Below are positions 1-64,000 of a DNA stretch of 64,000 nucleotides, piece after piece (position 1 is the first letter of the stretch; each line of letters begins with the position of its first letter). A program made the translations under genes and the position numbers. Location: positions 5,419,501 through 5,483,500 of the forward strand of contig NZ_JACMTR010000002.1 of the NCBI RefSeq assembly GCF_014267175.1, read 5' to 3'. The notes beneath the pieces are model-generated. The model did no database searches and was not told the origin of the DNA. It saw only the letters and a list, made by a program, of their open reading frames with translations. The DNA comes from Pseudonocardia sp. C8 (GTDB lineage Bacteria > Actinomycetota > Actinomycetes > Mycobacteriales > Pseudonocardiaceae).

Positions 1-90
1 TGCGGCGTCGGCATCGGGGCGGCGCGCGGCACCAGCATCGGGAGCGGCGCGGGAGCGGGTGGGCACGGGGCGGGAACGGGCGGGCGTGGG

Positions 91-1119
91 TCAGATCAGC
101 GTGACCGCGGCACCGATCAGCGCCAGGGCCGCGACGGCGGCAGCGGTGACCGCGACGATCTGGATCTGCCGCCGGTGCGCCGACCCGGCGCCGAGGTAGA
201 GCAGTGCGGCCGTGACGGCGGCGCCGAACACGAGGCCGCCGAGGTGCCCCTGCCAGGAGATCTGGGGGACGGTGAAGCTGATGACGACGTTGAGCGCGAT
301 CACGCCGATGACCTGCCCCGCCGGCAGCCGCAGCCGGCGCAGCAGCACGAACAGCGCCCCCATGAGTCCGAACACCGCGCCGGAGGCGCCCGCGGTCGCG
401 CCCGCCGGGTCGCTGAACAGCATCACGGCGGCGGCCCCGCCGAGGAGCGAGACGCCGTAGACCGCGACGAACCGGGCCCGGCCCAGCACCGTCTCGACCT
501 CGCGGCCGATGACCCACAGGGCGAACATGTTGGCCACCAGGTGCAGGGGGCCGATGTGCAGGAACCCGGACGTGACGATCCGCCAGTACTCGCCGCTCGC
601 GACGAGCGCGGGGACCAGGGCCCCCTCGGCGAACAGGGCGGAGCCGGAGTTCCCGTTGAGGCTGCCGGCGGTGACGACCGTCAGCACGAAGACCGCGACG
701 TTCGCGACGACGAGGCCCTGCATGATCACCGGCCGGCCGCCGGTGCGGCTGGCCCCGGCGACGTTCCGCCAGCGGGGCACGGCTCGCGACGACTGCGCCA
801 GGCAGTCGACGCAGTGCTGCCCGACCGGTGCCGGGCGCAGGCATTCCGGGCACGCCGGTCGCCCGCACCGGGTGCAGGACATCCGGGTCGGCCGGTCGGG
901 ATGCCGGGCGCAGACCGGCCGGCTGCCGGTGCCCGCGGGTGGCCCGCCGGCGGGCGGTGGTGCCGCTCCGCCCGGCCGGGGTGTCCCGCCGGCGCCGGGT
1001 GTGCCGGGCCACGGGCTCTGGGGTCGCGGGTACGGCGGCCCGTCCGCGCCGTCGGGCCGCGGGGTGTCGCGCGGCTCCCGGGACGGCCCGGATCCGGTGG
1101 GGTCAGGTGGTTCGGTCAG
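91..1119 (-). CDS. Rhomboid family intramembrane serine protease with N-terminal zinc finger
   Basis: Integral-membrane serine protease that would cleave substrates within the bilayer; the substrate is unknown. A proline/glycine-rich N-terminus is followed by a B-box-like zinc finger with paired cysteines (CARHP, CTRCGRPACPEC, CVDC), then about six hydrophobic segments. The catalytic serine is in GASGAVFG and the catalytic histidine in QGHLGG. It lies 7 bp downstream of ppiA, as in other actinobacteria, and is probably co-transcribed. The start is uncertain: no ATG or GTG exists between the ppiA stop and the finger except GTG at 915, so I chose the CTG at 1119, which has GGAG about 11 nt upstream. 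The GTG at 915 would begin just before the first zinc-finger cysteine. Confidence 0.88.
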   Translation of the reverse strand: MTEPPDPTGSGPSREPRDTPRPDGADGPPYPRPQSPWPGTPGAGGTPRPGGAAPPPAGGPPAGTGSRPVCARHPDRPTRMSCTRCGRPACPECLRPAPVGQHCVDCLAQSSRAVPRWRNVAGASRTGGRPVIMQGLVVANVAVFVLTVVTAGSLNGNSGSALFAEGALVPALVASGEYWRIVTSGFLHIGPLHLVANMFALWVIGREVETVLGRARFVAVYGVSLLGGAAAVMLFSDPAGATAGASGAVFGLMGALFVLLRRLRLPAGQVIGVIALNVVISFTVPQISWQGHLGGLVFGAAVTAALLYLGAGSAHRRQIQIVAVTAAAVAALALIGAAVTLI

Positions 1120-1126
1120 GGCGGGG

Positions 1127-1672
1127 TCAGCTCCGCTCGATGTCGACCTTCTCGATGACCACGTCGCTGAGCGGGCGGTCGGCCTGCCCGGTGGTGGTGT
1201 TCGCGATGGTGTCGACGACGGCCCGCGACTCGGCGTCGGCGACCTCACCGAAGATCGTGTGGCGCCGGTTGAGGTGCGGGGTCGGGCCCACCGTGATGAA
1301 GAACTGCGAGCCGTTGGTGCCGGGCCCGGCGTTGGCCATCGCGAGCAGGTAGGGCCGGTCGAACTTGAGCTCCGGGTGGAACTCGTCGCCGAACTGGTAG
1401 CCGGGGCCACCGCGACCGGTGCCGGTCGGGTCGCCACCCTGGATCATGAAACCGCTGATCACCCGGTGGAAGATCGACCCGTCGTAGAACGGCCCGGAGT
1501 CACCGCCGCTGGAGTTCGGCCCGGTGTAGTCCTTGGTGCCCTCGGCCAGGCCCACGAAGTTCGCCACCGTCTTGGGGGCGTGGTCGGCGAACAGGTCGAT
1601 CCTGATGTCGCCCACGTTCGTGTGCAGGACGGCCGTCGTCTTGGCGTTTCCTGGTTCCGTCACGGCTACCAT
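1127..1672 (-). CDS. ppiA: Cyclophilin-type peptidyl-prolyl cis-trans isomerase
   Basis: Cytoplasmic cyclophilin of 181 residues that catalyses proline cis-trans isomerisation during protein folding. The classical motifs are present: FHRVISGFMIQGGDPTGTG near residues 70-88, FGDEF, MANAGPGTNGSQFFI and the HTIFGEV tail. There is no signal peptide. ATG at 1672 was chosen; GTG at 1663 is a possible alternative. The gene is divergent from the cwsA-like gene and just upstream of rhomboid, matching the mycobacterial Rv0008c-Rv0009 arrangement, which supports the name. Confidence 0.93.
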   Translation of the reverse strand: MVAVTEPGNAKTTAVLHTNVGDIRIDLFADHAPKTVANFVGLAEGTKDYTGPNSSGGDSGPFYDGSIFHRVISGFMIQGGDPTGTGRGGPGYQFGDEFHPELKFDRPYLLAMANAGPGTNGSQFFITVGPTPHLNRRHTIFGEVADAESRAVVDTIANTTTGQADRPLSDVVIEKVDIERS

Positions 1673-1712
1673 CGTGCCAGTACGCAGCCGCATCAGTGGA
1701 AAGCAGGTCCCG

Positions 1713-2090
1713 ATGACGAGCATCGAGCGCAAGCGGGCCAAGGCCCGCAAGGACGCCACCGAGGCCGTGCACGCGTTCGCCGACGCCGGCCGGATCGCGG
1801 GTGGTACTGCCGTCTCCACTGTGTCCGACGCGGTCGCGCATGGGGTGGAGGACGCCCGCCGCACGCTCGCCGCCGCCATCGACCCGGACCCCGCGCCGCG
1901 GACCCGCCGCCTGCCGTGGATCCTCGCGGTGCTGGTGCTGACCGGGCTCGCCGCCTACGCCTGGGCGGCCCTGCTCCGCCGGGAGCGCGCGGTCGACCCG
2001 GGGACGCCATCACCGACGACACCGCCGTCCGAGGAGCAGATCCACGGCAAGCCGGTCGGCCAGGGCCCGGCGTCGAGCAACCCGAGCTGA
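1713..2090 (+). CDS. cwsA: CwsA-like single-pass membrane protein (cell wall synthesis)
   Basis: A 125-residue protein with a charged, helical, alanine-rich N-terminal region of about 65 residues, one transmembrane segment (LPWILAVLVLTGLAAYAWAA), an RRER stop-transfer and a Pro/Ser-rich tail. Sequence similarity to CwsA is weak by eye, but length, architecture and position (divergent from ppiA) match mycobacterial CwsA, which interacts with CrgA and Wag31 and affects polar growth and peptidoglycan synthesis. The ATG at 1713 was chosen because upstream codons run into the ppiA promoter region. The function is inferred from synteny and topology. Confidence 0.65.
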   Translation: MTSIERKRAKARKDATEAVHAFADAGRIAGGTAVSTVSDAVAHGVEDARRTLAAAIDPDPAPRTRRLPWILAVLVLTGLAAYAWAALLRRERAVDPGTPSPTTPPSEEQIHGKPVGQGPASSNPS

Positions 2091-2100
2091 CCGCGGTCAG
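2087..2100. terminator. 14-bp perfect palindrome holding both convergent stop codons
   Basis: CTGACCGCGGTCAG is its own reverse complement. It contains the TGA of the cwsA-like gene and, on the other strand, the TGA of the alpha/beta hydrolase gene. It is too short to be a convincing intrinsic terminator but could be a minimal bidirectional stop. Confidence 0.3.
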
Positions 2101-3245
2101 AGCACCGCGCCCAGGAACCCGGTGACGGTGGCGGCGTAGCCGTCCGGGTCGGCGTTCCAGCTGCCGGTGTGCTCGGTGCCGGCGAACTCCTGGTAGGTCA
2201 CCGGCCAGTCCAGCCCGGGCGCTGCGGCCGCGAGGTCGCGGCTCAGCGACACGGGGACGGCGGTGTCGCCGTCGCTGTGCAGCAGCAGGGTCGGCGGGCG
2301 GACCGCGGGCGGGTTGCGGAGCAGGTCGAACCGGTCGAGGTCGATCCCGATCCGGCGCTCGGTGAACCGGGCCGCCACCCCCGCCAGCGACGGCGGCAGC
2401 ACCCGGTTGCGGGCCTGCTGGCGCAGGGTGCGGCGCCAGTCGAGCAGCGGTGCGTCCCAGACGACCGCCGCGACCGCACCGGCGTACCCGGAGCGGTCGA
2501 GGAACGCGCCGCCCACCGCGGCCCCCATCGACCACCCGACCAGCACCAGCCGGGTGGCGCCCCGGTCGAGCGCGTAGGCCGCCGCCGCGGCCACGTCACG
2601 CCACTCGGTGTCCCCGAGGTGGGACCGGCCGTCCGGCGGGTCCGGGGCGGCGCCGTCCCCGCGATAGCTGATCACCAGCGACGTCAGGCCGGCCGCGTGC
2701 AGCGCGGGCAGCGCCCGCAGCGACTCCCGCCTCGTCCCCCCGCGACCGTGCACGCACAGCGCCCAGGTGTGCCCGCCCGCGTCCGCCGGGGCCGGGACGA
2801 GCCAGGCCGGGGCGGGGCCGAGCTCGGTCGGGACCGCGACGTCGTCGAACACCAGGCCGCGTGCCCCGGGATCGGGGTCGAAGGGGCCCGCGTCGAGCAC
2901 CGCCGGGCCGGTCGCCGGGACGGGGCCACCCCGCAGCTCGCGCACCACCCGCCGCCGGCCGCACTCGAGCACCGGCCCGACCACGCTCAGGCCGGCCGCG
3001 CCGCGCAGCCCCCACACGCCGGGCTGGGCGGCCAGCCTGCTGCGGGCCAGCTCGACGATGCCGGACCCGGCCTCGAGCACCCGTTCGGGGAGGCCCGGGT
3101 TCTGCGCCGGGTGGAGCAGTACGGTCGAGTACCGCCAGGAGACCGCCGCGGCGGCCGCTCCCCCGGCTCCACCGAGGGCGCCGGCCAGGACGCCGGCGAC
3201 GTAGCCGGTGCCCGGCCGGGCGGACGGGGTCGGGACTGCGCGCAC
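2097..3245 (-). CDS. Alpha/beta hydrolase
   Basis: A 382-residue serine hydrolase. The nucleophile is in GWSMGAA, the acidic residue is probably in HSDGDTAVP and the catalytic histidine in GTEHTGSW; an HGRGG segment is a likely oxyanion-hole strand. The first 170 residues include a hydrophobic Ala/Gly-rich stretch (about residues 12-32) that could be a membrane anchor or uncleaved signal. The frame stays open far upstream, but that part is antisense to the secreted repeat protein; GTG at 3245 is the sensible start. Many actinobacterial relatives are uncharacterised esterases or dipeptidyl-peptidase-like enzymes, so no substrate is assigned. Confidence 0.85.
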   Translation of the reverse strand: MRAVPTPSARPGTGYVAGVLAGALGGAGGAAAAAVSWRYSTVLLHPAQNPGLPERVLEAGSGIVELARSRLAAQPGVWGLRGAAGLSVVGPVLECGRRRVVRELRGGPVPATGPAVLDAGPFDPDPGARGLVFDDVAVPTELGPAPAWLVPAPADAGGHTWALCVHGRGGTRRESLRALPALHAAGLTSLVISYRGDGAAPDPPDGRSHLGDTEWRDVAAAAAYALDRGATRLVLVGWSMGAAVGGAFLDRSGYAGAVAAVVWDAPLLDWRRTLRQQARNRVLPPSLAGVAARFTERRIGIDLDRFDLLRNPPAVRPPTLLLHSDGDTAVPVSLSRDLAAAAPGLDWPVTYQEFAGTEHTGSWNADPDGYAATVTGFLGAVL

Positions 3246-3410
3246 GCCGTCATCCTGCTCCCCGGTCCGTGAGCGGCGCACCCGGGATCGACTACTCCAT
3301 GGTGACCACAGCTGACAGCCGGCTCTCACCTCGCCACCCGTCCGAGTGAAGTTGCCAACCATGATCGCTCCGAAGCGCAACAACTCACCTGATGGGTCGT
3401 TCCCCTTTCG

Positions 3411-3426
3411 GAGGCACATGTGCCTC
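3411..3426. promoter_or_regulatory. 16-bp perfect palindrome upstream of secreted repeat protein
   Basis: GAGGCACATGTGCCTC is a perfect palindrome 37 bp upstream of the ATG at 3463. Its position suits an operator for a dimeric regulator controlling the secreted repeat protein. No regulator is encoded next door. Confidence 0.4.
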
Positions 3427-3462
3427 GCTCCCCAACCCCCATCAGTTCGAAAGGACGCGCGA

Positions 3463-4257
3463 ATGAACTCGCTCGCCCGTAACGCGCTCCGGTTCTCCCT
3501 GGCCGGCGCTGGTGTCGCCGTGCTGGGCGCCGGTGTGGCCGGCCAGGCTTCGGCCGCCGAGCTCCCGGACCTGCCGGAGGCCCCCGACGCCTCGGCGTTG
3601 ACCGACGCCGTGCCGGCCCCCGGCGAGGACGGCACGGTCTCCACCCCGGAGAGCTCGGTGACGTTCGGCCAGCTGCAGGCCCCGCAGGCGGAGGCGTCCG
3701 GCCTGCCGGAGCTGCCCGCCTCCGACGGGCTCCCGGGTCTGCCGGAGCTGCCCTCCGCCGACTCGCTGCCCTCGGCCGACGCGCTCCCGTCCGCCGACTC
3801 GCTGCCCTCCGCGGACGCGCTGCCGTCCACCGACGCCCTGCCGTCCGCCGACGCCCTGCCGGGCGCCGACTCGCTGCCGGGCGCGAACGCGAAGGCCGAG
3901 GCGGGCACGCACCAGTCCGACCACGAGGACGAGTCCTCGGAGGACGAGGAGTCCGAGGAGGGGGCCGGCTCCCCGCTCGACGCGCTCCCGATCGACACCC
4001 CGGAGCTCCCGAGCGCCCCGCAGCTCCCCGGCGCCGACGCGCTGCCGACCGCGACGACGCTCCCGGCCCCGGCCGGCCTCCCGAGCGCCGGCGACCTGCC
4101 GGTCGACCAGCTGCCGTCCGCGGACGCGCTGCCCTCCGCCGACGCGCTCCCGCTGCCCTCCGCGGACGCGCTGCCGCAGCCGAACCCCGAGGCGCTGCCG
4201 ACCCTGGACATCCCGGGTGTCATGTACGTCGAGGCGCCGTCCGTCAACGCCGGCTGA
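3463..4257 (+). CDS. Secreted protein with tandem Leu-Pro-Ser-Ala-Asp repeats
   Basis: A 264-residue exported protein of unknown function. A classical signal peptide (MNSLARNALRFSLAG onward) ends at an AxA site near residue 31 (GQASA|AEL). The mature chain is low-complexity: about a dozen repeats of the type ALPSAD/SLPSAD in two blocks (roughly residues 100-150 and 205-250), separated by a very acidic stretch (HEDESSEDEESEE) near residue 155. No cysteines, membrane anchor or sorting motif are seen. AAAGGACG precedes the ATG. The composition suggests an unstructured, Ca- or surface-binding envelope protein, but that is a guess. A strong terminator follows. Confidence 0.85.
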   Translation: MNSLARNALRFSLAGAGVAVLGAGVAGQASAAELPDLPEAPDASALTDAVPAPGEDGTVSTPESSVTFGQLQAPQAEASGLPELPASDGLPGLPELPSADSLPSADALPSADSLPSADALPSTDALPSADALPGADSLPGANAKAEAGTHQSDHEDESSEDEESEEGAGSPLDALPIDTPELPSAPQLPGADALPTATTLPAPAGLPSAGDLPVDQLPSADALPSADALPLPSADALPQPNPEALPTLDIPGVMYVEAPSVNAG

Positions 4258-4284
4258 CGCACCGGTCCCACCGGCACGCCCGGC

Positions 4285-4332
4285 CGGCCGCCCCGCCCGC
4301 TCCCTCCCAGCCTCGAGCGGGCCGGGCGGCCG
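4285..4332. terminator. Bidirectional terminator hairpin
   Basis: Inverted repeat with arms at 4285-4302 and 4315-4332: 18 bp with one mismatch, almost all G/C, and a 12-nt loop. It sits between convergent genes (secreted repeat protein on +, GNAT on -) and can serve both. Confidence 0.75.
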
Positions 4333-4354
4333 CCGACGCGTGCGATCCCGACCG

Positions 4355-4915
4355 TCAGCACCACCCGTGGCGGGGCTGCGGCGGCGGGGCCGGCACCACC
4401 GGCGCCCGCACGATCAGCTCGTAGCGGTCGAAGTCACCCTCGTCGTCCTGCACGTGCCGGACGAACCGGAACCCGGCCCGGCGCGCCACCCCGATCGACG
4501 GCACGTTGTCCGGGTCGACGTCGATCGAGATCCGGTCGACGTCGCCGCGCTCCCCGAGATAGCGCGCTGCCAGCCGCACCGCCCGTGTCGCGAGACCCCG
4601 CCGGCGGTACGCCGGGTAGATCCCGTAGGCCAGGCCGGCGCGCCGGGCCGCAGGATCCAGATCGGCGTCGATGGTCCCGGCGAGCACCGCACCGCCGGTG
4701 ATCCGGATGCCGAAGCTGAGTTTCGGGCCGTCGTCGGCCCAGCGTTCGATCGCCCGGCGGACGTGCGCCCGCACGGTCGCGAGGTTCCCGGGTCCGCCGT
4801 TGAGCCAGCGGATCAATTCGGCGTCCTCACCGGCGAGGTGCGGCTCCACATCGTCCCAGCGCAGCGGGCTGAGGACGACCACACCGTCCGCCAAGGTGTT
4901 CGAGGGCCGGGCCAC
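4355..4915 (-). CDS. GNAT family N-acetyltransferase
   Basis: A 186-residue acetyltransferase of the RimJ/RimL type. The acetyl-CoA-binding motif A is visible as AYRRRGLATRAVRLAARYL (about residues 105-123), followed by the typical SIGVARRAGFRFVRHV strand-helix-strand segment. The substrate cannot be predicted: it may be a ribosomal or other N-terminus, or a small molecule. The GTG at 4915 is chosen because the protein then begins directly before the first strand; an in-frame ATG at 4990 would add an arginine-rich, poorly conserved extension. Confidence 0.85.
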   Translation of the reverse strand: MARPSNTLADGVVVLSPLRWDDVEPHLAGEDAELIRWLNGGPGNLATVRAHVRRAIERWADDGPKLSFGIRITGGAVLAGTIDADLDPAARRAGLAYGIYPAYRRRGLATRAVRLAARYLGERGDVDRISIDVDPDNVPSIGVARRAGFRFVRHVQDDEGDFDRYELIVRAPVVPAPPPQPRHGWC

Positions 4916-4986
4916 GCATCCATCCTGCCGCACCCGTCGCGGTCCGTGACCGGGCCCTCCGTCCGTGGTGACCCCGGACGGTGGAC

Positions 4987-5751
4987 TCACCTTCCCGGTG
5001 ACGTCCCGACCCGGTAGCGGACGAGCAACGTGTCGTCGCCGGTGACGACGCTGACCAGCTCGAGGCGCTCCGGGTCCATGCCGGCGCCGCGGGCGATCCG
5101 GGCGGCGTCGCCGGAGACGAGGAACGGCGCGACGGTGAGCCGCAGCTCGTCGACCAGGCCGGCCTCGGCGAGGCTGCCGAACAGCGCGGGCCCGCCCATG
5201 CAGTTGATCCGGTGCAGCCCGCGGCGGCCGAGCTCGGCGACCACGGCGGCCAGGTCCACCGACCGGTCGCCGACCAGCACGACGTGCGCGCCCGCGGCCG
5301 CCCAGCTCGCGCGCAGCCGCTCCGGCGCCGCGGCGCAGGTGAACACGATCGTCGGGACCAGCGTGTCGGTGAGCACCGGCGCCGACGGGCCCAGTGACCG
5401 TCCGGTCGAGGTCACCACCGCCGTCGCCGGTACCGGCTCCAGCCCGAAGCGGTGCCGCCGGTCGGCCATCCGCTCGTCCGGTTTCACCCCGGTGAAGCCC
5501 TCCACGGTGGCGGTCCCGGCACCGACCAGGACGACGTCGGCGAGGTCGGTCCCGAGGTCGAGCACGACCCGGTCCGGGGGCGTGGACAGGCCCGCGGCCA
5601 GCCCGTCGACCTCGACGGCGCCGTCCGCGCTGGACACGAAGTTGACCGCGACGTAGGGGGCGCCGGCCGGGTAGGCGTAGAGCCGCTCGAGCGCCTCCAC
5701 GGACAGCGGCCCGGCACCGGCCGTGGGGAAGATCTGCTGGATGCCGGTCAT
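4987..5751 (-). CDS. RibD C-terminal / dihydrofolate reductase-like reductase
   Basis: A 254-residue NADPH-dependent reductase domain like the C-terminal half of RibD, without the deaminase half. Visible features are AVNFVSSADGAVEVDG at the N-terminal strand, VVLVGAGTATVEG, and a late INCMGGPALFGSLAEAGLVDE (nucleotide-binding loop plus signature). Its ATG overlaps the folP stop by 4 bp (ATGA), so the two are translationally coupled. Known stand-alone RibD-like proteins reduce the riboflavin pyrimidine intermediate, and the mycobacterial Rv2671 protein also reduces dihydrofolate. Pairing with folP makes a folate-related reduction worth considering; this is inference. Confidence 0.85.
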   Translation of the reverse strand: MTGIQQIFPTAGAGPLSVEALERLYAYPAGAPYVAVNFVSSADGAVEVDGLAAGLSTPPDRVVLDLGTDLADVVLVGAGTATVEGFTGVKPDERMADRRHRFGLEPVPATAVVTSTGRSLGPSAPVLTDTLVPTIVFTCAAAPERLRASWAAAGAHVVLVGDRSVDLAAVVAELGRRGLHRINCMGGPALFGSLAEAGLVDELRLTVAPFLVSGDAARIARGAGMDPERLELVSVVTGDDTLLVRYRVGTSPGR

Positions 5752-6614
5752 GCGAGCAGCCTCACCGCGCGCGACGGGGCCCGCTCGCCGCGGACCGTGG
5801 CGACCATCTCGCAGGTCTCGCGGGTCGCGCGGGCCTGGTGTGCGCGGACCATCGCGACCCCGCGGTCCGCGGCGATCGCCGTCGCCGCGAGCGTGCCGGT
5901 GAGCCGCTCGGAGAGCGGGACGTCGAGCGACTCGCCGACGACGGTCTTGTTCGACATCGCCAGCAGCACCGGCCAGCCGGTGGCGACCATCGCGTCGATG
6001 CCGCGCAGCACCTGCAGGCTGTGCAGCGTGTTCTTGGAGAAGTCGATCGCCGGGTCGATCAGGATGCCCTCGGCGGGCACGCCGGCGGCGACGGCCTTCT
6101 CCGCCAGCGCGACGGTCTGGGCGATCACCGTGCCGAGTACGTCGGTGTAGCGCGGCCGGTGCGGCTCGGTCCGCGGCGTGACGTGGTCGGTGTGCGCGCT
6201 GACGTACCCGGCGCCGTACCGCGCCGCGACCTCGAGGATCCCGCCGTCGGCGGCCGCCCAGTTGTCGTTGACGAGATCGGCCCCTGCCGCGCAGACGGCG
6301 TCGGCCGGACCGGCACGGAAGGTGTCCACCGAGATCACGACGTCCGGGAACTCCCGGCGCGCCCACTCCACGGTCGGGACGACCCGGTCGATCTCCTCCT
6401 GCTCGGTGACCTCGGTGCCCGGGCTGGCCGGCACGCCCCCGATGTCGATCACGTCGGCGCCCTCCCGGACGACGGCGGCGATCCGGTCCCGGGCGGCCTG
6501 CTCGGCGAACGTGACCCCGTGGTCGTAGAACGAGTCGGGGGTCCGGTTGACGATCGCCATCACCATCGCACGGTCGCGGTTCCAGGTGCGTCCGCGGAAC
6601 GTCAGGCTCGGCAC
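5748..6614 (-). CDS. folP: Dihydropteroate synthase family protein
   Basis: A 288-residue TIM-barrel enzyme of the pterin-binding family that condenses 6-hydroxymethyl-dihydropterin diphosphate with p-aminobenzoate. Signatures: MAIVNRTPDSFYDHG (loop 1), DVIDIGG, VVISVDTFRA, DLVNDNWA, ILIDPAIDF and the C-terminal VRAHQ. Some positions differ from housekeeping FolP: the usual VNDIS(G/A)G is replaced by VNDNWAA and the final motif is RAHQAR rather than RVHD-type. It may therefore be a FolP2-type paralogue. GTG at 6614 has a GAGGA ribosome site. It forms an overlapping operon with the RibD-like gene. Confidence 0.85.
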   Translation of the reverse strand: MPSLTFRGRTWNRDRAMVMAIVNRTPDSFYDHGVTFAEQAARDRIAAVVREGADVIDIGGVPASPGTEVTEQEEIDRVVPTVEWARREFPDVVISVDTFRAGPADAVCAAGADLVNDNWAAADGGILEVAARYGAGYVSAHTDHVTPRTEPHRPRYTDVLGTVIAQTVALAEKAVAAGVPAEGILIDPAIDFSKNTLHSLQVLRGIDAMVATGWPVLLAMSNKTVVGESLDVPLSERLTGTLAATAIAADRGVAMVRAHQARATRETCEMVATVRGERAPSRAVRLLA

Positions 6615-6713
6615 GGGTCCTCCTCGCAGCACGACACCGGGGTCCACGTCCGGACCCGGTCCGTGATCCATCTTCACCGCAACCCGACGGGCCCGGCCAC
6701 CCGGCCGCCGTCC

Positions 6714-6738
6714 CGCCATGACCTCGCAGGTCATGGCG
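6714..6738. promoter_or_regulatory. 25-bp perfect inverted repeat, candidate operator
   Basis: Arms CGCCATGACCT and AGGTCATGGCG (11 bp each, perfect) flank a 3-bp centre. The repeat lies in the 179-bp region between divergent folP (start 6614) and the thioesterase (start 6794). The geometry fits a dimeric transcription factor rather than an RNA hairpin, because the 3-nt loop is tight. Confidence 0.5.
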
Positions 6739-6793
6739 ATGCGCGCCGCCGTCGGCGAGGATCGGCGGCGACCCCCACGACCTGGAGGACACC

Positions 6794-7195
6794 GTGCCCG
6801 CACCGGACCCCGCCGTGCTCGTCGCCGCCATGCCGTTCGCGGAGCTGCTCGGCATCACCGTCACCGACGCGACACCCGAGCGTGCCGTGGCGACGCTGGC
6901 GTACCGGCCGGAGATCTGCACGGCGGGCGGGATCGTGCACGGCGGGGCGCTGATGACGCTGGCCGACTCGACCGGTGCGCTGTGCGCCTTCCTCGGCCTG
7001 CCCGAGGGCGCGACGACCGCCACGACCAGCTCGCACACGGTGCTGCTGCGGGCGGCCCGTGGCGGGACGCTCACCGCCACCGCGCGGGTGGTGCACCGGG
7101 GGCGCCGTGACGTCGTCGTCGACACCGAGGTGACCGACGACGGCGGACGCCCGGTCTCCCGCACCACCCAGACCCAGGCGGTGCTGGGTCCCTGA
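6794..7195 (+). CDS. PaaI family hotdog-fold thioesterase
   Basis: A 133-residue acyl-CoA thioesterase of the PaaI/YdiI class. The hotdog signature GIVHGGALMTLADSTGA (about residues 47-63) carries the HGG substrate-binding turn and an aspartate in the catalytic helix. Likely role: hydrolysis of aryl- or acyl-CoA esters to recycle CoA. GTG at 6794 has TGGAGGAC directly upstream. It is divergent from folP and convergent with the TetR gene (8-bp gap). Confidence 0.88.
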   Translation: MPAPDPAVLVAAMPFAELLGITVTDATPERAVATLAYRPEICTAGGIVHGGALMTLADSTGALCAFLGLPEGATTATTSSHTVLLRAARGGTLTATARVVHRGRRDVVVDTEVTDDGGRPVSRTTQTQAVLGP

Positions 7196-7202
7196 CCGGC
7201 CG

Positions 7203-7946
7203 TCAGCCGACGGGCTCGGGACGCGGCTCCCCGTCGCCGGTCCGCGGCGCCCGCGGGGGCGGTGGCTGCTCCAGTGGCGCGGTGAGCACGGCGACGCAGG
7301 CGTCGATCAGCCGGGTCGCCCACTCGGTCCGCGGCGGGTGGGAGTCGTCCTTCTCGTGGTCGGCGATCGTGTGGATGAACAGGTGGGTGACCATCCGCCA
7401 CCGTTCCGCATAGACCTCGGCGGGCAGGTGGTCCAGTGCCCGCTGCAGTCCCTCGCGCACCGCGCGGAGGCTGGATGCGATCTGCCAGCTGTCGGAGACC
7501 CGGTAGTTCGGGGAGGCGGACAGCTGGGCGAGGAAGCGCGCGTAGTGGCAGCCGGGTTCGCCGACCGCCTCCACCAGTGGCCGGACCAGTGCCTCGACGA
7601 GCGTGCGGGGGTCGGCCGCCCGTCCGCTCGCGTACACCTGCGCCAGGTGCTCGAGCCGTCGTTCGTTGATCTGGCCCATCCGGTACTGGAAGACGGCGGT
7701 GACGAGATCCGGCCGCGGACCGAAGTGGTACTGGATCGCGGACGCGTTGCGCTGCCCGGCCGCGGTGACGATGTCGCGCAGCGGGACCGCGGCGATCCCG
7801 CGTTCGGCGAACAGCCGCTCCGCCGCGAGCACGATCTTGGTCCGGGTGTCCGAGGGGCCGGCGCCGGCCGCCGTTCCGGTCCCGGCCCCGTCGGCGTCGG
7901 TGCGGCGCGGCGTCGCCCGGCCGGGGCGGGCTGATGGACCTGACAC
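7203..7946 (-). CDS. TetR family regulator divergent from the MFS/alkylsulfatase operon
   Basis: A 247-residue repressor. The N-terminal HTH runs through AAERLFAERGIAAVPLRDIV and the recognition region ASAIQYHFGPRPDLV (about residues 40-80); the C-terminal helices would bind the ligand. GTG at 7946 was chosen; further upstream codons cross the promoter of the divergent transporter. A 173-bp intergenic region separates it from the MFS gene, so it most likely regulates the transporter-sulfatase pair and itself. A TATACT hexamer 13 bp before its start could be its -10 element. Confidence 0.88.
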   Translation of the reverse strand: MSGPSARPGRATPRRTDADGAGTGTAAGAGPSDTRTKIVLAAERLFAERGIAAVPLRDIVTAAGQRNASAIQYHFGPRPDLVTAVFQYRMGQINERRLEHLAQVYASGRAADPRTLVEALVRPLVEAVGEPGCHYARFLAQLSASPNYRVSDSWQIASSLRAVREGLQRALDHLPAEVYAERWRMVTHLFIHTIADHEKDDSHPPRTEWATRLIDACVAVLTAPLEQPPPPRAPRTGDGEPRPEPVG

Positions 7947-7968
7947 GGAATCGAGTATACGGCGAGCC

Positions 7969-7996
7969 TTGACTATTGATGCCAGTTCATTAATTC
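7969..7996 (+). promoter_or_regulatory. Candidate promoter for MFS/alkylsulfatase operon
   Basis: TTGACT (7969-7974) and TAATTC (7991-7996) are separated by 16 bp in an A+T-rich island that stands out in this G+C-rich window. An imperfect inverted repeat (ATTGATG...TTCATTAAT, about 7975-7994) overlaps the spacer and could be the TetR operator. Confidence 0.4.
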
Positions 7997-8119
7997 TTGT
8001 GCGCAGCGCATCAGTGGTCCGGGTCGACCGGGCCAGCACCACACCGCGGTGGGACGCCCGCTCCACCGGACGGTTCGACGATCAGAGCGGGCTTCGCATC
8101 GCACCGGAGCGAGGTGCAC

Positions 8120-9472
8120 ATGCCTCAGGGGAACCGCACCGACACCGATGGCGGTACACCGTCACGAGCACTCGCATGGACGATCACGGGCCTGCTCCTG
8201 GTCTTCATGCTGATCAATTTCGCGGACAAGGCGGTGCTCGGGCTCGCCGCCGTGCAGATCATGGACGAGCTGGACCTGACCGCCGGCGAGTACGGGGTCG
8301 TGGCGAGCAGCTTCTTCCTGCTGTTCAGCCTGGCCGCCCTGGTCGTCGGCTTCGTCACCAACCGGGTCCGCACGAAATGGATACTGATCGCGATGGCGGT
8401 CGGGTGGTCCGCGGCCCAGCTGCCGATGATGGTGCCGATCGCGGGCTTCTGGACGTTGCTCCTGACCCGCGTGCTGCTCGGGGCCGCCGAGGGGCCGGCC
8501 TATCCGGTCGCGAACCACGCGGCCCACTCGTGGTTCCGGGATCAGGACCGGGACCTCGCCAGCGGTGTGCTGACGATCGGCGCACCGATCGGCGTGATCC
8601 TCGGGGCGCCGGTGCTCGGGTGGATCATCGGCGCGCACGGATGGCGGACGGCGTTCGGGGTACTGGGTGCGGTCGGTCTCCTGTGGGCGCTGGTGTGGGC
8701 GTTCGTGGGCCGGGAGGGCCCGGTCACCGACACGCTCGGCGGCTCCCGGGCCACCGCGGACGACCCGGCCGGCAGCGCCGACGACCGTCTGGTGCCCACG
8801 TGGCGGATCCTCACCACCGGGACCTGGCTCGCCAGCGTCACCGGCGCCTTCGCGGCGTACTGGGCCGTCACGATCCTCGTTGCCTGGGTTCCGCCGTACC
8901 TGACCAGGGTGCTGGGGTACGACGCCGGCAGGACCGGGGCGGTCGTCGTCCTGCCCTGGGCCGCCGGTGCGCTGTCCATCATCGGCGTCGGGCTCCTGGC
9001 GAAGCTGCTGCTCCGGCGCGGCGTCTCCAGCCGGTGGGCCCGCGGCGGGCTCGGTGGGGCCTGTGTCGTCACCGCGGGCGTGGCCATGCTCGGGATCCCG
9101 CTGGTGGACGTCGACTGGGCCAGGATCCTGCTGCTCACCGTCGCCTTCAGCGTCGGCGGGGTCGTGATCCCGATCGGCCAGGCCACCTCGGCCGAGATCT
9201 GCCCGAGCAGCAGGCGCGGCGGCGTGCTCGGCACCTGGGCCGCGGTCTACTCCCTCTCCGGGATCGTCGCTCCGGCCCTGACCGGGTCCTTCATCGGGTC
9301 CGCGGCCACGCCCGCCGCCGGGTTCGGCGTCGCCTTCACCGTCAACGGCCTGCTGCTCGTCGCGGCGGGTCTCGTCTTCGCGCTCTTCGTGCGGCCGGGC
9401 CGGGACCGCGCCCGCCTCGCCGCACTCACCGCCCACCCGCAGCGCACCCTTCGAGAGAGGAAACCGGCGTGA
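8120..9472 (+). CDS. MFS transporter (anion:cation symporter-like)
   Basis: A 450-residue, 12-helix permease. Helix 1 carries NFADKAVLGLA, and the sequence shows paired hydrophobic blocks with a central hydrophilic loop (about residues 205-230). The overall look is that of the ACS branch, which imports organic anions. ATG at 8120 has GAGG about 6 nt upstream; earlier in-frame ATGs lie inside the promoter. Its TGA overlaps the GTG of the alkylsulfatase (GTGA), so the two are translationally coupled. The transporter may therefore import sulfate esters or export products. Confidence 0.88.
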   Translation: MPQGNRTDTDGGTPSRALAWTITGLLLVFMLINFADKAVLGLAAVQIMDELDLTAGEYGVVASSFFLLFSLAALVVGFVTNRVRTKWILIAMAVGWSAAQLPMMVPIAGFWTLLLTRVLLGAAEGPAYPVANHAAHSWFRDQDRDLASGVLTIGAPIGVILGAPVLGWIIGAHGWRTAFGVLGAVGLLWALVWAFVGREGPVTDTLGGSRATADDPAGSADDRLVPTWRILTTGTWLASVTGAFAAYWAVTILVAWVPPYLTRVLGYDAGRTGAVVVLPWAAGALSIIGVGLLAKLLLRRGVSSRWARGGLGGACVVTAGVAMLGIPLVDVDWARILLLTVAFSVGGVVIPIGQATSAEICPSSRRGGVLGTWAAVYSLSGIVAPALTGSFIGSAATPAAGFGVAFTVNGLLLVAAGLVFALFVRPGRDRARLAALTAHPQRTLRERKPA

Positions 9473-11427
9473 CCCTGATCGACACGAACGACGTGGCCGA
9501 GGACACCGCGCCCCGCGCGGCGAGCGCCGCGACCCGCACCGCCAACGCGACGGTCCGCGAGACCCTGCCGTTCGACGACCGGCAGGCCTTCGAGGACGCG
9601 GCCCGGGGGTTCGTCGCCACCATCGACCCGCCGACCATCCGGAACGAGCGGGGCACGGTGGTGTGGGACCTGACGCCCTACGACTTCCTCGACGCCGAGG
9701 CACCGGACACCGTCCATCCGAGCCTGTGGCGGATGGCGCAGCTCAACCGGCATCACGGCCTGTTCCGGGTCAGCGACCGGATCTACCAGGTTCGCGGTTT
9801 CGACATCTCCAACATGACGGTGATCGAGGGTGACACGGGCTTCATCGTGATCGACCCGCTGACGTGCGTGGAGACCGCGCGTGCGGCCATCGACCTGGTC
9901 CGCGCGCACCTCGGCGACCGGCCGGTCACCGCCGTGATCTTCAGCCACAGCCACGCCGACCACTTCGGCGGGGTGAGGGCCGTGGCCGCCGAGGCCGACG
10001 TGCGCGCGGGCCGGATCCCGGTCGTCGCTCCGGCCGGGTTCTACGAGCACGCGGTCAGCGAGAACGTCCACGCCGGCGTCGCCATGCGCCGCCGCGCCGA
10101 GTTCATGTTCGGTGCCCGCCTGCCGCGCGGACCCCGGGCGCACGTCACCACCGGCCTCGGGGTCACCCTGCCCCGCGGCACGACCACGCTGATCGAGCCC
10201 AACGACGTGATCGCGACGACGGGTACCGAGCGGGTCCTGGACGGCGTCCGGTTCGTCTTCCAGTTCACCCCCGGCGCCGAGGCACCGGCCGAGATGAACT
10301 TCCACCTGCCCGACCTGCGGGCGCTGTGCATGGCCGAGACCGTCTCGCAACAGATGCACAACCTCTACACCCCGCGCGGCGCGCAGGTCCGCGACGCGCT
10401 GGCCTGGAGCAACTACCTCGACGAGGCCATCCGGCTCTTCGGCGCCGACTCCGACGTGCTGTTCATCAGCCACCATTGGCCCACCTGGGGCTCCGAGCGG
10501 ATCGTGCACCAGATCGGGATGCACCGCGACCTCTACCGCTACATCCACGACGAGACCTTGCGGCTGGCCAACCACGGCTACGGCCCGGTCGAGATCGCCG
10601 AGCTCGTGCAGCTGCCCGAGCAGCTATCGACCTTCTGGGCCAACCGCGGCTGCTACGGCGCGCTCAACCACAACGTCAAGGCCGTCTACCAGCTCTACCT
10701 GGGCTGGTTCGACGGCAACCCGGCCAACCTGCACCCCCTCCCCCCGGCCGAGACCGGTGGCCGGTACGTCGAGCTCATGGGTGGACTGGACACCGTGCTC
10801 GACCGGGCCCGCGAGGCCGCCGACGCCGGGGACCATCGCTGGGCTGCCGAGCTGCTCAAGCACGCCCTCGCCGCCGACCCCGGGCATCGGCCCACCCGCG
10901 AGCTGCAGGCCGACGTCTTCGAGCAGCTCGGCTACCAGTCCGAGAGCGGTCCGTGGCGCAACTTCTTCCTGCTCGGCGCCGAGGAACTGCGCAACGGCAC
11001 CCGCCGTCCCCGGTCGACCGAGGCCGGGAGCTCGGACGTCGTCTCCGGCATGAGCAGCGAGCTGCTGCTCGACTACCTCGCCATCCGGCTCAACGGGCCC
11101 GCGGCCGCCCGCGTGCACCTCCGGATCGGGCTGCACCTGACCGACACCGGCGAGAGGTTCCTCCTCACCGTGCAGAACGGCCTCCTGCGCCACTCCCGCG
11201 GCAGCACCACCCCGGATACCACCCTGCACCTCGAGCACCGCACGCTCGCGGCCCTCGCCCACGGCGGCACGACGCTCGAGGCCGCCGAGCGGAACGGTGC
11301 CACCCGGGTGGACGGGCGCCGGGACGACGTCGGACGGCTGTTCGCGCTGCTCGACACGTTCACCGGGTCGTTCGACGTCCTCGCGCCGAACCCACCGCCC
11401 GCGGCCGGTGGCCCGGGGACGGCCTGA
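9469..11427 (+). CDS. Alkyl/aryl-sulfatase, metallo-beta-lactamase fold (SdsA1/BDS1 type)
   Basis: A 652-residue enzyme that hydrolyses primary alkyl sulfates such as dodecyl sulfate to alcohol plus sulfate. The Zn motif is FSHSHADHFGG (H160, H162, D164, H165), followed by AETVSQQMHNLYTPRG, the helical dimerisation domain (about residues 400-515) and a C-terminal SCP2-like domain (about 530-640). The length agrees with SdsA1-type proteins, but no signal peptide is seen, so it should act in the cytoplasm, unlike Pseudomonas SdsA1. The coupled MFS gene may supply substrate. It is under the presumed control of the divergent TetR. Confidence 0.92.
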   Translation: MTLIDTNDVAEDTAPRAASAATRTANATVRETLPFDDRQAFEDAARGFVATIDPPTIRNERGTVVWDLTPYDFLDAEAPDTVHPSLWRMAQLNRHHGLFRVSDRIYQVRGFDISNMTVIEGDTGFIVIDPLTCVETARAAIDLVRAHLGDRPVTAVIFSHSHADHFGGVRAVAAEADVRAGRIPVVAPAGFYEHAVSENVHAGVAMRRRAEFMFGARLPRGPRAHVTTGLGVTLPRGTTTLIEPNDVIATTGTERVLDGVRFVFQFTPGAEAPAEMNFHLPDLRALCMAETVSQQMHNLYTPRGAQVRDALAWSNYLDEAIRLFGADSDVLFISHHWPTWGSERIVHQIGMHRDLYRYIHDETLRLANHGYGPVEIAELVQLPEQLSTFWANRGCYGALNHNVKAVYQLYLGWFDGNPANLHPLPPAETGGRYVELMGGLDTVLDRAREAADAGDHRWAAELLKHALAADPGHRPTRELQADVFEQLGYQSESGPWRNFFLLGAEELRNGTRRPRSTEAGSSDVVSGMSSELLLDYLAIRLNGPAAARVHLRIGLHLTDTGERFLLTVQNGLLRHSRGSTTPDTTLHLEHRTLAALAHGGTTLEAAERNGATRVDGRRDDVGRLFALLDTFTGSFDVLAPNPPPAAGGPGTA

Positions 11428-11457
11428 CCGGCGGGTCGTCCACCGTCATGTGTCGTC

Positions 11458-12666
11458 TCAGGTCAGGTGCATCCCGGAGATGGCGCGGGCGATGACGAGC
11501 TGCTGGATCTGCTCGGTGCCCTCGAAGATGTCGTAGATCTTCGCGTCCCGGTGCATCCGCTCCACCGGGTGCTCCCGCGAGTAGCCGGCGCCGCCGAGGA
11601 TCTGGATGGCCCGCTCGGTCGCCCACACCGCGACCCGACCGGCCTTCAGCTTCGACATCGAGCCCTCACCCGCGGTGAACGGGACACCGTTGCGCCCCAT
11701 CCAGGCGGCCCGGTGCACGAGCAGGCGCGCCGCGTCGATCTCGGTCTTCATGTCCGCGAGGGTGAAGGAGATCGACTGGTTCTCGATGATCGGCCGGCCG
11801 AACGCGACGCGGTCCTTGGCGTAGTCGAGGGCGTACTCGTAGGCGGCCCGCGCGATGCCGAGGGCCTGCGCGCCGACGGTGGGGCGGGTCAGCTCGAAGG
11901 TCTGCATCGCCGCCGAACCGGTGGCCTTCTCCCCCGCCCGGGCGCGGGCGAGCCGCTCGTCGAGCTTCTCCTTGCCCCCGAGCAGGCAGCTGCCGGGGAG
12001 CTTGACGTCGTCGAGGAAGACGTCGGCGGTGTGCGAGGCGCGCAGGCCCATCTTCTTGATCTTGCGGGTGTACTCCAGCCCGGGCGTCCCGGGCGGGACG
12101 ACGAACGCGGCCTGCCCCTTGCTGCCGAGTTCCGGGTCGACGACGGCCTGCACGACGTGGATGTTCGCGATGCCGCCGTTGGTGGCCCATGCCTTCTGCC
12201 CGGTGAGCGTCCAGGTGTCGGTCGCCTCGTCGTACACCGCGCGGGTGCGCATCGCCCCGACGTCGGAACCGGCCTCCGGCTCGGACGAGCAGAACGCGCC
12301 GACCTGCGGCTCGTCGGCGTCGCCGTAGCACTGCGGGATGAACTCGACCATCTGCTCGGGGGTGCCGGAGGCGAAGATGCCGGCCACCGCGAGGGTGGTC
12401 CCGAAGATCGCCAGGCCGATGCCGCCGTCGCCCCAGAAGAGCTCCTCGTTGACCAGCGGCATGGACAGCCCGGTCTCGTCGCCCCAGAACGACGCGAGCG
12501 TCTCGAAGTTGTAGAGCTCGATCTTCGCGGCCTCCTGGAGGATCGGCCAGGGGGTCTCCTCGCGCTCGTCCCACTCGGCGGCGGCCGGGCGGACGACGTC
12601 GGCGGCGAAGCCGTGCACCCACTCCCGGAGCTCCCGGTGCTCGTCGGACATCTCGAAGGAGGTCAT
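11458..12666 (-). CDS. Acyl-CoA dehydrogenase
   Basis: A 402-residue FAD-dependent enzyme for alpha,beta-dehydrogenation of an acyl-CoA. Signatures: AFCSSEPEAGSDVGAMRTRA, LTGQKAWATNGG, MGLRASHTADVFLDDV and the C-terminal DIFEGTEQIQQLV, which holds the catalytic-base position. ATG at 12666 follows AGACAG; earlier in-frame codons would overlap the neighbour. The SCP2-like gene lies 31 bp upstream on the same strand and both are probably one operon controlled by the divergent TetR. Substrate class (fatty or sterol side chain) is open. Confidence 0.93.
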   Translation of the reverse strand: MTSFEMSDEHRELREWVHGFAADVVRPAAAEWDEREETPWPILQEAAKIELYNFETLASFWGDETGLSMPLVNEELFWGDGGIGLAIFGTTLAVAGIFASGTPEQMVEFIPQCYGDADEPQVGAFCSSEPEAGSDVGAMRTRAVYDEATDTWTLTGQKAWATNGGIANIHVVQAVVDPELGSKGQAAFVVPPGTPGLEYTRKIKKMGLRASHTADVFLDDVKLPGSCLLGGKEKLDERLARARAGEKATGSAAMQTFELTRPTVGAQALGIARAAYEYALDYAKDRVAFGRPIIENQSISFTLADMKTEIDAARLLVHRAAWMGRNGVPFTAGEGSMSKLKAGRVAVWATERAIQILGGAGYSREHPVERMHRDAKIYDIFEGTEQIQQLVIARAISGMHLT

Positions 12667-12697
12667 CTGTCTCTCCGCAGGTCGGCGCCGGTTGTCG

Positions 12698-13228
12698 TCA
12701 GGCGGACGGGATCCGGAACATGTTCGGCAGGGCGGTCGCGAAGCCGACGTCACCGGAGACCTTGAGCTTGCGGGTCATGAAGAGCGTCACCGGGTTGGCG
12801 TTGTTCGTGACGATCTTCAGGAACTCGGTCCCGGGCATGGTGAGCGCGGTCCGCGGCTCCTCGTCGGTGCCCGCGGTGACGGTGCAGGTGCCCTCGTGCA
12901 GGACCGTCTGGAAGCTGTCGACGGTGTCGCCGTCCTTGATGTGCCAGTGCACGACCTGCCGGTTCCCGCTCGCTCCCTTGGACGAGTAGAACTCGCTCAT
13001 CCGGCCGAAGATGGCGTCGAGCACCGGCCGGCGCACGTCGGACGACATGATCGTCGCCAGCTGCTGCTTCGACGCGCCCTTGACCAGCCGTGCGAACAGC
13101 GACGGATCGACGGCCTTCGGGTCGCCGTCGCGCAGGGCGGTCCCGAGGGTCGCGAGCAGGTCCTGGTCGGACAGGGTCTTCGGGTCCACGCTGCGGCCCA
13201 GCTCGTTGATGTCGATCGTCCCGGTCAT
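12698..13228 (-). CDS. SCP2-like sterol/lipid carrier domain protein
   Basis: A 176-residue protein whose C-terminal 110 residues have the SCP2 pattern: WHIKDG, CTVTAGTDEEPRTALTM, EFLKIVTNNANPVTLFMTRKLKVSGD. Such proteins bind fatty acyl-CoA or sterols. It precedes the acyl-CoA dehydrogenase by 31 bp and could present hydrophobic substrate to it. ATG at 13228 is preferred because GGTGGAG lies 6 bp upstream; the in-frame ATG at 13255 lacks a ribosome site and would leave only 9 bp to the TetR-type inverted repeat. Confidence 0.82.
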   Translation of the reverse strand: MTGTIDINELGRSVDPKTLSDQDLLATLGTALRDGDPKAVDPSLFARLVKGASKQQLATIMSSDVRRPVLDAIFGRMSEFYSSKGASGNRQVVHWHIKDGDTVDSFQTVLHEGTCTVTAGTDEEPRTALTMPGTEFLKIVTNNANPVTLFMTRKLKVSGDVGFATALPNMFRIPSA

Positions 13229-13263
13229 CGCCTGCTCCACCTCGCCGTGGTCCATGAAGTGTC

Positions 13264-13312
13264 CGGTACTACGAGTACCGCTTCGGGTTCAGCCTACTTT
13301 ACGCGCGAGTAG
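13264..13312. promoter_or_regulatory. Two inverted repeats, candidate TetR operators
   Basis: CGGTACT-ACG-AGTACCG (13264-13280) is a perfect inverted repeat. A second one, CTACT...AGTAG (13294-13298 and 13308-13312), follows 13 bp later. Both lie between the divergent SCP2/acyl-CoA dehydrogenase operon and the TetR gene and share the core half-site ACT/AGT, so they are likely autoregulatory operators. Confidence 0.5.
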
Positions 13313-13325
13313 CTAGACTGTCGAG

Positions 13326-13955
13326 ATGGCACCCTCCGCGAGCGCGCCCCGCCGTCGCCTGCCGGCGGAGGAACGCGAGAAGCAGGTCCTCGACGCGGCC
13401 GTGCGCGTGTTCTCCCGGATCGGCTTCCACGACGCCTCGATGGACGACGTCGCCGAGCAGGCCGGGGTGTCGAAGCCGATGGTGTACACGCACGGCGGCG
13501 GTTCGAAGGAGGAGCTGCTGCGGCGCTGCATCCGGCGCGAGTCCGACCGGCTGCTGCGGTCGGTGTCCGGTGCGGCCGGCGGGCCGGTGGTGGGCGCCGA
13601 GGAGCGGCTCCGGCGCGGGCTGCGGGCGTTCTTCACCACGCTCACCACCCATCGGGACGGGTGGTCGGTGCTCTACCGGCAGGCCCGGACCGGCACGTTC
13701 GCCGACGAGGTGCACGCGGCCCGGTCCCGGATCGTCGAACGGGTGGCGGAGCTGCTCGCGGACGAGCTCGACGTCCCGCCCGGCACCGACCCGCTGGCCG
13801 TCACCGGGCCGGTCGCCGCCGCGCTCGCCGGTGCCGCCGAAGGTCTCGCCGACTGGTCCGGTGGGGCGGGCGGGCCGGACGACCCGGACGTCCTCACCGA
13901 GGCGCTCTTGACCCTGGTCTGGCCGGGGCTGGAACGCCTCCGCCGCGGTGGATGA
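13326..13955 (+). CDS. TetR family regulator of the acyl-CoA dehydrogenase/SCP2 operon
   Basis: A 209-residue TetR-type regulator. The HTH spans AAVRVFSRIGFHDASMDDVAEQAGVSKPMVYTH (about residues 25-58), with GGGSKEELL in place of the usual FGSKE turn. The ligand domain is Ala/Leu-rich with several helices. It is divergent from the SCP2 gene with two inverted repeats between them, so it probably represses that operon and itself. The ligand might be an acyl-CoA; this is inference from the neighbours. Confidence 0.88.
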   Translation: MAPSASAPRRRLPAEEREKQVLDAAVRVFSRIGFHDASMDDVAEQAGVSKPMVYTHGGGSKEELLRRCIRRESDRLLRSVSGAAGGPVVGAEERLRRGLRAFFTTLTTHRDGWSVLYRQARTGTFADEVHAARSRIVERVAELLADELDVPPGTDPLAVTGPVAAALAGAAEGLADWSGGAGGPDDPDVLTEALLTLVWPGLERLRRGG

Positions 13956-13963
13956 CCCGCCGC

Positions 13964-15448
13964 TCAGGTCTCCGTGGCGGGACGCGTCACCATCCGCCGG
14001 GTCCGGTCCGGCAGCCGGTCGACGATCCGGCCGATGCGCTCCGTGGTCCCCTGCAGCGGGGCGAGTGCGTCGGCCAGCACCCCGATCTGCCGGTCGAGGG
14101 CGTCGATCCGGGCCGCGACCGACTTCAGGTCCGGTGCGACGGCGGTGAGCCGGTCGGCGGCCTGGGCCAGGTTCGTGTCGAGGGCGACGAGCCGGGGCGT
14201 CGCGCTGTCGTCGTCGGTGGCGGGGTCGCCGACGACGGTCGCGAGCCGATGCACCGCACCGCCCTCTTCGATCGCGGCGGCGAGCGCAGCCAGGTCGGCC
14301 CGGACGTGCCCGAGCTGCTGCAACGGCTCGACCGCTCCGGACAGCCGGGCGAGGTCCTCGCGGGTGCGGGCGAGCTCGCGCAGCGGCTCCACCGCACCGG
14401 CGAGCACGGTGAGGTCCGCCCGGGTCAGCGCGAGCTCCTGCAACGGTTCGACGGCGCCGGCGAGCGTCGTGAGGTCCCCCCGGGTCCGGGCCAGCTCCCG
14501 CAACGGCTCGACCGCACCGGCGAGCACGGTGAGGTCCGCCCGGGTCAGCGCCAGTTCCTGCAGCGGTGCGACCGCCTCGGCGAGCCGGGCGAGGTCGTCG
14601 CGGGTGGCGGCGAGGTCCTGCACCGACGGCACGGCCGCGGTGAGCGTCTCCAGGTGCTCCCGGGCCGACGCCAGCTGGCGCAGCGGCGGCACGGCGCCGG
14701 CGAGCTCGGCGAGGTCACCCCGGGTGCCGGCGAGCTCCTGCAGGGGCCCGACGGCCTCGGCGAGCCGGTCCAGGGCCGCGACCGCACCGGCGAGGGCGGC
14801 CAGATCGTCGCGGGCGCCGGCGAGGTGGCGCAGCGGCTCCACCGCCGACGACAGCTCCGACAGCGGTTCGACGGCCGACGCGAGCTCGGACAGCGGCCCG
14901 ACCGCGGAGGCCAGGTCTCCGAGCGGCCCGACCGCGGCCGCGAGCTCGTGCAGGTCCGCCCGCACGCCCGCGAGCTCGTGCAGGTCCGCCCGGACCCCTG
15001 CCAGCTCGTGCAGGTCGTCGCGGAGGGCGGCGAGCTCCCGCAGCGGCTCGACCGCACCGGCCAGGGTGCCGAGGTCGCGGCGCGCCCCGGCGAGCTCCGT
15101 CAGCGGGCCGGCCGCACCGGCCAGCTCGACCACGGCCTTCGTCAGCTGGTCCACCCGGGCGACGGTCTCCGGGTCGTCCCAGAGCGCGACGACCCGGCCG
15201 AGGACGTCGTCGAGCACCGGAGCGAGCCCGGTGAGCGCGGACTCGACACCGCCGATCCGGCGCGGCAGCGACGTCAGCTCGCCCGCCACCGCCGGCACCG
15301 CCTCGGCCGCGCGGGGTGCCTCGGCGAGCCATCCCGGCAGCCGGCGTCCGATCTCGACCGCGGCACCGACGGTCCCGAGCGCGGTCCCGATCAGCGTCCC
15401 GGTGATCCCCGCGGGCGACCACGGGGACGGGACGGGCTGCTCTGCCAT
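13964..15448 (-). CDS. Decad-repeat protein, 29 consecutive 10-residue units
   Basis: A 494-residue protein of unknown function. From residue 101 to 390 the sequence runs in perfect 10-residue register with no insertion: two alternating half-units, GAVEPLRELA and RTRGDLTTLA types, with leucine at positions 6 and 9 and alanine at 10. This predicts a long amphipathic helical rod or bundle. The N-terminal region contains a hydrophobic segment (about residues 13-33) and the C-terminal 100 residues are mixed. It is not a heptad coiled coil. GGAGGAGACCG precedes the ATG. It could be a scaffold or ruler-like protein; no function is claimed. It ends 8 bp from the convergent TetR gene. Confidence 0.8.
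   Translation of the reverse strand: MAEQPVPSPWSPAGITGTLIGTALGTVGAAVEIGRRLPGWLAEAPRAAEAVPAVAGELTSLPRRIGGVESALTGLAPVLDDVLGRVVALWDDPETVARVDQLTKAVVELAGAAGPLTELAGARRDLGTLAGAVEPLRELAALRDDLHELAGVRADLHELAGVRADLHELAAAVGPLGDLASAVGPLSELASAVEPLSELSSAVEPLRHLAGARDDLAALAGAVAALDRLAEAVGPLQELAGTRGDLAELAGAVPPLRQLASAREHLETLTAAVPSVQDLAATRDDLARLAEAVAPLQELALTRADLTVLAGAVEPLRELARTRGDLTTLAGAVEPLQELALTRADLTVLAGAVEPLRELARTREDLARLSGAVEPLQQLGHVRADLAALAAAIEEGGAVHRLATVVGDPATDDDSATPRLVALDTNLAQAADRLTAVAPDLKSVAARIDALDRQIGVLADALAPLQGTTERIGRIVDRLPDRTRRMVTRPATET
14279..15148 (-). repeat. In-frame 30/60-bp tandem repeat array
   Basis: The DNA encoding residues 101-390 of the decad protein is a degenerate tandem array with a 30-bp half-unit and a 60-bp higher-order unit. 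The best-conserved copies lie at about 14330-14580, suggesting recent expansion there. All steps are exact multiples of 30 bp. Confidence 0.75.
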
Positions 15449-15515
15449 CGGTCTCCTCCGGTTCGCTCCGAACGTCGCGGCGCAAGCTTCTCAGATCGGA
15501 CCACCGGCGTACCGG

Positions 15516-16238
15516 TCAGTAGGACGTGTCGTCCACCCGGGCCGCACCGGTGCCGCCGGCCTCGCGGGCCGCGGCGTCGTCGAGGATCGTCGCGGTGCCG
15601 CTGGTGCCGAACCGGGTCACCCCCGCCGCGTGGAACGCCAGCACGGTGTCCAGGTCCCGCACCCCGCCTGAGGCTTTCACCTGCACGGACGGCCCGACCG
15701 TCCGCCGCATGAGCGCGACGTGCCCGGGGGTCGCTCCACCCCCGGCGAACCCGGTGGAGGTCTTCACGAACGCCGCTCCCGCCCGCTCGGCCGCCGTGCA
15801 ACCGGCGACGATCTCGTCGTCGGACAGCAGCGCCGTCTCCAGGATGACCTTCACGACCCGGCCGCCTGCGGCCTCGACGACGGCCCGGATGTCGGCCTCG
15901 ACGTCGTCGAGCAGGCCGCTGCGCAGCCGTCCCACGTTGAGGACCATGTCGAGCTCGGCCGCACCGTCGGCGATCGCCTGCCGGGACTCCGCGACCTTGG
16001 CCGCGGTGCTGGTCGTGCCGTGCGGGAAGCCGATCACGGTCCCGACCGCGACGCCGGTACCGGCCAGCCGAACGGCCGCGTGCGCGACGTCGCTCGGCCG
16101 CACGCACACGCTGAAGATCCGGTATCGAGCAGCGAGGTCGAGCTGTGCGTCGACGTCGTCCCTGGTCAGCTCGGGTTTCAGGATCGCGTGGTCGATCATC
16201 CCGGCGATCTCGGCGGCGGTGAGGGTCGAGGCGCTCAC
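15516..16238 (-). CDS. deoC: Deoxyribose-phosphate aldolase
   Basis: A 240-residue class I aldolase converting 2-deoxyribose 5-phosphate to glyceraldehyde 3-phosphate and acetaldehyde, used in deoxynucleoside catabolism. Key segments: IDHAILKPELT, VIGFPHG, ELDMVLNVG, VVKVILETALL, FVKTSTGF (Schiff-base lysine) and VKASGGVRD. GTG at 16238 has a GGAGGA site. It is divergent from the STAS gene and no other deo gene is adjacent. Confidence 0.95.
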   Translation of the reverse strand: MSASTLTAAEIAGMIDHAILKPELTRDDVDAQLDLAARYRIFSVCVRPSDVAHAAVRLAGTGVAVGTVIGFPHGTTSTAAKVAESRQAIADGAAELDMVLNVGRLRSGLLDDVEADIRAVVEAAGGRVVKVILETALLSDDEIVAGCTAAERAGAAFVKTSTGFAGGGATPGHVALMRRTVGPSVQVKASGGVRDLDTVLAFHAAGVTRFGTSGTATILDDAAAREAGGTGAARVDDTSY

Positions 16239-16358
16239 GGCGGTCCTCCTCCGGCGGTGCTGCTGACGTGGGCCGAAGGCTACGCGTCGCGCACGCCCCG
16301 TTCCGCTGCGATGCTGGGCCGGTGTACCGGAGGCACCGGTACCGGGAAGGGACGGCCG

Positions 16359-16829
16359 ATGACGGACGACCACCGGCAGCGCCGGCCGGATCCGGTCCGC
16401 GTGGCGCGTACCGGGCCCGTCCTGCGGTTCGAGCGCTCGCGACACCCCTCGGGCACGGTGGTGCTGCGCGCGATCGGCTCCGTCGACGACGAGACCGCGC
16501 CCGACCTGTGCACCGAGCTCGGCCTCTGCGCAGAGGAGGGTTCCGATGTGGTCCTGGACCTGTCCGGTGTCGACTTCCTCGGCACCGCCGGGCTGACGTC
16601 GCTCGTCGAGGCCCGGGACCTGCTCGCCGCCGAGGGCACCCAGCTCCGCATCCTGTGCGGCGGCAGCAGGCCGGCCCGGCGGGCCCTGCAGGTGACCGGC
16701 GCGATGGAGCTGTTCGAGGTCGTCGACCGCGTGCCCGGCGGGCCAACGCGCGGCGGGCTGTTCGGGGTCCCCGACCCCGACGTCCGGCTGGACGGCCGGC
16801 CCCGGAACAGCGGTCGACCCCAGCCATGA
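16359..16829 (+). CDS. STAS domain anti-sigma factor antagonist
   Basis: A 156-residue protein with a single STAS domain (about residues 25-125). The beta-alpha segment VVLDLSGVDFLGTAGLTSLVEA contains the site that is phosphorylated in SpoIIAA/RsbV-type antagonists; threonine of GTAGL occupies it here. Such proteins release a sigma factor from its anti-sigma kinase. No partner kinase or sigma gene is adjacent. The C-terminal 30 residues are disordered and Pro/Arg-rich. Confidence 0.85.
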   Translation: MTDDHRQRRPDPVRVARTGPVLRFERSRHPSGTVVLRAIGSVDDETAPDLCTELGLCAEEGSDVVLDLSGVDFLGTAGLTSLVEARDLLAAEGTQLRILCGGSRPARRALQVTGAMELFEVVDRVPGGPTRGGLFGVPDPDVRLDGRPRNSGRPQP

Positions 16830-16888
16830 TCGACCGTTATGGAGTGCAGCGCCCGCCTCGCGAACGCCACACTCCACAACGGTCGATC
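16828..16888. terminator. Near-perfect 19-bp inverted repeat between convergent genes
   Basis: Arms at 16828-16846 and 16870-16888 match at 18 of 19 positions, with a 23-nt loop. The left arm begins inside the STAS stop codon and the right arm ends 18 bp from the amiS stop, so it can terminate both. The long loop and specific arm sequence (GATCGACCGTT...) could also mark a dispersed repetitive element. Confidence 0.6.
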
Positions 16889-16906
16889 ACCGGCGGTAGA
16901 GCGCCG

Positions 16907-17540
16907 TCAGGTCGCCGCCTGCGACTCCGGGGCAGGCGCGACCCCGTCGCGGCGCCGGGTGAGCACCGGGTACATGCCCGCGAACGCCACCACCCCGGCC
17001 ACCGCGAGGACCACGGCCACCGTGCCGGCCAGAGCGGTGTAGGACCCGGTGAGCAGCAGCAACGCCGGGAGCCAGCCCGTCACCCAGCCCTGGATCGCAC
17101 AGACCGCCCCGGTGTAGCGGCCGAGCCGTTCCCGCTTGAGGCCGAGCAGCAGGAAGAACAGCAGCCACAGGAACGCCCAGTACAGCCAGATGACGCCGAA
17201 CCCCGGATCGGCGAACCGGGTGAAGTTCAGCCAGGAGAACACCAGCGCCGAGACGAAGACGAACAGGCAGAAGTAGCCGAGCCCCGGTGCCGTCCAGGTC
17301 GAGCGTGATGTTCAGCGCGACGTAGAGGTACGTGAACGCGAACAGGTAGAGGCCGGACGCGGCGACGATCGTGTCCGCGTCCCCGTTCGCCGTGAAGATC
17401 AGGTACGTCGGTGTGACGATCTGCAGGCCGCCGACGAAGAAGTTCATCGGTGCGGCGGACCGCGTGTCCACCCAGCCCAGCAGCATCGCCCCGTTGATGA
17501 ACAGCACCGCACCGACGAACAGCAGGCCGACGGCGTCCAT
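16907..17540 (-). pseudogene. amiS: AmiS/UreI family amide channel, frameshifted
   Basis: The homologous protein would be about 210 residues: a six-helix channel for urea or short-chain amides. The first part (MDAVGLLFVGAVLFINGAM to ITLDLDGTG) and the second part (FSWLNFTRFADPGFG to ESQAAT) lie in different frames. One extra G in the GGGG run (C run at 17282-17285 on the + strand) explains this: removing it restores GTGLGYFCLFVFVSALVFSWLNF-type continuity. The gene starts 3 bp after fmdA stops. The cause may be sequencing error, recent inactivation or slippage. Function in amide uptake with FmdA is clear from context. Confidence 0.85.
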
Positions 17541-17543
17541 CGG

Positions 17544-18797
17544 TCAGGCCCTGGCCACCGGGACGCCCTGCCCCGGGTCGATCCGGGCCGGGCCGTCCTT
17601 GCCGGGCCGCACCTCGAAGTCGAAGATCTCGGTGGGGAGGTAGACCGTCGAGCAGGAGTTCGGGATGTCGACGACGCCCGACAACCTGCCCTCGATCGGC
17701 GCGGCACCGAGGATCATGTAGGCCTGGATGTCCGAGTAGCCGAACTGCTGCAGGTAGTCGATCGCGTGCAGGCAGGCCCGCTGGTACGACAGGTGCGAGT
17801 CGAGGTAGCGCTGCTCGCCGTCGAGGGTCACCGACGTCCCGGAGAACGCCAGCCACTCGCTGTACTGCGGGTCCGTCCGGCCCGGCATGAAGATCGCGTT
17901 CTCGGACACGCCGTACTTGTCCATGCCTCCCTTGATGACGTCGACGTGCAGGTCGATGAACCCGCCCATCTCGATCGCCCCGCAGAAGGTGATCTCGCCG
18001 TCGCCCTGCGAGAAGTGCAGGTCACCGACCGACAGCTTCGCGCCGTCGACGAACACCGGGTAGAACACGCGGCTGCCCCGGGTGAGGTTCTTGATGTCCT
18101 GGTTGCCGCCGTTCTCCCGGGGCGGCGCGGTGCGCGCACCCTCCCCGGCGACCCTGTCGAACTCGGCACCGGTGAGGCTGCCGAGGATCGCCGAGTCCGG
18201 GTTCGGCGGCAGCGCGAGCGCCGGTACCCGGTGCGGATCGGTGTCGATCAGTGCCTGCTCGCGGGCGTTCCAGGTGCGCAGCAGCTCCTGTGACGGCGCG
18301 GTCCCCATCAGTCCGGGGTGGACGATGCCGGTGAACGACACGTGCGGGACGTGCCGGGAGGTGGCCACGCCGCCGCGGAAGTCCCAGACGACCTTGTACG
18401 CGTCCGGGAACTGCTCGGTCAGGAAGCCGCCGCCGTTGCGGGTGGCGAACACACCGGTGTAGCCCCAGCCCTGACCGGCCAGCGGCCCGGAGTCCTCCTG
18501 CGGGATCGGGCCGACGTCGAGGATGTCGACGATCAGCAGGTCACCCGGCTCGACACCCTCGACGTGGATCGGCCCGGAGAGTGCGTGCACGCTCGCGAGC
18601 GGGGCGTTGAGGATGTCGTCGGCGGAGTCGTCGTTGCGGATGGCGCCGTCGAACCACTCGCGGCAGTCGACCCGGAACACGTCGCCCGGCCGGACCCGCA
18701 CCTGGGCAGGGATGTCCGGGTGCCAGCGGTTGTGACCGACGATCGGCTGGTCGGTGAACTTCTTGCGGGAGTCGAGGGGGAACACGACCTCGGGCAT
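17544..18797 (-). CDS. fmdA: Formamidase/acetamidase
   Basis: A 417-residue amidohydrolase of the FmdA/AmdA family that releases ammonia from formamide or acetamide. Recognisable segments: GHNRWHPDIPAQVRVRPGD, VHALSGPIHVEGVEPGDLL, GWGYTGVFATRNGGGFLT, GDLHFSQGDGEITFCGAIEM, and the C-terminal DIPNSCSTVYLPTEIFDFEV. The length is normal for the family. ATG at 18797. It sits between fmdB (79 bp upstream) and amiS (3 bp downstream), forming an amide uptake and hydrolysis operon for nitrogen supply. Confidence 0.95.
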   Translation of the reverse strand: MPEVVFPLDSRKKFTDQPIVGHNRWHPDIPAQVRVRPGDVFRVDCREWFDGAIRNDDSADDILNAPLASVHALSGPIHVEGVEPGDLLIVDILDVGPIPQEDSGPLAGQGWGYTGVFATRNGGGFLTEQFPDAYKVVWDFRGGVATSRHVPHVSFTGIVHPGLMGTAPSQELLRTWNAREQALIDTDPHRVPALALPPNPDSAILGSLTGAEFDRVAGEGARTAPPRENGGNQDIKNLTRGSRVFYPVFVDGAKLSVGDLHFSQGDGEITFCGAIEMGGFIDLHVDVIKGGMDKYGVSENAIFMPGRTDPQYSEWLAFSGTSVTLDGEQRYLDSHLSYQRACLHAIDYLQQFGYSDIQAYMILGAAPIEGRLSGVVDIPNSCSTVYLPTEIFDFEVRPGKDGPARIDPGQGVPVARA

Positions 18798-18876
18798 GAC
18801 GACACGACCTCTCGTGAGGTGGGTGACCCGCACCGGCCCGGCGGGACGGTGCGGAGCGCGACGGAGGGTGAAGACG

Positions 18877-19164
18877 CTAGGGGCGCGGCAGTCCGCGGGT
18901 GCGGGGCTCGAGCGCGGGCGCCGGGCGGGCCGGCCGGCCGGTCCCCGGCAGGGAGGTGACGACCTCCGGCTCGGTCCGCGACCGCTCGGCCCGGTCGATC
19001 ACGGCCATCCGGCCGCGGTCACCGAGACCGAGCATGGGTGCGGTGATCACGCGGGGTGACGCCGTGCCGCAGCGCGGGCACGGGACCGACGCCGGGGCGG
19101 TGCCGATCGGCCGCTGCACGTCGACGGAGCCGTCGGTCGCGCAACGATACGTGTAGGTCGCCAT
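18877..19164 (-). CDS. fmdB: FmdB-type zinc ribbon protein
   Basis: A 95-residue protein with the FmdB domain: MATYTYRCATDG and CPRCGTAS give one Cys plus a CxxC pair for a zinc ribbon. The C-terminal 40 residues are basic and proline-rich. FmdB was described as a regulator of formamidase in Methylophilus, and here it is the first gene of the fmdB-fmdA-amiS operon. An A+T-rich stretch immediately upstream is the probable promoter. Confidence 0.88.
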   Translation of the reverse strand: MATYTYRCATDGSVDVQRPIGTAPASVPCPRCGTASPRVITAPMLGLGDRGRMAVIDRAERSRTEPEVVTSLPGTGRPARPAPALEPRTRGLPRP

Positions 19165-19181
19165 GTCCGCCCATCCCGCAC

Positions 19182-19205
19182 CGGAAATAGTTTCTCAGGA
19201 AATCT
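19182..19205. promoter_or_regulatory. Candidate promoter/operator of the fmdBA-amiS operon
   Basis: A 24-bp A+T-rich island with overlapping small inverted repeats GAAA-TAG-TTTC and TTTC-TCAG-GAAA, 18-41 bp upstream of the fmdB ATG. It is the only low-GC stretch near the operon start. Exact -10 and -35 boxes cannot be fixed. Confidence 0.35.
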
Positions 19206-19244
19206 ACTGTGGCCCGCGCATGCGTGTCAACGATTCGTGCCGTT

Positions 19245-19411
19245 GCTTCGACCCTCGACCGCCGGGCCTCAGTGCCGTTGCTTCGGCCCTCGACCGCCGG
19301 GCCTCAGTGCCATGCTTCGGCCCTCGACCGCCGGGCCTCAGAGCCCATGCTTCGGCCCTCGACCGCCGGGCCTCAGTGCCGTTGCTTCGGCCCTCGACCG
19401 CCGGGCCTCAG
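19245..19411. repeat. Five-copy 28-bp tandem repeat with 6-7-bp linkers
   Basis: Copies start at 19245, 19280, 19314, 19349 and 19384. Each has a 28-bp core beginning GCTTCGGCCCTCGACC and ending GGGCCTCAG; only the first copy has one mismatch. Linkers are TGCCGTT, TGCCAT, AGCCCAT and TGCCGTT. Each core contains GGCCC...GGGCC (5-bp stem, 9-nt loop). The last copy overlaps the stop codon of the AmiC-like gene (19408-19410), so on the minus strand the array looks like duplications of that gene's stop plus hairpin. Linkers are too short for CRISPR spacers. Confidence 0.9.
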
Positions 19412-20493
19412 AGCTCCTGGATGACGTCCCAGGTCAGCCCGTCCGCCGCGGCGAGGAAGACCCGCTGGCGCAGGTGCCGGTCACGGACCTCGACGGTCCC
19501 GCGGGGGCTGTCGTAGGACAGGCCGTCGGACACCGCGGTCATCGGGCCCACCTCCGGCGACCCGGCCCGGCGCATCAGGGCCGTCAACAGGCGCACGCCC
19601 TCGTAGCAGGACTCGCCCAGGCTGTTGAGCACCGGCGCCTCCGGGCCGAACCGGCGGGAGTACGCCGCGGCGAAGTCCAGCCCCGCGGTGGTGGCGAGGT
19701 CCTCGAAGTAGCCGGCCGACGTCATGAGGCCGCGGGTGTTGTCGGCCCCCGAGGCGAGCAGGACGTTCTCGTCGATCAGCGAGCTGAACCGCAGGATGTC
19801 GCGGTCCATGCCGGCGGCCGCGAACGCGCGGTTGAACTCGACGGCGTCGTCGCCGATCAGCAGCATCAGCACGGCCTCGCAGCCGCTGCGCTCGACCCGG
19901 CGCAGGACGCCGTCGAACCGGCTGGTGCCCAGCGGCACGTACATCTCGTCGCAGACGGTGCCGCCGATCCGGCGCAGGTAGCGGCGCGCGGTGGCGGCCG
20001 AGCGGCGCGGCCAGACGTAGTCGTCCCCCACGATCGTCCAGCGGCGCACGCCGACGGTCTCGGCGAACCAGTCCAGCGTGGGGCCCAGCTGCAGGTCCGG
20101 GGTCTCCCCGGTGAGGAACACGCCGGGCCGGTGCTCGCCGCCCTCGTACAGCGCGGTGTAGGCATACGGGACACGGCCGTCGATCGCCGGCGCGACGGCC
20201 TCCCGGACCGCGGAGATGTGCCAGCCGGAGACGGCGTCGACACTGCCGGCCCGGACCAGGGCCGCCACCTCGCGGGCGACCTCGTCGGGCGACGCGCCGC
20301 CGTCCACCGGGAGCAGCCGCAGCTCGCGGCCCAGCACACCGCCCTCGTCGTTGATCTCCTCCATGGCCAGCGTGCCGCAGCTCTCGCAGGACGGCCCGAA
20401 GATCCCCGCCGGTCCCTGGAGCGGGATGACGAGGGCCATGGTGATCGCATCGCGCCTGCGCGCGGGTGGCAACGAGAGACGCGATGGCGCCAT
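19408..20493 (-). CDS. AmiC-like periplasmic-binding-fold amide sensor
   Basis: A 361-residue protein with the Leu/Ile/Val-binding-protein fold (VIPLQGPAGIFGPSCESC, AMEEINDEGGVLGRELRL, YTALYEGGE, WTIVGDDYVWP). It has no signal peptide, so it is probably a cytoplasmic amide sensor like Pseudomonas AmiC or a FmdD-type regulator rather than a transporter subunit. No AmiR antiterminator gene is adjacent; a MarR gene is divergent instead. ATG at 20493 was chosen; ATG at 20439 would begin at MALVIPLQG and is also plausible. It is followed by the tandem repeat and fmdB. Confidence 0.82.
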   Translation of the reverse strand: MAPSRLSLPPARRRDAITMALVIPLQGPAGIFGPSCESCGTLAMEEINDEGGVLGRELRLLPVDGGASPDEVAREVAALVRAGSVDAVSGWHISAVREAVAPAIDGRVPYAYTALYEGGEHRPGVFLTGETPDLQLGPTLDWFAETVGVRRWTIVGDDYVWPRRSAATARRYLRRIGGTVCDEMYVPLGTSRFDGVLRRVERSGCEAVLMLLIGDDAVEFNRAFAAAGMDRDILRFSSLIDENVLLASGADNTRGLMTSAGYFEDLATTAGLDFAAAYSRRFGPEAPVLNSLGESCYEGVRLLTALMRRAGSPEVGPMTAVSDGLSYDSPRGTVEVRDRHLRQRVFLAAADGLTWDVIQEL

Positions 20494-20504
20494 CCGGCTA
20501 CGCT

Positions 20505-20530
20505 AGTGCTGATCCACCTGCGAGAGCACT
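20505..20530. promoter_or_regulatory. Inverted repeat in AmiC-like/MarR divergent promoter
   Basis: AGTGCT (20505-20510) and AGCACT (20525-20530) are separated by 14 bp in the 65-bp region between the divergent AmiC-like and MarR genes. It is a candidate MarR operator controlling both. Confidence 0.35.
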
Positions 20531-20558
20531 GGTTCGTTCGGAGGGATAGTCGTCGTCG

Positions 20559-21011
20559 ATGTCACCACCGGGTCCCGCTGAGACACTGCGGCTGCTCTCG
20601 ATGGCCGAACGCACGGCCACCCAACGGCTCGACGAGGCCCTCCGCGCCGCCGGCGCCGACATCGACCAGTGGCGGATCCTGTCGTTGCTCGTCGCCCAGG
20701 GCGGGTGCCCGATGAACGTCGTCGCCGAGTACGCGCTGCTGCTCCCGCCGAAGTGCACCAAGCTCGTCGACCGGATGGTGTCGGCGAACCTGGTGCTGCG
20801 GCGGCCCGACGAGCTCGACCGCCGCCGGGTACTGATCTTCGCCTCGGCGCGGGGCCGGGAGGAGCTGGCCCGGTGGGACGCCGCCGTCGCCGCGGTCCGG
20901 GAGCGGTTCGACGAGGTGCTCGGCCCGGACGCGGCCGCCCTCGACGACCTGCTGCGCCGGCTCACCGTGGGGCTCCGGGTCGATCCCGCCACGGCGCCGC
21001 CTGCGGGCTGA
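20559..21011 (+). CDS. MarR family transcriptional regulator
   Basis: A 150-residue winged-helix regulator. The MarR core is visible as DIDQWRILSLLVAQGGCPMNVVAEYALLLPPKCTKLVDRM (HTH) followed by the wing NLVLRRPDELDRRRVLIFASARG (DxRDxR-like). It is divergent from the AmiC-like gene, so control of the amide locus is likely. It ends 8 bp from the convergent gcoR-like gene. Confidence 0.88.
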   Translation: MSPPGPAETLRLLSMAERTATQRLDEALRAAGADIDQWRILSLLVAQGGCPMNVVAEYALLLPPKCTKLVDRMVSANLVLRRPDELDRRRVLIFASARGREELARWDAAVAAVRERFDEVLGPDAAALDDLLRRLTVGLRVDPATAPPAG

Positions 21012-21018
21012 CGGCGGG

Positions 21019-21957
21019 TCAGCGGCGCGACTGGGACGGGGCGCACCCGTACCGCCGGCGGTAGGCCGCGGCGAACCGGCTCGCGCTCGAGAACCCCCAC
21101 CGCGCGGCGACCTCGCTGACCGAAGCGCCCCGGCCGGCGTCGAGCTCGGCGCGGGCGTGCTGCAGGCGCACGTCGACGAGGTACTCGGTCGGCGAGCACC
21201 CCATCCACTCGCGGAAGCCCTCCTGCAACCGCCGGACGCTGGTCCCGGCGACCGCGGCCATGTCCGCGGCCCGCCAGGCCCGCGCCGGGTCGTCGCGCAC
21301 CGCGTCCACCACCCGTGAGATCGACCGCGGACGCGCCACCGGCCCCCGCCCCGCGTCCGGGCAGCCGGCCAGCAGGAAACCGGTCGCGACCGCCCCCGCC
21401 AGCTGCTCGCGCACCACCGGCTGGTCGGCGAACAACCGCGGCTCGCGCAGGTGCGCGGCCAGGCCCCCGACGAGCGTGCGCCAGTCCCGCAGGGCACCGG
21501 AACCCAGCTCGAGCTGCTCGGGGAGCACGACCGACGTCCGGACGGGTCCGGGGCCGAGCACCCGCTCCGCCTCCCGGTCCAGCCAGGCCCGGTCGAACTT
21601 GACGCCGAGCACGGTGCAGGTGGCGTCCCAGTGGCTGATCAAGGTCGGGGTGTCCGCCCGGAACACGGTCGCCTGGCCGGACACCGAGGTGACGACGCCG
21701 TGCCGCCCACGGCTGACGAGATGGCCGGTCAGCGGCATGTTGACCTCGTAGGCACCCGGGTAGTCGCACTCCACCTGGACGTCGGCGCCCCACCCCACGT
21801 AGCCGATCAGGACCGGGCCCAGGTCGAGCGTCCGCAGCGTCAGCCGGGGCTCGCGCCGGCCGCCGGGAACGGTCAGCTCGTGCGGGAAGTACGCATTCGC
21901 CACGGCCTTCGAAACCTGTTCCCAGTCGCGGGCGGTCGCACTGCGCCGTGCGGGCAT
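21019..21957 (-). CDS. gcoR: AraC family activator of the guaiacol demethylase genes
   Basis: A 312-residue regulator. The N-terminal half is an AraC-binding-like domain (about residues 10-190: [36 protein letters not shown]). The C-terminal half has two HTH motifs ([31 protein letters not shown] and [25 protein letters not shown]). It is divergent from gcoA with 138 bp between them, the same arrangement as gcoR-gcoAB in Amycolatopsis and thcR with thcB. It presumably activates gcoAB in response to an aromatic. Confidence 0.85.
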
Positions 21958-22095
21958 GGCGCGATTCTACCCGAATTGACGGTGGCGGAAATCTCCCGCG
22001 CGATCCGTACCGCCGCCGCGCACATCGTGTCGTCGGCGCCGATTCCGGCGATCTACCTTTCGCCTCCCGGACACCCGCGACGAGGAGGACCGTCG

Positions 22096-23331
22096 ATGAC
22101 GACGACCCGCGACACCACGACCGCGCCCGATCTCGCCTGGCTGGCCGACATCACCATGACCGAGCTGGAGCGCAACCCGTACCGGGCCTACGAGCGGCTG
22201 CGGGCCGAGGCCCCGCTCGCGTACGTTCCCGTACTCGGCTCGTACGTCGCGTCCACCGCGGAGATCTGCCGTGAGATCGCGACCAGCCCGGACTTCGAGG
22301 CCGTCATCACCCCGGCCGGCGGACGGACGTTCGGCCACCCGGCGATCATCGGCGTCAACGGGGACATCCACGCCGACCTGCGGGGCATGGTCGAGCCGGC
22401 CCTGCAGCCGGTGGAGGTGGACCGCTACGTCGACGACCTCGTCCGGCCCATCGCCCGCCGCTACCTCGAACGGTTCGAGGACGACGGGCACGCGGAGCTC
22501 GTGTCGCAGTACTGCGAGCCGGTGAGCGTGCGGTCGCTCGGTGACCTCCTGGGTCTGCAGAGCGTCGAGTCAGACAAGCTCCGCGAGTGGTTCGCCAAGC
22601 TCAGCCGCTCGTTCACCAACGCAGCCATGACCGAGGACGGCGAGTTCGCCAACCCCGAGGGCTTCGTCGAGGGCGACGAGGCCAAGGCCGAGATCCAGGC
22701 CGCGGTCGACCCGCTGATCGACAGGTGGATCGTCGAGCCGGACGACAGCGCGATCTCGCACTGGCTGCACGACGGCATGCCGCCCGGGAAGACCCGCGAC
22801 CGCGAGTACATCTACCCGACGATCTACGTCTACCTGCTCGGCGCCATGCAGGAGCCCGGCCACGGGATGGGATCGACGCTGGTCGGGCTGTTCAGCGAGC
22901 CCGAGCAGCTCGAGGCGGTCGTCGACGACCCGGCCCTCATCCCGCGGGCGATCTCCGAGGGCATGCGCTGGACCTCGCCGATCTGGTCGGCCACCGCACG
23001 CATCTCGACGAAGCCGGTCACGGTGGCCGGTGTCGACCTGCCGGCGGGGACACCGGTGATCCTCTCCTACGGCTCCGCCAACCACGACACCGGCGTGTAC
23101 GAGGCGCCGACCCGCTACGACCTGCACCGCCCGCCGCTGCCGCACCTGGCGTTCGGCGCGGGCGACCACGCGTGCGCGGGCATCTACTACGCCAACCACG
23201 TCATGCGGATCGCCCTCGAGGAGCTGTTCGAGTCCATCCCGAACCTGCGCCGCGACACGTCCTCGGGCGTCGAGTTCTGGGGCTGGGGCTTCCGCGGGCC
23301 GACGAGCCTGCACGTCACCTGGGAGGTCTGA
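22096..23331 (+). CDS. gcoA: Cytochrome P450 GcoA, aryl-O-demethylase (CYP255A type)
   Basis: A 411-residue soluble P450 that O-demethylates guaiacol to catechol plus formaldehyde with its reductase GcoB. The sequence looks almost identical to remembered Amycolatopsis GcoA throughout, including [19 protein letters not shown] and the [18 protein letters not shown] end. Heme thiolate: [10 protein letters not shown] with Cys360; ExxR: EGMR. The I-helix lacks the usual acid-threonine pair and reads GAMQEPGHG (residues 249-257). GAGGAGGACC precedes the ATG at 22096. It forms an operon with gcoB (1-bp gap). Catechol-cleaving genes are not in this window. Confidence 0.95.
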
Positions 23332-23332
23332 C

Positions 23333-24358
23333 ATGGGCTTCACCGCGACCGTCGGCGACCGGCGGGTGCCGTGCGGGGACGACCAGGCGGTCCTCGACGC
23401 GTTCCTCCGGGCCGGCGTGTGGATGCCGAACTCCTGCAACCAGGGCACGTGCGGGACCTGCAAGCTGCGGGTGGTCAGCGGTGAGGTCGACCACCGGGAC
23501 TCCCCCGCGGACACCCTCACCGCGCAGGAGCGCGCCGGCGGGCTGGCGCTGGCCTGCCAGGCCCGGCTCCGCTCGGACGCCGTCGTCGAGCCCACCGGCG
23601 GCGCCGCCGGGCGGACCACCCACCCGCTGCGCGACCTGACGGCGACCGTCCTGGAGATCGCCGACATCGCCCGCGACACCCGGCGGCTGCGGCTCGGCCT
23701 GCCCGAGCCGCTCGCCTTCGACGCGGGCCAGTACGTCGAGCTCACCGTGCCCGGCACCGACCTGCGGCGGCAGTACTCGCTGGCCAACACCGCGGACGAG
23801 GACAAGGTCCTGGAGCTGCACGTGCGGTCGGTCCCGGGCGGGGCCGCCACCGAAGGCTGGATCTTCGACGGTCTCGCCGCCGGTGACCGGGTCGCGGTCA
23901 CCGGGCCGCTCGGCGACTTCGTCCTGCCCGGCGAGGAGGAGGACACCGGCGCACCGATGGTGCTGATCGGGGGCGGGACCGGGCTCGCGCCCCTGCTCGG
24001 GCTGGTGCGCACGGCGCTGGCCCGCGACCGGGACCGGCAGGTGCTGCTCTACCACGGGGTCCGCGGGGCGGCGGACCTCTACGACCTCGACCTGATCGCC
24101 GAGATCGCCGACGCGCATCCGGGGTTCTCGTTCGTCCCGGCGCTGTCCCACGAGGCGCCGCCTGCGGGGACGGCCTACCGCGCCGGGTTCCCGACCGACC
24201 TGTTCGTCGACGACGTGGCGAGCGCCCGCGGGTGGTCGGGCTGGCTGTGCGGCCCACCGGCGATGGTGGAGGCGGGCGTGAAGGCGTTCAAGCGCCGGCG
24301 GATGGCGCCGCGCCTGATCCACCGCGAGAAGTTCACACCCGCCGACGCCACCGGATGA
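23333..24358 (+). CDS. gcoB: GcoB, three-domain ferredoxin-NADH reductase for GcoA
   Basis: A 341-residue electron-transfer protein that passes NADH electrons through FAD and a 2Fe-2S cluster to GcoA. An N-terminal plant-type ferredoxin has C35-x4-C40-x2-C43 and C75; then comes an FAD-binding barrel (RQYSLAN, about residues 144-150) and an NAD domain (GGGTGLAPLLGLVR, WLCGPPAMVE). This single-polypeptide reductase is unusual among bacterial P450 systems but standard for GcoAB. ATG at 23333 lies 1 bp after the gcoA stop. Confidence 0.95.
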   Translation: MGFTATVGDRRVPCGDDQAVLDAFLRAGVWMPNSCNQGTCGTCKLRVVSGEVDHRDSPADTLTAQERAGGLALACQARLRSDAVVEPTGGAAGRTTHPLRDLTATVLEIADIARDTRRLRLGLPEPLAFDAGQYVELTVPGTDLRRQYSLANTADEDKVLELHVRSVPGGAATEGWIFDGLAAGDRVAVTGPLGDFVLPGEEEDTGAPMVLIGGGTGLAPLLGLVRTALARDRDRQVLLYHGVRGAADLYDLDLIAEIADAHPGFSFVPALSHEAPPAGTAYRAGFPTDLFVDDVASARGWSGWLCGPPAMVEAGVKAFKRRRMAPRLIHREKFTPADATG

Positions 24359-24493
24359 GCCCGGCCCGGACGGGATTCGACTCGATTGTTCGGGAATCGG
24401 TCCGGATCGACGGCCGCGACATTCCGGGCGGCCCGTTCCGCCCTTTTCCGCCGGTCGACGGAAATCGCTCGCGCAATCCAGCGGGCCGGGCCG

Positions 24494-25651
24494 TCACGGC
24501 CCTCGCCGGGCGTTGAGCCGGGCGGCCTGGCGGGTCAGGTGGTCGCGCTCGGCGGCGTTGGACGCCTTCCGGGCGGCCTCGGCGTAGAGCCGCGCCGCCG
24601 TCGCCGGGTCACCGTCGCGCTCGTGGAGGTACGCGGCCACCGCGGTGTACCGGGGCAGCGAGTCGTCCAGCTCGGCGAGCGCGGCCAGGCCGGCGCGCGC
24701 CCCGTCCGCCTCGCCGACGGCCACCGCGCGGTTGAGCCGGACGACCGGGCTGGCGGTCAGGCGCACCAGCTCGTCGTACCACTCGACGATCTGCACCCAA
24801 TCGGTCTCCTCCGCGGTCGGCGCGTCGGCGTGCAGCGCCGCGACGGCGGCCTGCGCCTGGAACTCGCCCAGCTGGTCCCGGGCCAGTGCCGCCTGCAGGA
24901 TCGCGATGCCCTCGGCGATCGCCGCGGTGTCCCACCGGCCGCGGTCCTGCTCGGCGAGCGGAACCAGGCTGCCGTCGGGCGCGGTCCGGGCCGCCCGCCG
25001 GGCGTGGTGCAGCAGCATGAGGGCGAGCAGCCCCGCCACCTCCGGGTGGTCGATCGCCGCGGCGAGCCGGCGGGTGAGCCGGATTGCCTCGGCGGCGAGG
25101 TCGACGTCGCCGGAGTAGCCCTCGTTGAAGACGAGGTAGAGCACGCGCAGCACGGTCGCGACGTCGCCGGGCTGGTCGAACCGCACGCCCGCGACGGTGC
25201 GCTTGGCCCGGCTGATCCGTTGCGCCATGGTCGCCTCGGGCACCAGGTAGGCCTGGGCGATCTGGCGGGTGGTCAGCCCGCCCACGGCGCGCAGCGTGAG
25301 CGCGACCGCGGACGACGGCGTCAGCGACGGGTGGGCGCACAGGAAGTAGAGCTGGAGCGTGTCGTCCACCGCGGGCGCCGACCCCGGCTCCGGCTCGGCG
25401 TCCACCAGGTCCTCCCGGCGGCGGCGGGTCGCCTCCGAGCGGGTGGCGTCGAGGAACCGGCGCCAGGCCACGGTGACCAGCCAGCCCTTCGGGTCCCGCG
25501 GCGGGTCGCCGGGCCAGGCCCGGATCGCCTCGACCAGCGCGTCCTGCACGGCGTCCTCGGCCGCCGCGAAGTCGGCTCCGCGGCGGACGAGGACGGCGAG
25601 CACACCCGGGATGAGGCTCCTGAGCAGGGCCTCGTCCATCTCGGAGGTCAC
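24494..25651 (-). CDS. ECF42-type RNA polymerase sigma factor with C-terminal TPR-like extension
   Basis: A 385-residue ECF sigma factor. Region 2 is AEDAVQDALVEAIRAWPGDPPRDPKGWL and region 4 is LTTRQIAQAYLVPEATMAQRISRAKRT. About 200 extra residues of helical repeats follow (EWYDELVRLTASPVVRLNRAVAVGE...), as in the ECF42 group, which is genetically linked to DGPF/YCII proteins instead of an anti-sigma factor. GTG at 25651 overlaps the YCII stop by 4 bp (GTGA), which favours it over the ATG at 25639. Confidence 0.9.
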   Translation of the reverse strand: MTSEMDEALLRSLIPGVLAVLVRRGADFAAAEDAVQDALVEAIRAWPGDPPRDPKGWLVTVAWRRFLDATRSEATRRRREDLVDAEPEPGSAPAVDDTLQLYFLCAHPSLTPSSAVALTLRAVGGLTTRQIAQAYLVPEATMAQRISRAKRTVAGVRFDQPGDVATVLRVLYLVFNEGYSGDVDLAAEAIRLTRRLAAAIDHPEVAGLLALMLLHHARRAARTAPDGSLVPLAEQDRGRWDTAAIAEGIAILQAALARDQLGEFQAQAAVAALHADAPTAEETDWVQIVEWYDELVRLTASPVVRLNRAVAVGEADGARAGLAALAELDDSLPRYTAVAAYLHERDGDPATAARLYAEAARKASNAAERDHLTRQAARLNARRGP

Positions 25652-26055
25652 TCCGTGATGGTGGGCGGCTCGGTCAGGAACGGGCGCACCTCGAGCCACT
25701 CGTGGATCGGCTCCCCGCCCGCCCCGGGGGCGGCCGACAGCTGCCCGGCCAGCTCGACGGCGCGCTCGTAGCTGTCGACGTCGATCACCATCCAGCCGGC
25801 GATGAGGTCCTTGGTCTCCGCGAACGGGCCGTCGGTGACCGGCGGGCGTCCCTCGCCGTCGTACCGGACCCAGACGCCCTCGGGTGCGAGCGCCTGCCCG
25901 TCGACGAACTCGCCGGTCCCCTCGAGCTTCGCCGCGAAGTCGTTCATGTACTGGATGTGGGCCGAGACCTCCTCGGGTGTCCACCGGTCCATCGGCACGT
26001 CGTTGACCGCCGCAGGGGCGCCACGGTAGTGCTTGAGCAGCAGGTACTTGGCCAT
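25648..26055 (-). CDS. YCII/DGPF domain protein, ECF42 partner
   Basis: A 135-residue ferredoxin-like dimeric protein. It begins MAKYLLLKHYRG and carries the hallmark DGPFAETKDLIAGWMVIDV (about residues 88-106). Such proteins are found beside ECF42 sigma factors and are suspected to be part of their signalling or target set. It is the first gene of a two-gene operon, overlapping the sigma gene by 4 bp. Confidence 0.9.
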   Translation of the reverse strand: MAKYLLLKHYRGAPAAVNDVPMDRWTPEEVSAHIQYMNDFAAKLEGTGEFVDGQALAPEGVWVRYDGEGRPPVTDGPFAETKDLIAGWMVIDVDSYERAVELAGQLSAAPGAGGEPIHEWLEVRPFLTEPPTITE

Positions 26056-26175
26056 CGTCGTTCTCCCTCTGTGCCGGCGCGACCCATCTTCGTCGCGCTC
26101 ACCCCGGGGACGGAGCCGGACGCGGGTTCTCGACATCACCGCCCGAGATTTTTTCGCCGGGATCACCGGTCCGCG

Positions 26176-26436
26176 TCAGCGGCCCGGCTCGGCGGGCCGA
26201 TCGGACCGCGTGGCCAGGACGGCGGTGGTGAGGCGCGGGATCAGCCCGTCGTCCGCGATCCGGTAGCCGAAGTCGGCGTACGCGCGCAGCTCGCGGAACA
26301 CCAGTTCCCCGAGCGGGCCCGGGTAGATCCTGCGGGCATGTGCCGCGGCGGCGCGGACCCCGGTTCGCTCGTGCATCGGCATCGCCGTGGCGTTGCCCTG
26401 GATCGGTGGGGGCGACGGGAACAGCTTGATGGTCAC
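26176..26436 (-). CDS. Small conserved-looking hypothetical protein
   Basis: An 86-residue protein that I do not recognise functionally. The middle (MPMHERTGVRAAAAHARRIYPGPLGELVFRELRAYADFGY) is a well-patterned helical segment and resembles small proteins that I associate with actinobacterial regulator loci. GTG at 26436 has AGGAG 8 bp upstream. No signal peptide or membrane segment is present. A SARP remnant lies just upstream on the same strand. Confidence 0.6.
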   Translation of the reverse strand: MTIKLFPSPPPIQGNATAMPMHERTGVRAAAAHARRIYPGPLGELVFRELRAYADFGYRIADDGLIPRLTTAVLATRSDRPAEPGR

Positions 26437-26486
26437 GGTCGGCTCCTGGTGATCTCCGTGCCCTCGGCGTCGAGGCTGCGGGGAAC

Positions 26487-26573
26487 CTAGTGAGCACGGC
26501 GTGAGCGGGGCCGGACACGACCGGCCTCCTCGTCGATGATCACCTGCTCGCCGAGGAGCGAGATGCGCAGCAT
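26487..26573 (-). pseudogene. Remnant of a SARP/BTAD-type regulator N-terminus
   Basis: ATG at 26573, with GGGAGG upstream, opens a 28-residue frame starting MLRISLLGEQVIIDE and ending RPRSRRAH before TAG. This matches the first strand of BTAD-family (SARP, AfsR-like) regulators, which normally run hundreds of residues. Nothing downstream continues the domain, so it looks like a deletion remnant with an intact start signal. Confidence 0.5.
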
Positions 26574-26649
26574 CGCACCGCGCCTCCCGGTCGGGAACGG
26601 TACTCGGGCAGCACCGGCACGCACCCGTCCAGCAGCCCGGCGCGGCATC

Positions 26650-27114
26650 TCAGAGTTCGACCACCAGGTCCGGGTCGAGCCGCCGGAGCGCGGCGACCAG
26701 GTCGTCACGCTCCGGCCTCGGGTGGATCAAGTACGCCCACCCGTCGGCCGTCTCGATGACGGTCGGGGTGAAGCTGGATCGCAGAGCCGAGCGTCGCAGG
26801 CGTCGGACGCGCACCACGTGCGTCCGCACCACACCCCGCTGACGTCGCAGGACCACAGTGCCGTCCGCGTCCAGGGTCACGTCGACGGCGGTGCTGGCCA
26901 GCTGCCAGCCGATCACCCCGGCGAGCCCGACCAGCACCACGGCGACACCGAACGTGACCGACGCTCCGGGTCCCGGCCCACCGACGGCCAGCACGACGAC
27001 ACCGCCAGCGAACAGGACAACGGAGATCACCCAGGAGGTCCAGAACCATGCGAGCCAGAAGCCGTGCAATCGCCAGTGCCGCGACGCGATGCCGTGGCCG
27101 CCGGTCGTCTCCAT
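26650..27114 (-). CDS. Small membrane protein with two TM helices and PH-like C-terminus
   Basis: A 154-residue protein. Two transmembrane segments (about residues 19-45 and 52-75: FWLAWFWTSWVISVVLFAGG, VTFGVAVVLVGLAGVIGW) are followed by a beta-rich domain (VDVTLDADGTVVLRRQRGVVRTHVVRVRRL) ending in YLIHPRPERDDLVAALRRL. This layout resembles bacterial PH-domain membrane proteins such as mycobacterial Rv0010c, but similarity is only architectural. The function is unknown. Confidence 0.65.
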   Translation of the reverse strand: METTGGHGIASRHWRLHGFWLAWFWTSWVISVVLFAGGVVVLAVGGPGPGASVTFGVAVVLVGLAGVIGWQLASTAVDVTLDADGTVVLRRQRGVVRTHVVRVRRLRRSALRSSFTPTVIETADGWAYLIHPRPERDDLVAALRRLDPDLVVEL

Positions 27115-27261
27115 GCTCGGATGCCCACCCTCCGTGCCGGGGCGGCATCTCGGCGGTGGCGCCGCGTCCCCACACCGTCCGGCACGCCGTCCTCGCCGCC
27201 GGTGTGGACGGCGTTACCGCCGTACTCCTCGTCGCCGGCGGCCGCGCGGGCGCCTGCGGTG

Positions 27262-27696
27262 TCAGGTCGGGAACACCCGGGCCAGCCCGGACAGCAGGGC
27301 GGCCAGGCCGGCGACGCCGAGGGCGCCGCAGAAGACCGTGAAGCCGATGACGACGCCGCGCGGTGCGGCCACCGGCCGCGACTGCGCGGGGTCGCGCGGG
27401 TTCACCTGGACCCGGACGGCCTGACCGGCCTCGACGCTCCGGTCGGTGCGCAGCGGTGCCCGGCCGTCGCGCTCGTCGTCGTTCCCGTCCCGGTAGCGGT
27501 AGTGGACGGTGAGCTCCCGGCGTGCCCTCCCCGGACGCGCCGGGTCCTCGTCCCGGGACAGGCCGGTGACCTCCCCCGTGACGGCCGGCCAGTCCGGCAT
27601 GTCCCGCAGCTCACGCAGCATCCTGCCCGCGCCCACCACGGCGACGATGCACAGCAGGACACCGATCGCCACCTGCGCCGATCCGTACAGGTTCAT
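27262..27696 (-). CDS. DUF3592-type membrane protein (second of a pair)
   Basis: A 144-residue protein with an N-terminal helix (VAIGVLLCIVAVVGAGRML), an extracytoplasmic beta domain (WPAVTGEVTGL, ELTVHYRYRDGN, VEAGQAVRVQVNPRDPAQSRPV) and a C-terminal helix. This is the DUF3592 plan. ATG at 27696 overlaps the stop of the upstream paralogue by 4 bp (ATGA), so the two are coupled and probably form a complex. The function is unknown. Confidence 0.75.
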   Translation of the reverse strand: MNLYGSAQVAIGVLLCIVAVVGAGRMLRELRDMPDWPAVTGEVTGLSRDEDPARPGRARRELTVHYRYRDGNDDERDGRAPLRTDRSVEAGQAVRVQVNPRDPAQSRPVAAPRGVVIGFTVFCGALGVAGLAALLSGLARVFPT

Positions 27697-28139
27697 GATG
27701 CGCTCCCCCACAGCAGTGCCCCGATGCAGACGGCGACCGCACCGAGGACGACGAACACCACGCCCGAGCAGCCGTGCCCGGCGGAACCGCGGCACCGGTA
27801 CTGCGAGCGGGTGGGATCGTCCGGATCGACGTGGACCGTCGCGGTCGTCCCGGGAACGGCGATGTCACTGTCCGAGAGGTCGGCCTCGGCCTCGTGCAGC
27901 GGTCCGCCGTGCGGCAGCCGGTACCGGTAGGTCACCACGGTCACGGTGATCGAGCGAGCACGGTCCCCGGTGCGGACGCGTCTGTCCTGCCGGACGGCGA
28001 CGACGTCGGCCCGGACCGGCGTCCACCGACGGGCACGCCGTTCCCGCAGCACGGGACGGAGGACCTGCCCCAGACCGGCCACGACGAAGACCACGCCCAT
28101 CGCAGCGAACGCGCCCGCCACCCCGCCGATCGCGGTCAT
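27693..28139 (-). CDS. DUF3592-type membrane protein (first of a pair)
   Basis: A 148-residue paralogue of the next gene: N-terminal helix (FAAMGVVFVVAGLGQVLRPV), a beta domain (TPVRADVVAV, ITVTVVTYRYRLPHGG, VPGTTATVHVDPDDPTRSQ) and a C-terminal helix. The shared VxVxPxDPxxSQ/R segment shows that the two arose by duplication. ATG at 28139; divergent from the GH16 lipoprotein gene. The function is unknown. Confidence 0.75.
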   Translation of the reverse strand: MTAIGGVAGAFAAMGVVFVVAGLGQVLRPVLRERRARRWTPVRADVVAVRQDRRVRTGDRARSITVTVVTYRYRLPHGGPLHEAEADLSDSDIAVPGTTATVHVDPDDPTRSQYRCRGSAGHGCSGVVFVVLGAVAVCIGALLWGSAS

Positions 28140-28284
28140 GACCACCCGTCCCGCCACGACGTCGCATCGGTCATCGCGGTGACCCCGATGCCCGGTGACG
28201 CTGCACCGACCGGCCGAACCCGGCGCACCGACATCCGGTGCGACGCACCCGCACAATGGGGGCGATGGGCTCACGGGGGACAGC

Positions 28285-29194
28285 ATGACGGGCGGCGCGG
28301 AGACGGTGGGGCGCCGCGGGTTCCTGCGGGCGGCCGCCGCGGTCCTGGGGGCAGGCGCCGTGCTCCCGGCCGCCGGTGGGTGCACGCCCGGCAGCGACCG
28401 GGCACCGGCCGGGCGAACGGACCGGCCCGACCTTCCGCCGGAAGACCGACCGGCCCTCCCACCCGGTGAGTGGACGATCGACCCGGCCCGCAGACGAGTT
28501 CGACGGCGACGCGTGGGACCCGTCCAGGTGGGCCACCGACCACTGGACGAGCGGCGGTGGGGGCCTCCACTTCGAACCCGACCGGGCGACCGTCCACGGC
28601 GGACGCCTCCACATCGAGGTCCGGCGGCCTTCCGGATCGGGTCCCTGGCGTGCCGGGCTGTTGCACTCCGCGTTCGCCATCGGTGCCGACACCTACCTCG
28701 AGGTGCGGGCGAAGATGATCCCGTTCGCGGCGAACGTGAACTCGGCGATCTGGGTGCAGCAGGAGACCGGCCCCGGGCCGGACGGCGACCTGAACGTCGA
28801 GATCGACCTGCAGGAGTACCACCAGGACAACCGGCACGCCGGACGGCAGAACGTGCGCAGCAGCGCCCACCTGTGGCGGTGGACGCCGTCGCCCCCACCG
28901 CACGCGGATCTCACGCCGAAGCTGGGCCGGTCGTTCCCCACCGGGGCCGACCTCGACCGGGGATTCCACCGGTACGGCCTGGAACGCCGCAACGGCGAGG
29001 TGAACCTCTACTTCGAGGGAACCCTGCTCCGGCAGCTGCACCGCGAGATCGAGAACCCGGAACACCGCGAGCTGCTCGCCACCCAGGACCGCCGGCTCAT
29101 CCTCGCCTGCAACGGCCTCGCCCCGGGTCTCCCGGAGGCCGAGGGCGATATGGAGATCGACTACGTCCGGGTGTACACGGCCGGCCGGACCTGA
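28285..29194 (+). pseudogene. Tat-exported GH16 family glycoside hydrolase lipoprotein, frameshifted
   Basis: The N-terminal part (frame 1) has a twin-arginine lipoprotein signal: RRGFLRAAAAVLG and a lipobox ending PAAGGC, followed by a Pro-rich linker ending EWTIDPA. The catalytic part (another frame) begins DEFDGDAWDPSRW and includes the GH16 active-site strand VEIDLQEYHQD (Glu-x-Asp-x-x-Glu) and the end DMEIDYVRVYTAG. Deleting one C in the CCC run at 28487-28489 joins them into about 302 residues. The enzyme would hydrolyse an extracellular beta-glucan-like polysaccharide. Either a sequencing error or a genuine inactivating insertion is possible. Confidence 0.8.
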
Positions 29195-29225
29195 GGGGCA
29201 CGGTCGACCCGGACGGCCGATCTCG

Positions 29226-29253
29226 TTCCCGCCGACGTCGTCGGGCGCGGGAA
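29226..29253. terminator. Hairpin downstream of GH16 gene
   Basis: TTCCCGC (29226-29232) pairs perfectly with GCGGGAA (29247-29253), with a 14-nt loop. It lies between the convergent GH16 gene and the hypothetical gene at 29269-29691. No U-tract is present, which is usual in this genome type. Confidence 0.45.
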
Positions 29254-29268
29254 TCGCCGACACGTTCC

Positions 29269-29691
29269 CTACTCCCCCTGCCCCACACCCCGCTCGTGGA
29301 GGGCCTCGGCGATGGCGCTGCTGATCCTCGCCGTCCCGGTGACCGCCTTCGGCGAGTAGATCCCGAGGAACCCGCTCGGTTCCGGGCCGATCAGTTCCGC
29401 ACCGGCACTCGCGTCGGCGGCGATCTGCTGCAGCTCCCGGTGGAGGTTGCCCAGTTCCAGGACGCCGAAGACGTACACCGAGGTGGCGTCCGTACGGAGC
29501 TCGACCGTCCGCGTCCTGGTGAGCCGGGCGGTCACCGCGCCGACGGGGGCATCGAGATCGACGGCTCCCTGCCGTCCCAGGATGCGGACCCGGCCGTCCC
29601 GTACGGTCAGCACGCGGTGCCGCCCGGCCATGGCGAACCTGCTGCGCTTGCATCCGACGAGCGCCACGAGCGGCGCGGGTGCCCGACTCAT
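29269..29691 (-). CDS. Hypothetical protein with beta-rich N-terminal half
   Basis: A 140-residue protein of unknown function. The first 80 residues predict beta strands (RHRVLTVRDGRVRILGRQG, VTARLTRTRTVELRTDATSVYVFG) and the rest is helical (LGNLHRELQQIAADA, ARISSAIAEALHERG). This resembles a PH-like domain by pattern only. No signal peptide or membrane segment is present. It sits alone between two hairpins. Confidence 0.6.
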   Translation of the reverse strand: MSRAPAPLVALVGCKRSRFAMAGRHRVLTVRDGRVRILGRQGAVDLDAPVGAVTARLTRTRTVELRTDATSVYVFGVLELGNLHRELQQIAADASAGAELIGPEPSGFLGIYSPKAVTGTARISSAIAEALHERGVGQGE

Positions 29692-29756
29692 TCCCGCAGG
29701 CTAACCACCGGAACCGCGCCGGAGGCACGATCCTTACGCGATCCGAACACACGGCG

Positions 29757-29791
29757 CCGGGGGCATGCCCGACCTAGGCGGTCGCCCCCGG
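29757..29791. terminator. Terminator of the ABC transporter/RpiR operon
   Basis: CCGGGGGC (29757-29764) pairs perfectly with GCCCCCGG (29784-29791), with a 19-nt loop, 7 bp downstream of the RpiR stop codon on the minus strand. Confidence 0.6.
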
Positions 29792-29798
29792 ACGGGTG

Positions 29799-30680
29799 TC
29801 AGAGCGTCCACGCGTCCCTGTGGTCGCGGGGGGACTCCGCGGCGAGCCCGTCCAGCAGCCCGGCGAGCTTGGTCTGCGCATGCCGGCTGACCCCCGGTGC
29901 GCTCCGGGCGATGCCGACCTGCAACGCGTGGAGCAGGAGGACGTGCGAGACCCGGCCGGTCACCACGTCGGTCCCCATCGGGCCGACGGCCGTGCCGGCG
30001 ACGAGCGGGACGTCGACCTGCTGGATCAGCGCCGAGTCGGCGAAGCTGGAGATCCCGATCGTCGTGGCACCGGCCTCCCGGGCGGCGGCGACGGCGGCCA
30101 GCGTGGGCCGGTTCGCGCCGCTGTGGCTCACGGCGAGGCACACGTCGTCCGGGGCGAGCAGGCGGGCGGTCAGGAGCTGGGCGACGTTGTCGGCCGGCGC
30201 CTCCGTCGGCCACCCGGCGCAGACGAAGCGGAACGCGGCGTCCTGCACCGGCGGTGCGGAGGCTCCCGTGCCGACGAACAGCCGCCGGTTCGCCGCGGCG
30301 AGCGCCGCCACGGCGCCGTCGACCTGGGCCTGGTCGATGGTGTCGGCGCCGAGGCGCAGGCTCTCGATCGCGGTGGCGAAGACCGCGGCCACCGTCGCCG
30401 GCTCCGGCGGGGGGCGGTCGGGGACCTCCCGCGCGAGCGCCAGCCGCAGCTGCTGGAGCCCGGTGAAGCCGAGGCTCTTGCACGTCCGCACGACGGTCGC
30501 CGTGGAGGTGCTCGCCGCGTCGGCGATCTCGGCGACCGACCAGTGCAGGACCTGCTCGGGGTGGTCGAGCAGCACCGTGGCGACCCGCTGCTCGCTGGCC
30601 ACCAACCTGCCCAGCATCGCGCGGATCCTGGGCAGGGCTTCCGAGGGTCCTGGTGCCGGGCGGTTCACGGGCAGGATCAT
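29799..30680 (-). CDS. MurR/RpiR family regulator of the phosphate-ester ABC operon
   Basis: A 293-residue regulator: N-terminal RpiR HTH (WSVAEIADAASTSTATVVRTCKSLGFTGLQQL, about residues 48-80) and a C-terminal SIS sugar-phosphate-binding domain (FVGTGASAPPVQDAAFRF, LAVSHSGANRPTLAAVAAAREAGATTIGISS). It is the last gene of the seven-gene operon, and its ATG overlaps the permease stop by 4 bp. SIS domains bind phosphosugars, so the inducer is likely a phosphorylated sugar or polyol carried or produced by the operon. Confidence 0.92.
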   Translation of the reverse strand: MILPVNRPAPGPSEALPRIRAMLGRLVASEQRVATVLLDHPEQVLHWSVAEIADAASTSTATVVRTCKSLGFTGLQQLRLALAREVPDRPPPEPATVAAVFATAIESLRLGADTIDQAQVDGAVAALAAANRRLFVGTGASAPPVQDAAFRFVCAGWPTEAPADNVAQLLTARLLAPDDVCLAVSHSGANRPTLAAVAAAREAGATTIGISSFADSALIQQVDVPLVAGTAVGPMGTDVVTGRVSHVLLLHALQVGIARSAPGVSRHAQTKLAGLLDGLAAESPRDHRDAWTL

Positions 30681-31555
30681 CGCAGTCCCGAGCGGACGAA
30701 GGCGTCGACGACCTGCCGCTGCAGCGCGAAGTACAGCGCGAACACCGGCAGGCAGGCCAGTCCGGACGCGGCCATCAGCGCTCCCCAGTCGTTCCCCTCG
30801 GAGGTGAGGAACGAGCGGATCCCGACCTGGATCAGGTCGTCGCTGCGGCGCAGCACCATCGTCGGCCAGAAGTACTCGTTCCACGCCCCGATGAAGGCGA
30901 GGATGGTGACCGCCGCGATCGCGGGCCGGATGTTCGGCAGCAGCACGCTGACCAGGGTGCCGAACGGTGAGCGACCGTCCATCGTGGCCGCGTCGAACAG
31001 TTCCCGCGGGAACGCGCTGACGTGCTGGAAGAGCAGGAGCACCGCGACCGCCGTGACGAGCTGCGGCAGCACGACGGCGGTCAGCGTCTCCAGCAGGCCG
31101 AGCTGGGAGATCAGGACGTAGTTCGGCAGCATCGTGGCCTGCACCGGGACCAGCCAGGTGCACACGATCAGCAGCATGATCAGGCGTTTGGCCGGGAAGT
31201 CCCACCGGGCCAGCGCGTACGCGGCCAGGACGCTGGTCAGCACCGTGCCCGCGGCCACGGCGGCGGCCATCAGGAACGTCCCGACCAGCATGGAGCCGAA
31301 CGGCAGGCTCGCCAGCACGTGGGCGTAGTTGTCCAGCGTGACCGACGCGGGCACGAGCCGCCGGTCGAGCACGTCCTCGGACGGCTTCACCGACGTGGCG
31401 TACATCCAGTACACCGGGAACGCGCTCGCCAGACCCGCGACGGCGAGCACGACGTGGCCACCGATGCCGCGCCACCACGGCGGCCGGTGGCCGGTCGGTT
31501 CCGGCATCGTCGTCGGGGCCGCCCGCCCGGGCGGCGGTTCGACAGGAGTCAGCAC
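30677..31555 (-). CDS. Carbohydrate ABC transporter permease (UgpE/MalG type)
   Basis: A 292-residue inner-membrane permease with six helices and the EAA loop near the C-terminus (ELFDAATMDGRSPFGTLVSVLLPNIRPAI, about residues 185-213). It pairs with the permease upstream. GTG at 31555 has GAGGGGA about 8 bp upstream; an ATG at 31507 is possible. It overlaps the RpiR gene by 4 bp. Confidence 0.93.
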   Translation of the reverse strand: MLTPVEPPPGRAAPTTMPEPTGHRPPWWRGIGGHVVLAVAGLASAFPVYWMYATSVKPSEDVLDRRLVPASVTLDNYAHVLASLPFGSMLVGTFLMAAAVAAGTVLTSVLAAYALARWDFPAKRLIMLLIVCTWLVPVQATMLPNYVLISQLGLLETLTAVVLPQLVTAVAVLLLFQHVSAFPRELFDAATMDGRSPFGTLVSVLLPNIRPAIAAVTILAFIGAWNEYFWPTMVLRRSDDLIQVGIRSFLTSEGNDWGALMAASGLACLPVFALYFALQRQVVDAFVRSGLR

Positions 31556-31568
31556 CGTGTGAGTCCCC

Positions 31569-32519
31569 TCAGTTGTCGTAGAAGCTGAAGCGCCGGAGCA
31601 GCGCGAGCAGGCCGGCCGCCAGCACCCCGAACGCGGCGAAGAACACGACCGAGGCGGCCGACGCGAACCCGACGTCGAAGTTCGTGAACCCGAACTTGTA
31701 GAGCAGGTAGTAGACGTTCATGGTCGTCCCGGAGGGGCCGCCCTGGGTGAGCAGGTCGATCAGCGCGAACGACCACTGTGCCGAGAGCAGGACCGTCATC
31801 AGCGTCATGAACAGCACGGTCGGCGAGAGCAACGGCAGCGTGATCGTCCCCAGGATCCGCCGGCGGGAGGCGCCGTCGAGGGCGGCCGCCTGGACGTACT
31901 CGCCGTCGATGCCGGCCAGCCCGGCCGCGAACACGAGCACCGCGAACCCGGTGATCTGCCAGCCGGTGATGAGGATGATCGCGACGAGCGCGGTGTCGAC
32001 GTTGCGGAACCAGTTGCCGGCATCGGCGCCGACGACCCCGAGCACCTGGTTGACGAGGCCGTCCTGGGTCAGCATCCACCGCCACACCGCGGCGGTCGCG
32101 ACCGGCGTGACGAGCATCGGCAGGAACACCAGCGCCTGGTACACGGTGCGTGCGCGACCGCCGACCCGGCGGGAGAGCAGGGCGATCGCCATCGGGACCG
32201 CAACCGCGAACGGCAGCAGCCCCAGCACGTACCAGCCGGTGTTCACCACCGCCTGGTGCATCTCGGGAAGCGCCATCACCTCGGCGTAGTTCTGCCAGCC
32301 GACCCAGGTGGCCGGCGTGGTGGGCAGCAGGTTCCAGTCGTAGAACGACCACTCGACGGTCTGCACGAGCGGCCGGTACACCCAGACGACGAGGCCGGCG
32401 ACGGCCGGCAGCAGGTAGAGGTAGGGCCGCACCCATCCCCACCCCCGCGCCGCGGCCGGAGCCGCGGCGGGGGTGGGGACCGGGCCGGCCACCGGGAGCG
32501 GGGCGGCGTCGACGAGCAT
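31569..32519 (-). CDS. Carbohydrate ABC transporter permease (UgpA/MalF type)
   Basis: A 316-residue permease: a Pro/Ala-rich cytoplasmic N-terminus, then six helices with the EAA loop YVQAAALDGASRRRILGTITLPLLSPT (about residues 210-236). The start ATG shares one base with the stop of the metallophosphoesterase gene (TGATG), so translation is coupled. It forms the heterodimeric channel with the next gene. Confidence 0.93.
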   Translation of the reverse strand: MLVDAAPLPVAGPVPTPAAAPAAARGWGWVRPYLYLLPAVAGLVVWVYRPLVQTVEWSFYDWNLLPTTPATWVGWQNYAEVMALPEMHQAVVNTGWYVLGLLPFAVAVPMAIALLSRRVGGRARTVYQALVFLPMLVTPVATAAVWRWMLTQDGLVNQVLGVVGADAGNWFRNVDTALVAIILITGWQITGFAVLVFAAGLAGIDGEYVQAAALDGASRRRILGTITLPLLSPTVLFMTLMTVLLSAQWSFALIDLLTQGGPSGTTMNVYYLLYKFGFTNFDVGFASAASVVFFAAFGVLAAGLLALLRRFSFYDN

Positions 32520-33364
32520 CAGCGGGCGTCGGACAGGGCCCGCACGGCGGCGGCCATCTCGGCAGCGGTCATCTCGTACACCGGCTGCTCGTCCTCGTCC
32601 GGGAGCTGGACGGAGGTGACGGTCAGGTTCCCGTCCTGCACCTCGACCCGGCTGAACGCGGAGGCGGGCCGGCCGCGCAGGGTGCCGGCGGCCGCCGTCG
32701 GGTCGAAGCCGTAGGCGAGCGCACCGCCGACCCACAGGAACGTCGAGCCGATCACGCTCGCCGCCGGGACGTGCGTGTGCCCGGCGAGAACCGCGCGGAC
32801 GTCGGTGCCCTCCAGCACCTCGTGCAGCACCTCCGGGGAGCGGAAACCGACGACGGCGTGCAGCTCGTCCCGCGCCGGGACCGGCGGGTGGTGCAGCACG
32901 ACGACGGTGCCCTCGGGGGCCGGGGTCGCGAGCTGCGCCCGCAGCCAGGCGTACTGCGCCTCGTCGATCTCGCCGTGGTGGTGGCCGGGGACGGTCGTGT
33001 CCAGCACGACCAGCCGCAGGCCGCGGATGTCGTGGACGGTGTCGTGGCTGCGCCGGCCCGCGCCGGGATCGTCGAGCAGCTCGGCGTGGAACGCGGAACG
33101 CTCGTCGTGGTTGCCCATCACGTAGACGATCTCGGCGCCGAGCATCTGCGCGGCGGGCTCGACGAGGCTCCGCAGCCGCCGGTAGGCGGCGGGCTCGCCG
33201 GCGTCCGCCAGGTCCCCGCTCAGCACGATCGCGTCCGTGGGCACGCCGCTGACGATCGCCGCGTCGAGCGCGCGGCGCAGGTTGTCGTAGCTGTCGACGC
33301 TGCCGTGCAGCAGCCGGTCCTCGGGGACGATGTGGGTGTCGGTCAGGTGCAGCAGGCTGGTCAC
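32519..33364 (-). CDS. Class III-type metallophosphoesterase (CpdA/GpdQ-like)
   Basis: A 281-residue binuclear-metal phosphodiesterase. The metal-site motifs are complete: LTDTHIVP (DxH), LSGDLAD (GD), MGNHDER (GNHD), VVLHHPPVP (H) and LAGHTHVPA (GHxH). Relatives cleave cyclic nucleotides or glycerophosphodiesters. Its position inside a glycerol-phosphate-type importer operon suggests processing of imported phosphodiesters; this is inference. GTG at 33364 overlaps the phosphatase stop by 4 bp. Confidence 0.92.
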   Translation of the reverse strand: MTSLLHLTDTHIVPEDRLLHGSVDSYDNLRRALDAAIVSGVPTDAIVLSGDLADAGEPAAYRRLRSLVEPAAQMLGAEIVYVMGNHDERSAFHAELLDDPGAGRRSHDTVHDIRGLRLVVLDTTVPGHHHGEIDEAQYAWLRAQLATPAPEGTVVVLHHPPVPARDELHAVVGFRSPEVLHEVLEGTDVRAVLAGHTHVPAASVIGSTFLWVGGALAYGFDPTAAAGTLRGRPASAFSRVEVQDGNLTVTSVQLPDEDEQPVYEMTAAEMAAAVRALSDAR

Positions 33365-34119
33365 GATTCCTCCTGGGTGACGTCGAGGGCGGCGACGAGC
33401 GCGTCCAGCTCGTCGCCGGTCATGCCGTGGTCGAGCAGGTAGGCACGGGCGCCGCCGTACTCGGTGCGCAGGGTCCGGAGCAGCCCGTGCATCACCTCGG
33501 CGGGGCTGTCCCGGTAGATCGCGTGCAGCGCGGTGAGTGCCGCCTCGCCGAGGTGCTCCGGTACGGGCAGCCCGGCGAAGAACGACTCCGGCAACCGGGC
33601 CGCGGTGAGCGCGTAGTCCGCGGCGACGACCTCGTCGGGCACACCGGTCGCGGAGAGGACCAGCGCCACGACGATCCCGGTCCGGTCCTTGCCCGCGGCG
33701 CAGTGCACGAGCGCGGGCAGCGCGCCCGGCCGGGCCAGCTCGCGGACCGCGGCGACCAGGCCGGTCGCGCAGCCGGACAGCATCCGCTCGTAGAGCCGGG
33801 CGAGGGTCGGCACGTCGCCGTCGTCGACGAGGCCGGTGCCGCCCTCGTGGACGGGCCGGTCGAGCACCGTGATCCCGGTGCCGGCCAGCGCGCTGGGCGC
33901 CGCCGTGCGCTCGGCACTGCTGCGCAGGTCGACGACCGTGCGGAGGCCGAGTGCGACGAGCGCGGCACGCCCGTCCGCGCCGAGGTGCTGCAGGCCGGCG
34001 GAGCGGTAGAGCAGCCCCCGCGCGACCTGCCCGGTCGCGGTCGGGTAGCCGCCCGCGTCGCGGACGTTGTACGCCCCGGGCACGTCCTGGTCGCGCGGCG
34101 CGTCGAGCCCGGCGGTCAC
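33361..34119 (-). CDS. Tyrosine-protein-phosphatase-like (dual specificity) phosphatase
   Basis: A 252-residue phosphatase with the P-loop HCAAGKDRTG (Cys-x5-Arg, about residue 150) and the N-terminal NVRDAGGYPTATGQVARGLLYRSA segment typical of the PtpB-like/Y_phosphatase3 family. Family members hydrolyse phosphotyrosine, phosphoserine or phosphoinositides. Within this operon a small phosphate ester is an equally likely substrate. GTG at 34119 overlaps the binding-protein stop by 4 bp. Confidence 0.92.
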   Translation of the reverse strand: MTAGLDAPRDQDVPGAYNVRDAGGYPTATGQVARGLLYRSAGLQHLGADGRAALVALGLRTVVDLRSSAERTAAPSALAGTGITVLDRPVHEGGTGLVDDGDVPTLARLYERMLSGCATGLVAAVRELARPGALPALVHCAAGKDRTGIVVALVLSATGVPDEVVAADYALTAARLPESFFAGLPVPEHLGEAALTALHAIYRDSPAEVMHGLLRTLRTEYGGARAYLLDHGMTGDELDALVAALDVTQEES

Positions 34120-35483
34120 GGGACGAGCCCCTGGGCCCGCTCCTGGGATGCCCGCATGGTGGCGGCGGGATCGGCCCCGCGGTAGACGACCTCGGTCGCC
34201 GAGTCGGTGAGCAGCGTGAGGATCTGCTGGTACTCGTTGCCCGGGTAGGCGACGGTGGGCTCCAGGCGGTCGAGCTGGGCGAGGTTGGGGCGGATCAGCG
34301 GGTTCTTCGCGGCCCAGTCCTTCAGCCCGGCCGGGTCGTCGACCAGGCCGACCCGCAGCGGCAGGTAGCCGATCCCGCTGGTGATCTTCGTGTACGCCGT
34401 CTCGCTCGTCATGAACTTGATCAATTCCCAGGCCGCGGCCTGCTTCGCCGGGTCCTTCGAGAACGAGTAGAGCGCGGACCCGGAGTTCGTCGGCACGACC
34501 TCGTGGCCGGTGAAGGCCGGCATCGGGGCGGCCCGCAGCTCGAAGCCCGCCCCCTTCGCCCCCTTGATCAACGCGCTCTGGACGGCGCTGGTCTGCAGGA
34601 ACATTCCCAGCTTTCCGGCCGAGAAGGCCTCCTGGGCGTCGTTGGGGTCCATGTCGGGCGAGGCACCGGACCGGACGATGTCCTGCCAGGCCGCCAGCGC
34701 GTCGACCGCGCCGCCGTCGCCCCAGCTGATCGTCTTCCCGTCCTCGGCGAGCACCCGCCCGCCCGCGGAACGGACGAGGCCCTGCAGGCACCAGTCGGCG
34801 GCCCCGGTACCGAGGCAGGAGATGTAGCCGCCGTCGGCGTCGGTCCGGCCGGTGAGGGCGAGGCCGGCCTGCTTGAACTCGGCCCAGGTCCGGGGCGGCC
34901 GGTCCGGGTCGAGACCGGCGGCGCGGAACAGGTTCGCGTTGTAGAACAGGACCGGCGTCGAGAACACGTACGGCATGCCGAACGTGGAGCCGTCCACGTC
35001 GCCCATCGTCCGGGTACGGGGGTGGAACGGGTGCTGGCCGTCGGAGCCGTCGAGGTGGGCCGCGACGGCGTCCGCACCGAACGTCTCGGTGAGGTTCACG
35101 GCGCCGAGCGAGCGGGCGGCGAACTGCCGCTCGCCGAACCCGAGCTGGGCGACGTCCGGCGGGTTGCCCGCGACGATCTGCTGCTGGACGCTGCCCGCCA
35201 GGTTCGCGATCCCGCCCTGGGGGGCCTGCGCGGTCACGTCGATGTTCGGGTGCTGCCGTTCGAACTCCGCGACGAGACCGTGGACGGTCTCGGTCCACGG
35301 CCCGGCGGTGAGCAGGTTGTAGGTCTCGAAGGTGATCGCGACCTTCTGGTCGGGAGCCAGCGCGGGGGCGGCGCCCCCTCCGGAGGCCGTCGCGGTGGTG
35401 GGTGGCCCGCCGCAGGCGGCGAGGGCCAGGCCGGCCACGGTGAGGACGGCCGGGAGCAGCCGTCGGCGGAGTCGGGGGAACAT
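34116..35483 (-). CDS. ABC transporter extracellular solute-binding lipoprotein (UgpB-like)
   Basis: A 455-residue binding protein anchored as a lipoprotein: MFPRLRRRLLPAVLTVAGLA then the lipobox LAAC (Cys24). The mature part has the family 1 solute-binding pattern (VAITFETYNLLTAGPWTETVHGLVAEFERQHPNIDV, FGMPYVFSTPVLFYN, WELIKFMTSETAYTKI). Ligands of this class are sugars or glycerol-3-phosphate derivatives. It lies 36 bp after the ATPase gene, early in the operon. Confidence 0.93.
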   Translation of the reverse strand: MFPRLRRRLLPAVLTVAGLALAACGGPPTTATASGGGAAPALAPDQKVAITFETYNLLTAGPWTETVHGLVAEFERQHPNIDVTAQAPQGGIANLAGSVQQQIVAGNPPDVAQLGFGERQFAARSLGAVNLTETFGADAVAAHLDGSDGQHPFHPRTRTMGDVDGSTFGMPYVFSTPVLFYNANLFRAAGLDPDRPPRTWAEFKQAGLALTGRTDADGGYISCLGTGAADWCLQGLVRSAGGRVLAEDGKTISWGDGGAVDALAAWQDIVRSGASPDMDPNDAQEAFSAGKLGMFLQTSAVQSALIKGAKGAGFELRAAPMPAFTGHEVVPTNSGSALYSFSKDPAKQAAAWELIKFMTSETAYTKITSGIGYLPLRVGLVDDPAGLKDWAAKNPLIRPNLAQLDRLEPTVAYPGNEYQQILTLLTDSATEVVYRGADPAATMRASQERAQGLVP

Positions 35484-35519
35484 CGTGGGGGTGCTCCGTT
35501 CTCGGGTTCGGTCGGGGGG

Positions 35520-36629
<1,110 letters not shown>

Positions 36630-36651
36630 GTGTACGTCTCCTCGTTACCCC

Positions 36652-36672
36652 GTGACGACCCATTCGCGTCAC
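36652..36672. promoter_or_regulatory. Inverted repeat upstream of the ABC operon
   Basis: GTGACG (36652-36657) and CGTCAC (36667-36672) are separated by 9 bp and flanked by two copies of TCGTTAC (36643-36649 and 36674-36680). The site is 23-43 bp upstream of the ATPase start and is a candidate RpiR operator. The whole 36630-36934 intergenic region holds only this and the palindrome at 36842. Confidence 0.4.
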
Positions 36673-36841
36673 GTCGTTACACGGCAACGATGGCGGGCGC
36701 GACCGACGAGCCGATGCCTCCGGCATGGACGGAAAGTGACGGCCGGGCGGCGAAGTCGCGTGATCGGGTGACGCGTCCGGCCGGCTCCGTGTCGCGCCGC
36801 GGCCTGGTGCGCCGCGTGGCCCCTCCGTTTACGCACTCCGA

Positions 36842-36875
36842 GTGAACAGATCATGATCAGTTCACCCGTTCGCCC
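36842..36875. promoter_or_regulatory. 24-bp palindrome plus GTTCACCC/GTTCGCCC direct repeat upstream of purple acid phosphatase
   Basis: GTGAAC and GTTCAC arms (36842-36847, 36860-36865) surround the self-complementary GATCATGATC; only one base pair of the 24-bp palindrome fails. It runs directly into GTTCACCC (36860-36867) and GTTCGCCC (36868-36875). GTTCACC is the core of the streptomycete PHO box, although the usual spacing there is 11 bp, not 8. Phosphate control of the downstream phosphatase would make sense. Confidence 0.4.
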
Positions 36876-36934
36876 TACTGTCCGGCTAACCTGCCGCGGC
36901 TTCCGCTCCCCCACAGCACGACGGAGACACGACC

Positions 36935-38314
36935 GTGACCGACCAGGTTTCCCCCACCCCCACCCGCACCAGTCGCCGCACCGTCTTGAAGGCGGCTGCC
37001 GTCGCCGGCGGCGCCCTCGTCGGCGGGCCGATGCTGTGGACCCCACCGGCCCGCGCCGCGGGAGCTCCGGCCGGTGCCCACCTCACCTTCGGTGCGGACC
37101 CGGCGCGCGCGATGGCCCTGTCCTGGTCGACCCCGCAGCCGGTCCGCGGGGCGGTCGTCGATCTCGGCCTCGACCGGACCTACGGACTGACCCTGCCGGC
37201 GGAGTCGACCGGTGCGCCCCTGGTGGACACCATCTACCACCACGTCCGCGCGGACTCCCTCGAGCCGGGACAGCTGTATCACTACCGGCTTCGCCACGAC
37301 GGCGGTGAGCCGTTCACCGGCACGTTCCGGACGGCCGCCGCCGAGTCCGGCGGGTTCACGTTCGTGGCCTTCGGCGACATGGGAGTGGGCGCGGCGGCGC
37401 AGTCGCACATCACCCGGATCGCCGCGGCCGACCCGGCGTTCGCCTTCGTCGTGGGCGACCTCTGCTATGCCGACATGTCCGGCGGGACCGCCCTGCCGGC
37501 CCAGCAGGACCCCGCCCGGTGGGACGCCTGGCTGGCCCAGATCCAGCCGAGCGCCGCCCGGGTGCCGTGGATGACCACTGTGGGCAACCACGAGATGGAG
37601 CGGGGCAGCGGCGAGCTCGGGTACCAGGGATACCTGTCCCGGTTCACGCTGCCGGGCACGGGCGCCCCCGACGGCCCGGCCACCTACTCGTTCCGCTACC
37701 AGAACGTCGGCCTGATCTCCCTCGACGGCAACGACGCCTCCTACGAGATCGACCGCAACCGCAACTACCTCGGCCACCACCAGGACACCTGGTTCGCCGA
37801 GACCCTGTCCGCGATGCGCGCCGACGAACGGATCGACTTCATCGTCGTCGGCTTCCACAACTGCATGTACTGCACCAACGCGGTGCACGGCTCGGACGGC
37901 GGGATCCGGGACCGCTGGGGGCACCTGTTCGACGAGCACTCGGTCGACCTGGTCGTCAACGGGCACAACCATTGCTACGAGCGCACCCATCCGATGCGGT
38001 CCGGCCGGCCGGTCGCCGAGGCACCGGTCGGGGCGACGGTGGACAGCGCCTCCGGCACCACCTACCTGACCGCGGGCGGTGGCGGCCAGGCCGAGTACCC
38101 GACGAGCACCCGCCCGGCCTCGTACGTCGTCGACGAGAACGGCGTGCGCGTCCCGGAGACCGCCGAGTGGTCGGCCGTGCCCTACATGGGCCACTCGATC
38201 GCCGTGATCGACGTCGAACCGGCCGGCGACGGCCGGCCCGCGACGATGACGATCACGGGTGTGGCCGTCGACGGCACCCGGTTCGACACCGTCACCCTGC
38301 AGCGGACCCGGTAG
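36935..38314 (+). CDS. Secreted purple acid phosphatase-like metallophosphoesterase
   Basis: A 459-residue exported phosphatase. Tat signal: TSRRTVLKAAAVAGGALVGG, cleaved after about residue 42 (ARAAG). A fibronectin-like N-terminal domain (about residues 45-130) precedes the catalytic domain with GDMGVG, GDLCYAD, VGNHEME, GFHNC and NGHNHCYERT, the full purple-acid-phosphatase metal set. It releases phosphate from extracellular phosphomonoesters. GTG at 36935. It is divergent from the phosphate-ester ABC operon, suggesting joint action. Confidence 0.93.
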   Translation: MTDQVSPTPTRTSRRTVLKAAAVAGGALVGGPMLWTPPARAAGAPAGAHLTFGADPARAMALSWSTPQPVRGAVVDLGLDRTYGLTLPAESTGAPLVDTIYHHVRADSLEPGQLYHYRLRHDGGEPFTGTFRTAAAESGGFTFVAFGDMGVGAAAQSHITRIAAADPAFAFVVGDLCYADMSGGTALPAQQDPARWDAWLAQIQPSAARVPWMTTVGNHEMERGSGELGYQGYLSRFTLPGTGAPDGPATYSFRYQNVGLISLDGNDASYEIDRNRNYLGHHQDTWFAETLSAMRADERIDFIVVGFHNCMYCTNAVHGSDGGIRDRWGHLFDEHSVDLVVNGHNHCYERTHPMRSGRPVAEAPVGATVDSASGTTYLTAGGGGQAEYPTSTRPASYVVDENGVRVPETAEWSAVPYMGHSIAVIDVEPAGDGRPATMTITGVAVDGTRFDTVTLQRTR

Positions 38315-38346
38315 CCCCACCTCGGGCCCGGGCCGCGGCGGGTGAG

Positions 38347-39099
38347 TCAGCTCCGGGTGGCGAGCAGGCCTGCGCCGACGGTGCCGAACGGTTCCCGCCG
38401 CTCGCTGACCGCCGCGTGCAGCCACCGGGCGGTGGCCACGGCGTCGTGGACCACCGGCCACGGGTAGCCCATCTCGATGCGGCGTCGCGCGAACTGCTCC
38501 TGGTCGACGACCGCGGTGCGGCCGTCGTGATAGCGGACGACGTCGAGGTCCAGGTCGACCGCACGCACCGCGTCGGCCTCGACCACCGGCCGGGTGGTGA
38601 CGTCGCAGTAGAGGTCCACGTCCCCGTCGGCGCCCCACCGGGCGGTCCAGCACCCCGCCGCCGGGACGAGGTGGACGAAGTCGTGGTCGTAGGTTCGCGG
38701 GGGCCCCGACCGGGGCAGCACGGGCTCCCCGGCAGGCCACAGGTACCAGTGGCCGAACTCGTCGCGGCGCAGCGGTCGCACCGGGGTCCGCCGGCCGGGC
38801 GAGCCGTCCCACTTGCGCATGCGCAGCTCGTAGGGCGTGCGCCGGATCCAGCGCGTCCGGGCCACGACGTCGGGGCGGGCCAGCTCCCGGCGGGCGGCGC
38901 GCTCGACGAGCACGGCGATGTAGCAGCGTACCGGCGCGTCCGCGAGCCCGGCGGCGGCCTCGCGGACGAAACCGGGCACCAGCTCGGCACGGGGGTCGTC
39001 GGCGCCCAGGTCGGCACGGATCCGCTCGATGACGGTGTCGAGCGCCGGCTCATCGCAGTCACGGTCGCGGATCGGGCTACGTGCGGGTCGTGAAGTCAT
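38347..39099 (-). CDS. DUF402 domain protein
   Basis: A 250-residue protein. The C-terminal half has the DUF402/FomD-like beta barrel: WTARWGADGDVDLYCDVTTRP, AVDLDLDVVRYHDGRTAVVDQEQFARRRIEMGYP (about residues 150-215). Some members hydrolyse nucleoside phosphates or bind RNA. The N-terminal 80 residues are helical and Arg/Ala-rich and are not recognised. It is convergent with the purple acid phosphatase gene. The specific function is unknown. Confidence 0.78.
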   Translation of the reverse strand: MTSRPARSPIRDRDCDEPALDTVIERIRADLGADDPRAELVPGFVREAAAGLADAPVRCYIAVLVERAARRELARPDVVARTRWIRRTPYELRMRKWDGSPGRRTPVRPLRRDEFGHWYLWPAGEPVLPRSGPPRTYDHDFVHLVPAAGCWTARWGADGDVDLYCDVTTRPVVEADAVRAVDLDLDVVRYHDGRTAVVDQEQFARRRIEMGYPWPVVHDAVATARWLHAAVSERREPFGTVGAGLLATRS

Positions 39100-39207
39100 C
39101 GGCAGGGTCCATGGGTTGCCGCCCGGGTCTGGAGCGGAGTGGCGAGGAGTGTGGCGCAGGCGGTGGCCGCGACGCCAGTGCGGCCGTCGCTCGCGACTCC
39201 GCAGCAG

Positions 39208-39483
39208 CTACCCGTTCGCCGGCGGGTCGGTCCGGGCCGGTGTGGAGCGCGGGCCGGGCAGGCGACCGAACCGCTGCTGGACGGCCTGCTTGCTGGTCCC
39301 GTACAGGGCACCGATCCGGGACCACGTGACCCCCGCGGCGCGGGCGTCACGGGCGGACTCCCACTCGATCTGCTCGGCCGCCTCACGGAGCTGCCGGGCG
39401 GCGTCCAGCACCTCCAGCGGGTCCGCCGATCGGGTCATCGCCCCGAGAGCCTTCTCGATGTGCCGCCGGGGACCCCGCGTCAT
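39208..39483 (-). CDS. Small helix-turn-helix protein
   Basis: A 91-residue protein. Residues 40-75 (WESARDARAAGVTWSRIGALYGTSKQAVQQRFG) form a clear HTH resembling homeodomain-like or sigma-region-4-type DNA-binding domains. The N-terminal 35 residues are a helix (LEVLDAARQLREAAEQIE) and the tail is Pro-rich. ATG at 39483 is 3 bp from an inverted repeat (39486-39502) repeated 48 bp further on, so autoregulation and control of the divergent micro-ORF are likely. Confidence 0.75.
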   Translation of the reverse strand: MTRGPRRHIEKALGAMTRSADPLEVLDAARQLREAAEQIEWESARDARAAGVTWSRIGALYGTSKQAVQQRFGRLPGPRSTPARTDPPANG

Positions 39484-39485
39484 TC

Positions 39486-39550
39486 GTCAACCATATCTTG
39501 ACACCTCGGGTGCGGCTGTTACGGTCGTCCGCCGTCAAGGTTTTGTTGAC
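39486..39550. promoter_or_regulatory. Two identical-architecture operators GTCAA-N7-TTGAC
   Basis: GTCAA-CCATATC-TTGAC (39486-39502) and GTCAA-GGTTTTG-TTGAC (39534-39550) have identical 5-bp arms and 7-bp spacers, with the conserved flanks C before and AC after. They are 48 bp apart. The first covers the -35 box of the promoter facing right and abuts the HTH gene start; the second lies just past the expected transcription start. This is repressor-loop-like geometry. Confidence 0.6.
39498..39525 (+). promoter_or_regulatory. Promoter of the lysine-rich micro-ORF
   Basis: TTGACA (39498-39503) is a perfect -35 consensus, followed by 16 bp and TACGGT (39520-39525), an acceptable actinobacterial -10. 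Transcription should start near 39532, giving a transcript of roughly 165 nt up to the terminator at 39654-39695. Confidence 0.55.
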
Positions 39551-39566
39551 ACTCGGAGGCGAGGGG

Positions 39567-39623
39567 GTGGGCCGCGTGGGCAAGAAGAAGAAGGACAAGA
39601 AGGACAAGAAAAAGAAGAAGTAG
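39567..39623 (+). CDS. Lysine-rich micro-ORF, 18 residues
   Basis: GTG at 39567, preceded by CGGAGGCGAGG, opens an 18-codon frame: Val-Gly-Arg-Val-Gly followed by thirteen residues that are all Lys except two Asp (KKKKDKKDKKKKK), then TAG. A GTG at 39576 would give 15 residues. Promoter, ribosome site and strong terminator surround it, so it is probably a transcribed unit of its own. The product would be an extremely basic peptide able to bind nucleic acid or membranes; alternatively the transcript acts as a small RNA or a leader whose translation senses lysyl-tRNA. No homologue is recognised. Confidence 0.5.
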   Translation: MGRVGKKKKDKKDKKKKK

Positions 39624-39653
39624 CAGGTGAGGCCGCCACGATGATCGGCGGTG

Positions 39654-39695
39654 GCGACGGTGGCGCCCGGCCCTGCGGTCGGGCGCCACCGTCGC
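39654..39695 (+). terminator. Strong terminator of the micro-ORF transcript
   Basis: Arms at 39654-39669 and 39680-39695 are perfectly complementary over 16 bp, and pairing can extend inward by 3 more (including a G-U) to leave a 4-nt loop. It is one of the strongest hairpins in the window and lies 30 bp after the micro-ORF stop. Confidence 0.8.
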
Positions 39696-39830
39696 ACGAG
39701 ACACCGGTCGATCCCTCCCACCGGGGATCGTCCACGACGTCGCCCGACCGCTCCCTCGGGTTGCCTTCCGGCGACGAGGAGACGAGCATTGTCCGGCATC
39801 GATGTGGCGTCGGACACAGTGAGGTGCGTT

Positions 39831-40256
39831 GTGGCGGGCAGGACGAGGACTTCGGACACGCAGGCCGACGACGAGGACACGAGAAACGGATCGAGCCGCT
39901 CCACCGGGAAGTCCGACGGCGGCGCGAAGGAGCGGCAGGGCGGTTCGCGTGGGTCCACGGGGCAGCGCACCGCGACGCTCGATCTTCCGTTCGTGACGGC
40001 GGAGTTCCGGGCCCCGAATCTTCATGTGCCGAACCGCGGCGACCTCGACGCGGCGGCCCGAGGAGCGTGGTCGATGCTGCCCTCCCGCAAGTCGATGCTG
40101 TTCCTCGGCGGGCTGGCGGCCACGGTGGCCGTCGGGATGATCGAATGGCCTGTGGCCGCGGCGATCGGGGTGGGAACCGCGCTGGCCGGTCGCTCCGGCT
40201 CCGAGCGGGAGGCCTCGTCCACGTCGTCCACGTCCGGTTCGGGCGACAAGGCCTGA
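39831..40256 (+). CDS. Small membrane protein upstream of the P-type ATPase
   Basis: A 141-residue protein. The N-terminal 60 residues are charged and Gly/Ser-rich (disordered), then VTAEFRAPNLHVPNRGDLDAAARGAWSMLPSRK leads into one hydrophobic hairpin (MLFLGGLAATVAVGMIEWPVAAAIGVGTALAG, about residues 88-120) and a Ser/Thr-rich tail. GTG at 39831 has GAGG upstream. It ends 57 bp before the ATPase start and may be an accessory subunit. No family is recognised. Confidence 0.65.
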   Translation: MAGRTRTSDTQADDEDTRNGSSRSTGKSDGGAKERQGGSRGSTGQRTATLDLPFVTAEFRAPNLHVPNRGDLDAAARGAWSMLPSRKSMLFLGGLAATVAVGMIEWPVAAAIGVGTALAGRSGSEREASSTSSTSGSGDKA

Positions 40257-40313
40257 CGCGTCGAGCACGGTGTCGAGGTTCGTGACCGGCTTCCCTGCGA
40301 CGGCGGACGCCGT

Positions 40314-43300
40314 ATGTGGCAACGCCTGATCGACGCGGCCGCCGGCACGATCGGCACCGTGGTCGGCGTGGCCGCGGGAGCGGCCGAGCTCGTCACCACC
40401 GCCGCCACCGGCGCCGTCTCGGCGGCACCCGGCCGGGTCCACGTCCGGATGCGCGGCGTGCACCTGCCCGGGGCGGCGGACCGGGTCGAAGAAGTGCTCC
40501 TCGCCCACGAGGCGGTGCACCGGGTCGAGGTGAACGCGGTCCTGGGCGACGTCCTGGTCGAGTTCGACCCGGAACGGGTCGACGGCGCCGCGGCGATACG
40601 GCTGGTCCGGGACGCCGAACGGACATGCGAGCTCACCACGGCCCCCCACGCGAGCCCGGACCATCCCGCCGACCCGGGCACGGTGCTCCGGGAGGCGACG
40701 CTGGCCGGGCTGAACGCAGTGGGAATGCTGGCTGCGGCGGTCGGCACGCCCCGGGTGCGGGCGCCGATCGGGTTTCCGCTGTCGGTGCTCCCGCACGTCG
40801 ACGCGTCTCCGGCCCTGCGCGCGGCGTTCACGAAGGTACTGGGCGAACCCCTGGCGGATCCGCTGCTGGGCGGGATCGCGGCGTTCTCCAACACGACCGG
40901 CCGCCGGCCGGTCGGCCTGCTCGTCGACGGTGTCCACCGCGCTGCCCGCCACACCGAGGCACGGGCCCGCCGCCGGTCCTGGACGGAGTGGGAGACCGGA
41001 CTCGCCGGCCGGGCCGGATCCCATCGCGCCACGGCAGTGCCGGCCGGTCCCCGCCCCGTCCCGCTACCGCCCGGCCCGGTGGAGAAGGTGGCCGACCGGG
41101 CTGCCGTCGCGACCCTCGCCGGGTCGGCCGCTCTGCTCGCGGCGACCGGCGCCACTCCCCTCGTCGACGCCGCACTGAGCGCCGGCCTGCCCAAGGCGGC
41201 GCGGGCGGGCCGGGAGGCCTACGCCGCCCGGCTCGGCCGTGATGCTGCCGTCCGGGGGTGCCTGGTCCTGGACTCGTCGGCGCTGCGCCGGCTCGACCGC
41301 GTGGACACGATCGTGCTCGACGCCGGGATCCTGCAGACCGGACGCCACGCCGTGGACGCGGTACTGCCGCTGACCGAGGACTCCGGCGCGGAACACTCCG
41401 AGCTCGTCGAGCGGGCGCACGACCTCGCCGATCCGCACCGCCCGGGACGGCGCCGCGGCCGGGACGGCTGGAGCATCGGGCCGATCGGCCGGGCACCGGC
41501 CGCGGCGGTGGCGGCGCGAGCCGCGGAACTCGCCGACCGGTCGTCCCGGGTGCTCGTGCTGCGCCACGGGGACGAACCCGTCGCGGTCGTGGGGGTGTCG
41601 GAGACGCTCGATCCGTTCGCCGAGGCCGTCGTGGCGGCGGCCGGTGAGTCCGGGCTCGTGCTGATCGGGGGCCCGGCCGATCTCGTACGACGCTCGGGGG
41701 GCGACGGTGCGGTGCCCGGCGGCGCAGCACTCGCCGGCTCCGTCCGCGAGCTCCAGCGCACCGGGCACGTCGTCGCCCTGATCGGTGGGAGGGACGCCGC
41801 ACTGGCTGCCGCCGATGTGGGGATCGGCATCGGCACGCCCGGATCCCGGCCGCCGTGGGGCGCCGACGTGCTGGTCCGGGACCCCGGCGAGGCGTGCCTG
41901 CTGCTGGGTGCCGTGGGCCCGGCCCGGCAGGCGAGCCTCCGGGCCGCGCAGCTCGCCGTGGCGGGCTCCGGGCTGGGTGCCCTGCTCGCCGTGCTCGGTC
42001 CACCGGGGCGCGCCGCCGCCCGGGCCGCCGTCGCCGTGCACGCGGCCGCACTGTGCGCGCAGGCCCTCGGGACCTGGTCGGCCATGGCGGTGGCCCGCCG
42101 CCCGGCGCCGATAGCGGCGGACCGGACGCCGTGGCACGCCATGTCACCCCGGGTCGTGCTGGACACGCTGAACAGCTCCCGCACCGGACTCGCCGAGGCC
42201 GAATGGCGGCGCCGCAGCCGCGAGCGCCCGCGGCAGGTCGGTCCGGAGGAGCTCGGGCTGGTCAGGGCCTCCGTGGACGAGCTGGCCAACCCGATCACCA
42301 CGACGCTGACCGCCGGCGCCGGGGTCTCGGCCGCGACCGGGTCGCTGCTCGACCCGATGCTGATCATCTTCGTGCTCGGGGTGAACGCCCTCATCGGCGG
42401 CGTGCAGCGGGTCAGCGCCGACTCGGCGCTGCGCACCCTGCACCACAGCAGCGCCACCCGGGTCCGGGTGCGGCGCGGCGCGGCCGACGAGGACCGCACC
42501 ACCGACGAGCTCGTGGACGGCGACGTGATCCGGCTGCAGGCCGGTGACTCCGTACCCGCGGACTGCCGGGTGCTGTCCGCGCACGACCTGGAGGTCGACG
42601 AGTCGTCGATGACCGGTGAGTCGGTGCCCGCGGCGAAGTCACCGCAGGCGACCGGCGCCCGCACGGTCGCCGACCGCCACTGCATGCTCTACGAGGGCAC
42701 CACCGTCGCCGCCGGACGCGGGGACGCGGTCGTCGTCGCGACCGGGGACCGCACCGAGGCCGGCCGGGTGCTCCGCGCGAACGGCGACCAGGCCCCGCCG
42801 ACCGGCGTCGAGACCAGGCTGCGCGAACTGACCGCCCGCATCCTGCCCGTCTCGGTCGGTGCCGGACTCGCGTTGATCGTGGTCGACCTGCTGCGCCGGC
42901 GACCGGCCACGGCCGCGCTGACCCGGGCGGTGAGCCTCGCGGTCGCCGCGGTCCCGGAGGGGCTCCCGTTCGTCGCGACCGTCGCCGAGCTCGCGGCCGC
43001 CCGCCGGCTCTCCCGGCGCGGCGCGCTGGTGCGCAACCCGTCGACCATCGAGGCGCTCGGACGGGTGAACGTGCTGTGCTTCGACAAGACCGGAACCCTC
43101 ACCGAGGGACGGATCAGCCTGCGCCGGGTCTCCGACGGGACCCGCACGGCGACCGTCGACGAGCCCCTGCCACCCGGCCTGCAGGACGTCGTCGCCGCGG
43201 CAGTGCGGGCCAGCCCGTTCCGGGCCGACCCGGCGCGGGTCCCCCACCAGACCGACCGGGCGGTCCTGCGCGGCGCCCACACGCTCGGCATCACCGCCGA

Positions 43301-44672
43301 CCACGGCCAGACCTCCGTCGAGCTGCTCGACGAGCTGCCGTTCGAATCGCATCGTGGCTACCACGCCGTGCTCTGGCGGGGCCGCGCCGGCAACCGGATC
43401 AGCGTCAAGGGCGCACCGGAGGTCGTCCTGCCGCTCTGCAGCACCCGCCACCGGCACGACGACGGCACGCGGCCGTTCGGCACCGACGACCGCGGCACGA
43501 TCGACGCCGAGATCCACCGGCTCGCCGGGGAGGGCCACCGCGTGCTCGCCGTGGCCGAACGACCCGCCCCCGACCACACCCGGCTCGCCGACGCCGACGT
43601 CGAGCAGCTCGAGTTCCACGGGCTCGTCGCGATGGTCGATCCCGTCCGCCCCACGGCCGCGCAATCCGTCGCCACCCTGCGCGGTGCCGGCGTCGAGACC
43701 GTCATGATCACCGGAGACCACCCGAGCACCGCCGAGTCGATCGCCGCCGAGCTCGACTCCGTCAACGGGCGCACCGTCGTCACCGGCCCCGACCTGGACG
43801 AGATGAGCGACGCCGAGCTCAGCGAGGCGCTGCCGCGCATCGCCGTCTACGCCCGGGTCAGCCCCGCCCAGAAGGCCCGCATCGTCCGCCTGTACCAGGC
43901 GGACGGCCACCCGGTGGCGGTCACCGGTGACGGCACCAACGACGCTCCGGCGATCCGGCTCGCCGACGTCGGCATCGCACTGGGCACCCACGCCACGCCC
44001 GCCGCCCGGGAGGCCGCGGACCTCGTCGTCACCGACGACCGGATCGAGACCATCACCGACGCCATCGTGGAGGGCCGCGGCATGTGGTCCTCGGTCCGCG
44101 ACGCCCTGTCCATCCTGCTCGGCGGCAACCTCGGCGAGGTCGCCTACACCGTGGGCACCGCACTGTTCGGCGGGACCGCCACCCTCAACGCCCGGCAGCT
44201 GCTGCTGGTCAACCTGCTCACCGACGTCCTGCCCGCCATGGCGGTCGCCGTCCGGCCGCCGCCCGACACGAGCCCCGCGGAACTGCTGGCCCACGGGCCG
44301 GAGGCCTCCCTCGGCACGTCCCTGACCCGGGACATCCAGGTGCGGGCGGCCATCACCGCGACCGCGGCTGCCGTGGCCTGGTTGCTGGCCCGGCCGGTGA
44401 GCACCCCGGGACAGGCCAGCACGACCGGCCTGGTCGCGCTGGTCGGCGGCCAGCTCGGCCAGACGCTCGCCGTGCGCGGACGCACCCCGCTGGTCGCCGT
44501 CGCTGTCGTCGTCTCGCTCGGGCTTCTCGCCGCCACCGTCCAGCTCCCCGGCCTCAGCCGGATCGCCGGCTCCACACCCCTGCTCCCCCACCAGTGGGCC
44601 ATCGCGCTCACTGCCAGCACGGCCGCGGCCGCGGCCCAGCTCGTGGCCCAGCGCCTGCTCACCACCGGCTGA
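40314..44672 (+). CDS. Giant CtpI-like P-type cation-transporting ATPase
   Basis: A 1452-residue membrane ATPase, roughly twice the usual length. The C-terminal half is a complete P-type pump: TGES (DESSMTGESVP), PEGLP in helix M4, the phosphorylation site CFDKTGTLTEG (Asp near residue 924), KGAPE, MITGDHPSTAESIA and VTGDGTNDAPAIRLADVG. PEGLP instead of CPC argues for Ca/Mg-like rather than heavy-metal transport. The N-terminal half has an HMA-like domain without CxxC (about residues 40-105) and a degenerate ATPase in which the catalytic motif has decayed (TIVLDAGIL). Mycobacterial CtpI has the same plan. The substrate is unknown. Confidence 0.9.
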   Translation: MWQRLIDAAAGTIGTVVGVAAGAAELVTTAATGAVSAAPGRVHVRMRGVHLPGAADRVEEVLLAHEAVHRVEVNAVLGDVLVEFDPERVDGAAAIRLVRDAERTCELTTAPHASPDHPADPGTVLREATLAGLNAVGMLAAAVGTPRVRAPIGFPLSVLPHVDASPALRAAFTKVLGEPLADPLLGGIAAFSNTTGRRPVGLLVDGVHRAARHTEARARRRSWTEWETGLAGRAGSHRATAVPAGPRPVPLPPGPVEKVADRAAVATLAGSAALLAATGATPLVDAALSAGLPKAARAGREAYAARLGRDAAVRGCLVLDSSALRRLDRVDTIVLDAGILQTGRHAVDAVLPLTEDSGAEHSELVERAHDLADPHRPGRRRGRDGWSIGPIGRAPAAAVAARAAELADRSSRVLVLRHGDEPVAVVGVSETLDPFAEAVVAAAGESGLVLIGGPADLVRRSGGDGAVPGGAALAGSVRELQRTGHVVALIGGRDAALAAADVGIGIGTPGSRPPWGADVLVRDPGEACLLLGAVGPARQASLRAAQLAVAGSGLGALLAVLGPPGRAAARAAVAVHAAALCAQALGTWSAMAVARRPAPIAADRTPWHAMSPRVVLDTLNSSRTGLAEAEWRRRSRERPRQVGPEELGLVRASVDELANPITTTLTAGAGVSAATGSLLDPMLIIFVLGVNALIGGVQRVSADSALRTLHHSSATRVRVRRGAADEDRTTDELVDGDVIRLQAGDSVPADCRVLSAHDLEVDESSMTGESVPAAKSPQATGARTVADRHCMLYEGTTVAAGRGDAVVVATGDRTEAGRVLRANGDQAPPTGVETRLRELTARILPVSVGAGLALIVVDLLRRRPATAALTRAVSLAVAAVPEGLPFVATVAELAAARRLSRRGALVRNPSTIEALGRVNVLCFDKTGTLTEGRISLRRVSDGTRTATVDEPLPPGLQDVVAAAVRASPFRADPARVPHQTDRAVLRGAHTLGITADHGQTSVELLDELPFESHRGYHAVLWRGRAGNRISVKGAPEVVLPLCSTRHRHDDGTRPFGTDDRGTIDAEIHRLAGEGHRVLAVAERPAPDHTRLADADVEQLEFHGLVAMVDPVRPTAAQSVATLRGAGVETVMITGDHPSTAESIAAELDSVNGRTVVTGPDLDEMSDAELSEALPRIAVYARVSPAQKARIVRLYQADGHPVAVTGDGTNDAPAIRLADVGIALGTHATPAAREAADLVVTDDRIETITDAIVEGRGMWSSVRDALSILLGGNLGEVAYTVGTALFGGTATLNARQLLLVNLLTDVLPAMAVAVRPPPDTSPAELLAHGPEASLGTSLTRDIQVRAAITATAAAVAWLLARPVSTPGQASTTGLVALVGGQLGQTLAVRGRTPLVAVAVVVSLGLLAATVQLPGLSRIAGSTPLLPHQWAIALTASTAAAAAQLVAQRLLTTG

Positions 44673-44773
44673 ACACGGTCGTCATCCCGTCGCAACCCGG
44701 TGTCCAACTGCCGCGCCCCCGACGCTCACCGGAACCGGCGACGCTGACCGGAGTCGACCGGAAGGTGGAAGCC

Positions 44774-44887
44774 ATGAACGAGATCCTGGGCGCGGTACTG
44801 GTCGCAGTGGCAGCGAGCCTGCTGGAGCGCGTGGCGGTCTACCTCGCGCAGACCCTGTGGGGTTCGGTCCGTCCCGCCGCCACCTGA
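44774..44887 (+). CDS. 37-residue single-pass membrane peptide
   Basis: ATG at 44774, with AGGTGGAA upstream, encodes MNEILGAVLVAVAASLLERV followed by 17 residues ending SVRPAAT. It has one amphipathic or hydrophobic helix and no other domain. It follows the large ATPase by 101 bp on the same strand and is followed by a hairpin terminator. Small single-helix peptides often regulate P-type ATPases, which makes that an attractive but unproven role. Confidence 0.55.
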   Translation: MNEILGAVLVAVAASLLERVAVYLAQTLWGSVRPAAT

Positions 44888-44910
44888 CCACCCGCGCGGC
44901 GGCGACGGCT

Positions 44911-44935
44911 CCGGACGTCCCCGTGCAGCGTCCGG
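44911..44935. terminator. Terminator between the ATPase locus and the RpiR gene
   Basis: CCGGACG (44911-44917) pairs perfectly with CGTCCGG (44929-44935) across an 11-nt loop. It lies between the 37-residue peptide gene (+) and the convergent RpiR gene (-). Confidence 0.5.
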
Positions 44936-44985
44936 GGTGCGCGCGCCGTCGTCGTGACCGGAGCTCGTGCTGACCGGCGCCCGGT

Positions 44986-45855
44986 TCACAGCCGGTGTTC
45001 GGCGACGATGTGGGCGGCGTGTCGTGCTGCGGTGTCGGGTCGGTTCCGGGCGATGGCGGCGTGGACGGCGTCGAGGACGGCGCTGTGCACGAGCCGGCTG
45101 GCGCGGGCCTCGACGTGGTGACGGGTCTCGTGCGAGCCGGCCACGAGGGCGTGGTCGCAGACCTCGGTCAGCGGGGACCGGTGAAAGCTGGTGATGCCGA
45201 CGGTGGCCGCGCCGGCGTCCCGGGCCGCGGTGACGGCGGCGAGTGTCTCGCGGGTCTGGCCGGTGTGGCTGATGGCCAGGCATGCAGCGTCCGGCCGGAG
45301 GAGGGCGGCGCCGACGTGCTGGACGTGAACGTCCGGGGGCGCTTCGGCGAGCAGCCCGATCGACCGGAACCGGTAGGCACAGTCCTGGGCCAGCGGCGCC
45401 GATGTGCCGACCCCGACGACGAGGACGTGCCCGGCCCGGCCGAGGACGTCGACGACCGCGGTGAAGATCTCGGGGTCGACGGTGGACGCGGCGGTGGCGA
45501 GGGCGTCGGCGCTCGATCGCAGTACCGAGCTGAGGATCCCGCTCGGGCCCTCCACCGGCTCGGACACGGTCTCGGCGGGGCGGGCCGACTCGGCGGCCAG
45601 GCGCAGCTTCAGGTCCCCGAACCCGCGGAGGTCGAGGTCCTGGCAGAACCGGACCACGCTGGCCATCGAGGTACCGCTCTCGACGGCCAGGTCGGTGACG
45701 GTCAGCTCGACGATCCGGGCGGGGTCGCGCATCACGACCTCGGCGATGCGCCTGCCGGTCGGTGACAGGCTCGGGCTCAGTCCCCGGATCCGTTCCCGCA
45801 CCGACCCGCTGAGCCGTTCGCCCGGCTCGCCGGTCTCCGTCGTCGAGGTGCTCAC
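44986..45855 (-). CDS. MurR/RpiR family regulator of the MetE-like/YmdB pair
   Basis: A 289-residue RpiR regulator: HTH (LTVTDLAVESGTSMASVVRFCQDLDLRGFGDL, about residues 48-80) and SIS domain (VVGVGTSAPLAQDCAYRFRSIG, AISHTGQTRETLAAVTAARDAGAATVGITS). It ends SETRHHVEARASRLVHSAVLDAV. GTG at 45855 was chosen; earlier in-frame codons are antisense to the divergent promoter. It is divergent from the MetE-like gene with a palindrome between them, so it most likely controls that operon in response to a phosphorylated sugar. Confidence 0.9.
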   Translation of the reverse strand: MSTSTTETGEPGERLSGSVRERIRGLSPSLSPTGRRIAEVVMRDPARIVELTVTDLAVESGTSMASVVRFCQDLDLRGFGDLKLRLAAESARPAETVSEPVEGPSGILSSVLRSSADALATAASTVDPEIFTAVVDVLGRAGHVLVVGVGTSAPLAQDCAYRFRSIGLLAEAPPDVHVQHVGAALLRPDAACLAISHTGQTRETLAAVTAARDAGAATVGITSFHRSPLTEVCDHALVAGSHETRHHVEARASRLVHSAVLDAVHAAIARNRPDTAARHAAHIVAEHRL

Positions 45856-45910
45856 ACCGACGACGATAGCCGCCACGGAAATCATATCCATCGGCACTCG
45901 CAAGAACGGC

Positions 45911-45925
45911 TGGATGTTCCATCCA
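45911..45925. promoter_or_regulatory. 15-bp inverted repeat in the RpiR/MetE-like divergent promoter
   Basis: TGGATG-TTC-CATCCA is a perfect inverted repeat with 6-bp arms. It lies 56 bp from the RpiR start and 55 bp from the MetE-like start, almost exactly central, as expected for one operator serving both genes. Confidence 0.5.
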
Positions 45926-45979
45926 TCGTTCATCTTGCATGCGGCTGCCGTTTCCAGGTCGTGGCTAGCGTCGGCCCCC

Positions 45980-47161
45980 ATGAGGACCAGCAGCAGCGGC
46001 GACATCCTGACCACCCACACCGGGAGCCTGCCCCGCCCACCGGAGCTGGCCGAGGCGATGGTCGCCCGGGAGAACGGCACCGCCGGCACGGCGACACTGC
46101 AGGAGCTGCCGGACATGGTTCGCGCGGCGACCGTCGAGGTGCTCCGCCGGCAGGGCGAGACCGGCATCGACGCGGGGAGCGACGGCGAGCAGGGCAAGAT
46201 CGGTTACAGCACCTACGTCAAGGAACGCCTCAGCGGGTTCGACGGTGAGGCCGGCGCGCTCTCGCTGGCCGACCTCGACGACTACCCCGAGATCACCGAG
46301 CAGGCACTGGCCGGGCTGGTCACTGCCACCCCCGCCTGCACCGGCCCGGTCCGCTACACCGGCGCCGACGCCCTCACAGCCGAGCTGGACGGGCTGCGGG
46401 CCGCGGTGAACACCGTCGGCACGGCGGGTCCGGCCGAGATCGTGGTCCCGGCCGCGTCCCCCGGCGTGATCTCGATCTTCCTGGCCAACCGGCACTACGA
46501 CTCGCACGAGGACTATCTCGGCGCCCTGGCCGACGCGATGCGCACCGAGTACGAGGCCATCGTGGACGCGGGCTTCCTGTTGCAGATCGACTGCCCCGAC
46601 CTGGCCATGGGACGCCACGCCCAGCACACCGACGCGACCGTCGACGAGTTCCGCCGGGCGATCGCCGGTCACGTCGAGGCCCTCGACGCGGCCACCGCCG
46701 GCATCGATCCGGACCGGATGCGCATGCACCTGTGCTGGGGCAACTACGCGGGCCCGCACCACCGCGACGTCGACCTCGCCGACATCATCGACATCGTCCT
46801 GCCGGCCCGGCCCCGCGCACTGCTGCTGGAAGCGGCCAACCCCCGCCACGCCCACGAGTGGCAGGTCTTCGAGGATCACCCGCTGCCCGACGACAAGATC
46901 CTCGTCCCCGGTGTGATCGACACCTGCACCAACTACGTCGAGCACCCCGACCTGGTCGCGGAACGCCTGGCCCGCTACGCCCGCACCGTCGGTGTCGAAC
47001 GCGTCGTCGCCGGCACCGACTGCGGGTTCTCCACCTTCGCGTCCTTCACCCCGGTCCGCCCGCGCATCGCCTGGGCCAAGCTCGCCTCCCTGGTCGAGGG
47101 CGCCCGCCGCGCCGGTGACACCCTGCGCCGTCCGACCACCGCGCTCGGGGCCCACGCATGA
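45980..47161 (+). CDS. MetE C-terminal-domain-like protein (cobalamin-independent methionine synthase family)
   Basis: A 393-residue TIM-barrel protein of the MetE/UROD superfamily: TTHTGSLPRPPELAEAM at the N-terminus, IDAGSDGEQGKIGYSTYV, LLQIDCPDLAMG, MRMHLCWGNYAGPHH and VVAGTDCGFSTFA. His/Cys of HLCWGN and the Cys of GTDCGF correspond to the zinc ligands used to activate thiols. Only the C-terminal MetE half is present, so it is more like a methyl or alkyl transferase such as epoxyalkane:CoM transferase than a methionine synthase. Its stop overlaps the YmdB-like start by 4 bp. Confidence 0.85.
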   Translation: MRTSSSGDILTTHTGSLPRPPELAEAMVARENGTAGTATLQELPDMVRAATVEVLRRQGETGIDAGSDGEQGKIGYSTYVKERLSGFDGEAGALSLADLDDYPEITEQALAGLVTATPACTGPVRYTGADALTAELDGLRAAVNTVGTAGPAEIVVPAASPGVISIFLANRHYDSHEDYLGALADAMRTEYEAIVDAGFLLQIDCPDLAMGRHAQHTDATVDEFRRAIAGHVEALDAATAGIDPDRMRMHLCWGNYAGPHHRDVDLADIIDIVLPARPRALLLEAANPRHAHEWQVFEDHPLPDDKILVPGVIDTCTNYVEHPDLVAERLARYARTVGVERVVAGTDCGFSTFASFTPVRPRIAWAKLASLVEGARRAGDTLRRPTTALGAHA

Positions 47162-47994
47162 GCCCGGCCGGGCACCGGACCGCGCCGATGACCGTGCTCG
47201 CCGTCGGCGATGTCGTCGGTTCCGACGCCGCGGGCTGGCTCGCCGACCGGCTGCCCCGGCTCCGGGAGGAGCACGAAGCCGACTTCGTCGTCGTCAACGC
47301 CGAGAACTGCGCGGTCACCGGCCCGATCCCGATGGACGGGTTCGGCATGACCGTCGAGGTGATCGACCGGCTGCTCGACGCCGGCGTCGACGCCATCACC
47401 GGCGGCAACCACTCCTGGGACGGCCCGGACGTCGACGACGTGCTCGCCTACCCCCAGGTCGTCCGCCCGGTCAACCTGGACGAGACCCGGGGCCGGGGAC
47501 TGATCACCCTCACCCGGGGCGACCGCACCCTGACCGTGATCAACCTGCTCTCCCCGACCGCCGCGCTGCCCGGGATGAAGGCGCCGCAACCGGAACCGCT
47601 CTGGCCGTCCTGGACCGCCCTGGCCGCCGCCGAGGACCTTCCGGGAGCGATCCTGATCGACCTGCACGGCGAGTCGCCCTGGGAGAAGGCCTCACTCGCC
47701 GCCGCACTCGACGGTCAGGTCAGCGCGCTCGTCGGCACCCACACCCACGACCCCACCCTGCGCGGACACCTCCTGCCCGCCGGCACCGCCTACGTCGCCG
47801 AACTCGGCATGACCGGCCCCCTCGGCTTCACCGGCGGCGGGTTCGATCCCGCCCACTTCGCCGCCCGCCTCCGCGGTGAGGACCACACGGCGCTACCGCC
47901 CTACGAGCTCGCCACCGGCCCGATGAGCCTCGGCGCGGTGCGCGTCGACATCGGTGCCGACGGCTCGGCCACGGCCATCGACCGGATCACCTGA
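47158..47994 (+). CDS. YmdB-family metallophosphoesterase
   Basis: A 278-residue phosphodiesterase of the YmdB/TIGR00282 family: LAVGDVVGSDAAGWLADRLPRL, VVNAENCAVTGPIPM, AITGGNHSWD, LIDLHGESPWEK and LVGTHTHDPT, giving the complete metal-ligand set (D, N, H, E, H, H). Bacillus YmdB hydrolyses 2',3'-cyclic nucleotides. The ATG overlaps the MetE-like stop (ATGA), so the two are coupled. The role in this pairing is unknown. Confidence 0.88.
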   Translation: MSPAGHRTAPMTVLAVGDVVGSDAAGWLADRLPRLREEHEADFVVVNAENCAVTGPIPMDGFGMTVEVIDRLLDAGVDAITGGNHSWDGPDVDDVLAYPQVVRPVNLDETRGRGLITLTRGDRTLTVINLLSPTAALPGMKAPQPEPLWPSWTALAAAEDLPGAILIDLHGESPWEKASLAAALDGQVSALVGTHTHDPTLRGHLLPAGTAYVAELGMTGPLGFTGGGFDPAHFAARLRGEDHTALPPYELATGPMSLGAVRVDIGADGSATAIDRIT

Positions 47995-48063
47995 CACCGA
48001 CCGGGCGAGCACCGATCCCGGGAACCCCGCGGCGCGTGATCTGGGCGAGCGGCCGCTGCGGCG

Positions 48064-48504
48064 CTACGTGTTCGCCCCTTCGCTCGCCGAGGGAACGAGA
48101 CCGAGCTGGCGAAGCAGGCCGAGCTCGTCCAACCGGCCCCAGCGCTCGACGATCCGGCCGTCGGCGATCCGGAAGACGTTGATGCCGGCCAGCACGATCG
48201 TCCGGCCGGACGCCGGCACGCCCATCAGCGGAGCGCTGGTGTGCGTGCCGCGGGCCGTGAACCGCTCCACGACGAGGTCGTCCTCGGCCACGAGCTGATG
48301 GAGGTCACTGCGCCAGTCGGGCAGCGCAGCGCGGAACATCGCGGCAGCCTGGCGGAGCCCCTCCGGGCCGTCGGGGGCGCCGGGGAACGGCGGGTCGTGG
48401 TTCACGAACGACGGTGCCACGTAGTGGTCGACCGCGTCGAGGTTGCCCTTGCTGAACAGGTCCTGGATGAAGTCGTCGACGAGCTGCTTGTTGTTGGTTG
48501 TCAT
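48064..48504 (-). CDS. SnoaL-like ester cyclase/polyketide cyclase family protein
   Basis: A 146-residue alpha+beta-barrel protein: LVDDFIQDLFSKGNLDAVDHYVAPSFVNHDP, GLRQAAAMFRAALPDWRSDLHQLVAEDDLVVERFTARGTH, GINVFRIADGRIVERWGRLD. This is the standard SnoaL-like/ester cyclase pattern, whose members range from cyclases to proteins of unknown function. It is divergent from the LuxR gene, so it is probably its target. Confidence 0.88.
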   Translation of the reverse strand: MTTNNKQLVDDFIQDLFSKGNLDAVDHYVAPSFVNHDPPFPGAPDGPEGLRQAAAMFRAALPDWRSDLHQLVAEDDLVVERFTARGTHTSAPLMGVPASGRTIVLAGINVFRIADGRIVERWGRLDELGLLRQLGLVPSASEGANT

Positions 48505-48553
48505 GGACGGCAGCCTCGCCCCGCCGGGCACCGGCCTCCATCCCAGAACCATG

Positions 48554-48569
48554 GGGTATCCGGGTACCC
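48554..48569. promoter_or_regulatory. Inverted repeat between SnoaL-like and LuxR genes
   Basis: GGGTA (48554-48558) and TACCC (48565-48569) are separated by 6 bp, in the divergent promoter region and just upstream of the preferred LuxR start. Candidate operator. Confidence 0.35.
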
Positions 48570-48592
48570 GCGTGCGGGTCGACACTGTGCGG

Positions 48593-49648
48593 ATGGTGCG
48601 CCGGCAGAACGCGGCGGAGGCGGAGCGGGACCTCGTGCGCGTGTGCCACACCACCGCGGACCCGACGGTGGTCCAGGACCGGGTGCTGCACCACCTGCGC
48701 CGGCTCCTGACCGCGGACGCCGCGTTCTTCGCCACCGCCGACCCGACGACGCTGCTGTTCACCGGCGCGCGGACGGAGGAACCGCTCACCGGGTCGGCAT
48801 CCCTGTTCCTGGACAACGAGTTCGGCGGCGGCGACGTCAACGCGTTCGCGTCGCTGGCAAGAGCACCCGTACACGTCGCCACGCTCGACGACGCCACCCG
48901 TCACGACCGCCACGCGAGCGCCCGGTACCGCGACATCATGCGTCCGCTGGGCCTCGGGGACGAGCTGCGGGCCGCGTTGGTGGTCGCCGGGCAGTGCTGG
49001 GGCTACCTGTGCCTGCACCGCACCGAGTCCCCGCGGGGCTTCAGTACGCGCGAGGTGGCGCTGCTCGAACGGGTCGGGCCGCACATCGCCCACGCCCTGC
49101 GCCGGGCCGTGGCGCTCTGCCGGGCCGAGCAGGACACCGTCGTGAACCGGCCCGGCGTGCTGCTGCTGGCCGACGACCTCAGCGTCGTCGCGAGCACCCC
49201 CGAGGCCGAGCAGCTCGTGGACCTCATCGGGCGGAACCCGAGCGGCTTCCCGCTGCCCGCGGCAGTGTGTTCCGTGGCCGCCGCGCTGCACGCCGTGCAA
49301 CGCGGGGTCCCGCTCGACCCGTCCGCCACGGTGCGGGCCCGCAACGGACGGTGGATCTCCCTGCACGCGGCCCGCCTGCAGGGCCCGGCCTGGCAGGGCA
49401 CCATCTCCGTGGTCCTCGAGCCCACCGATACTCGGGGCACCCCGTCCGTGCTGCTGGGCGCGTACGCGCTCACCCCGCGGGAGACCGAGGTGGCCACGCG
49501 GGTCCTCCGTGGCGAGTCCACCCGGACGATCACCGACGGGCTGCACATCTCGGCCCACACCGTCCAGGACCACCTCAAAGCGATCTTCGACAAGACCGGC
49601 GCGCGGAGCCGGCGAGAGCTGGTGGGCCTGGTGTTCGCACCTCGCTGA
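48593..49648 (+). CDS. LuxR family regulator with GAF-like sensor domain
   Basis: A 351-residue regulator. The N-terminal 180 residues resemble a GAF sensor (AERDLVRVCHTTADPTVVQDRVLHHLRRLLTADAAFF, WGYLCLHRTESPRGFSTREVALLERVGPHIAHAL). The C-terminus is a LuxR/NarL HTH (LTPRETEVATRVLRGESTRTITDGLHISAHTVQDHLKAIFDKTGARSRREL). There is no receiver domain. The start is uncertain: ATG at 48593 leaves the inverted repeat upstream as an operator, while ATG at 48551 would place it inside the gene; neither has a good ribosome site. Confidence 0.85.
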   Translation: MVRRQNAAEAERDLVRVCHTTADPTVVQDRVLHHLRRLLTADAAFFATADPTTLLFTGARTEEPLTGSASLFLDNEFGGGDVNAFASLARAPVHVATLDDATRHDRHASARYRDIMRPLGLGDELRAALVVAGQCWGYLCLHRTESPRGFSTREVALLERVGPHIAHALRRAVALCRAEQDTVVNRPGVLLLADDLSVVASTPEAEQLVDLIGRNPSGFPLPAAVCSVAAALHAVQRGVPLDPSATVRARNGRWISLHAARLQGPAWQGTISVVLEPTDTRGTPSVLLGAYALTPRETEVATRVLRGESTRTITDGLHISAHTVQDHLKAIFDKTGARSRRELVGLVFAPR

Positions 49649-49649
49649 C

Positions 49650-49665
49650 CCCGCAGTCGTGCGGG
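49650..49665 (+). terminator. Terminator after the LuxR gene
   Basis: CCCGCA-GTCG-TGCGGG, a perfect 6-bp stem with a tetraloop, begins one base after the LuxR stop. A second G/C hairpin follows at about 49673-49691. Confidence 0.5.
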
Positions 49666-49824
49666 TCGGGCAGCGCCCCCCGGGGGTGCGCCGTTGCCGC
49701 GTCATGTCAACGCGCGGGCCACGTCGAATGACGTCGATGCGGTGGGACACCGCCGTTGACACCGCGCCCTGCATGTGGCCCGGGCTGCCGTGCACGGGCG
49801 GTACCGTGAGATCGAGGAGGTGCG

Positions 49825-50529
49825 ATGGCCGACCAGGATGCCGCCGCCGACCGCGTCTACCAGGAACTGCGGCGGAGGATCGTGAGCTGGGAGACCCCGC
49901 CCGGATCAGCGCTGCGCGAGGTCGGGCTCGCCGAGGAGCTGCAGGTCAGCCGCACACCGGTGCGCGAGGCCCTGCAGCGGCTCAAGTCGGACGGGCTTGT
50001 CGTCGCGCGCGGGCGCCGCGGGCTCGAGGTGCCGCGCTGGGATGCCCAGCACCTCGAGGACTCGTACCGGTTGCGCGCCGATCTCGAGGCGTGGTCGGCC
50101 AAACGCGCGGCCGAGCGGCTGTCGCTGCGCGACCTCGAGCGGCTCAGGGAGCTCGCGGACGAGATGACCCGGGTCCACAGCGGCGACTGCGGGGCCGGGG
50201 AACTGGAGACGATCGCCGAGCTCAACGCGGACTTCCACGAGACGATCCGGGTGTGCGCGGGCAGCGAGCGGCTGCACCAGATGACCTCGGCCGTCGTGCA
50301 TCTGCCTCTACTGCACCGGGTGTTCCACGTGTTCACGGCGGCCGAGGTCACCATGACACTGGCCGAGCACCACACGATCCTGCGCGCGTTCGAGGCCCGG
50401 GACCCGGACTGGGCCGAGTCGATCTCCCGCGCCCACATCCTCGCCGCGCTGCATGCCCTCAAGCGTTCGCTCCGCGAGGAGGACGAGGGTCGACGGACCA
50501 CCCCGTCCGTTCTGGGCGTGGTGTCCTGA
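49825..50529 (+). CDS. GntR family regulator, FCD/FadR subfamily
   Basis: A 234-residue regulator. The winged helix is GSALREVGLAEELQVSRTPVREALQRLKSDGLVVARGRRGLEVP (about residues 27-70) and the FCD domain follows with its metal or ligand histidines (ADFHETIR, EHHTILRAFEARD). GAGGAGG precedes the ATG. It is convergent with the dehydrogenase operon by 3 bp and probably recognises the TGCATRCA sites in the MFS/ALDH divergent promoter. Confidence 0.9.
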   Translation: MADQDAAADRVYQELRRRIVSWETPPGSALREVGLAEELQVSRTPVREALQRLKSDGLVVARGRRGLEVPRWDAQHLEDSYRLRADLEAWSAKRAAERLSLRDLERLRELADEMTRVHSGDCGAGELETIAELNADFHETIRVCAGSERLHQMTSAVVHLPLLHRVFHVFTAAEVTMTLAEHHTILRAFEARDPDWAESISRAHILAALHALKRSLREEDEGRRTTPSVLGVVS

Positions 50530-50532
50530 CCA

Positions 50533-50952
50533 TCATGTGGGCCGGTAGATCGGTCCGCGCCTACGGACGGCGTCGAGCAGCCCACCCGGCGCGTACTCCG
50601 GTTGCGGGGAGCCGTCCTGGAACTCACCCTGCTGGCCCTCGTAGTGCAGCCAACGCTTCGCCTTGGGACTCAACAGGTACGCACCGGCGAGCACGAAAGT
50701 GAGCCGGCCGAAGGCCGCCGGGTCGCTCGCCTGCAGCTCGTCGCAGTACTCCCGCACGTCCCGACCTCGGACGTCGGCAAGCCGCGCCCTGAACTCGTCG
50801 ACGAGATCCGGCCGCAGCTCGAGGGCCTTGTCGATGAACGTCGACGCCAGCCCCGCCTCGTCGGCCGACGGCCCGCGCTCGTGCTGGGGGATCAGGGTGT
50901 CGCCGAGCAGGTAGACGGCCTCTCGCTCCTCGTCGGTGAGCTCCGGTGTCAA
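50533..50952 (-). CDS. Gluconate 2-dehydrogenase subunit 3-like small subunit
   Basis: A 139-residue protein with the small-subunit pattern LTDEEREAVYLLGDTLIPQHERGPSADEAGLASTFIDKALE. Such subunits partner GMC-type FAD dehydrogenases and usually carry a Tat signal for co-export; none is present here, so the complex should be cytoplasmic. The start is TTG at 50952, with GGAGGGA upstream, overlapping the GMC stop by 4 bp (TTGA). Confidence 0.82.
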   Translation of the reverse strand: MTPELTDEEREAVYLLGDTLIPQHERGPSADEAGLASTFIDKALELRPDLVDEFRARLADVRGRDVREYCDELQASDPAAFGRLTFVLAGAYLLSPKAKRWLHYEGQQGEFQDGSPQPEYAPGGLLDAVRRRGPIYRPT

Positions 50953-52535
50953 TGCGGTCCCTCCTCGAGCAGGCGCGTGGACGACCGCAGCGCCAGGGCT
51001 GCCTGGGTGGCGGCCGGGTTCACGCCGCCGCAGGTCACCCAGGTGCTGGAGTCGAAGATGTAGAGGTTCGGGACGTCGTGGCAGCGGCCCCAGCGGTCGG
51101 TCACGGACCTGGTGGGGTCGTTCCCCATCACGGCCGTGCCCATCAGGTGCCAGCCGCTGGACCGGATCATCGGCCCGACGACCGTCTCGACGGCCCCGGC
51201 CGCTTCCATCGACTCCACCGCGCGGGCGACGTGGAAGTCGAGCATGATCTTGGAGTTCTCGTCGACCCGGTACTCGATGCGCGGCGCGGGCAGCCCGTCG
51301 GAATCGACGAGGTCCGAGGAGAGCGACACCGCGTTCCTCTCGTACGGGAGGTCCTCTGCCACGATGCTCCACATCGGAGAGTGTCCGAGCCGGGCTTCCA
51401 GGGTGTCGTGGAAGCTGTCGAACCACAGCGGACGTCCGGACTCCGACCACGGGTAGGAACGGGTCAGTCCGAGCGGGCCACCGGTGGGCTGCAGGCCCCA
51501 CTTGGCGCCGCGCACGAATCCTCGATCGGCGTCCGTCTCGTAGAAGTGCATGGACTGGATCTGCTGCCCCCAGGAGCCATGGGTGGTACCGAGGTCCTCG
51601 TCGAACACCCCGGCCACCGCGGCGAAAGGGTGCATCATCAGCCGCTTGCCCACCAGGCCGGACGAGTTCGCCAGTCCCCCCTCGGCGGACATCAGCAGGA
51701 GTCGCGGGGTGCCGATGCCGTTCGCGCAGAGGATCACTGTGCGAGCTCGCACCTCGTGGTCACGCCCCTGCGCATCCCGGTACAGCGCGCCGGTGGCCCG
51801 CCCTGCCTTGGTCAGGACCCGGCTGACGCGGCAGCGGGTCCGCAGATCGGCCCCCGCGCGCAGGGCACGGGGCCAGTGGGTGATGTCGGTGGAGGCCTTG
51901 GCTCCCTCCGGACAGCCGGACATGCACGCGCCGCGCTGCCGGCAGGGCTTCAGGTCGCGATAGTGGGTGGTGGAGATGGCGTTGCTGCCCGGCCACCAAT
52001 GCCAACCCAGGTCGTTGAGCGCGCGGGCCAGCCGCCGGCCGGACTCCCGGATCGGCACCGGCGGGTTCGGGGGTCCCTCGCCCGCGGGGTAGGCGGGATC
52101 CCCGGCAAGCCCGGACACGCCCATCTGCCGTTCGGCCTCGATGTAGAAGGGCTCCAGCTCCTCGTAGGTCAGCGGCCAGTCATCGGCGACCCCGTCGTGC
52201 GAACGGACCCGGAAGTCGCTCGGAGTCATCCGGTGCCATTTGCCGGAGTAGAGGACCGTGCCGCCACCGACCCCGTTCCACATCAACGCCGAGATGTCCG
52301 ATGCGGTGTCGTCCACCGGATAGTCCGCGACACCCAGGCGGGCGTTCGGATCGCGCGCCCAGTGCCGGCCGATGGTGAGCTCGTAGTCGTCGAAGTCCGC
52401 CCGGGCGTTGGCGTAGTCGGGCCAGTCGCCCTGGTCCAGGCAGACCACCCGCACGCCGGCCTCGACGAGGGTGGCGGCGGTGATCCCGCCGGACAGGCCG
52501 GCGCCGATGATCAGGACGTCCGTCTCGTCGGTCAC
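50949..52535 (-). CDS. GMC family oxidoreductase (FAD-dependent alcohol/sugar dehydrogenase)
   Basis: A 528-residue FAD enzyme. Dinucleotide motif VLIIGAGLSGGITAATLVE at the start, GMC segments WNGVGGGTVLYSGKWHRM and the C-terminal HLMGTAVMGND...GGVNPAATQAALALR, which contains the catalytic His and Asn. A cysteine cluster C-x5-C-x3-C (CRQRGACMSGCPEGA) resembles the Fe-S-binding cluster of bacterial FAD-glucose dehydrogenase. It would oxidise an alcohol or sugar with the small subunit. GTG at 52535 overlaps the transporter stop by 4 bp. Confidence 0.92.
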   Translation of the reverse strand: MTDETDVLIIGAGLSGGITAATLVEAGVRVVCLDQGDWPDYANARADFDDYELTIGRHWARDPNARLGVADYPVDDTASDISALMWNGVGGGTVLYSGKWHRMTPSDFRVRSHDGVADDWPLTYEELEPFYIEAERQMGVSGLAGDPAYPAGEGPPNPPVPIRESGRRLARALNDLGWHWWPGSNAISTTHYRDLKPCRQRGACMSGCPEGAKASTDITHWPRALRAGADLRTRCRVSRVLTKAGRATGALYRDAQGRDHEVRARTVILCANGIGTPRLLLMSAEGGLANSSGLVGKRLMMHPFAAVAGVFDEDLGTTHGSWGQQIQSMHFYETDADRGFVRGAKWGLQPTGGPLGLTRSYPWSESGRPLWFDSFHDTLEARLGHSPMWSIVAEDLPYERNAVSLSSDLVDSDGLPAPRIEYRVDENSKIMLDFHVARAVESMEAAGAVETVVGPMIRSSGWHLMGTAVMGNDPTRSVTDRWGRCHDVPNLYIFDSSTWVTCGGVNPAATQAALALRSSTRLLEEGPH

Positions 52536-53866
52536 GCCGGGTCCTCCAGACGGCGGGGGGCGGCCTGTTCGTGATCGAGAACGAAGCCGTCGTCGTGGAG
52601 GTCGCCGCGGCGCAGTACGAACGCGGTGGCGGCGGCCGCGACGGCAAGTGCGAGCAGATACCAGGCCGGCGACGCAATGTGCCCGGTCTGCTGGATCAGG
52701 AACGTCGCGATGAACGGCGCGCTGCCGCCGAACACTGCGTTGGGAACGTTGAACCCGATGGCCACCCCGGTGCCCCGCACCGGGGCCGGGAACAGCTCCG
52801 GCATGGCCACCGCGGACGCAGCGAGGTAGAAGCCGGCCAGCACGCCGAGCAGCAGTTGCCCGATCATCGCGACGGCCGGCACACCGACGGTGATCAGCAT
52901 GAACACCGGGTAGACGGCCGCCGCGAACGCGACCGATCCGCCGAGCAGCACCGGCTTGCGGCCGATCCGGTCCGACAGCGTTGCAACCACGGGCAGCGTG
53001 ATCATCACCGCGACCGCCGTGATCAGGGTGGAGACCAGGGCGAACGTGGCGCCGTACTTGTTGACGGTCCCGATGTAGGTCGGCAGGTAGGTGAACACGC
53101 CGTAGAAGGAGGCCGTGTGGAAGGCGCCGATTCCGACGATGATCCACAGTGGCCGGCGCTCGGCGAACATGGTGCGCACCGGGTTCGGGTCGAGGGTGCC
53201 CTCATCCGCCATCGCGGTGAACTCGGGAGTGTCCTCGAGCTTGATCCGGATCCAGAACGCGACTCCGGCCAGGGGCGCGGCCAGCAGGAACGGGATCCGC
53301 CAGCCCCACTCGGCCATGGCCTCGGCGCCCACCGCTGCGCTCACCCCGGTCACGGCGAGAGTGCCGATCGCCAAGCCGAGGGTGGTGGCGAAGGTCAGCC
53401 AACTCATCCCGAACGCGCGCCGACCCCGGCCGGCGTACTCCAGCAGGAACGCGCTGCCACTGGCATATTCGCCACCCGCCGAGAAGCCCTGCAGGCAGCG
53501 CAGCACCACGAGCAGGACCGGCGCCCAGAGGCCGATGCTCGCGTAGGTCGGCAGCAGGCCGATCAGGACCGAGCAGACGGACATGAGGGTCAGGACCAGG
53601 ACCAGGACTCTCTTCCGGCCGATCCGGTCGGCCAGGGGACCGAAGACGAAGCCGCCGAGCGGGCGGGCGAAGAACGCCAGGCCGAACACCGCGAAGCTGG
53701 ACAGCAACTCGGCCGTCGCGTCCCCGGACGGAAAGAACAACTTGCCGATGTAGACGGCCAGGAAGCCGTACACGGTGAAGTCGAAGAACTCGATGGCGTG
53801 GCCGATCGTGCCGCCGACGATCGCGCGGCGCCGCCCGAGTGGAGCGGAAGGGGACGACGGTGTCAT
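52532..53866 (-). CDS. MFS transporter, metabolite:H+ symporter (MHS) family
   Basis: A 444-residue 12-helix symporter of the ProP/ShiA/KgtP type: GTIGHAIEFFDFTVYGFLAVYIGKLFFP in helix 1, motif A PLADRIGRKRVLVLVL, and LQGFSAGGEYASGSAFLLEYA in helix 5. It probably imports an organic acid or osmolyte-like alcohol that the coupled dehydrogenase oxidises. ATG at 53866. It is the first gene of the transporter-GMC-small subunit operon, divergent from the aldehyde dehydrogenase. Confidence 0.92.
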   Translation of the reverse strand: MTPSSPSAPLGRRRAIVGGTIGHAIEFFDFTVYGFLAVYIGKLFFPSGDATAELLSSFAVFGLAFFARPLGGFVFGPLADRIGRKRVLVLVLTLMSVCSVLIGLLPTYASIGLWAPVLLVVLRCLQGFSAGGEYASGSAFLLEYAGRGRRAFGMSWLTFATTLGLAIGTLAVTGVSAAVGAEAMAEWGWRIPFLLAAPLAGVAFWIRIKLEDTPEFTAMADEGTLDPNPVRTMFAERRPLWIIVGIGAFHTASFYGVFTYLPTYIGTVNKYGATFALVSTLITAVAVMITLPVVATLSDRIGRKPVLLGGSVAFAAAVYPVFMLITVGVPAVAMIGQLLLGVLAGFYLAASAVAMPELFPAPVRGTGVAIGFNVPNAVFGGSAPFIATFLIQQTGHIASPAWYLLALAVAAAATAFVLRRGDLHDDGFVLDHEQAAPRRLEDPA

Positions 53867-53957
53867 TCGGGTGGTCTCCTCGAGCGACGGTGGTGACGAG
53901 GTCGGCCGCCGCGCCGGCGACCGTGGCGGTGTTCCGCGACACGCGGAGACTAGATAG

Positions 53958-54018
53958 TGCATGCAATAACTGCAAGGCTGGTGTCAAACCTGCACGTGGT
54001 CACCTTAGACTGCATACA
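53958..54018. promoter_or_regulatory. Two TGCATRCA sites, candidate GntR operators
   Basis: TGCATGCA (53958-53965) and TGCATACA (54011-54018) lie in the 182-bp divergent promoter between the transporter operon and the aldehyde dehydrogenase, in an A+T-rich stretch. FCD-type GntR regulators bind short palindromes of this kind. Confidence 0.45.
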
Positions 54019-54048
54019 TACTGAACCTGTGACGCCGGAGGCACCCCG

Positions 54049-55548
54049 ATGTCCACCCCCTCCATCCCGATCGCCTGGCCGCGGGCCCTTGACCTGTTGC
54101 GCAGCAGCGCGGCTACGGGGCCGCTCATCGTCGCGGGGCGGCCGCGGACCGAGGGTGCGATCTGGGAGCTCCCCTCCCCCGCCGATCCCGGCGATCTCAT
54201 TCGTGTGCACGCGGCCACAGCCGAGTTCGTCGCGGAGGCCTGTGCCGCCGCGGACGCCGCGCGCCCGGCATGCGCCCGGCTGAGCCGCCACGCCCGCGCT
54301 GGGATCCTCCGCCGCACGGCCGATGCCGTGGAGGCCCAGGCCGGCCCGCTCGCCGAACTGCTCACCCGCGAGGTCGGCAAGGCGCTACGGGACTCGGTGG
54401 GCGAGACCACCCGCGCCGTGGCCACGCTGCGGGCCGCCGCGGATGCAGTGACCGCGCTCGCCGGCACCGAGGTCCCACTCGACGCCGTCCCGTCCGGCGA
54501 CGGCCGGATCGCCTACAGCACCTGGGAGCCGGTCGGGGTCGTCGCAGCCGTCTGTGGGTTCAACTTCCCGCTGCTGCTGGCCGTGCACAAGGTCGCGGCG
54601 GCGATCGGCGCCGGCTGCCCGGTCGTCGTCAAGCCGAGTGACCGCACCCCGCTGTCCGCGCTGGTCCTCGCAGATGCCGTGGTCGAGGCTGGTTGGCCCG
54701 CCGAGGCGATCAGCGTGCTGCCCGGCGGCCCTCAGGTCGGCGAGGCGCTGGTGGCCGATCCGGTGGTGCGGCTGGTCTCATTCACCGGCAGCTCGCGGAT
54801 CGGGGCGATAATCGCCGGGGCCGCCGGAAGGACACTCAAGCGAAGCGTCATGGAGCTGGGTTCCAACACCGCGACGGTCGTCGCCGCCGACGCTGATCTC
54901 GATCTCGCAGCCGAGCGCTGCGCCGCCGGGGCAATGAGCGCGTCCGGGCAGTCCTGCATCTCCGTCCAGCGGGTCTTCGCCGAAGCGCACGTTGCCCGCG
55001 CGCTGGCCGAGCGGATCGCCGCCCGGGTCGGCGCGCTGCGCACCGGCGACCCCTACGACCCGGCGACCGAGGTCGGGGCGTTGATCTCTCCCGACGCGAC
55101 CGAGCGCGTCTCTGCACTGGTCGCCGACGCAGTGGAGCACGGCGCGGAGGTTCTCGCCGGCGGGGTGGCCGAGGGCTCCCTGCGGCCCACGGTCCTGTGG
55201 AATCCCGGACCGGACGCACGGATCTGCGTCGACGAGGCATTCGGACCGGTCCTGGCCGTGCACCCGGTCGCCGATCTGGACGAGGCCGTCGCCCGGGCCA
55301 ACGCGACGGACTACGGGCTGATGGCGGGGGTGTTCACCGCCTCGCTCGACACCGCGCTCTCGGTCGCCAGCCGGCTGGAGGCCGGCGGTGTGCACGTCAA
55401 CGATTCGTCGAACTTCCGAGCGGACAACATGCCCTACGGCGGGGTCAAGCACAGCGGTTTCGGTAAGGAAGGCCCGGCCTCCGCCATGCGGGAGATGTCC
55501 GTGGAGAAGATCGTGACGTTGCGGGTCGCGACCGGGCGACGGGCCTAG
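54049..55548 (+). CDS. NAD(P)-dependent aldehyde dehydrogenase
   Basis: A 499-residue ALDH. Motifs: NAD-site WEPVGVVAAVCGFNFPLLLAVHK, VVVKPSDRTPLSAL, SFTGSSRIG, general base ELGSN, nucleophile SGQSCISVQR, and DEAFGPVLAV. It would oxidise the aldehyde made by the GMC dehydrogenase to an acid. ATG at 54049 with CGGAGG upstream. It is divergent from the transporter/dehydrogenase operon with shared candidate operators. Confidence 0.93.
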   Translation: MSTPSIPIAWPRALDLLRSSAATGPLIVAGRPRTEGAIWELPSPADPGDLIRVHAATAEFVAEACAAADAARPACARLSRHARAGILRRTADAVEAQAGPLAELLTREVGKALRDSVGETTRAVATLRAAADAVTALAGTEVPLDAVPSGDGRIAYSTWEPVGVVAAVCGFNFPLLLAVHKVAAAIGAGCPVVVKPSDRTPLSALVLADAVVEAGWPAEAISVLPGGPQVGEALVADPVVRLVSFTGSSRIGAIIAGAAGRTLKRSVMELGSNTATVVAADADLDLAAERCAAGAMSASGQSCISVQRVFAEAHVARALAERIAARVGALRTGDPYDPATEVGALISPDATERVSALVADAVEHGAEVLAGGVAEGSLRPTVLWNPGPDARICVDEAFGPVLAVHPVADLDEAVARANATDYGLMAGVFTASLDTALSVASRLEAGGVHVNDSSNFRADNMPYGGVKHSGFGKEGPASAMREMSVEKIVTLRVATGRRA

Positions 55549-55718
55549 CTGCGCAAACCGGCGGCTGCAGCGGGTCGACAGCGCCACCTCACCGCGATCC
55601 CGAGCGCAGGTACGAGCACCGACGATCTCGCACCCAGGACGTTCATCCGATGCCGCGATCGCCACTGTCGATACCGATGGTGTGGTCGACACGACCAGCA
55701 TTCGGACCGGTCAATCTG

Positions 55719-55791
55719 TGGAGACGAGGGGAATCGAACCCCTAACCCCCGCCTTGCAAAGGCGGTGCTCTGCCAATTGAGCTACGTCCCC
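55719..55791 (-). tRNA. tRNA-Ala (anticodon TGC)
   Basis: A 73-nt cloverleaf. The acceptor GGGGACG pairs with CGTCTCC and includes the G3-U70 identity pair of alanyl-tRNA. D-loop AGCTCAATTGGCAGAGC, anticodon loop CTTTGCAAG, T-loop GGTTCGATTCC; CCA is not encoded. Its 3' end borders the accessory region on its left. Confidence 0.97.
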
Positions 55792-55826
55792 GGGTGGGCG
55801 CCGATCAGACTACCCGGGCGGCCGGG

Positions 55827-55937
55827 TCAGCGGGTCGTGGCCTCGTGCCAGAGATCGTCGGAGCCGACGCCGCGGAAGCGGGACCAGCCGACGTAGGCGG
55901 CACCGGCCAGCACGACCAGTGCGAGCAGCTTCTTCAT
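55827..55937 (-). CDS. DLW-39 family micro-protein
   Basis: A 36-residue protein beginning MKKLLALVVLAGAAYVGW and ending DDLWHEATTR, with one N-terminal membrane helix and the D-L-W motif that names the family. GAGGAG precedes the ATG. It lies between tRNA-Ile and tRNA-Ala near gyrA, its usual place in actinobacteria. The function is unknown. Confidence 0.9.
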   Translation of the reverse strand: MKKLLALVVLAGAAYVGWSRFRGVGSDDLWHEATTR

Positions 55938-55975
55938 CGACGGTCTCCTCACGAGGACTTCGGAGGGCGAAGGTG

Positions 55976-56049
55976 TGGGCCTAGCTGGATTTGAACCAGC
56001 GACCTCATCGTTATCAGCGATGCGCTCTAACCAACTGAGCTATAGGCCC
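55976..56049 (-). tRNA. tRNA-Ile (anticodon GAT)
   Basis: A 74-nt cloverleaf: acceptor GGGCCTA/TAGGCCC, D-arm AGCTCAGTTGGTTAGAGC, anticodon loop CTGATAACG, T-arm CTGGTTCAAATCCAG, discriminator A. CCA is not encoded. Confidence 0.97.
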
Positions 56050-56070
56050 TTGCGACGTGGAGAAGACTAC

Positions 56071-56122
56071 CGCACGGGGCCGGGCGGGCTCCGAGGGGGT
56101 CCCCGGCGCCCGGCCCCGTGCG
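56071..56122 (-). terminator. Terminator of the gyrB-gyrA-DUF3566 operon
   Basis: Arms at 56071-56086 and 56107-56122 are perfectly complementary over 16 bp, nearly all G/C, with a 20-nt loop. It lies 7 bp past the DUF3566 stop and before tRNA-Ile. Confidence 0.8.
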
Positions 56123-56128
56123 GACGGG

Positions 56129-56956
56129 TCAGTCACGCTCGGACAGCGTCACCTCGATGCCGCCGACCAGGTCGGCGGCCACGTTGTAGACGAAGGCCAC
56201 GATCGTCATGGCGACGGCGAACAGCAGGCTGTTGACGGCGCCGACGACGGCAGCGAGGCCGAAGACCCGGCCGGCGCTGATCAGCGTCCCGGTCGTGTCC
56301 TGCTGTCCGGTGACGAGGTCGGCGTAGGTGCCGTTCAGCCGGTCCCAGACGCCCATCCCGCCGAGCACGCCGTAGAGCACGCCGGCGGCCACCATCCACA
56401 CCAGCCACAGGACGACCGCCAGCGCCAGCGCCATCTTCAGCACCGACCACGGGTCGAGCCGCTTGAGCTGGAGCAGGGCCTGCCGGGGCGGGCGGTTGCG
56501 CACCGAGGCCCGCGGGGTCTCGGAGCCGGTGTCGCGCTGGTCCGGTTCGCGGACCGCGGTGGCCGCGGCCCCACCGGCGGCAGCACCTCCGGCGGCCGCC
56601 GCACCGGCACCGGGTGCGGTGAGGAACGCGGTCGGGGCCTCGCTGAGCAGCGAGTCCGCCACCGACCCCTGGTCGCCGTCGCGCGGGCCGTCCTGGGCGT
56701 CCGGAACCCGGCGCCAGGGCGGCGGAGCGGCGCCGGCCGGGTCGGCCACCGGTTCCTCCTCCGACGCGGGTTCGCCGGTCCGCGGCGTCGGGCTCGGCGG
56801 AACGTCCGATGCGGTCGCGGTCCGCGGTGTCGGGCTCGGCGGGGCGTCCGAGGCGGACGCGCCCGACGACGAGGTCGCCGGCTCGGCCGCCTCCTCCGCG
56901 TCGGTCGCGACGCTGCGGCCCTCGCCCTGCGACGGGGTGCGGTCGTCGGTGCTCAC
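56129..56956 (-). CDS. DUF3566 domain membrane protein
   Basis: A 275-residue protein that follows gyrA in most actinobacteria. The N-terminal 150 residues are low-complexity Pro/Ser/Thr/Ala, including a repeated PPSPTPRT segment. The C-terminal domain starts at RQALLQLKRLDPWSVLKMALALAV, with two helices, GVWDRLNGTYADLV and a final helix SLLFAVAMTIVAFVYNVAADLVGG. GTG at 56956 has GAGGAG upstream. The exact function is unknown. Confidence 0.9.
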   Translation of the reverse strand: MSTDDRTPSQGEGRSVATDAEEAAEPATSSSGASASDAPPSPTPRTATASDVPPSPTPRTGEPASEEEPVADPAGAAPPPWRRVPDAQDGPRDGDQGSVADSLLSEAPTAFLTAPGAGAAAAGGAAAGGAAATAVREPDQRDTGSETPRASVRNRPPRQALLQLKRLDPWSVLKMALALAVVLWLVWMVAAGVLYGVLGGMGVWDRLNGTYADLVTGQQDTTGTLISAGRVFGLAAVVGAVNSLLFAVAMTIVAFVYNVAADLVGGIEVTLSERD

Positions 56957-57068
56957 GAGCTGGAGCTCTCCTCGCTGGTCGTCGCTCAAGGTCCTGCTAC
57001 GGACGACCCGTGCCACGCCGGAGGCGTCACGGGTGGCCGGCCCGTCCCGGCCGGCCACCCGCCACGGC

Positions 57069-59579
57069 CTACGCCTGCTGGCCCGGGTCCTCCTCGGTCT
57101 CCTCCGCGTTGCGGGCGACCGCCAGCAGCGTGGAACCCTCGCCCAGGTTCATCAGGCGGACTCCCTTCGTCTGCCGGCCGGCCTTCCGCACCTCGCGGGC
57201 GGAGGTCCGGATGACCCCGCCGGTGGAGGTGATCGCGTACAGCTCGTCGTCGATCCCGACGATGAGTGCACCGACCAGCGTGCCACGGCGGCGGTCGTAC
57301 TGGAGGGTCAACACTCCCTTCCCGCCGCGACCCTGGACCGGGTAGTCCTCGATCGGGGTCCGCTTCGCGTAGCCACCGGTGGTGGCGACGAGCAGGAACG
57401 TGTCCGGCCGGACCACGCCCAGAGCCAGCAGCTGGTCGCCGTCGTTGAACCGCATCCCCAGCACGCCCGACGTGGCCCGGCCCATCGGGCGCAGGGCGTC
57501 GTCGGTCGCGGTGAACCGGATCGACTGGCCCTCGGCGGAGACGAGCAGCAGGTCGTCGTCGGCCGAGCACAGCACGGCGCCGACCAGCTCGTCGTCGTCG
57601 CGCAGGTTGATGCCGATCAGGCCGCCGGTGCGGTTGGAGTCGAAGTCGGTCAGCCGGGACTTCTTCACCAGACCGTTTCTCGTCGCGAGGACGAGATACG
57701 GCCGTGCCTGGTAGTCCTTGATCTGCATGACCTGGGCGATCTCCTCGTCCGGCTGCAGGGCCAGGAGGTTCGCCAGGTGCTGCCCGCGCGCCGTCCGGTT
57801 CGCCTCGGGCAGCTCGTAGGCCTTGAGCCGGTAGACCCGCCCGCGGTTGGTGAAGAACAGCATCCAGTCGTGCGTGGAGCAGACGAAGAAGTGGTTGACG
57901 ATGTCGTCCTGCTTCAGCTGCGCGCCCTGCACACCCTTCCCGCCGCGCTTCTGGGCGCGGTACAGGTCGGTCTTCGTGCGCTTCGCGTAGCCGGTGCGGG
58001 TGATCGTGACGACGACGTCCTCGACCGCGATGAGGTCCTCGTCGGTGACGTCGCCGTCGTAGCCGATCAGGCGGGTGCGGCGGTCGTCGCCGTGCTTCTC
58101 GACGATCTCGGCGAGCTCGTCGCGGACGATCGCGCGCTGCCGCTCGGGCCGCTCGAGGATGTCCTTGTAGTCGGCGATGATCTCCTCGAGCTCGGCGAGC
58201 TCATCGATGATCTTCTGGCGCTCCAGGGCGGCGAGCCGGCGGAGCTGCATGTCCAGGATCGCCTGGGCCTGGTCGGTGTCGATGTCGAGCAGGTCGATCA
58301 GGCCGGCCCGGGCGATGTCGACCGTCTCGGAGGCCCGGATCAGCGCGATGACCTCGTCGAGCGCGTCGAGCGCCTTGACCAGGCCGCGCAGGATGTGGGC
58401 CCGCTCCTCGGCCTTCCGCAGCCGGTAGCGGGTCCGCCGGACGATCACGTCGATCTGGTGCCGCACGTAGTGCCGCACGACCTGGTCCAGCCGCAGGGTG
58501 CGCGGGACGCCGTCGACGATCGACAGCATGTTCACGCCGAAGCTGTGCTGCAGCTGGGTGTGCTTGTACAGGTTGTTCAGCACGACCTTGGCGACCGCGT
58601 CCCGCTTCAGCGTGATCACGATCCGCATGCCGATGCGGTCCGAGGACTCGTCGACGATCTCCGCGATGCCGGCGATCTTGCCGTCGCGGACCATCGTCGC
58701 GATGGACTCGATGAGGTTGTCCGGGTTGACCAGGTACGGCAGCTCGGTGACGACGAGCGTGGTCCGGCCCTTGGGGTCCTCCTCGACCTCGACGACCGCG
58801 CGCATCCGGATCGAGCCGCGCCCGGTCCGGTAGGCGGACTCGATGCCGTCCCGACCGACGATGAGGCCGTGGGTCGGGAAGTCCGGCCCCTTGATCCGCT
58901 CCATGAGCGCTTCGAGCAGCTCGTCGTCGGTCGCGTCCGGGTGTTCGAGACACCAGGTGACGCCGGCGCCGACCTCTCGCAGGTTGTGCGGCGGGACGTT
59001 GGTCGCCATCCCGACCGCGATACCGGAGCTGCCGTTGATGAGCAGGTTCGGCACTCGCGACGGCAGGACGACCGGCTCCTGGGTCTTGCCGTCGTAGTTG
59101 TCGAGGAAGTCGACGGTCTCCTCGTCGATGTCCTGCAGCATGGCCATCGCCAGGGGCGAGAGCCGGCATTCGGTGTAACGCATTGCGGCGGCCGGGTCAT
59201 TGCCGCGGGAGCCGAAGTTGCCCTGCCCGTCGATCAGCGGGTAGCGCATCGACCAGGGCTGGGCCAGCCGCACCAGGGCGTCGTAGATCGCCGAGTCGCC
59301 GTGCGGGTGGTAGTTGCCCATCACGTCGCCGACGACGCGGGCGCACTTGACGTAGGAGCGCTCCGGGCGGAACCCGTTCTCCCCCATCGAGTACAGGACG
59401 CGGCGGTGGACCGGCTTGAGGCCGTCCTCCACCAGCGGCAGGGCGCGCCCGACGATCACGCTCATCGCGTAGTCGATGTAGGAGCGCTGCATCTCCTGCT
59501 GGATGTCGACCGGTTCGACCCGGCCGCCACCTTCGCCGCCGCCGGCCGCGAGGTCGGCGGGGTCGATCGTGTCCGTCAC
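57069..59579 (-). CDS. gyrA: DNA gyrase subunit A
   Basis: An 836-residue type II topoisomerase subunit for DNA breakage and rejoining. The active-site tyrosine region is [10 protein letters not shown] and the quinolone-determining region is [19 protein letters not shown], with Ser (not the Ala of M. tuberculosis) at the usual resistance position. The C-terminal beta-pinwheel contains the GyrA box [13 protein letters not shown] at 59579 was chosen. It lies 55 bp after gyrB in the same operon. Confidence 0.98.
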
Positions 59580-59634
59580 GGAGTGATCCCCTCGTGGTGT
59601 TCAGACGTTCGTGTAGGACAGACGTACGAGTGGT

Positions 59635-62063
<2,429 letters not shown>

Positions 62064-62774
62064 TCAGCCGTAGGTGTCGCGCGGGCCCCGGCCGCGGACG
62101 TGCCGCGGCCCGTGCCGCCAGCTGGGCCCGCTCGGGCCCACCACCCGGATCCGGCGGACGACGTCCGGCCCGACCGCGGCCGCCAACCGGGTCAGCAGCT
62201 GCCGCTGCAGCGTGCGCAGCTGGGTCGCCCAGGCGGTCGACTCGGCCTGCAGGGTCAGCTCGCCGTCGCGCAGCGACACCGGCGTGCAGTGGTCGGCGAC
62301 GTCGGACCCGACCAGCTGCGCCCAGCGGCCCAGCACGGTCGCGTCGGTCAGCCGGGACGACCAGCCCCGGTCCATCGACACCCGCGACACGACCCGGCCG
62401 AACGGCTGCGGGTCCCGGTCGTCGGGCCCGGCGCCGGACCAGCGGCGCCGCTTCCCCTTGCCGGAGACGACCCGCAACTTCGGGCGGGCCTGCTCGGCAC
62501 GTTCCTCGGCCTTGCGGGCGGACGCCTCCCGGGCGGCGCGCAGCGCGTCCCGGGCGAGATCGGCACCGCGCAGCCCGGCACGCTCCCCCGACAGCAGGTC
62601 GCCCTGCTCGCCCGGGACCCCGCCGCCCGTGACCGGCTCGTGACCGGAGTCGGGGGCCGCTCCGTCCCCAGGCCGGGCGCCGTCCCGACCGGCGCGGCGA
62701 GCCCCTGTCCGGCGGTTCCCGGTTCCGCGGCGGCTTCCGTCCCCGGCGCCTCCGGAGTTATCCACAGTATCCAC
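62064..62774 (-). CDS. DUF721 (DciA-like) family protein
   Basis: A 236-residue protein. The C-terminal half has the DUF721 domain (ATVLGRWAQLVGSDVADHCTPVSLRDGELTLQAESTAWATQLRTLQRQLLTRLAAAVG, about residues 145-205), a KH-like fold related to the DnaB helicase loader DciA. The N-terminal half is charged and disordered. It lies between recF and gyrB, as usual in actinobacteria. GTG at 62774 is the furthest start; its first codons overlap three DnaA-box-like sequences, so a later start is possible. Confidence 0.85.
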   Translation of the reverse strand: MDTVDNSGGAGDGSRRGTGNRRTGARRAGRDGARPGDGAAPDSGHEPVTGGGVPGEQGDLLSGERAGLRGADLARDALRAAREASARKAEERAEQARPKLRVVSGKGKRRRWSGAGPDDRDPQPFGRVVSRVSMDRGWSSRLTDATVLGRWAQLVGSDVADHCTPVSLRDGELTLQAESTAWATQLRTLQRQLLTRLAAAVGPDVVRRIRVVGPSGPSWRHGPRHVRGRGPRDTYG

Positions 62775-62787
62775 AGGCTTGTCCCCA
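62758..62787. promoter_or_regulatory. Cluster of three DnaA-box-like 9-mers
   Basis: TTATCCACA (62758-62766, exact classical consensus), GTATCCACA (62767-62775, directly adjacent) and TTGTCCCCA (62779-62787) lie in the same orientation within 30 bp, at the recF-DUF721 junction. They are a candidate DnaA-binding site outside the main dnaA-dnaN origin. Confidence 0.55.
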
Positions 62788-62837
62788 GATTCCCGTGATG
62801 CGGTCGAGATCTGCTCGGTGCTGCGTGGCCGGCCCGG

Positions 62838-64000
62838 TCACGACGGTTCCCCACCGGGTGCCGTTCCCTCCCGGACGACCTTCCCGTCGCCGACCGCGAA
62901 CCGGACACCGTCCAGCTCGGGCGGCACGTCCTCACCGACGGCGGCGGTCACCAGCACCTGCTCGGCGCCGGCGACCAGCCCGGCCAGCGCCCGCCGGCGG
63001 GCGGAGTCCAGCTCGGCGAACACGTCGTCGAGCACGAGGACCGGCTCGACGTCGTCGGCGTGCAGCAGCCGGTACGACGCCAGCCGCAGGGCCAGCGCGA
63101 ACGCCCAGGACTCGCCGTGGCTGGCGTAGCCCTTCGCCGGGCCCTCCCCGAGCGCGAGCTCCAGCTCGTCGCGGTGCGGGCCGACCAGGCACACCCCGCG
63201 TTCGATCTCCTGCGGACGGACCTCGGCCAGGCGCTGCAGCAGCAACGCCTCCAGCTCCTCGGCCGTGGACGGCAGCTCGGCGACCCCCGCCGTCCCCAGG
63301 CTGGAGCGGTAGTCCAGGCCGATCGGGTCCGACGACGGGGCGATCTGCCCGAACGCCTCCCGGGCGTACGGCGCGAGCGCGACGACGAGCTCGCGCCGAC
63401 CCGCCAGCAGCGCGGCCCCGGTGCGGGCCAGGTGCCCGTCCCAGACCTCGAGCGTCGTGAGGTCGTCCGGGAGGTCGGGATCCGACGGTGGAGCCGGCCG
63501 GGACCGGCCACGCGGCCCCCGCAGCGCCGGCTTCGCCGTCTTGAGCAGCGCCGACCGCTGGCGCAGCACCTTGTCGTAGTCCGCGCGGATCCCGGCGTAG
63601 CGCGGGAAGCGGGCGACGAGGAGCTCGTCGAGGAACCGGCGCCGCTCAGAGGGATCACCGCGCACCAGCGCCAGGTCCTCCGGCGCGAACAGCACACTGC
63701 GCAGGATCCCCAGCACGTCCCGCGGGCGGGACACCGGCGACCGGTTCACCCGGGCCCGGTTCTGCCTCCCCGAGTTGATCTCCAGCTCGACGCCGAGCTT
63801 CCGGCCGTGGTGGTGCACCTCGCCGCGGAGCAGGGCCTGCTCGGCCCCGCGCCGGATCAGCGGTGCGTCCGACGACACCCGGTGCGAGCCCAGGCTGGCG
63901 AGGTAGCCGATCCCCTCCACCAGGTTCGTCTTGCCAGCGCCGTTCGACCCGATCAGCACCGTGACACCGGGATCGAGATCGAGCTCGGCCTCCGGCCAGG
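62838..64000 (-). CDS. recF: DNA replication and repair protein RecF (5' end beyond the window)
   Basis: At least 387 residues; the start lies past base 64000. The frame enters at [20 protein letters not shown], with Walker [10 protein letters not shown], the signature-like [17 protein letters not shown], and the C-terminal Walker [17 protein letters not shown]. RecF loads RecA at gaps with RecO/RecR. Probably only about 15-20 N-terminal residues are missing. The stop is 63 bp before the DUF721 start. Confidence 0.96.

Follow-up and report, generated by a model that had tools for sequence, protein, structure and literature searches.

ClpC2 of the Rv2667 type is an autorepressor that also binds cyclomarin A. 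A CGTCAAC-n5-GTTGACG operator bound ClpC2 in gel shifts, and the DNA contact was assigned to its Clp-like C-terminal domain (PMC10030653). RelI is a small HTH protein and an antitoxin, with RelS located before it in one operon (PMC13284704). Gbn (SCO1839) is described as a small Actinobacteria-specific DNA-binding protein that recognizes GATC at thousands of sites (PMC9239103). The locus analysed here lies in a 64-kb stretch of Pseudonocardia DNA (the window). It resembles ClpC2 in the related HTH part of its protein, in the same palindrome, in tandem operators that overlap promoter elements and in a putative leaderless layout. Unlike ClpC2, the window protein is without Clp_N domains, and the module includes a divergent lysine-rich micro-gene. 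The window protein is similar in length to RelI, its best match among solved structures. However, directly before the window HTH gene are operators and a divergent gene that encodes only some 15 residues, not a RelS-type operon partner. Whereas Gbn binds GATC at thousands of sites, the window genome holds eight palindrome sites, and kinship of the window HTH protein with Gbn would be a guess. No description of such a peptide gene or operator string was found in the open-access literature and the few subscription papers covered. Judged from sequence, the polylysine mini-gene looks real and undescribed.

The peptide gene, the HTH gene and their shared palindromes

The features of the locus are collected in Table 1. 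The profile of the HTH protein matched RelI (9sdc) with an E value of 3.1e-9 and the N-terminal HTH/dimer domain of ClpC2 (8ada) with an E value of 3.4e-5 over 40 positions. No Pfam or NCBIfam family matched the protein above its cut-off. A search for Clp_N domains in it found none; they were found in the L185 paralogue. In the predicted structure, four helices are followed by no further domain, only by a tail of low confidence, and a Foldseek search with this model gave no significant match. The -10-like TATGGT is located 6 nt before the ATG, consistent with a leaderless mRNA. The original prediction mentioned neither the HTH gene nor the operators, though these are the conserved partners of the peptide gene.

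Two GTCAA-N7-TTGAC palindromes separate the HTH gene and the peptide gene. Their motif equals the published ClpC2 operator near the start codon, with the inner C/G not always kept. The -10 of the peptide gene sits between both palindromes, outside either. The window genome contains 8 exact sites per strand, versus 2 for the reversed control, and two of the 8 lie ahead of a gene whose HTH product also carries Clp_N domains.

For the plus strand, the original prediction had proposed a self-contained unit for an 18-residue, lysine-rich micro-protein, with a promoter, a ribosome site and a strong hairpin. All of these elements are found in the sequence, and the unit is supported by conservation: the start and frame, the composition, the ribosome site and the operators all recur in relatives. 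The length is a different matter. The 18-codon frame is present and translates as VGRVGKKKKDKKDKKKKK, with 11 Lys and 2 Asp. Since the frame in the relatives begins at the codon directly before Gly/Ala-Lys-Lys, the second GTG is the likelier start, and the true product is probably the 15-residue peptide MGKKKKDKKDKKKKK. The A-rich lysine tract is as striking in this G+C-rich genome as had been stated: its G+C content is 42%, versus 73% for the 64-kb window, and a 27-base piece of it has a single occurrence in the 6.24 Mb genome, even allowing 3 mismatches. Among frames 10-30 codons long, the window has one in which Lys makes up 55% or more, and 20 mononucleotide shuffles had 0 each.

Past the stop codon, the arms of an inverted repeat (39654-39672 and 39677-39695) are 19 nt long and 95% complementary, with 16 bp perfect and a 4-nt loop; no T-run follows. 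The RNA from 39528 to 39710 folds with a z score of -3.84, and the 90 nt past the stop with a z score of -7.1. A strict E. coli-type promoter scan at the locus found 0 promoters, with 0 expected. An open frame at 39651-40256 on the plus strand, with no significant family match, lies ahead of the CtpI-like ATPase gene (40314-44672).

Table 1. Features of the locus, in window coordinates except for C1
Feature	Position	Strand	Details and basis
Divergent HTH gene	39208..39483	-	91 residues; probably represses itself; stand-alone protein related to RelI and to the HTH part of ClpC2; profile matches
Operator 1, GTCAACCATATCTTGAC	39486..39502		right half is the peptide-gene -35; contains the -10-like TATGGT of the HTH gene
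-10-like TATGGT of the HTH gene	39490..39495	-	read from sequence
-35 TTGACA of the peptide gene	39498..39503	+	read from sequence
-10 TACGGT of the peptide gene	39520..39525	+	TGt before it; 16-nt spacer to the -35
Operator 2, GTCAAGGTTTTGTTGAC	39534..39550		palindrome search
Purine-rich ribosome-binding region, GGAGGCGAGGGGG	39555..39567	+	GGAGG at 39555-39559
Frame as originally predicted	39567..39623	+	18 codons and stop, GTG 39567 to TAG 39623; read from sequence
Probable true frame	39576..39623	+	MGKKKKDKKDKKKKK, 15 residues; start aligned with relatives
Strong hairpin, probable terminator without U-tract	39654..39695	+	inverted repeat and folding
C1 gene at other loci	L170 from about 6214; L179 from about 2670; L082 upstream of the HTH gene		

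Conservation, co-occurrence and spread

The lysine tract and its start codon, whose conservation in close relatives the original prediction had made its test, recur in 18 of the 62 Pseudonocardia genomes as a peptide of the form M[GA]K(K/D/G/S)n with 10-19 residues. A DNA search with 39440-39720 gave matches in 27 of the 62 genomes, many of them to the hairpin or other lysine-rich DNA; several of the best matches span the lysine tract adjoining an HTH gene. The peptide copies of the genus were first found by this DNA search, a search for HTH orthologues and reading of the loci. Profile R1 was built afterwards from 17 sequences (G016, identical to G015, was omitted), so its matches among the genus copies, most of which it was trained on, arise by construction. 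The genus profile search matched 21 genomes, G028, G033 and G059 in the operator part only. In 14 of the 18 peptide-bearing genomes, including the window's, the frame is divergent from the HTH gene. The frames upstream of HTH orthologues have a start codon and a ribosome site, followed by Gly or Ala and then by Lys interrupted by Asp, Gly or Ser. In four genomes (G015, G016, G020 and G031) a peptide frame is found elsewhere than beside the HTH gene, and the second copy in G020 has 10 residues. Type I toxin peptides are small and hydrophobic; unlike them, the peptide frames encode mostly K, followed by G, D, A and S (K 216, G 26, D 25, A 12 and S 5 after the start codon in 20 frames). Frame lengths differ by whole codons between copies, and third positions vary (Ala GCG 6, GCC 4, GCA 1, GCT 1; Ser AGC 4, TCA 1).

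HTH orthologues, defined by a match below 1e-12, are present in 21 of the 62 genomes. Seventeen genomes have both the orthologue and the peptide, 4 the orthologue only, 1 the peptide only and 40 neither (Fisher p 1.3e-10, with kinship between genomes ignored). P. dioxanivorans CB1190 (L080) is one of the laboratory strains with the pair. G015, G016 and G020 have the two genes on separate contigs, yet two palindromes are retained at the promoter of the peptide gene. G031 carries a peptide gene with promoter-like sequence, no HTH orthologue and no palindromes. The co-occurrence, the operators at the moved peptide genes and the case of G031 together provide the best argument for control of the peptide gene by the HTH protein or ClpC2. 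The 4 of 21 genomes with an HTH orthologue and no peptide are counted against our best explanation.

No HTH orthologue locus is without palindromes: each of the 21 has 2-4, and in 8 of the 20 listed loci they are at -66, -45 and -19 from the script-chosen HTH start. Tandem sites occur in 47 of the 62 Pseudonocardia genomes, and the reversed control in none. The results of the tandem-site search of the 62 genomes were merged by hand into 61 array regions. Of these, 46 lie within 500 bp of an HTH match, 15 near a peptide gene and 12 near both. Another 12 are near neither, one of which (G011) is a clpC2 gene; 50 regions are thus near an HTH, clpC2 or peptide gene and 11 are without explanation. 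The operator pairs of the window and G054 are absent from this set because their sites are spaced wider than the pattern allowed. Sites of the GTCAATGATTCATTGAC type flank or precede a gene for 125 residues with an HTH-like end (SRQAAQAKW), in L182 at 6001 and 6537 (C2 2724146 and 2724682 of the window genome) and in L183 at 4001; similar arrays in several other genomes are without a known neighbor. Among 77 virus stretches with tandem GTCAA-N7-TTGAC, 8 (L213, L216, L218, L225, L237, L240, L251 and L262) encode an HTH relative no more than 300 bp away, which is possibly a phage repressor of the ClpC2/RelI-like kind.

TTGAC followed after 16-18 nt by TAnnnT is located upstream of 11 of the 18 first-collected Pseudonocardia peptide genes, including the window's, and of the Actinomycetospora peptide gene; it is missing in the other 7 and in the second G020 copy. 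A -10 within a palindrome, with TTGAC at 16-18 nt, is present in 9 of 20 peptide-gene copies, the window's not among them, and six further copies have TGnTAnnnT within a palindrome without TTGAC at that distance. Downstream of the stop codon, 12 of the 20 copies fold better than all 100 shuffles and 5 are equalled or beaten by 1 to 4 of 100; the remaining 3 are no better than ordinary shuffles (G054 11, G020b 12 and G027 23 of 100).

Most copies have the divergent HTH gene as a common neighbor; other common neighbors link small genome groups only. The linkage to CtpI that had been expected is not supported: it was seen in only 2 of the 21 loci compared, the window and G026 (L081). A further protein, C1, is undescribed and has roughly 100 residues. 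Its gene comes after the peptide gene and hairpin in G010, G051 and G057, and directly after the palindromes, with no peptide frame before it, in G015, G016, G020, G028, G033, G038 and G059; three of these seven carry a peptide gene elsewhere. A search of 5.8 billion proteins gave six that resemble C1, and none of the six has a Pfam domain. Row L170 of the C1 alignment (A3) looks misframed and was not used further.

The trio of HTH gene, 2-3 palindromes and a peptide of 15-22 residues was found in five genomes outside Pseudonocardia: in Actinomycetospora (L075), in G473 and G431 from another family of the same class, and in G905 and G1168 from another class of the same phylum. The finds outside the R1 training set are the 10-residue copy in G020, G473 and G431 (R1), and G905 and G1168 (profile R2, additionally trained on G275, G473 and G431). 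In the family scan, 139 of 297 genomes matched at an E value of 0.01, and the 11 best, with E values down from 4.5e-16, are all either full copies or ones already known. Among 19 of its loci that were read, the module is present at L100, operators with a longer protein are present at L101, L107 has no frame by our criterion and 16 are lysine-rich stretches in longer frames, many in a protein that we take to be Ffh. The class scan (394 genomes) matched 7, with full modules in G000, G473 and G431, a longer lysine-rich frame in G555 and 3 without such a frame; the phylum scan (396 genomes) matched 3, with full modules in G000 and G905 and 1 without; the scan of G905's class (399 genomes) matched 5, with full modules in G905 and G1168, a longer lysine-rich frame in G1353 and 2 without. 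The module is rare in the wide scans (3 of 394, 2 of 396 and 2 of 399, with the window's genome or G905 among those counted each time). These scans, like all those of more than 40 genomes, used stricter filters, and weak copies may be missed. In G473's family, 2 of 12 genomes matched, both already known; in Actinomycetospora, 2 of 18 matched, 1 with the peptide. A plasmid search gave 2 weak Streptomyces matches. The patchy presence and differing flanks suit horizontal transfer, and loss from an old ancestor may be an alternative.

Lysine-rich frames were also noted in other settings. G555 (L389 at 1532) has one of 35 residues and G1353 (L403 at 1575) one of 30, each with a ribosome site, an apparent hairpin past the stop and no operators. 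The virus loci scanned contain 39 lysine-rich frames by our criterion. In A+T-rich virus contigs (L268, L270, L275, L280 and others), in stretches of 28-47% G+C, there are mostly-lysine micro-frames with a ribosome site, for example MAKKKKKKGKKKNKKNKKKKR. These are without operators, unlike the window module, and the likeness lies in the ribosome site and the lysine-rich frame.

A proposed repressor-peptide module and its alternatives

The conserved frame, the HTH gene that it is paired with and the operators at the peptide promoter lead us to favor, with a probability of roughly 0.6, a two-gene module in which a ClpC2/RelI-like HTH autorepressor holds off a micro-gene for a polycationic peptide. 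The minus-strand HTH protein would bind the palindromes and repress both itself and the plus-strand peptide gene, as ClpC2 represses itself. The peptide gene would yield its own short mRNA, ending at the hairpin, and a signal that lifts the repressor would allow this mRNA to be translated into the nearly pure lysine peptide. The composition of the peptide makes a polycation role the only one that we can propose. Its anionic partner would most likely be RNA or the ribosome, which is a guess, with DNA, the membrane or polyphosphate as alternatives; a nucleic-acid-binding micro-protein, as originally suggested, is possible. That stand-alone HTH genes carry the ClpC2 palindrome argues that the HTH part reads it. 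Because the Clp-like C-terminal domain is absent from the window protein, the HTH part alone might not suffice for binding, and a local ClpC2 could be the binder of the window operators.

A toxin-antitoxin-like pair, with a growth-inhibiting basic peptide and a RelI-like HTH protein as its antitoxin and repressor, is in our view improbable, though worth keeping in mind. The small two-gene unit, its variable flanks and patchy distribution and the antitoxin role of RelI would fit such a pair. However, the HTH gene is preceded by its own operators and not by a toxin gene as in RelS-RelI, the two genes are apart in G015, G016 and G020, and the toxin reading is weakened by G031, which retains its peptide gene without operators or an HTH orthologue. 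Somewhat less probable still is that the RNA is the product that matters and the frame is incidental or secondary. The unit is short and ends in a strong hairpin that stands out from the shuffles in most copies. The hairpin sequence differs from copy to copy, however, and the conserved part of the transcript is the frame, with its in-frame length changes and varied third positions. A dual-function small RNA, as the original prediction also suggested, is conceivable.

The position of C1 behind the peptide gene and hairpin in three genomes could point to a leader peptide that attenuates a downstream gene, with the lysine codons as sensor. We consider this quite unlikely, since seven genomes have C1 behind the operators with no peptide frame between, and no downstream gene common to most peptide copies was found. 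The lysine-sensing leader of the original prediction fares no better: a search for a lysine riboswitch or other leader RNA gave no Rfam match at the locus, and the window has only two tRNAs. Least credible of all is that the frame arose by chance or is what decay has left of the end of a longer, lysine-rich protein. The weak matches in other genera are mostly lysine-rich parts of longer frames, as such an origin would have it, but the start, ribosome site, operators and partner of the peptide gene are conserved in distant genomes.

A broader form of the two-gene module is more tentative, and we would put it at somewhat less than even odds. Here, a stand-alone ClpC2/RelI-type repressor and a polylysine protein of 10-22 residues would constitute an undescribed module of Actinomycetota that travels as a unit and, in response to proteolytic or antibiotic stress, provides an inducible polycation with RNA or ribosomes as examples of its targets. 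With its operators, repressor partner and spread, the peptide gains interest beyond what the window alone could reveal. Genes of such shortness are easily missed by annotation. The module offers a sharp test of whether the ClpC2 operator can be read by the small HTH part on its own, and the ClpC2/RelI regulators, known from antibiotic response and growth control, would gain a new kind of target. If the module reading is true, the polylysine peptide would be among the simplest conserved proteins. That distant actinobacteria, with differing flanks, have kept a gene under apparent operator control for a peptide of almost nothing but lysine makes one ask what a polymer of such simplicity does in the cell.
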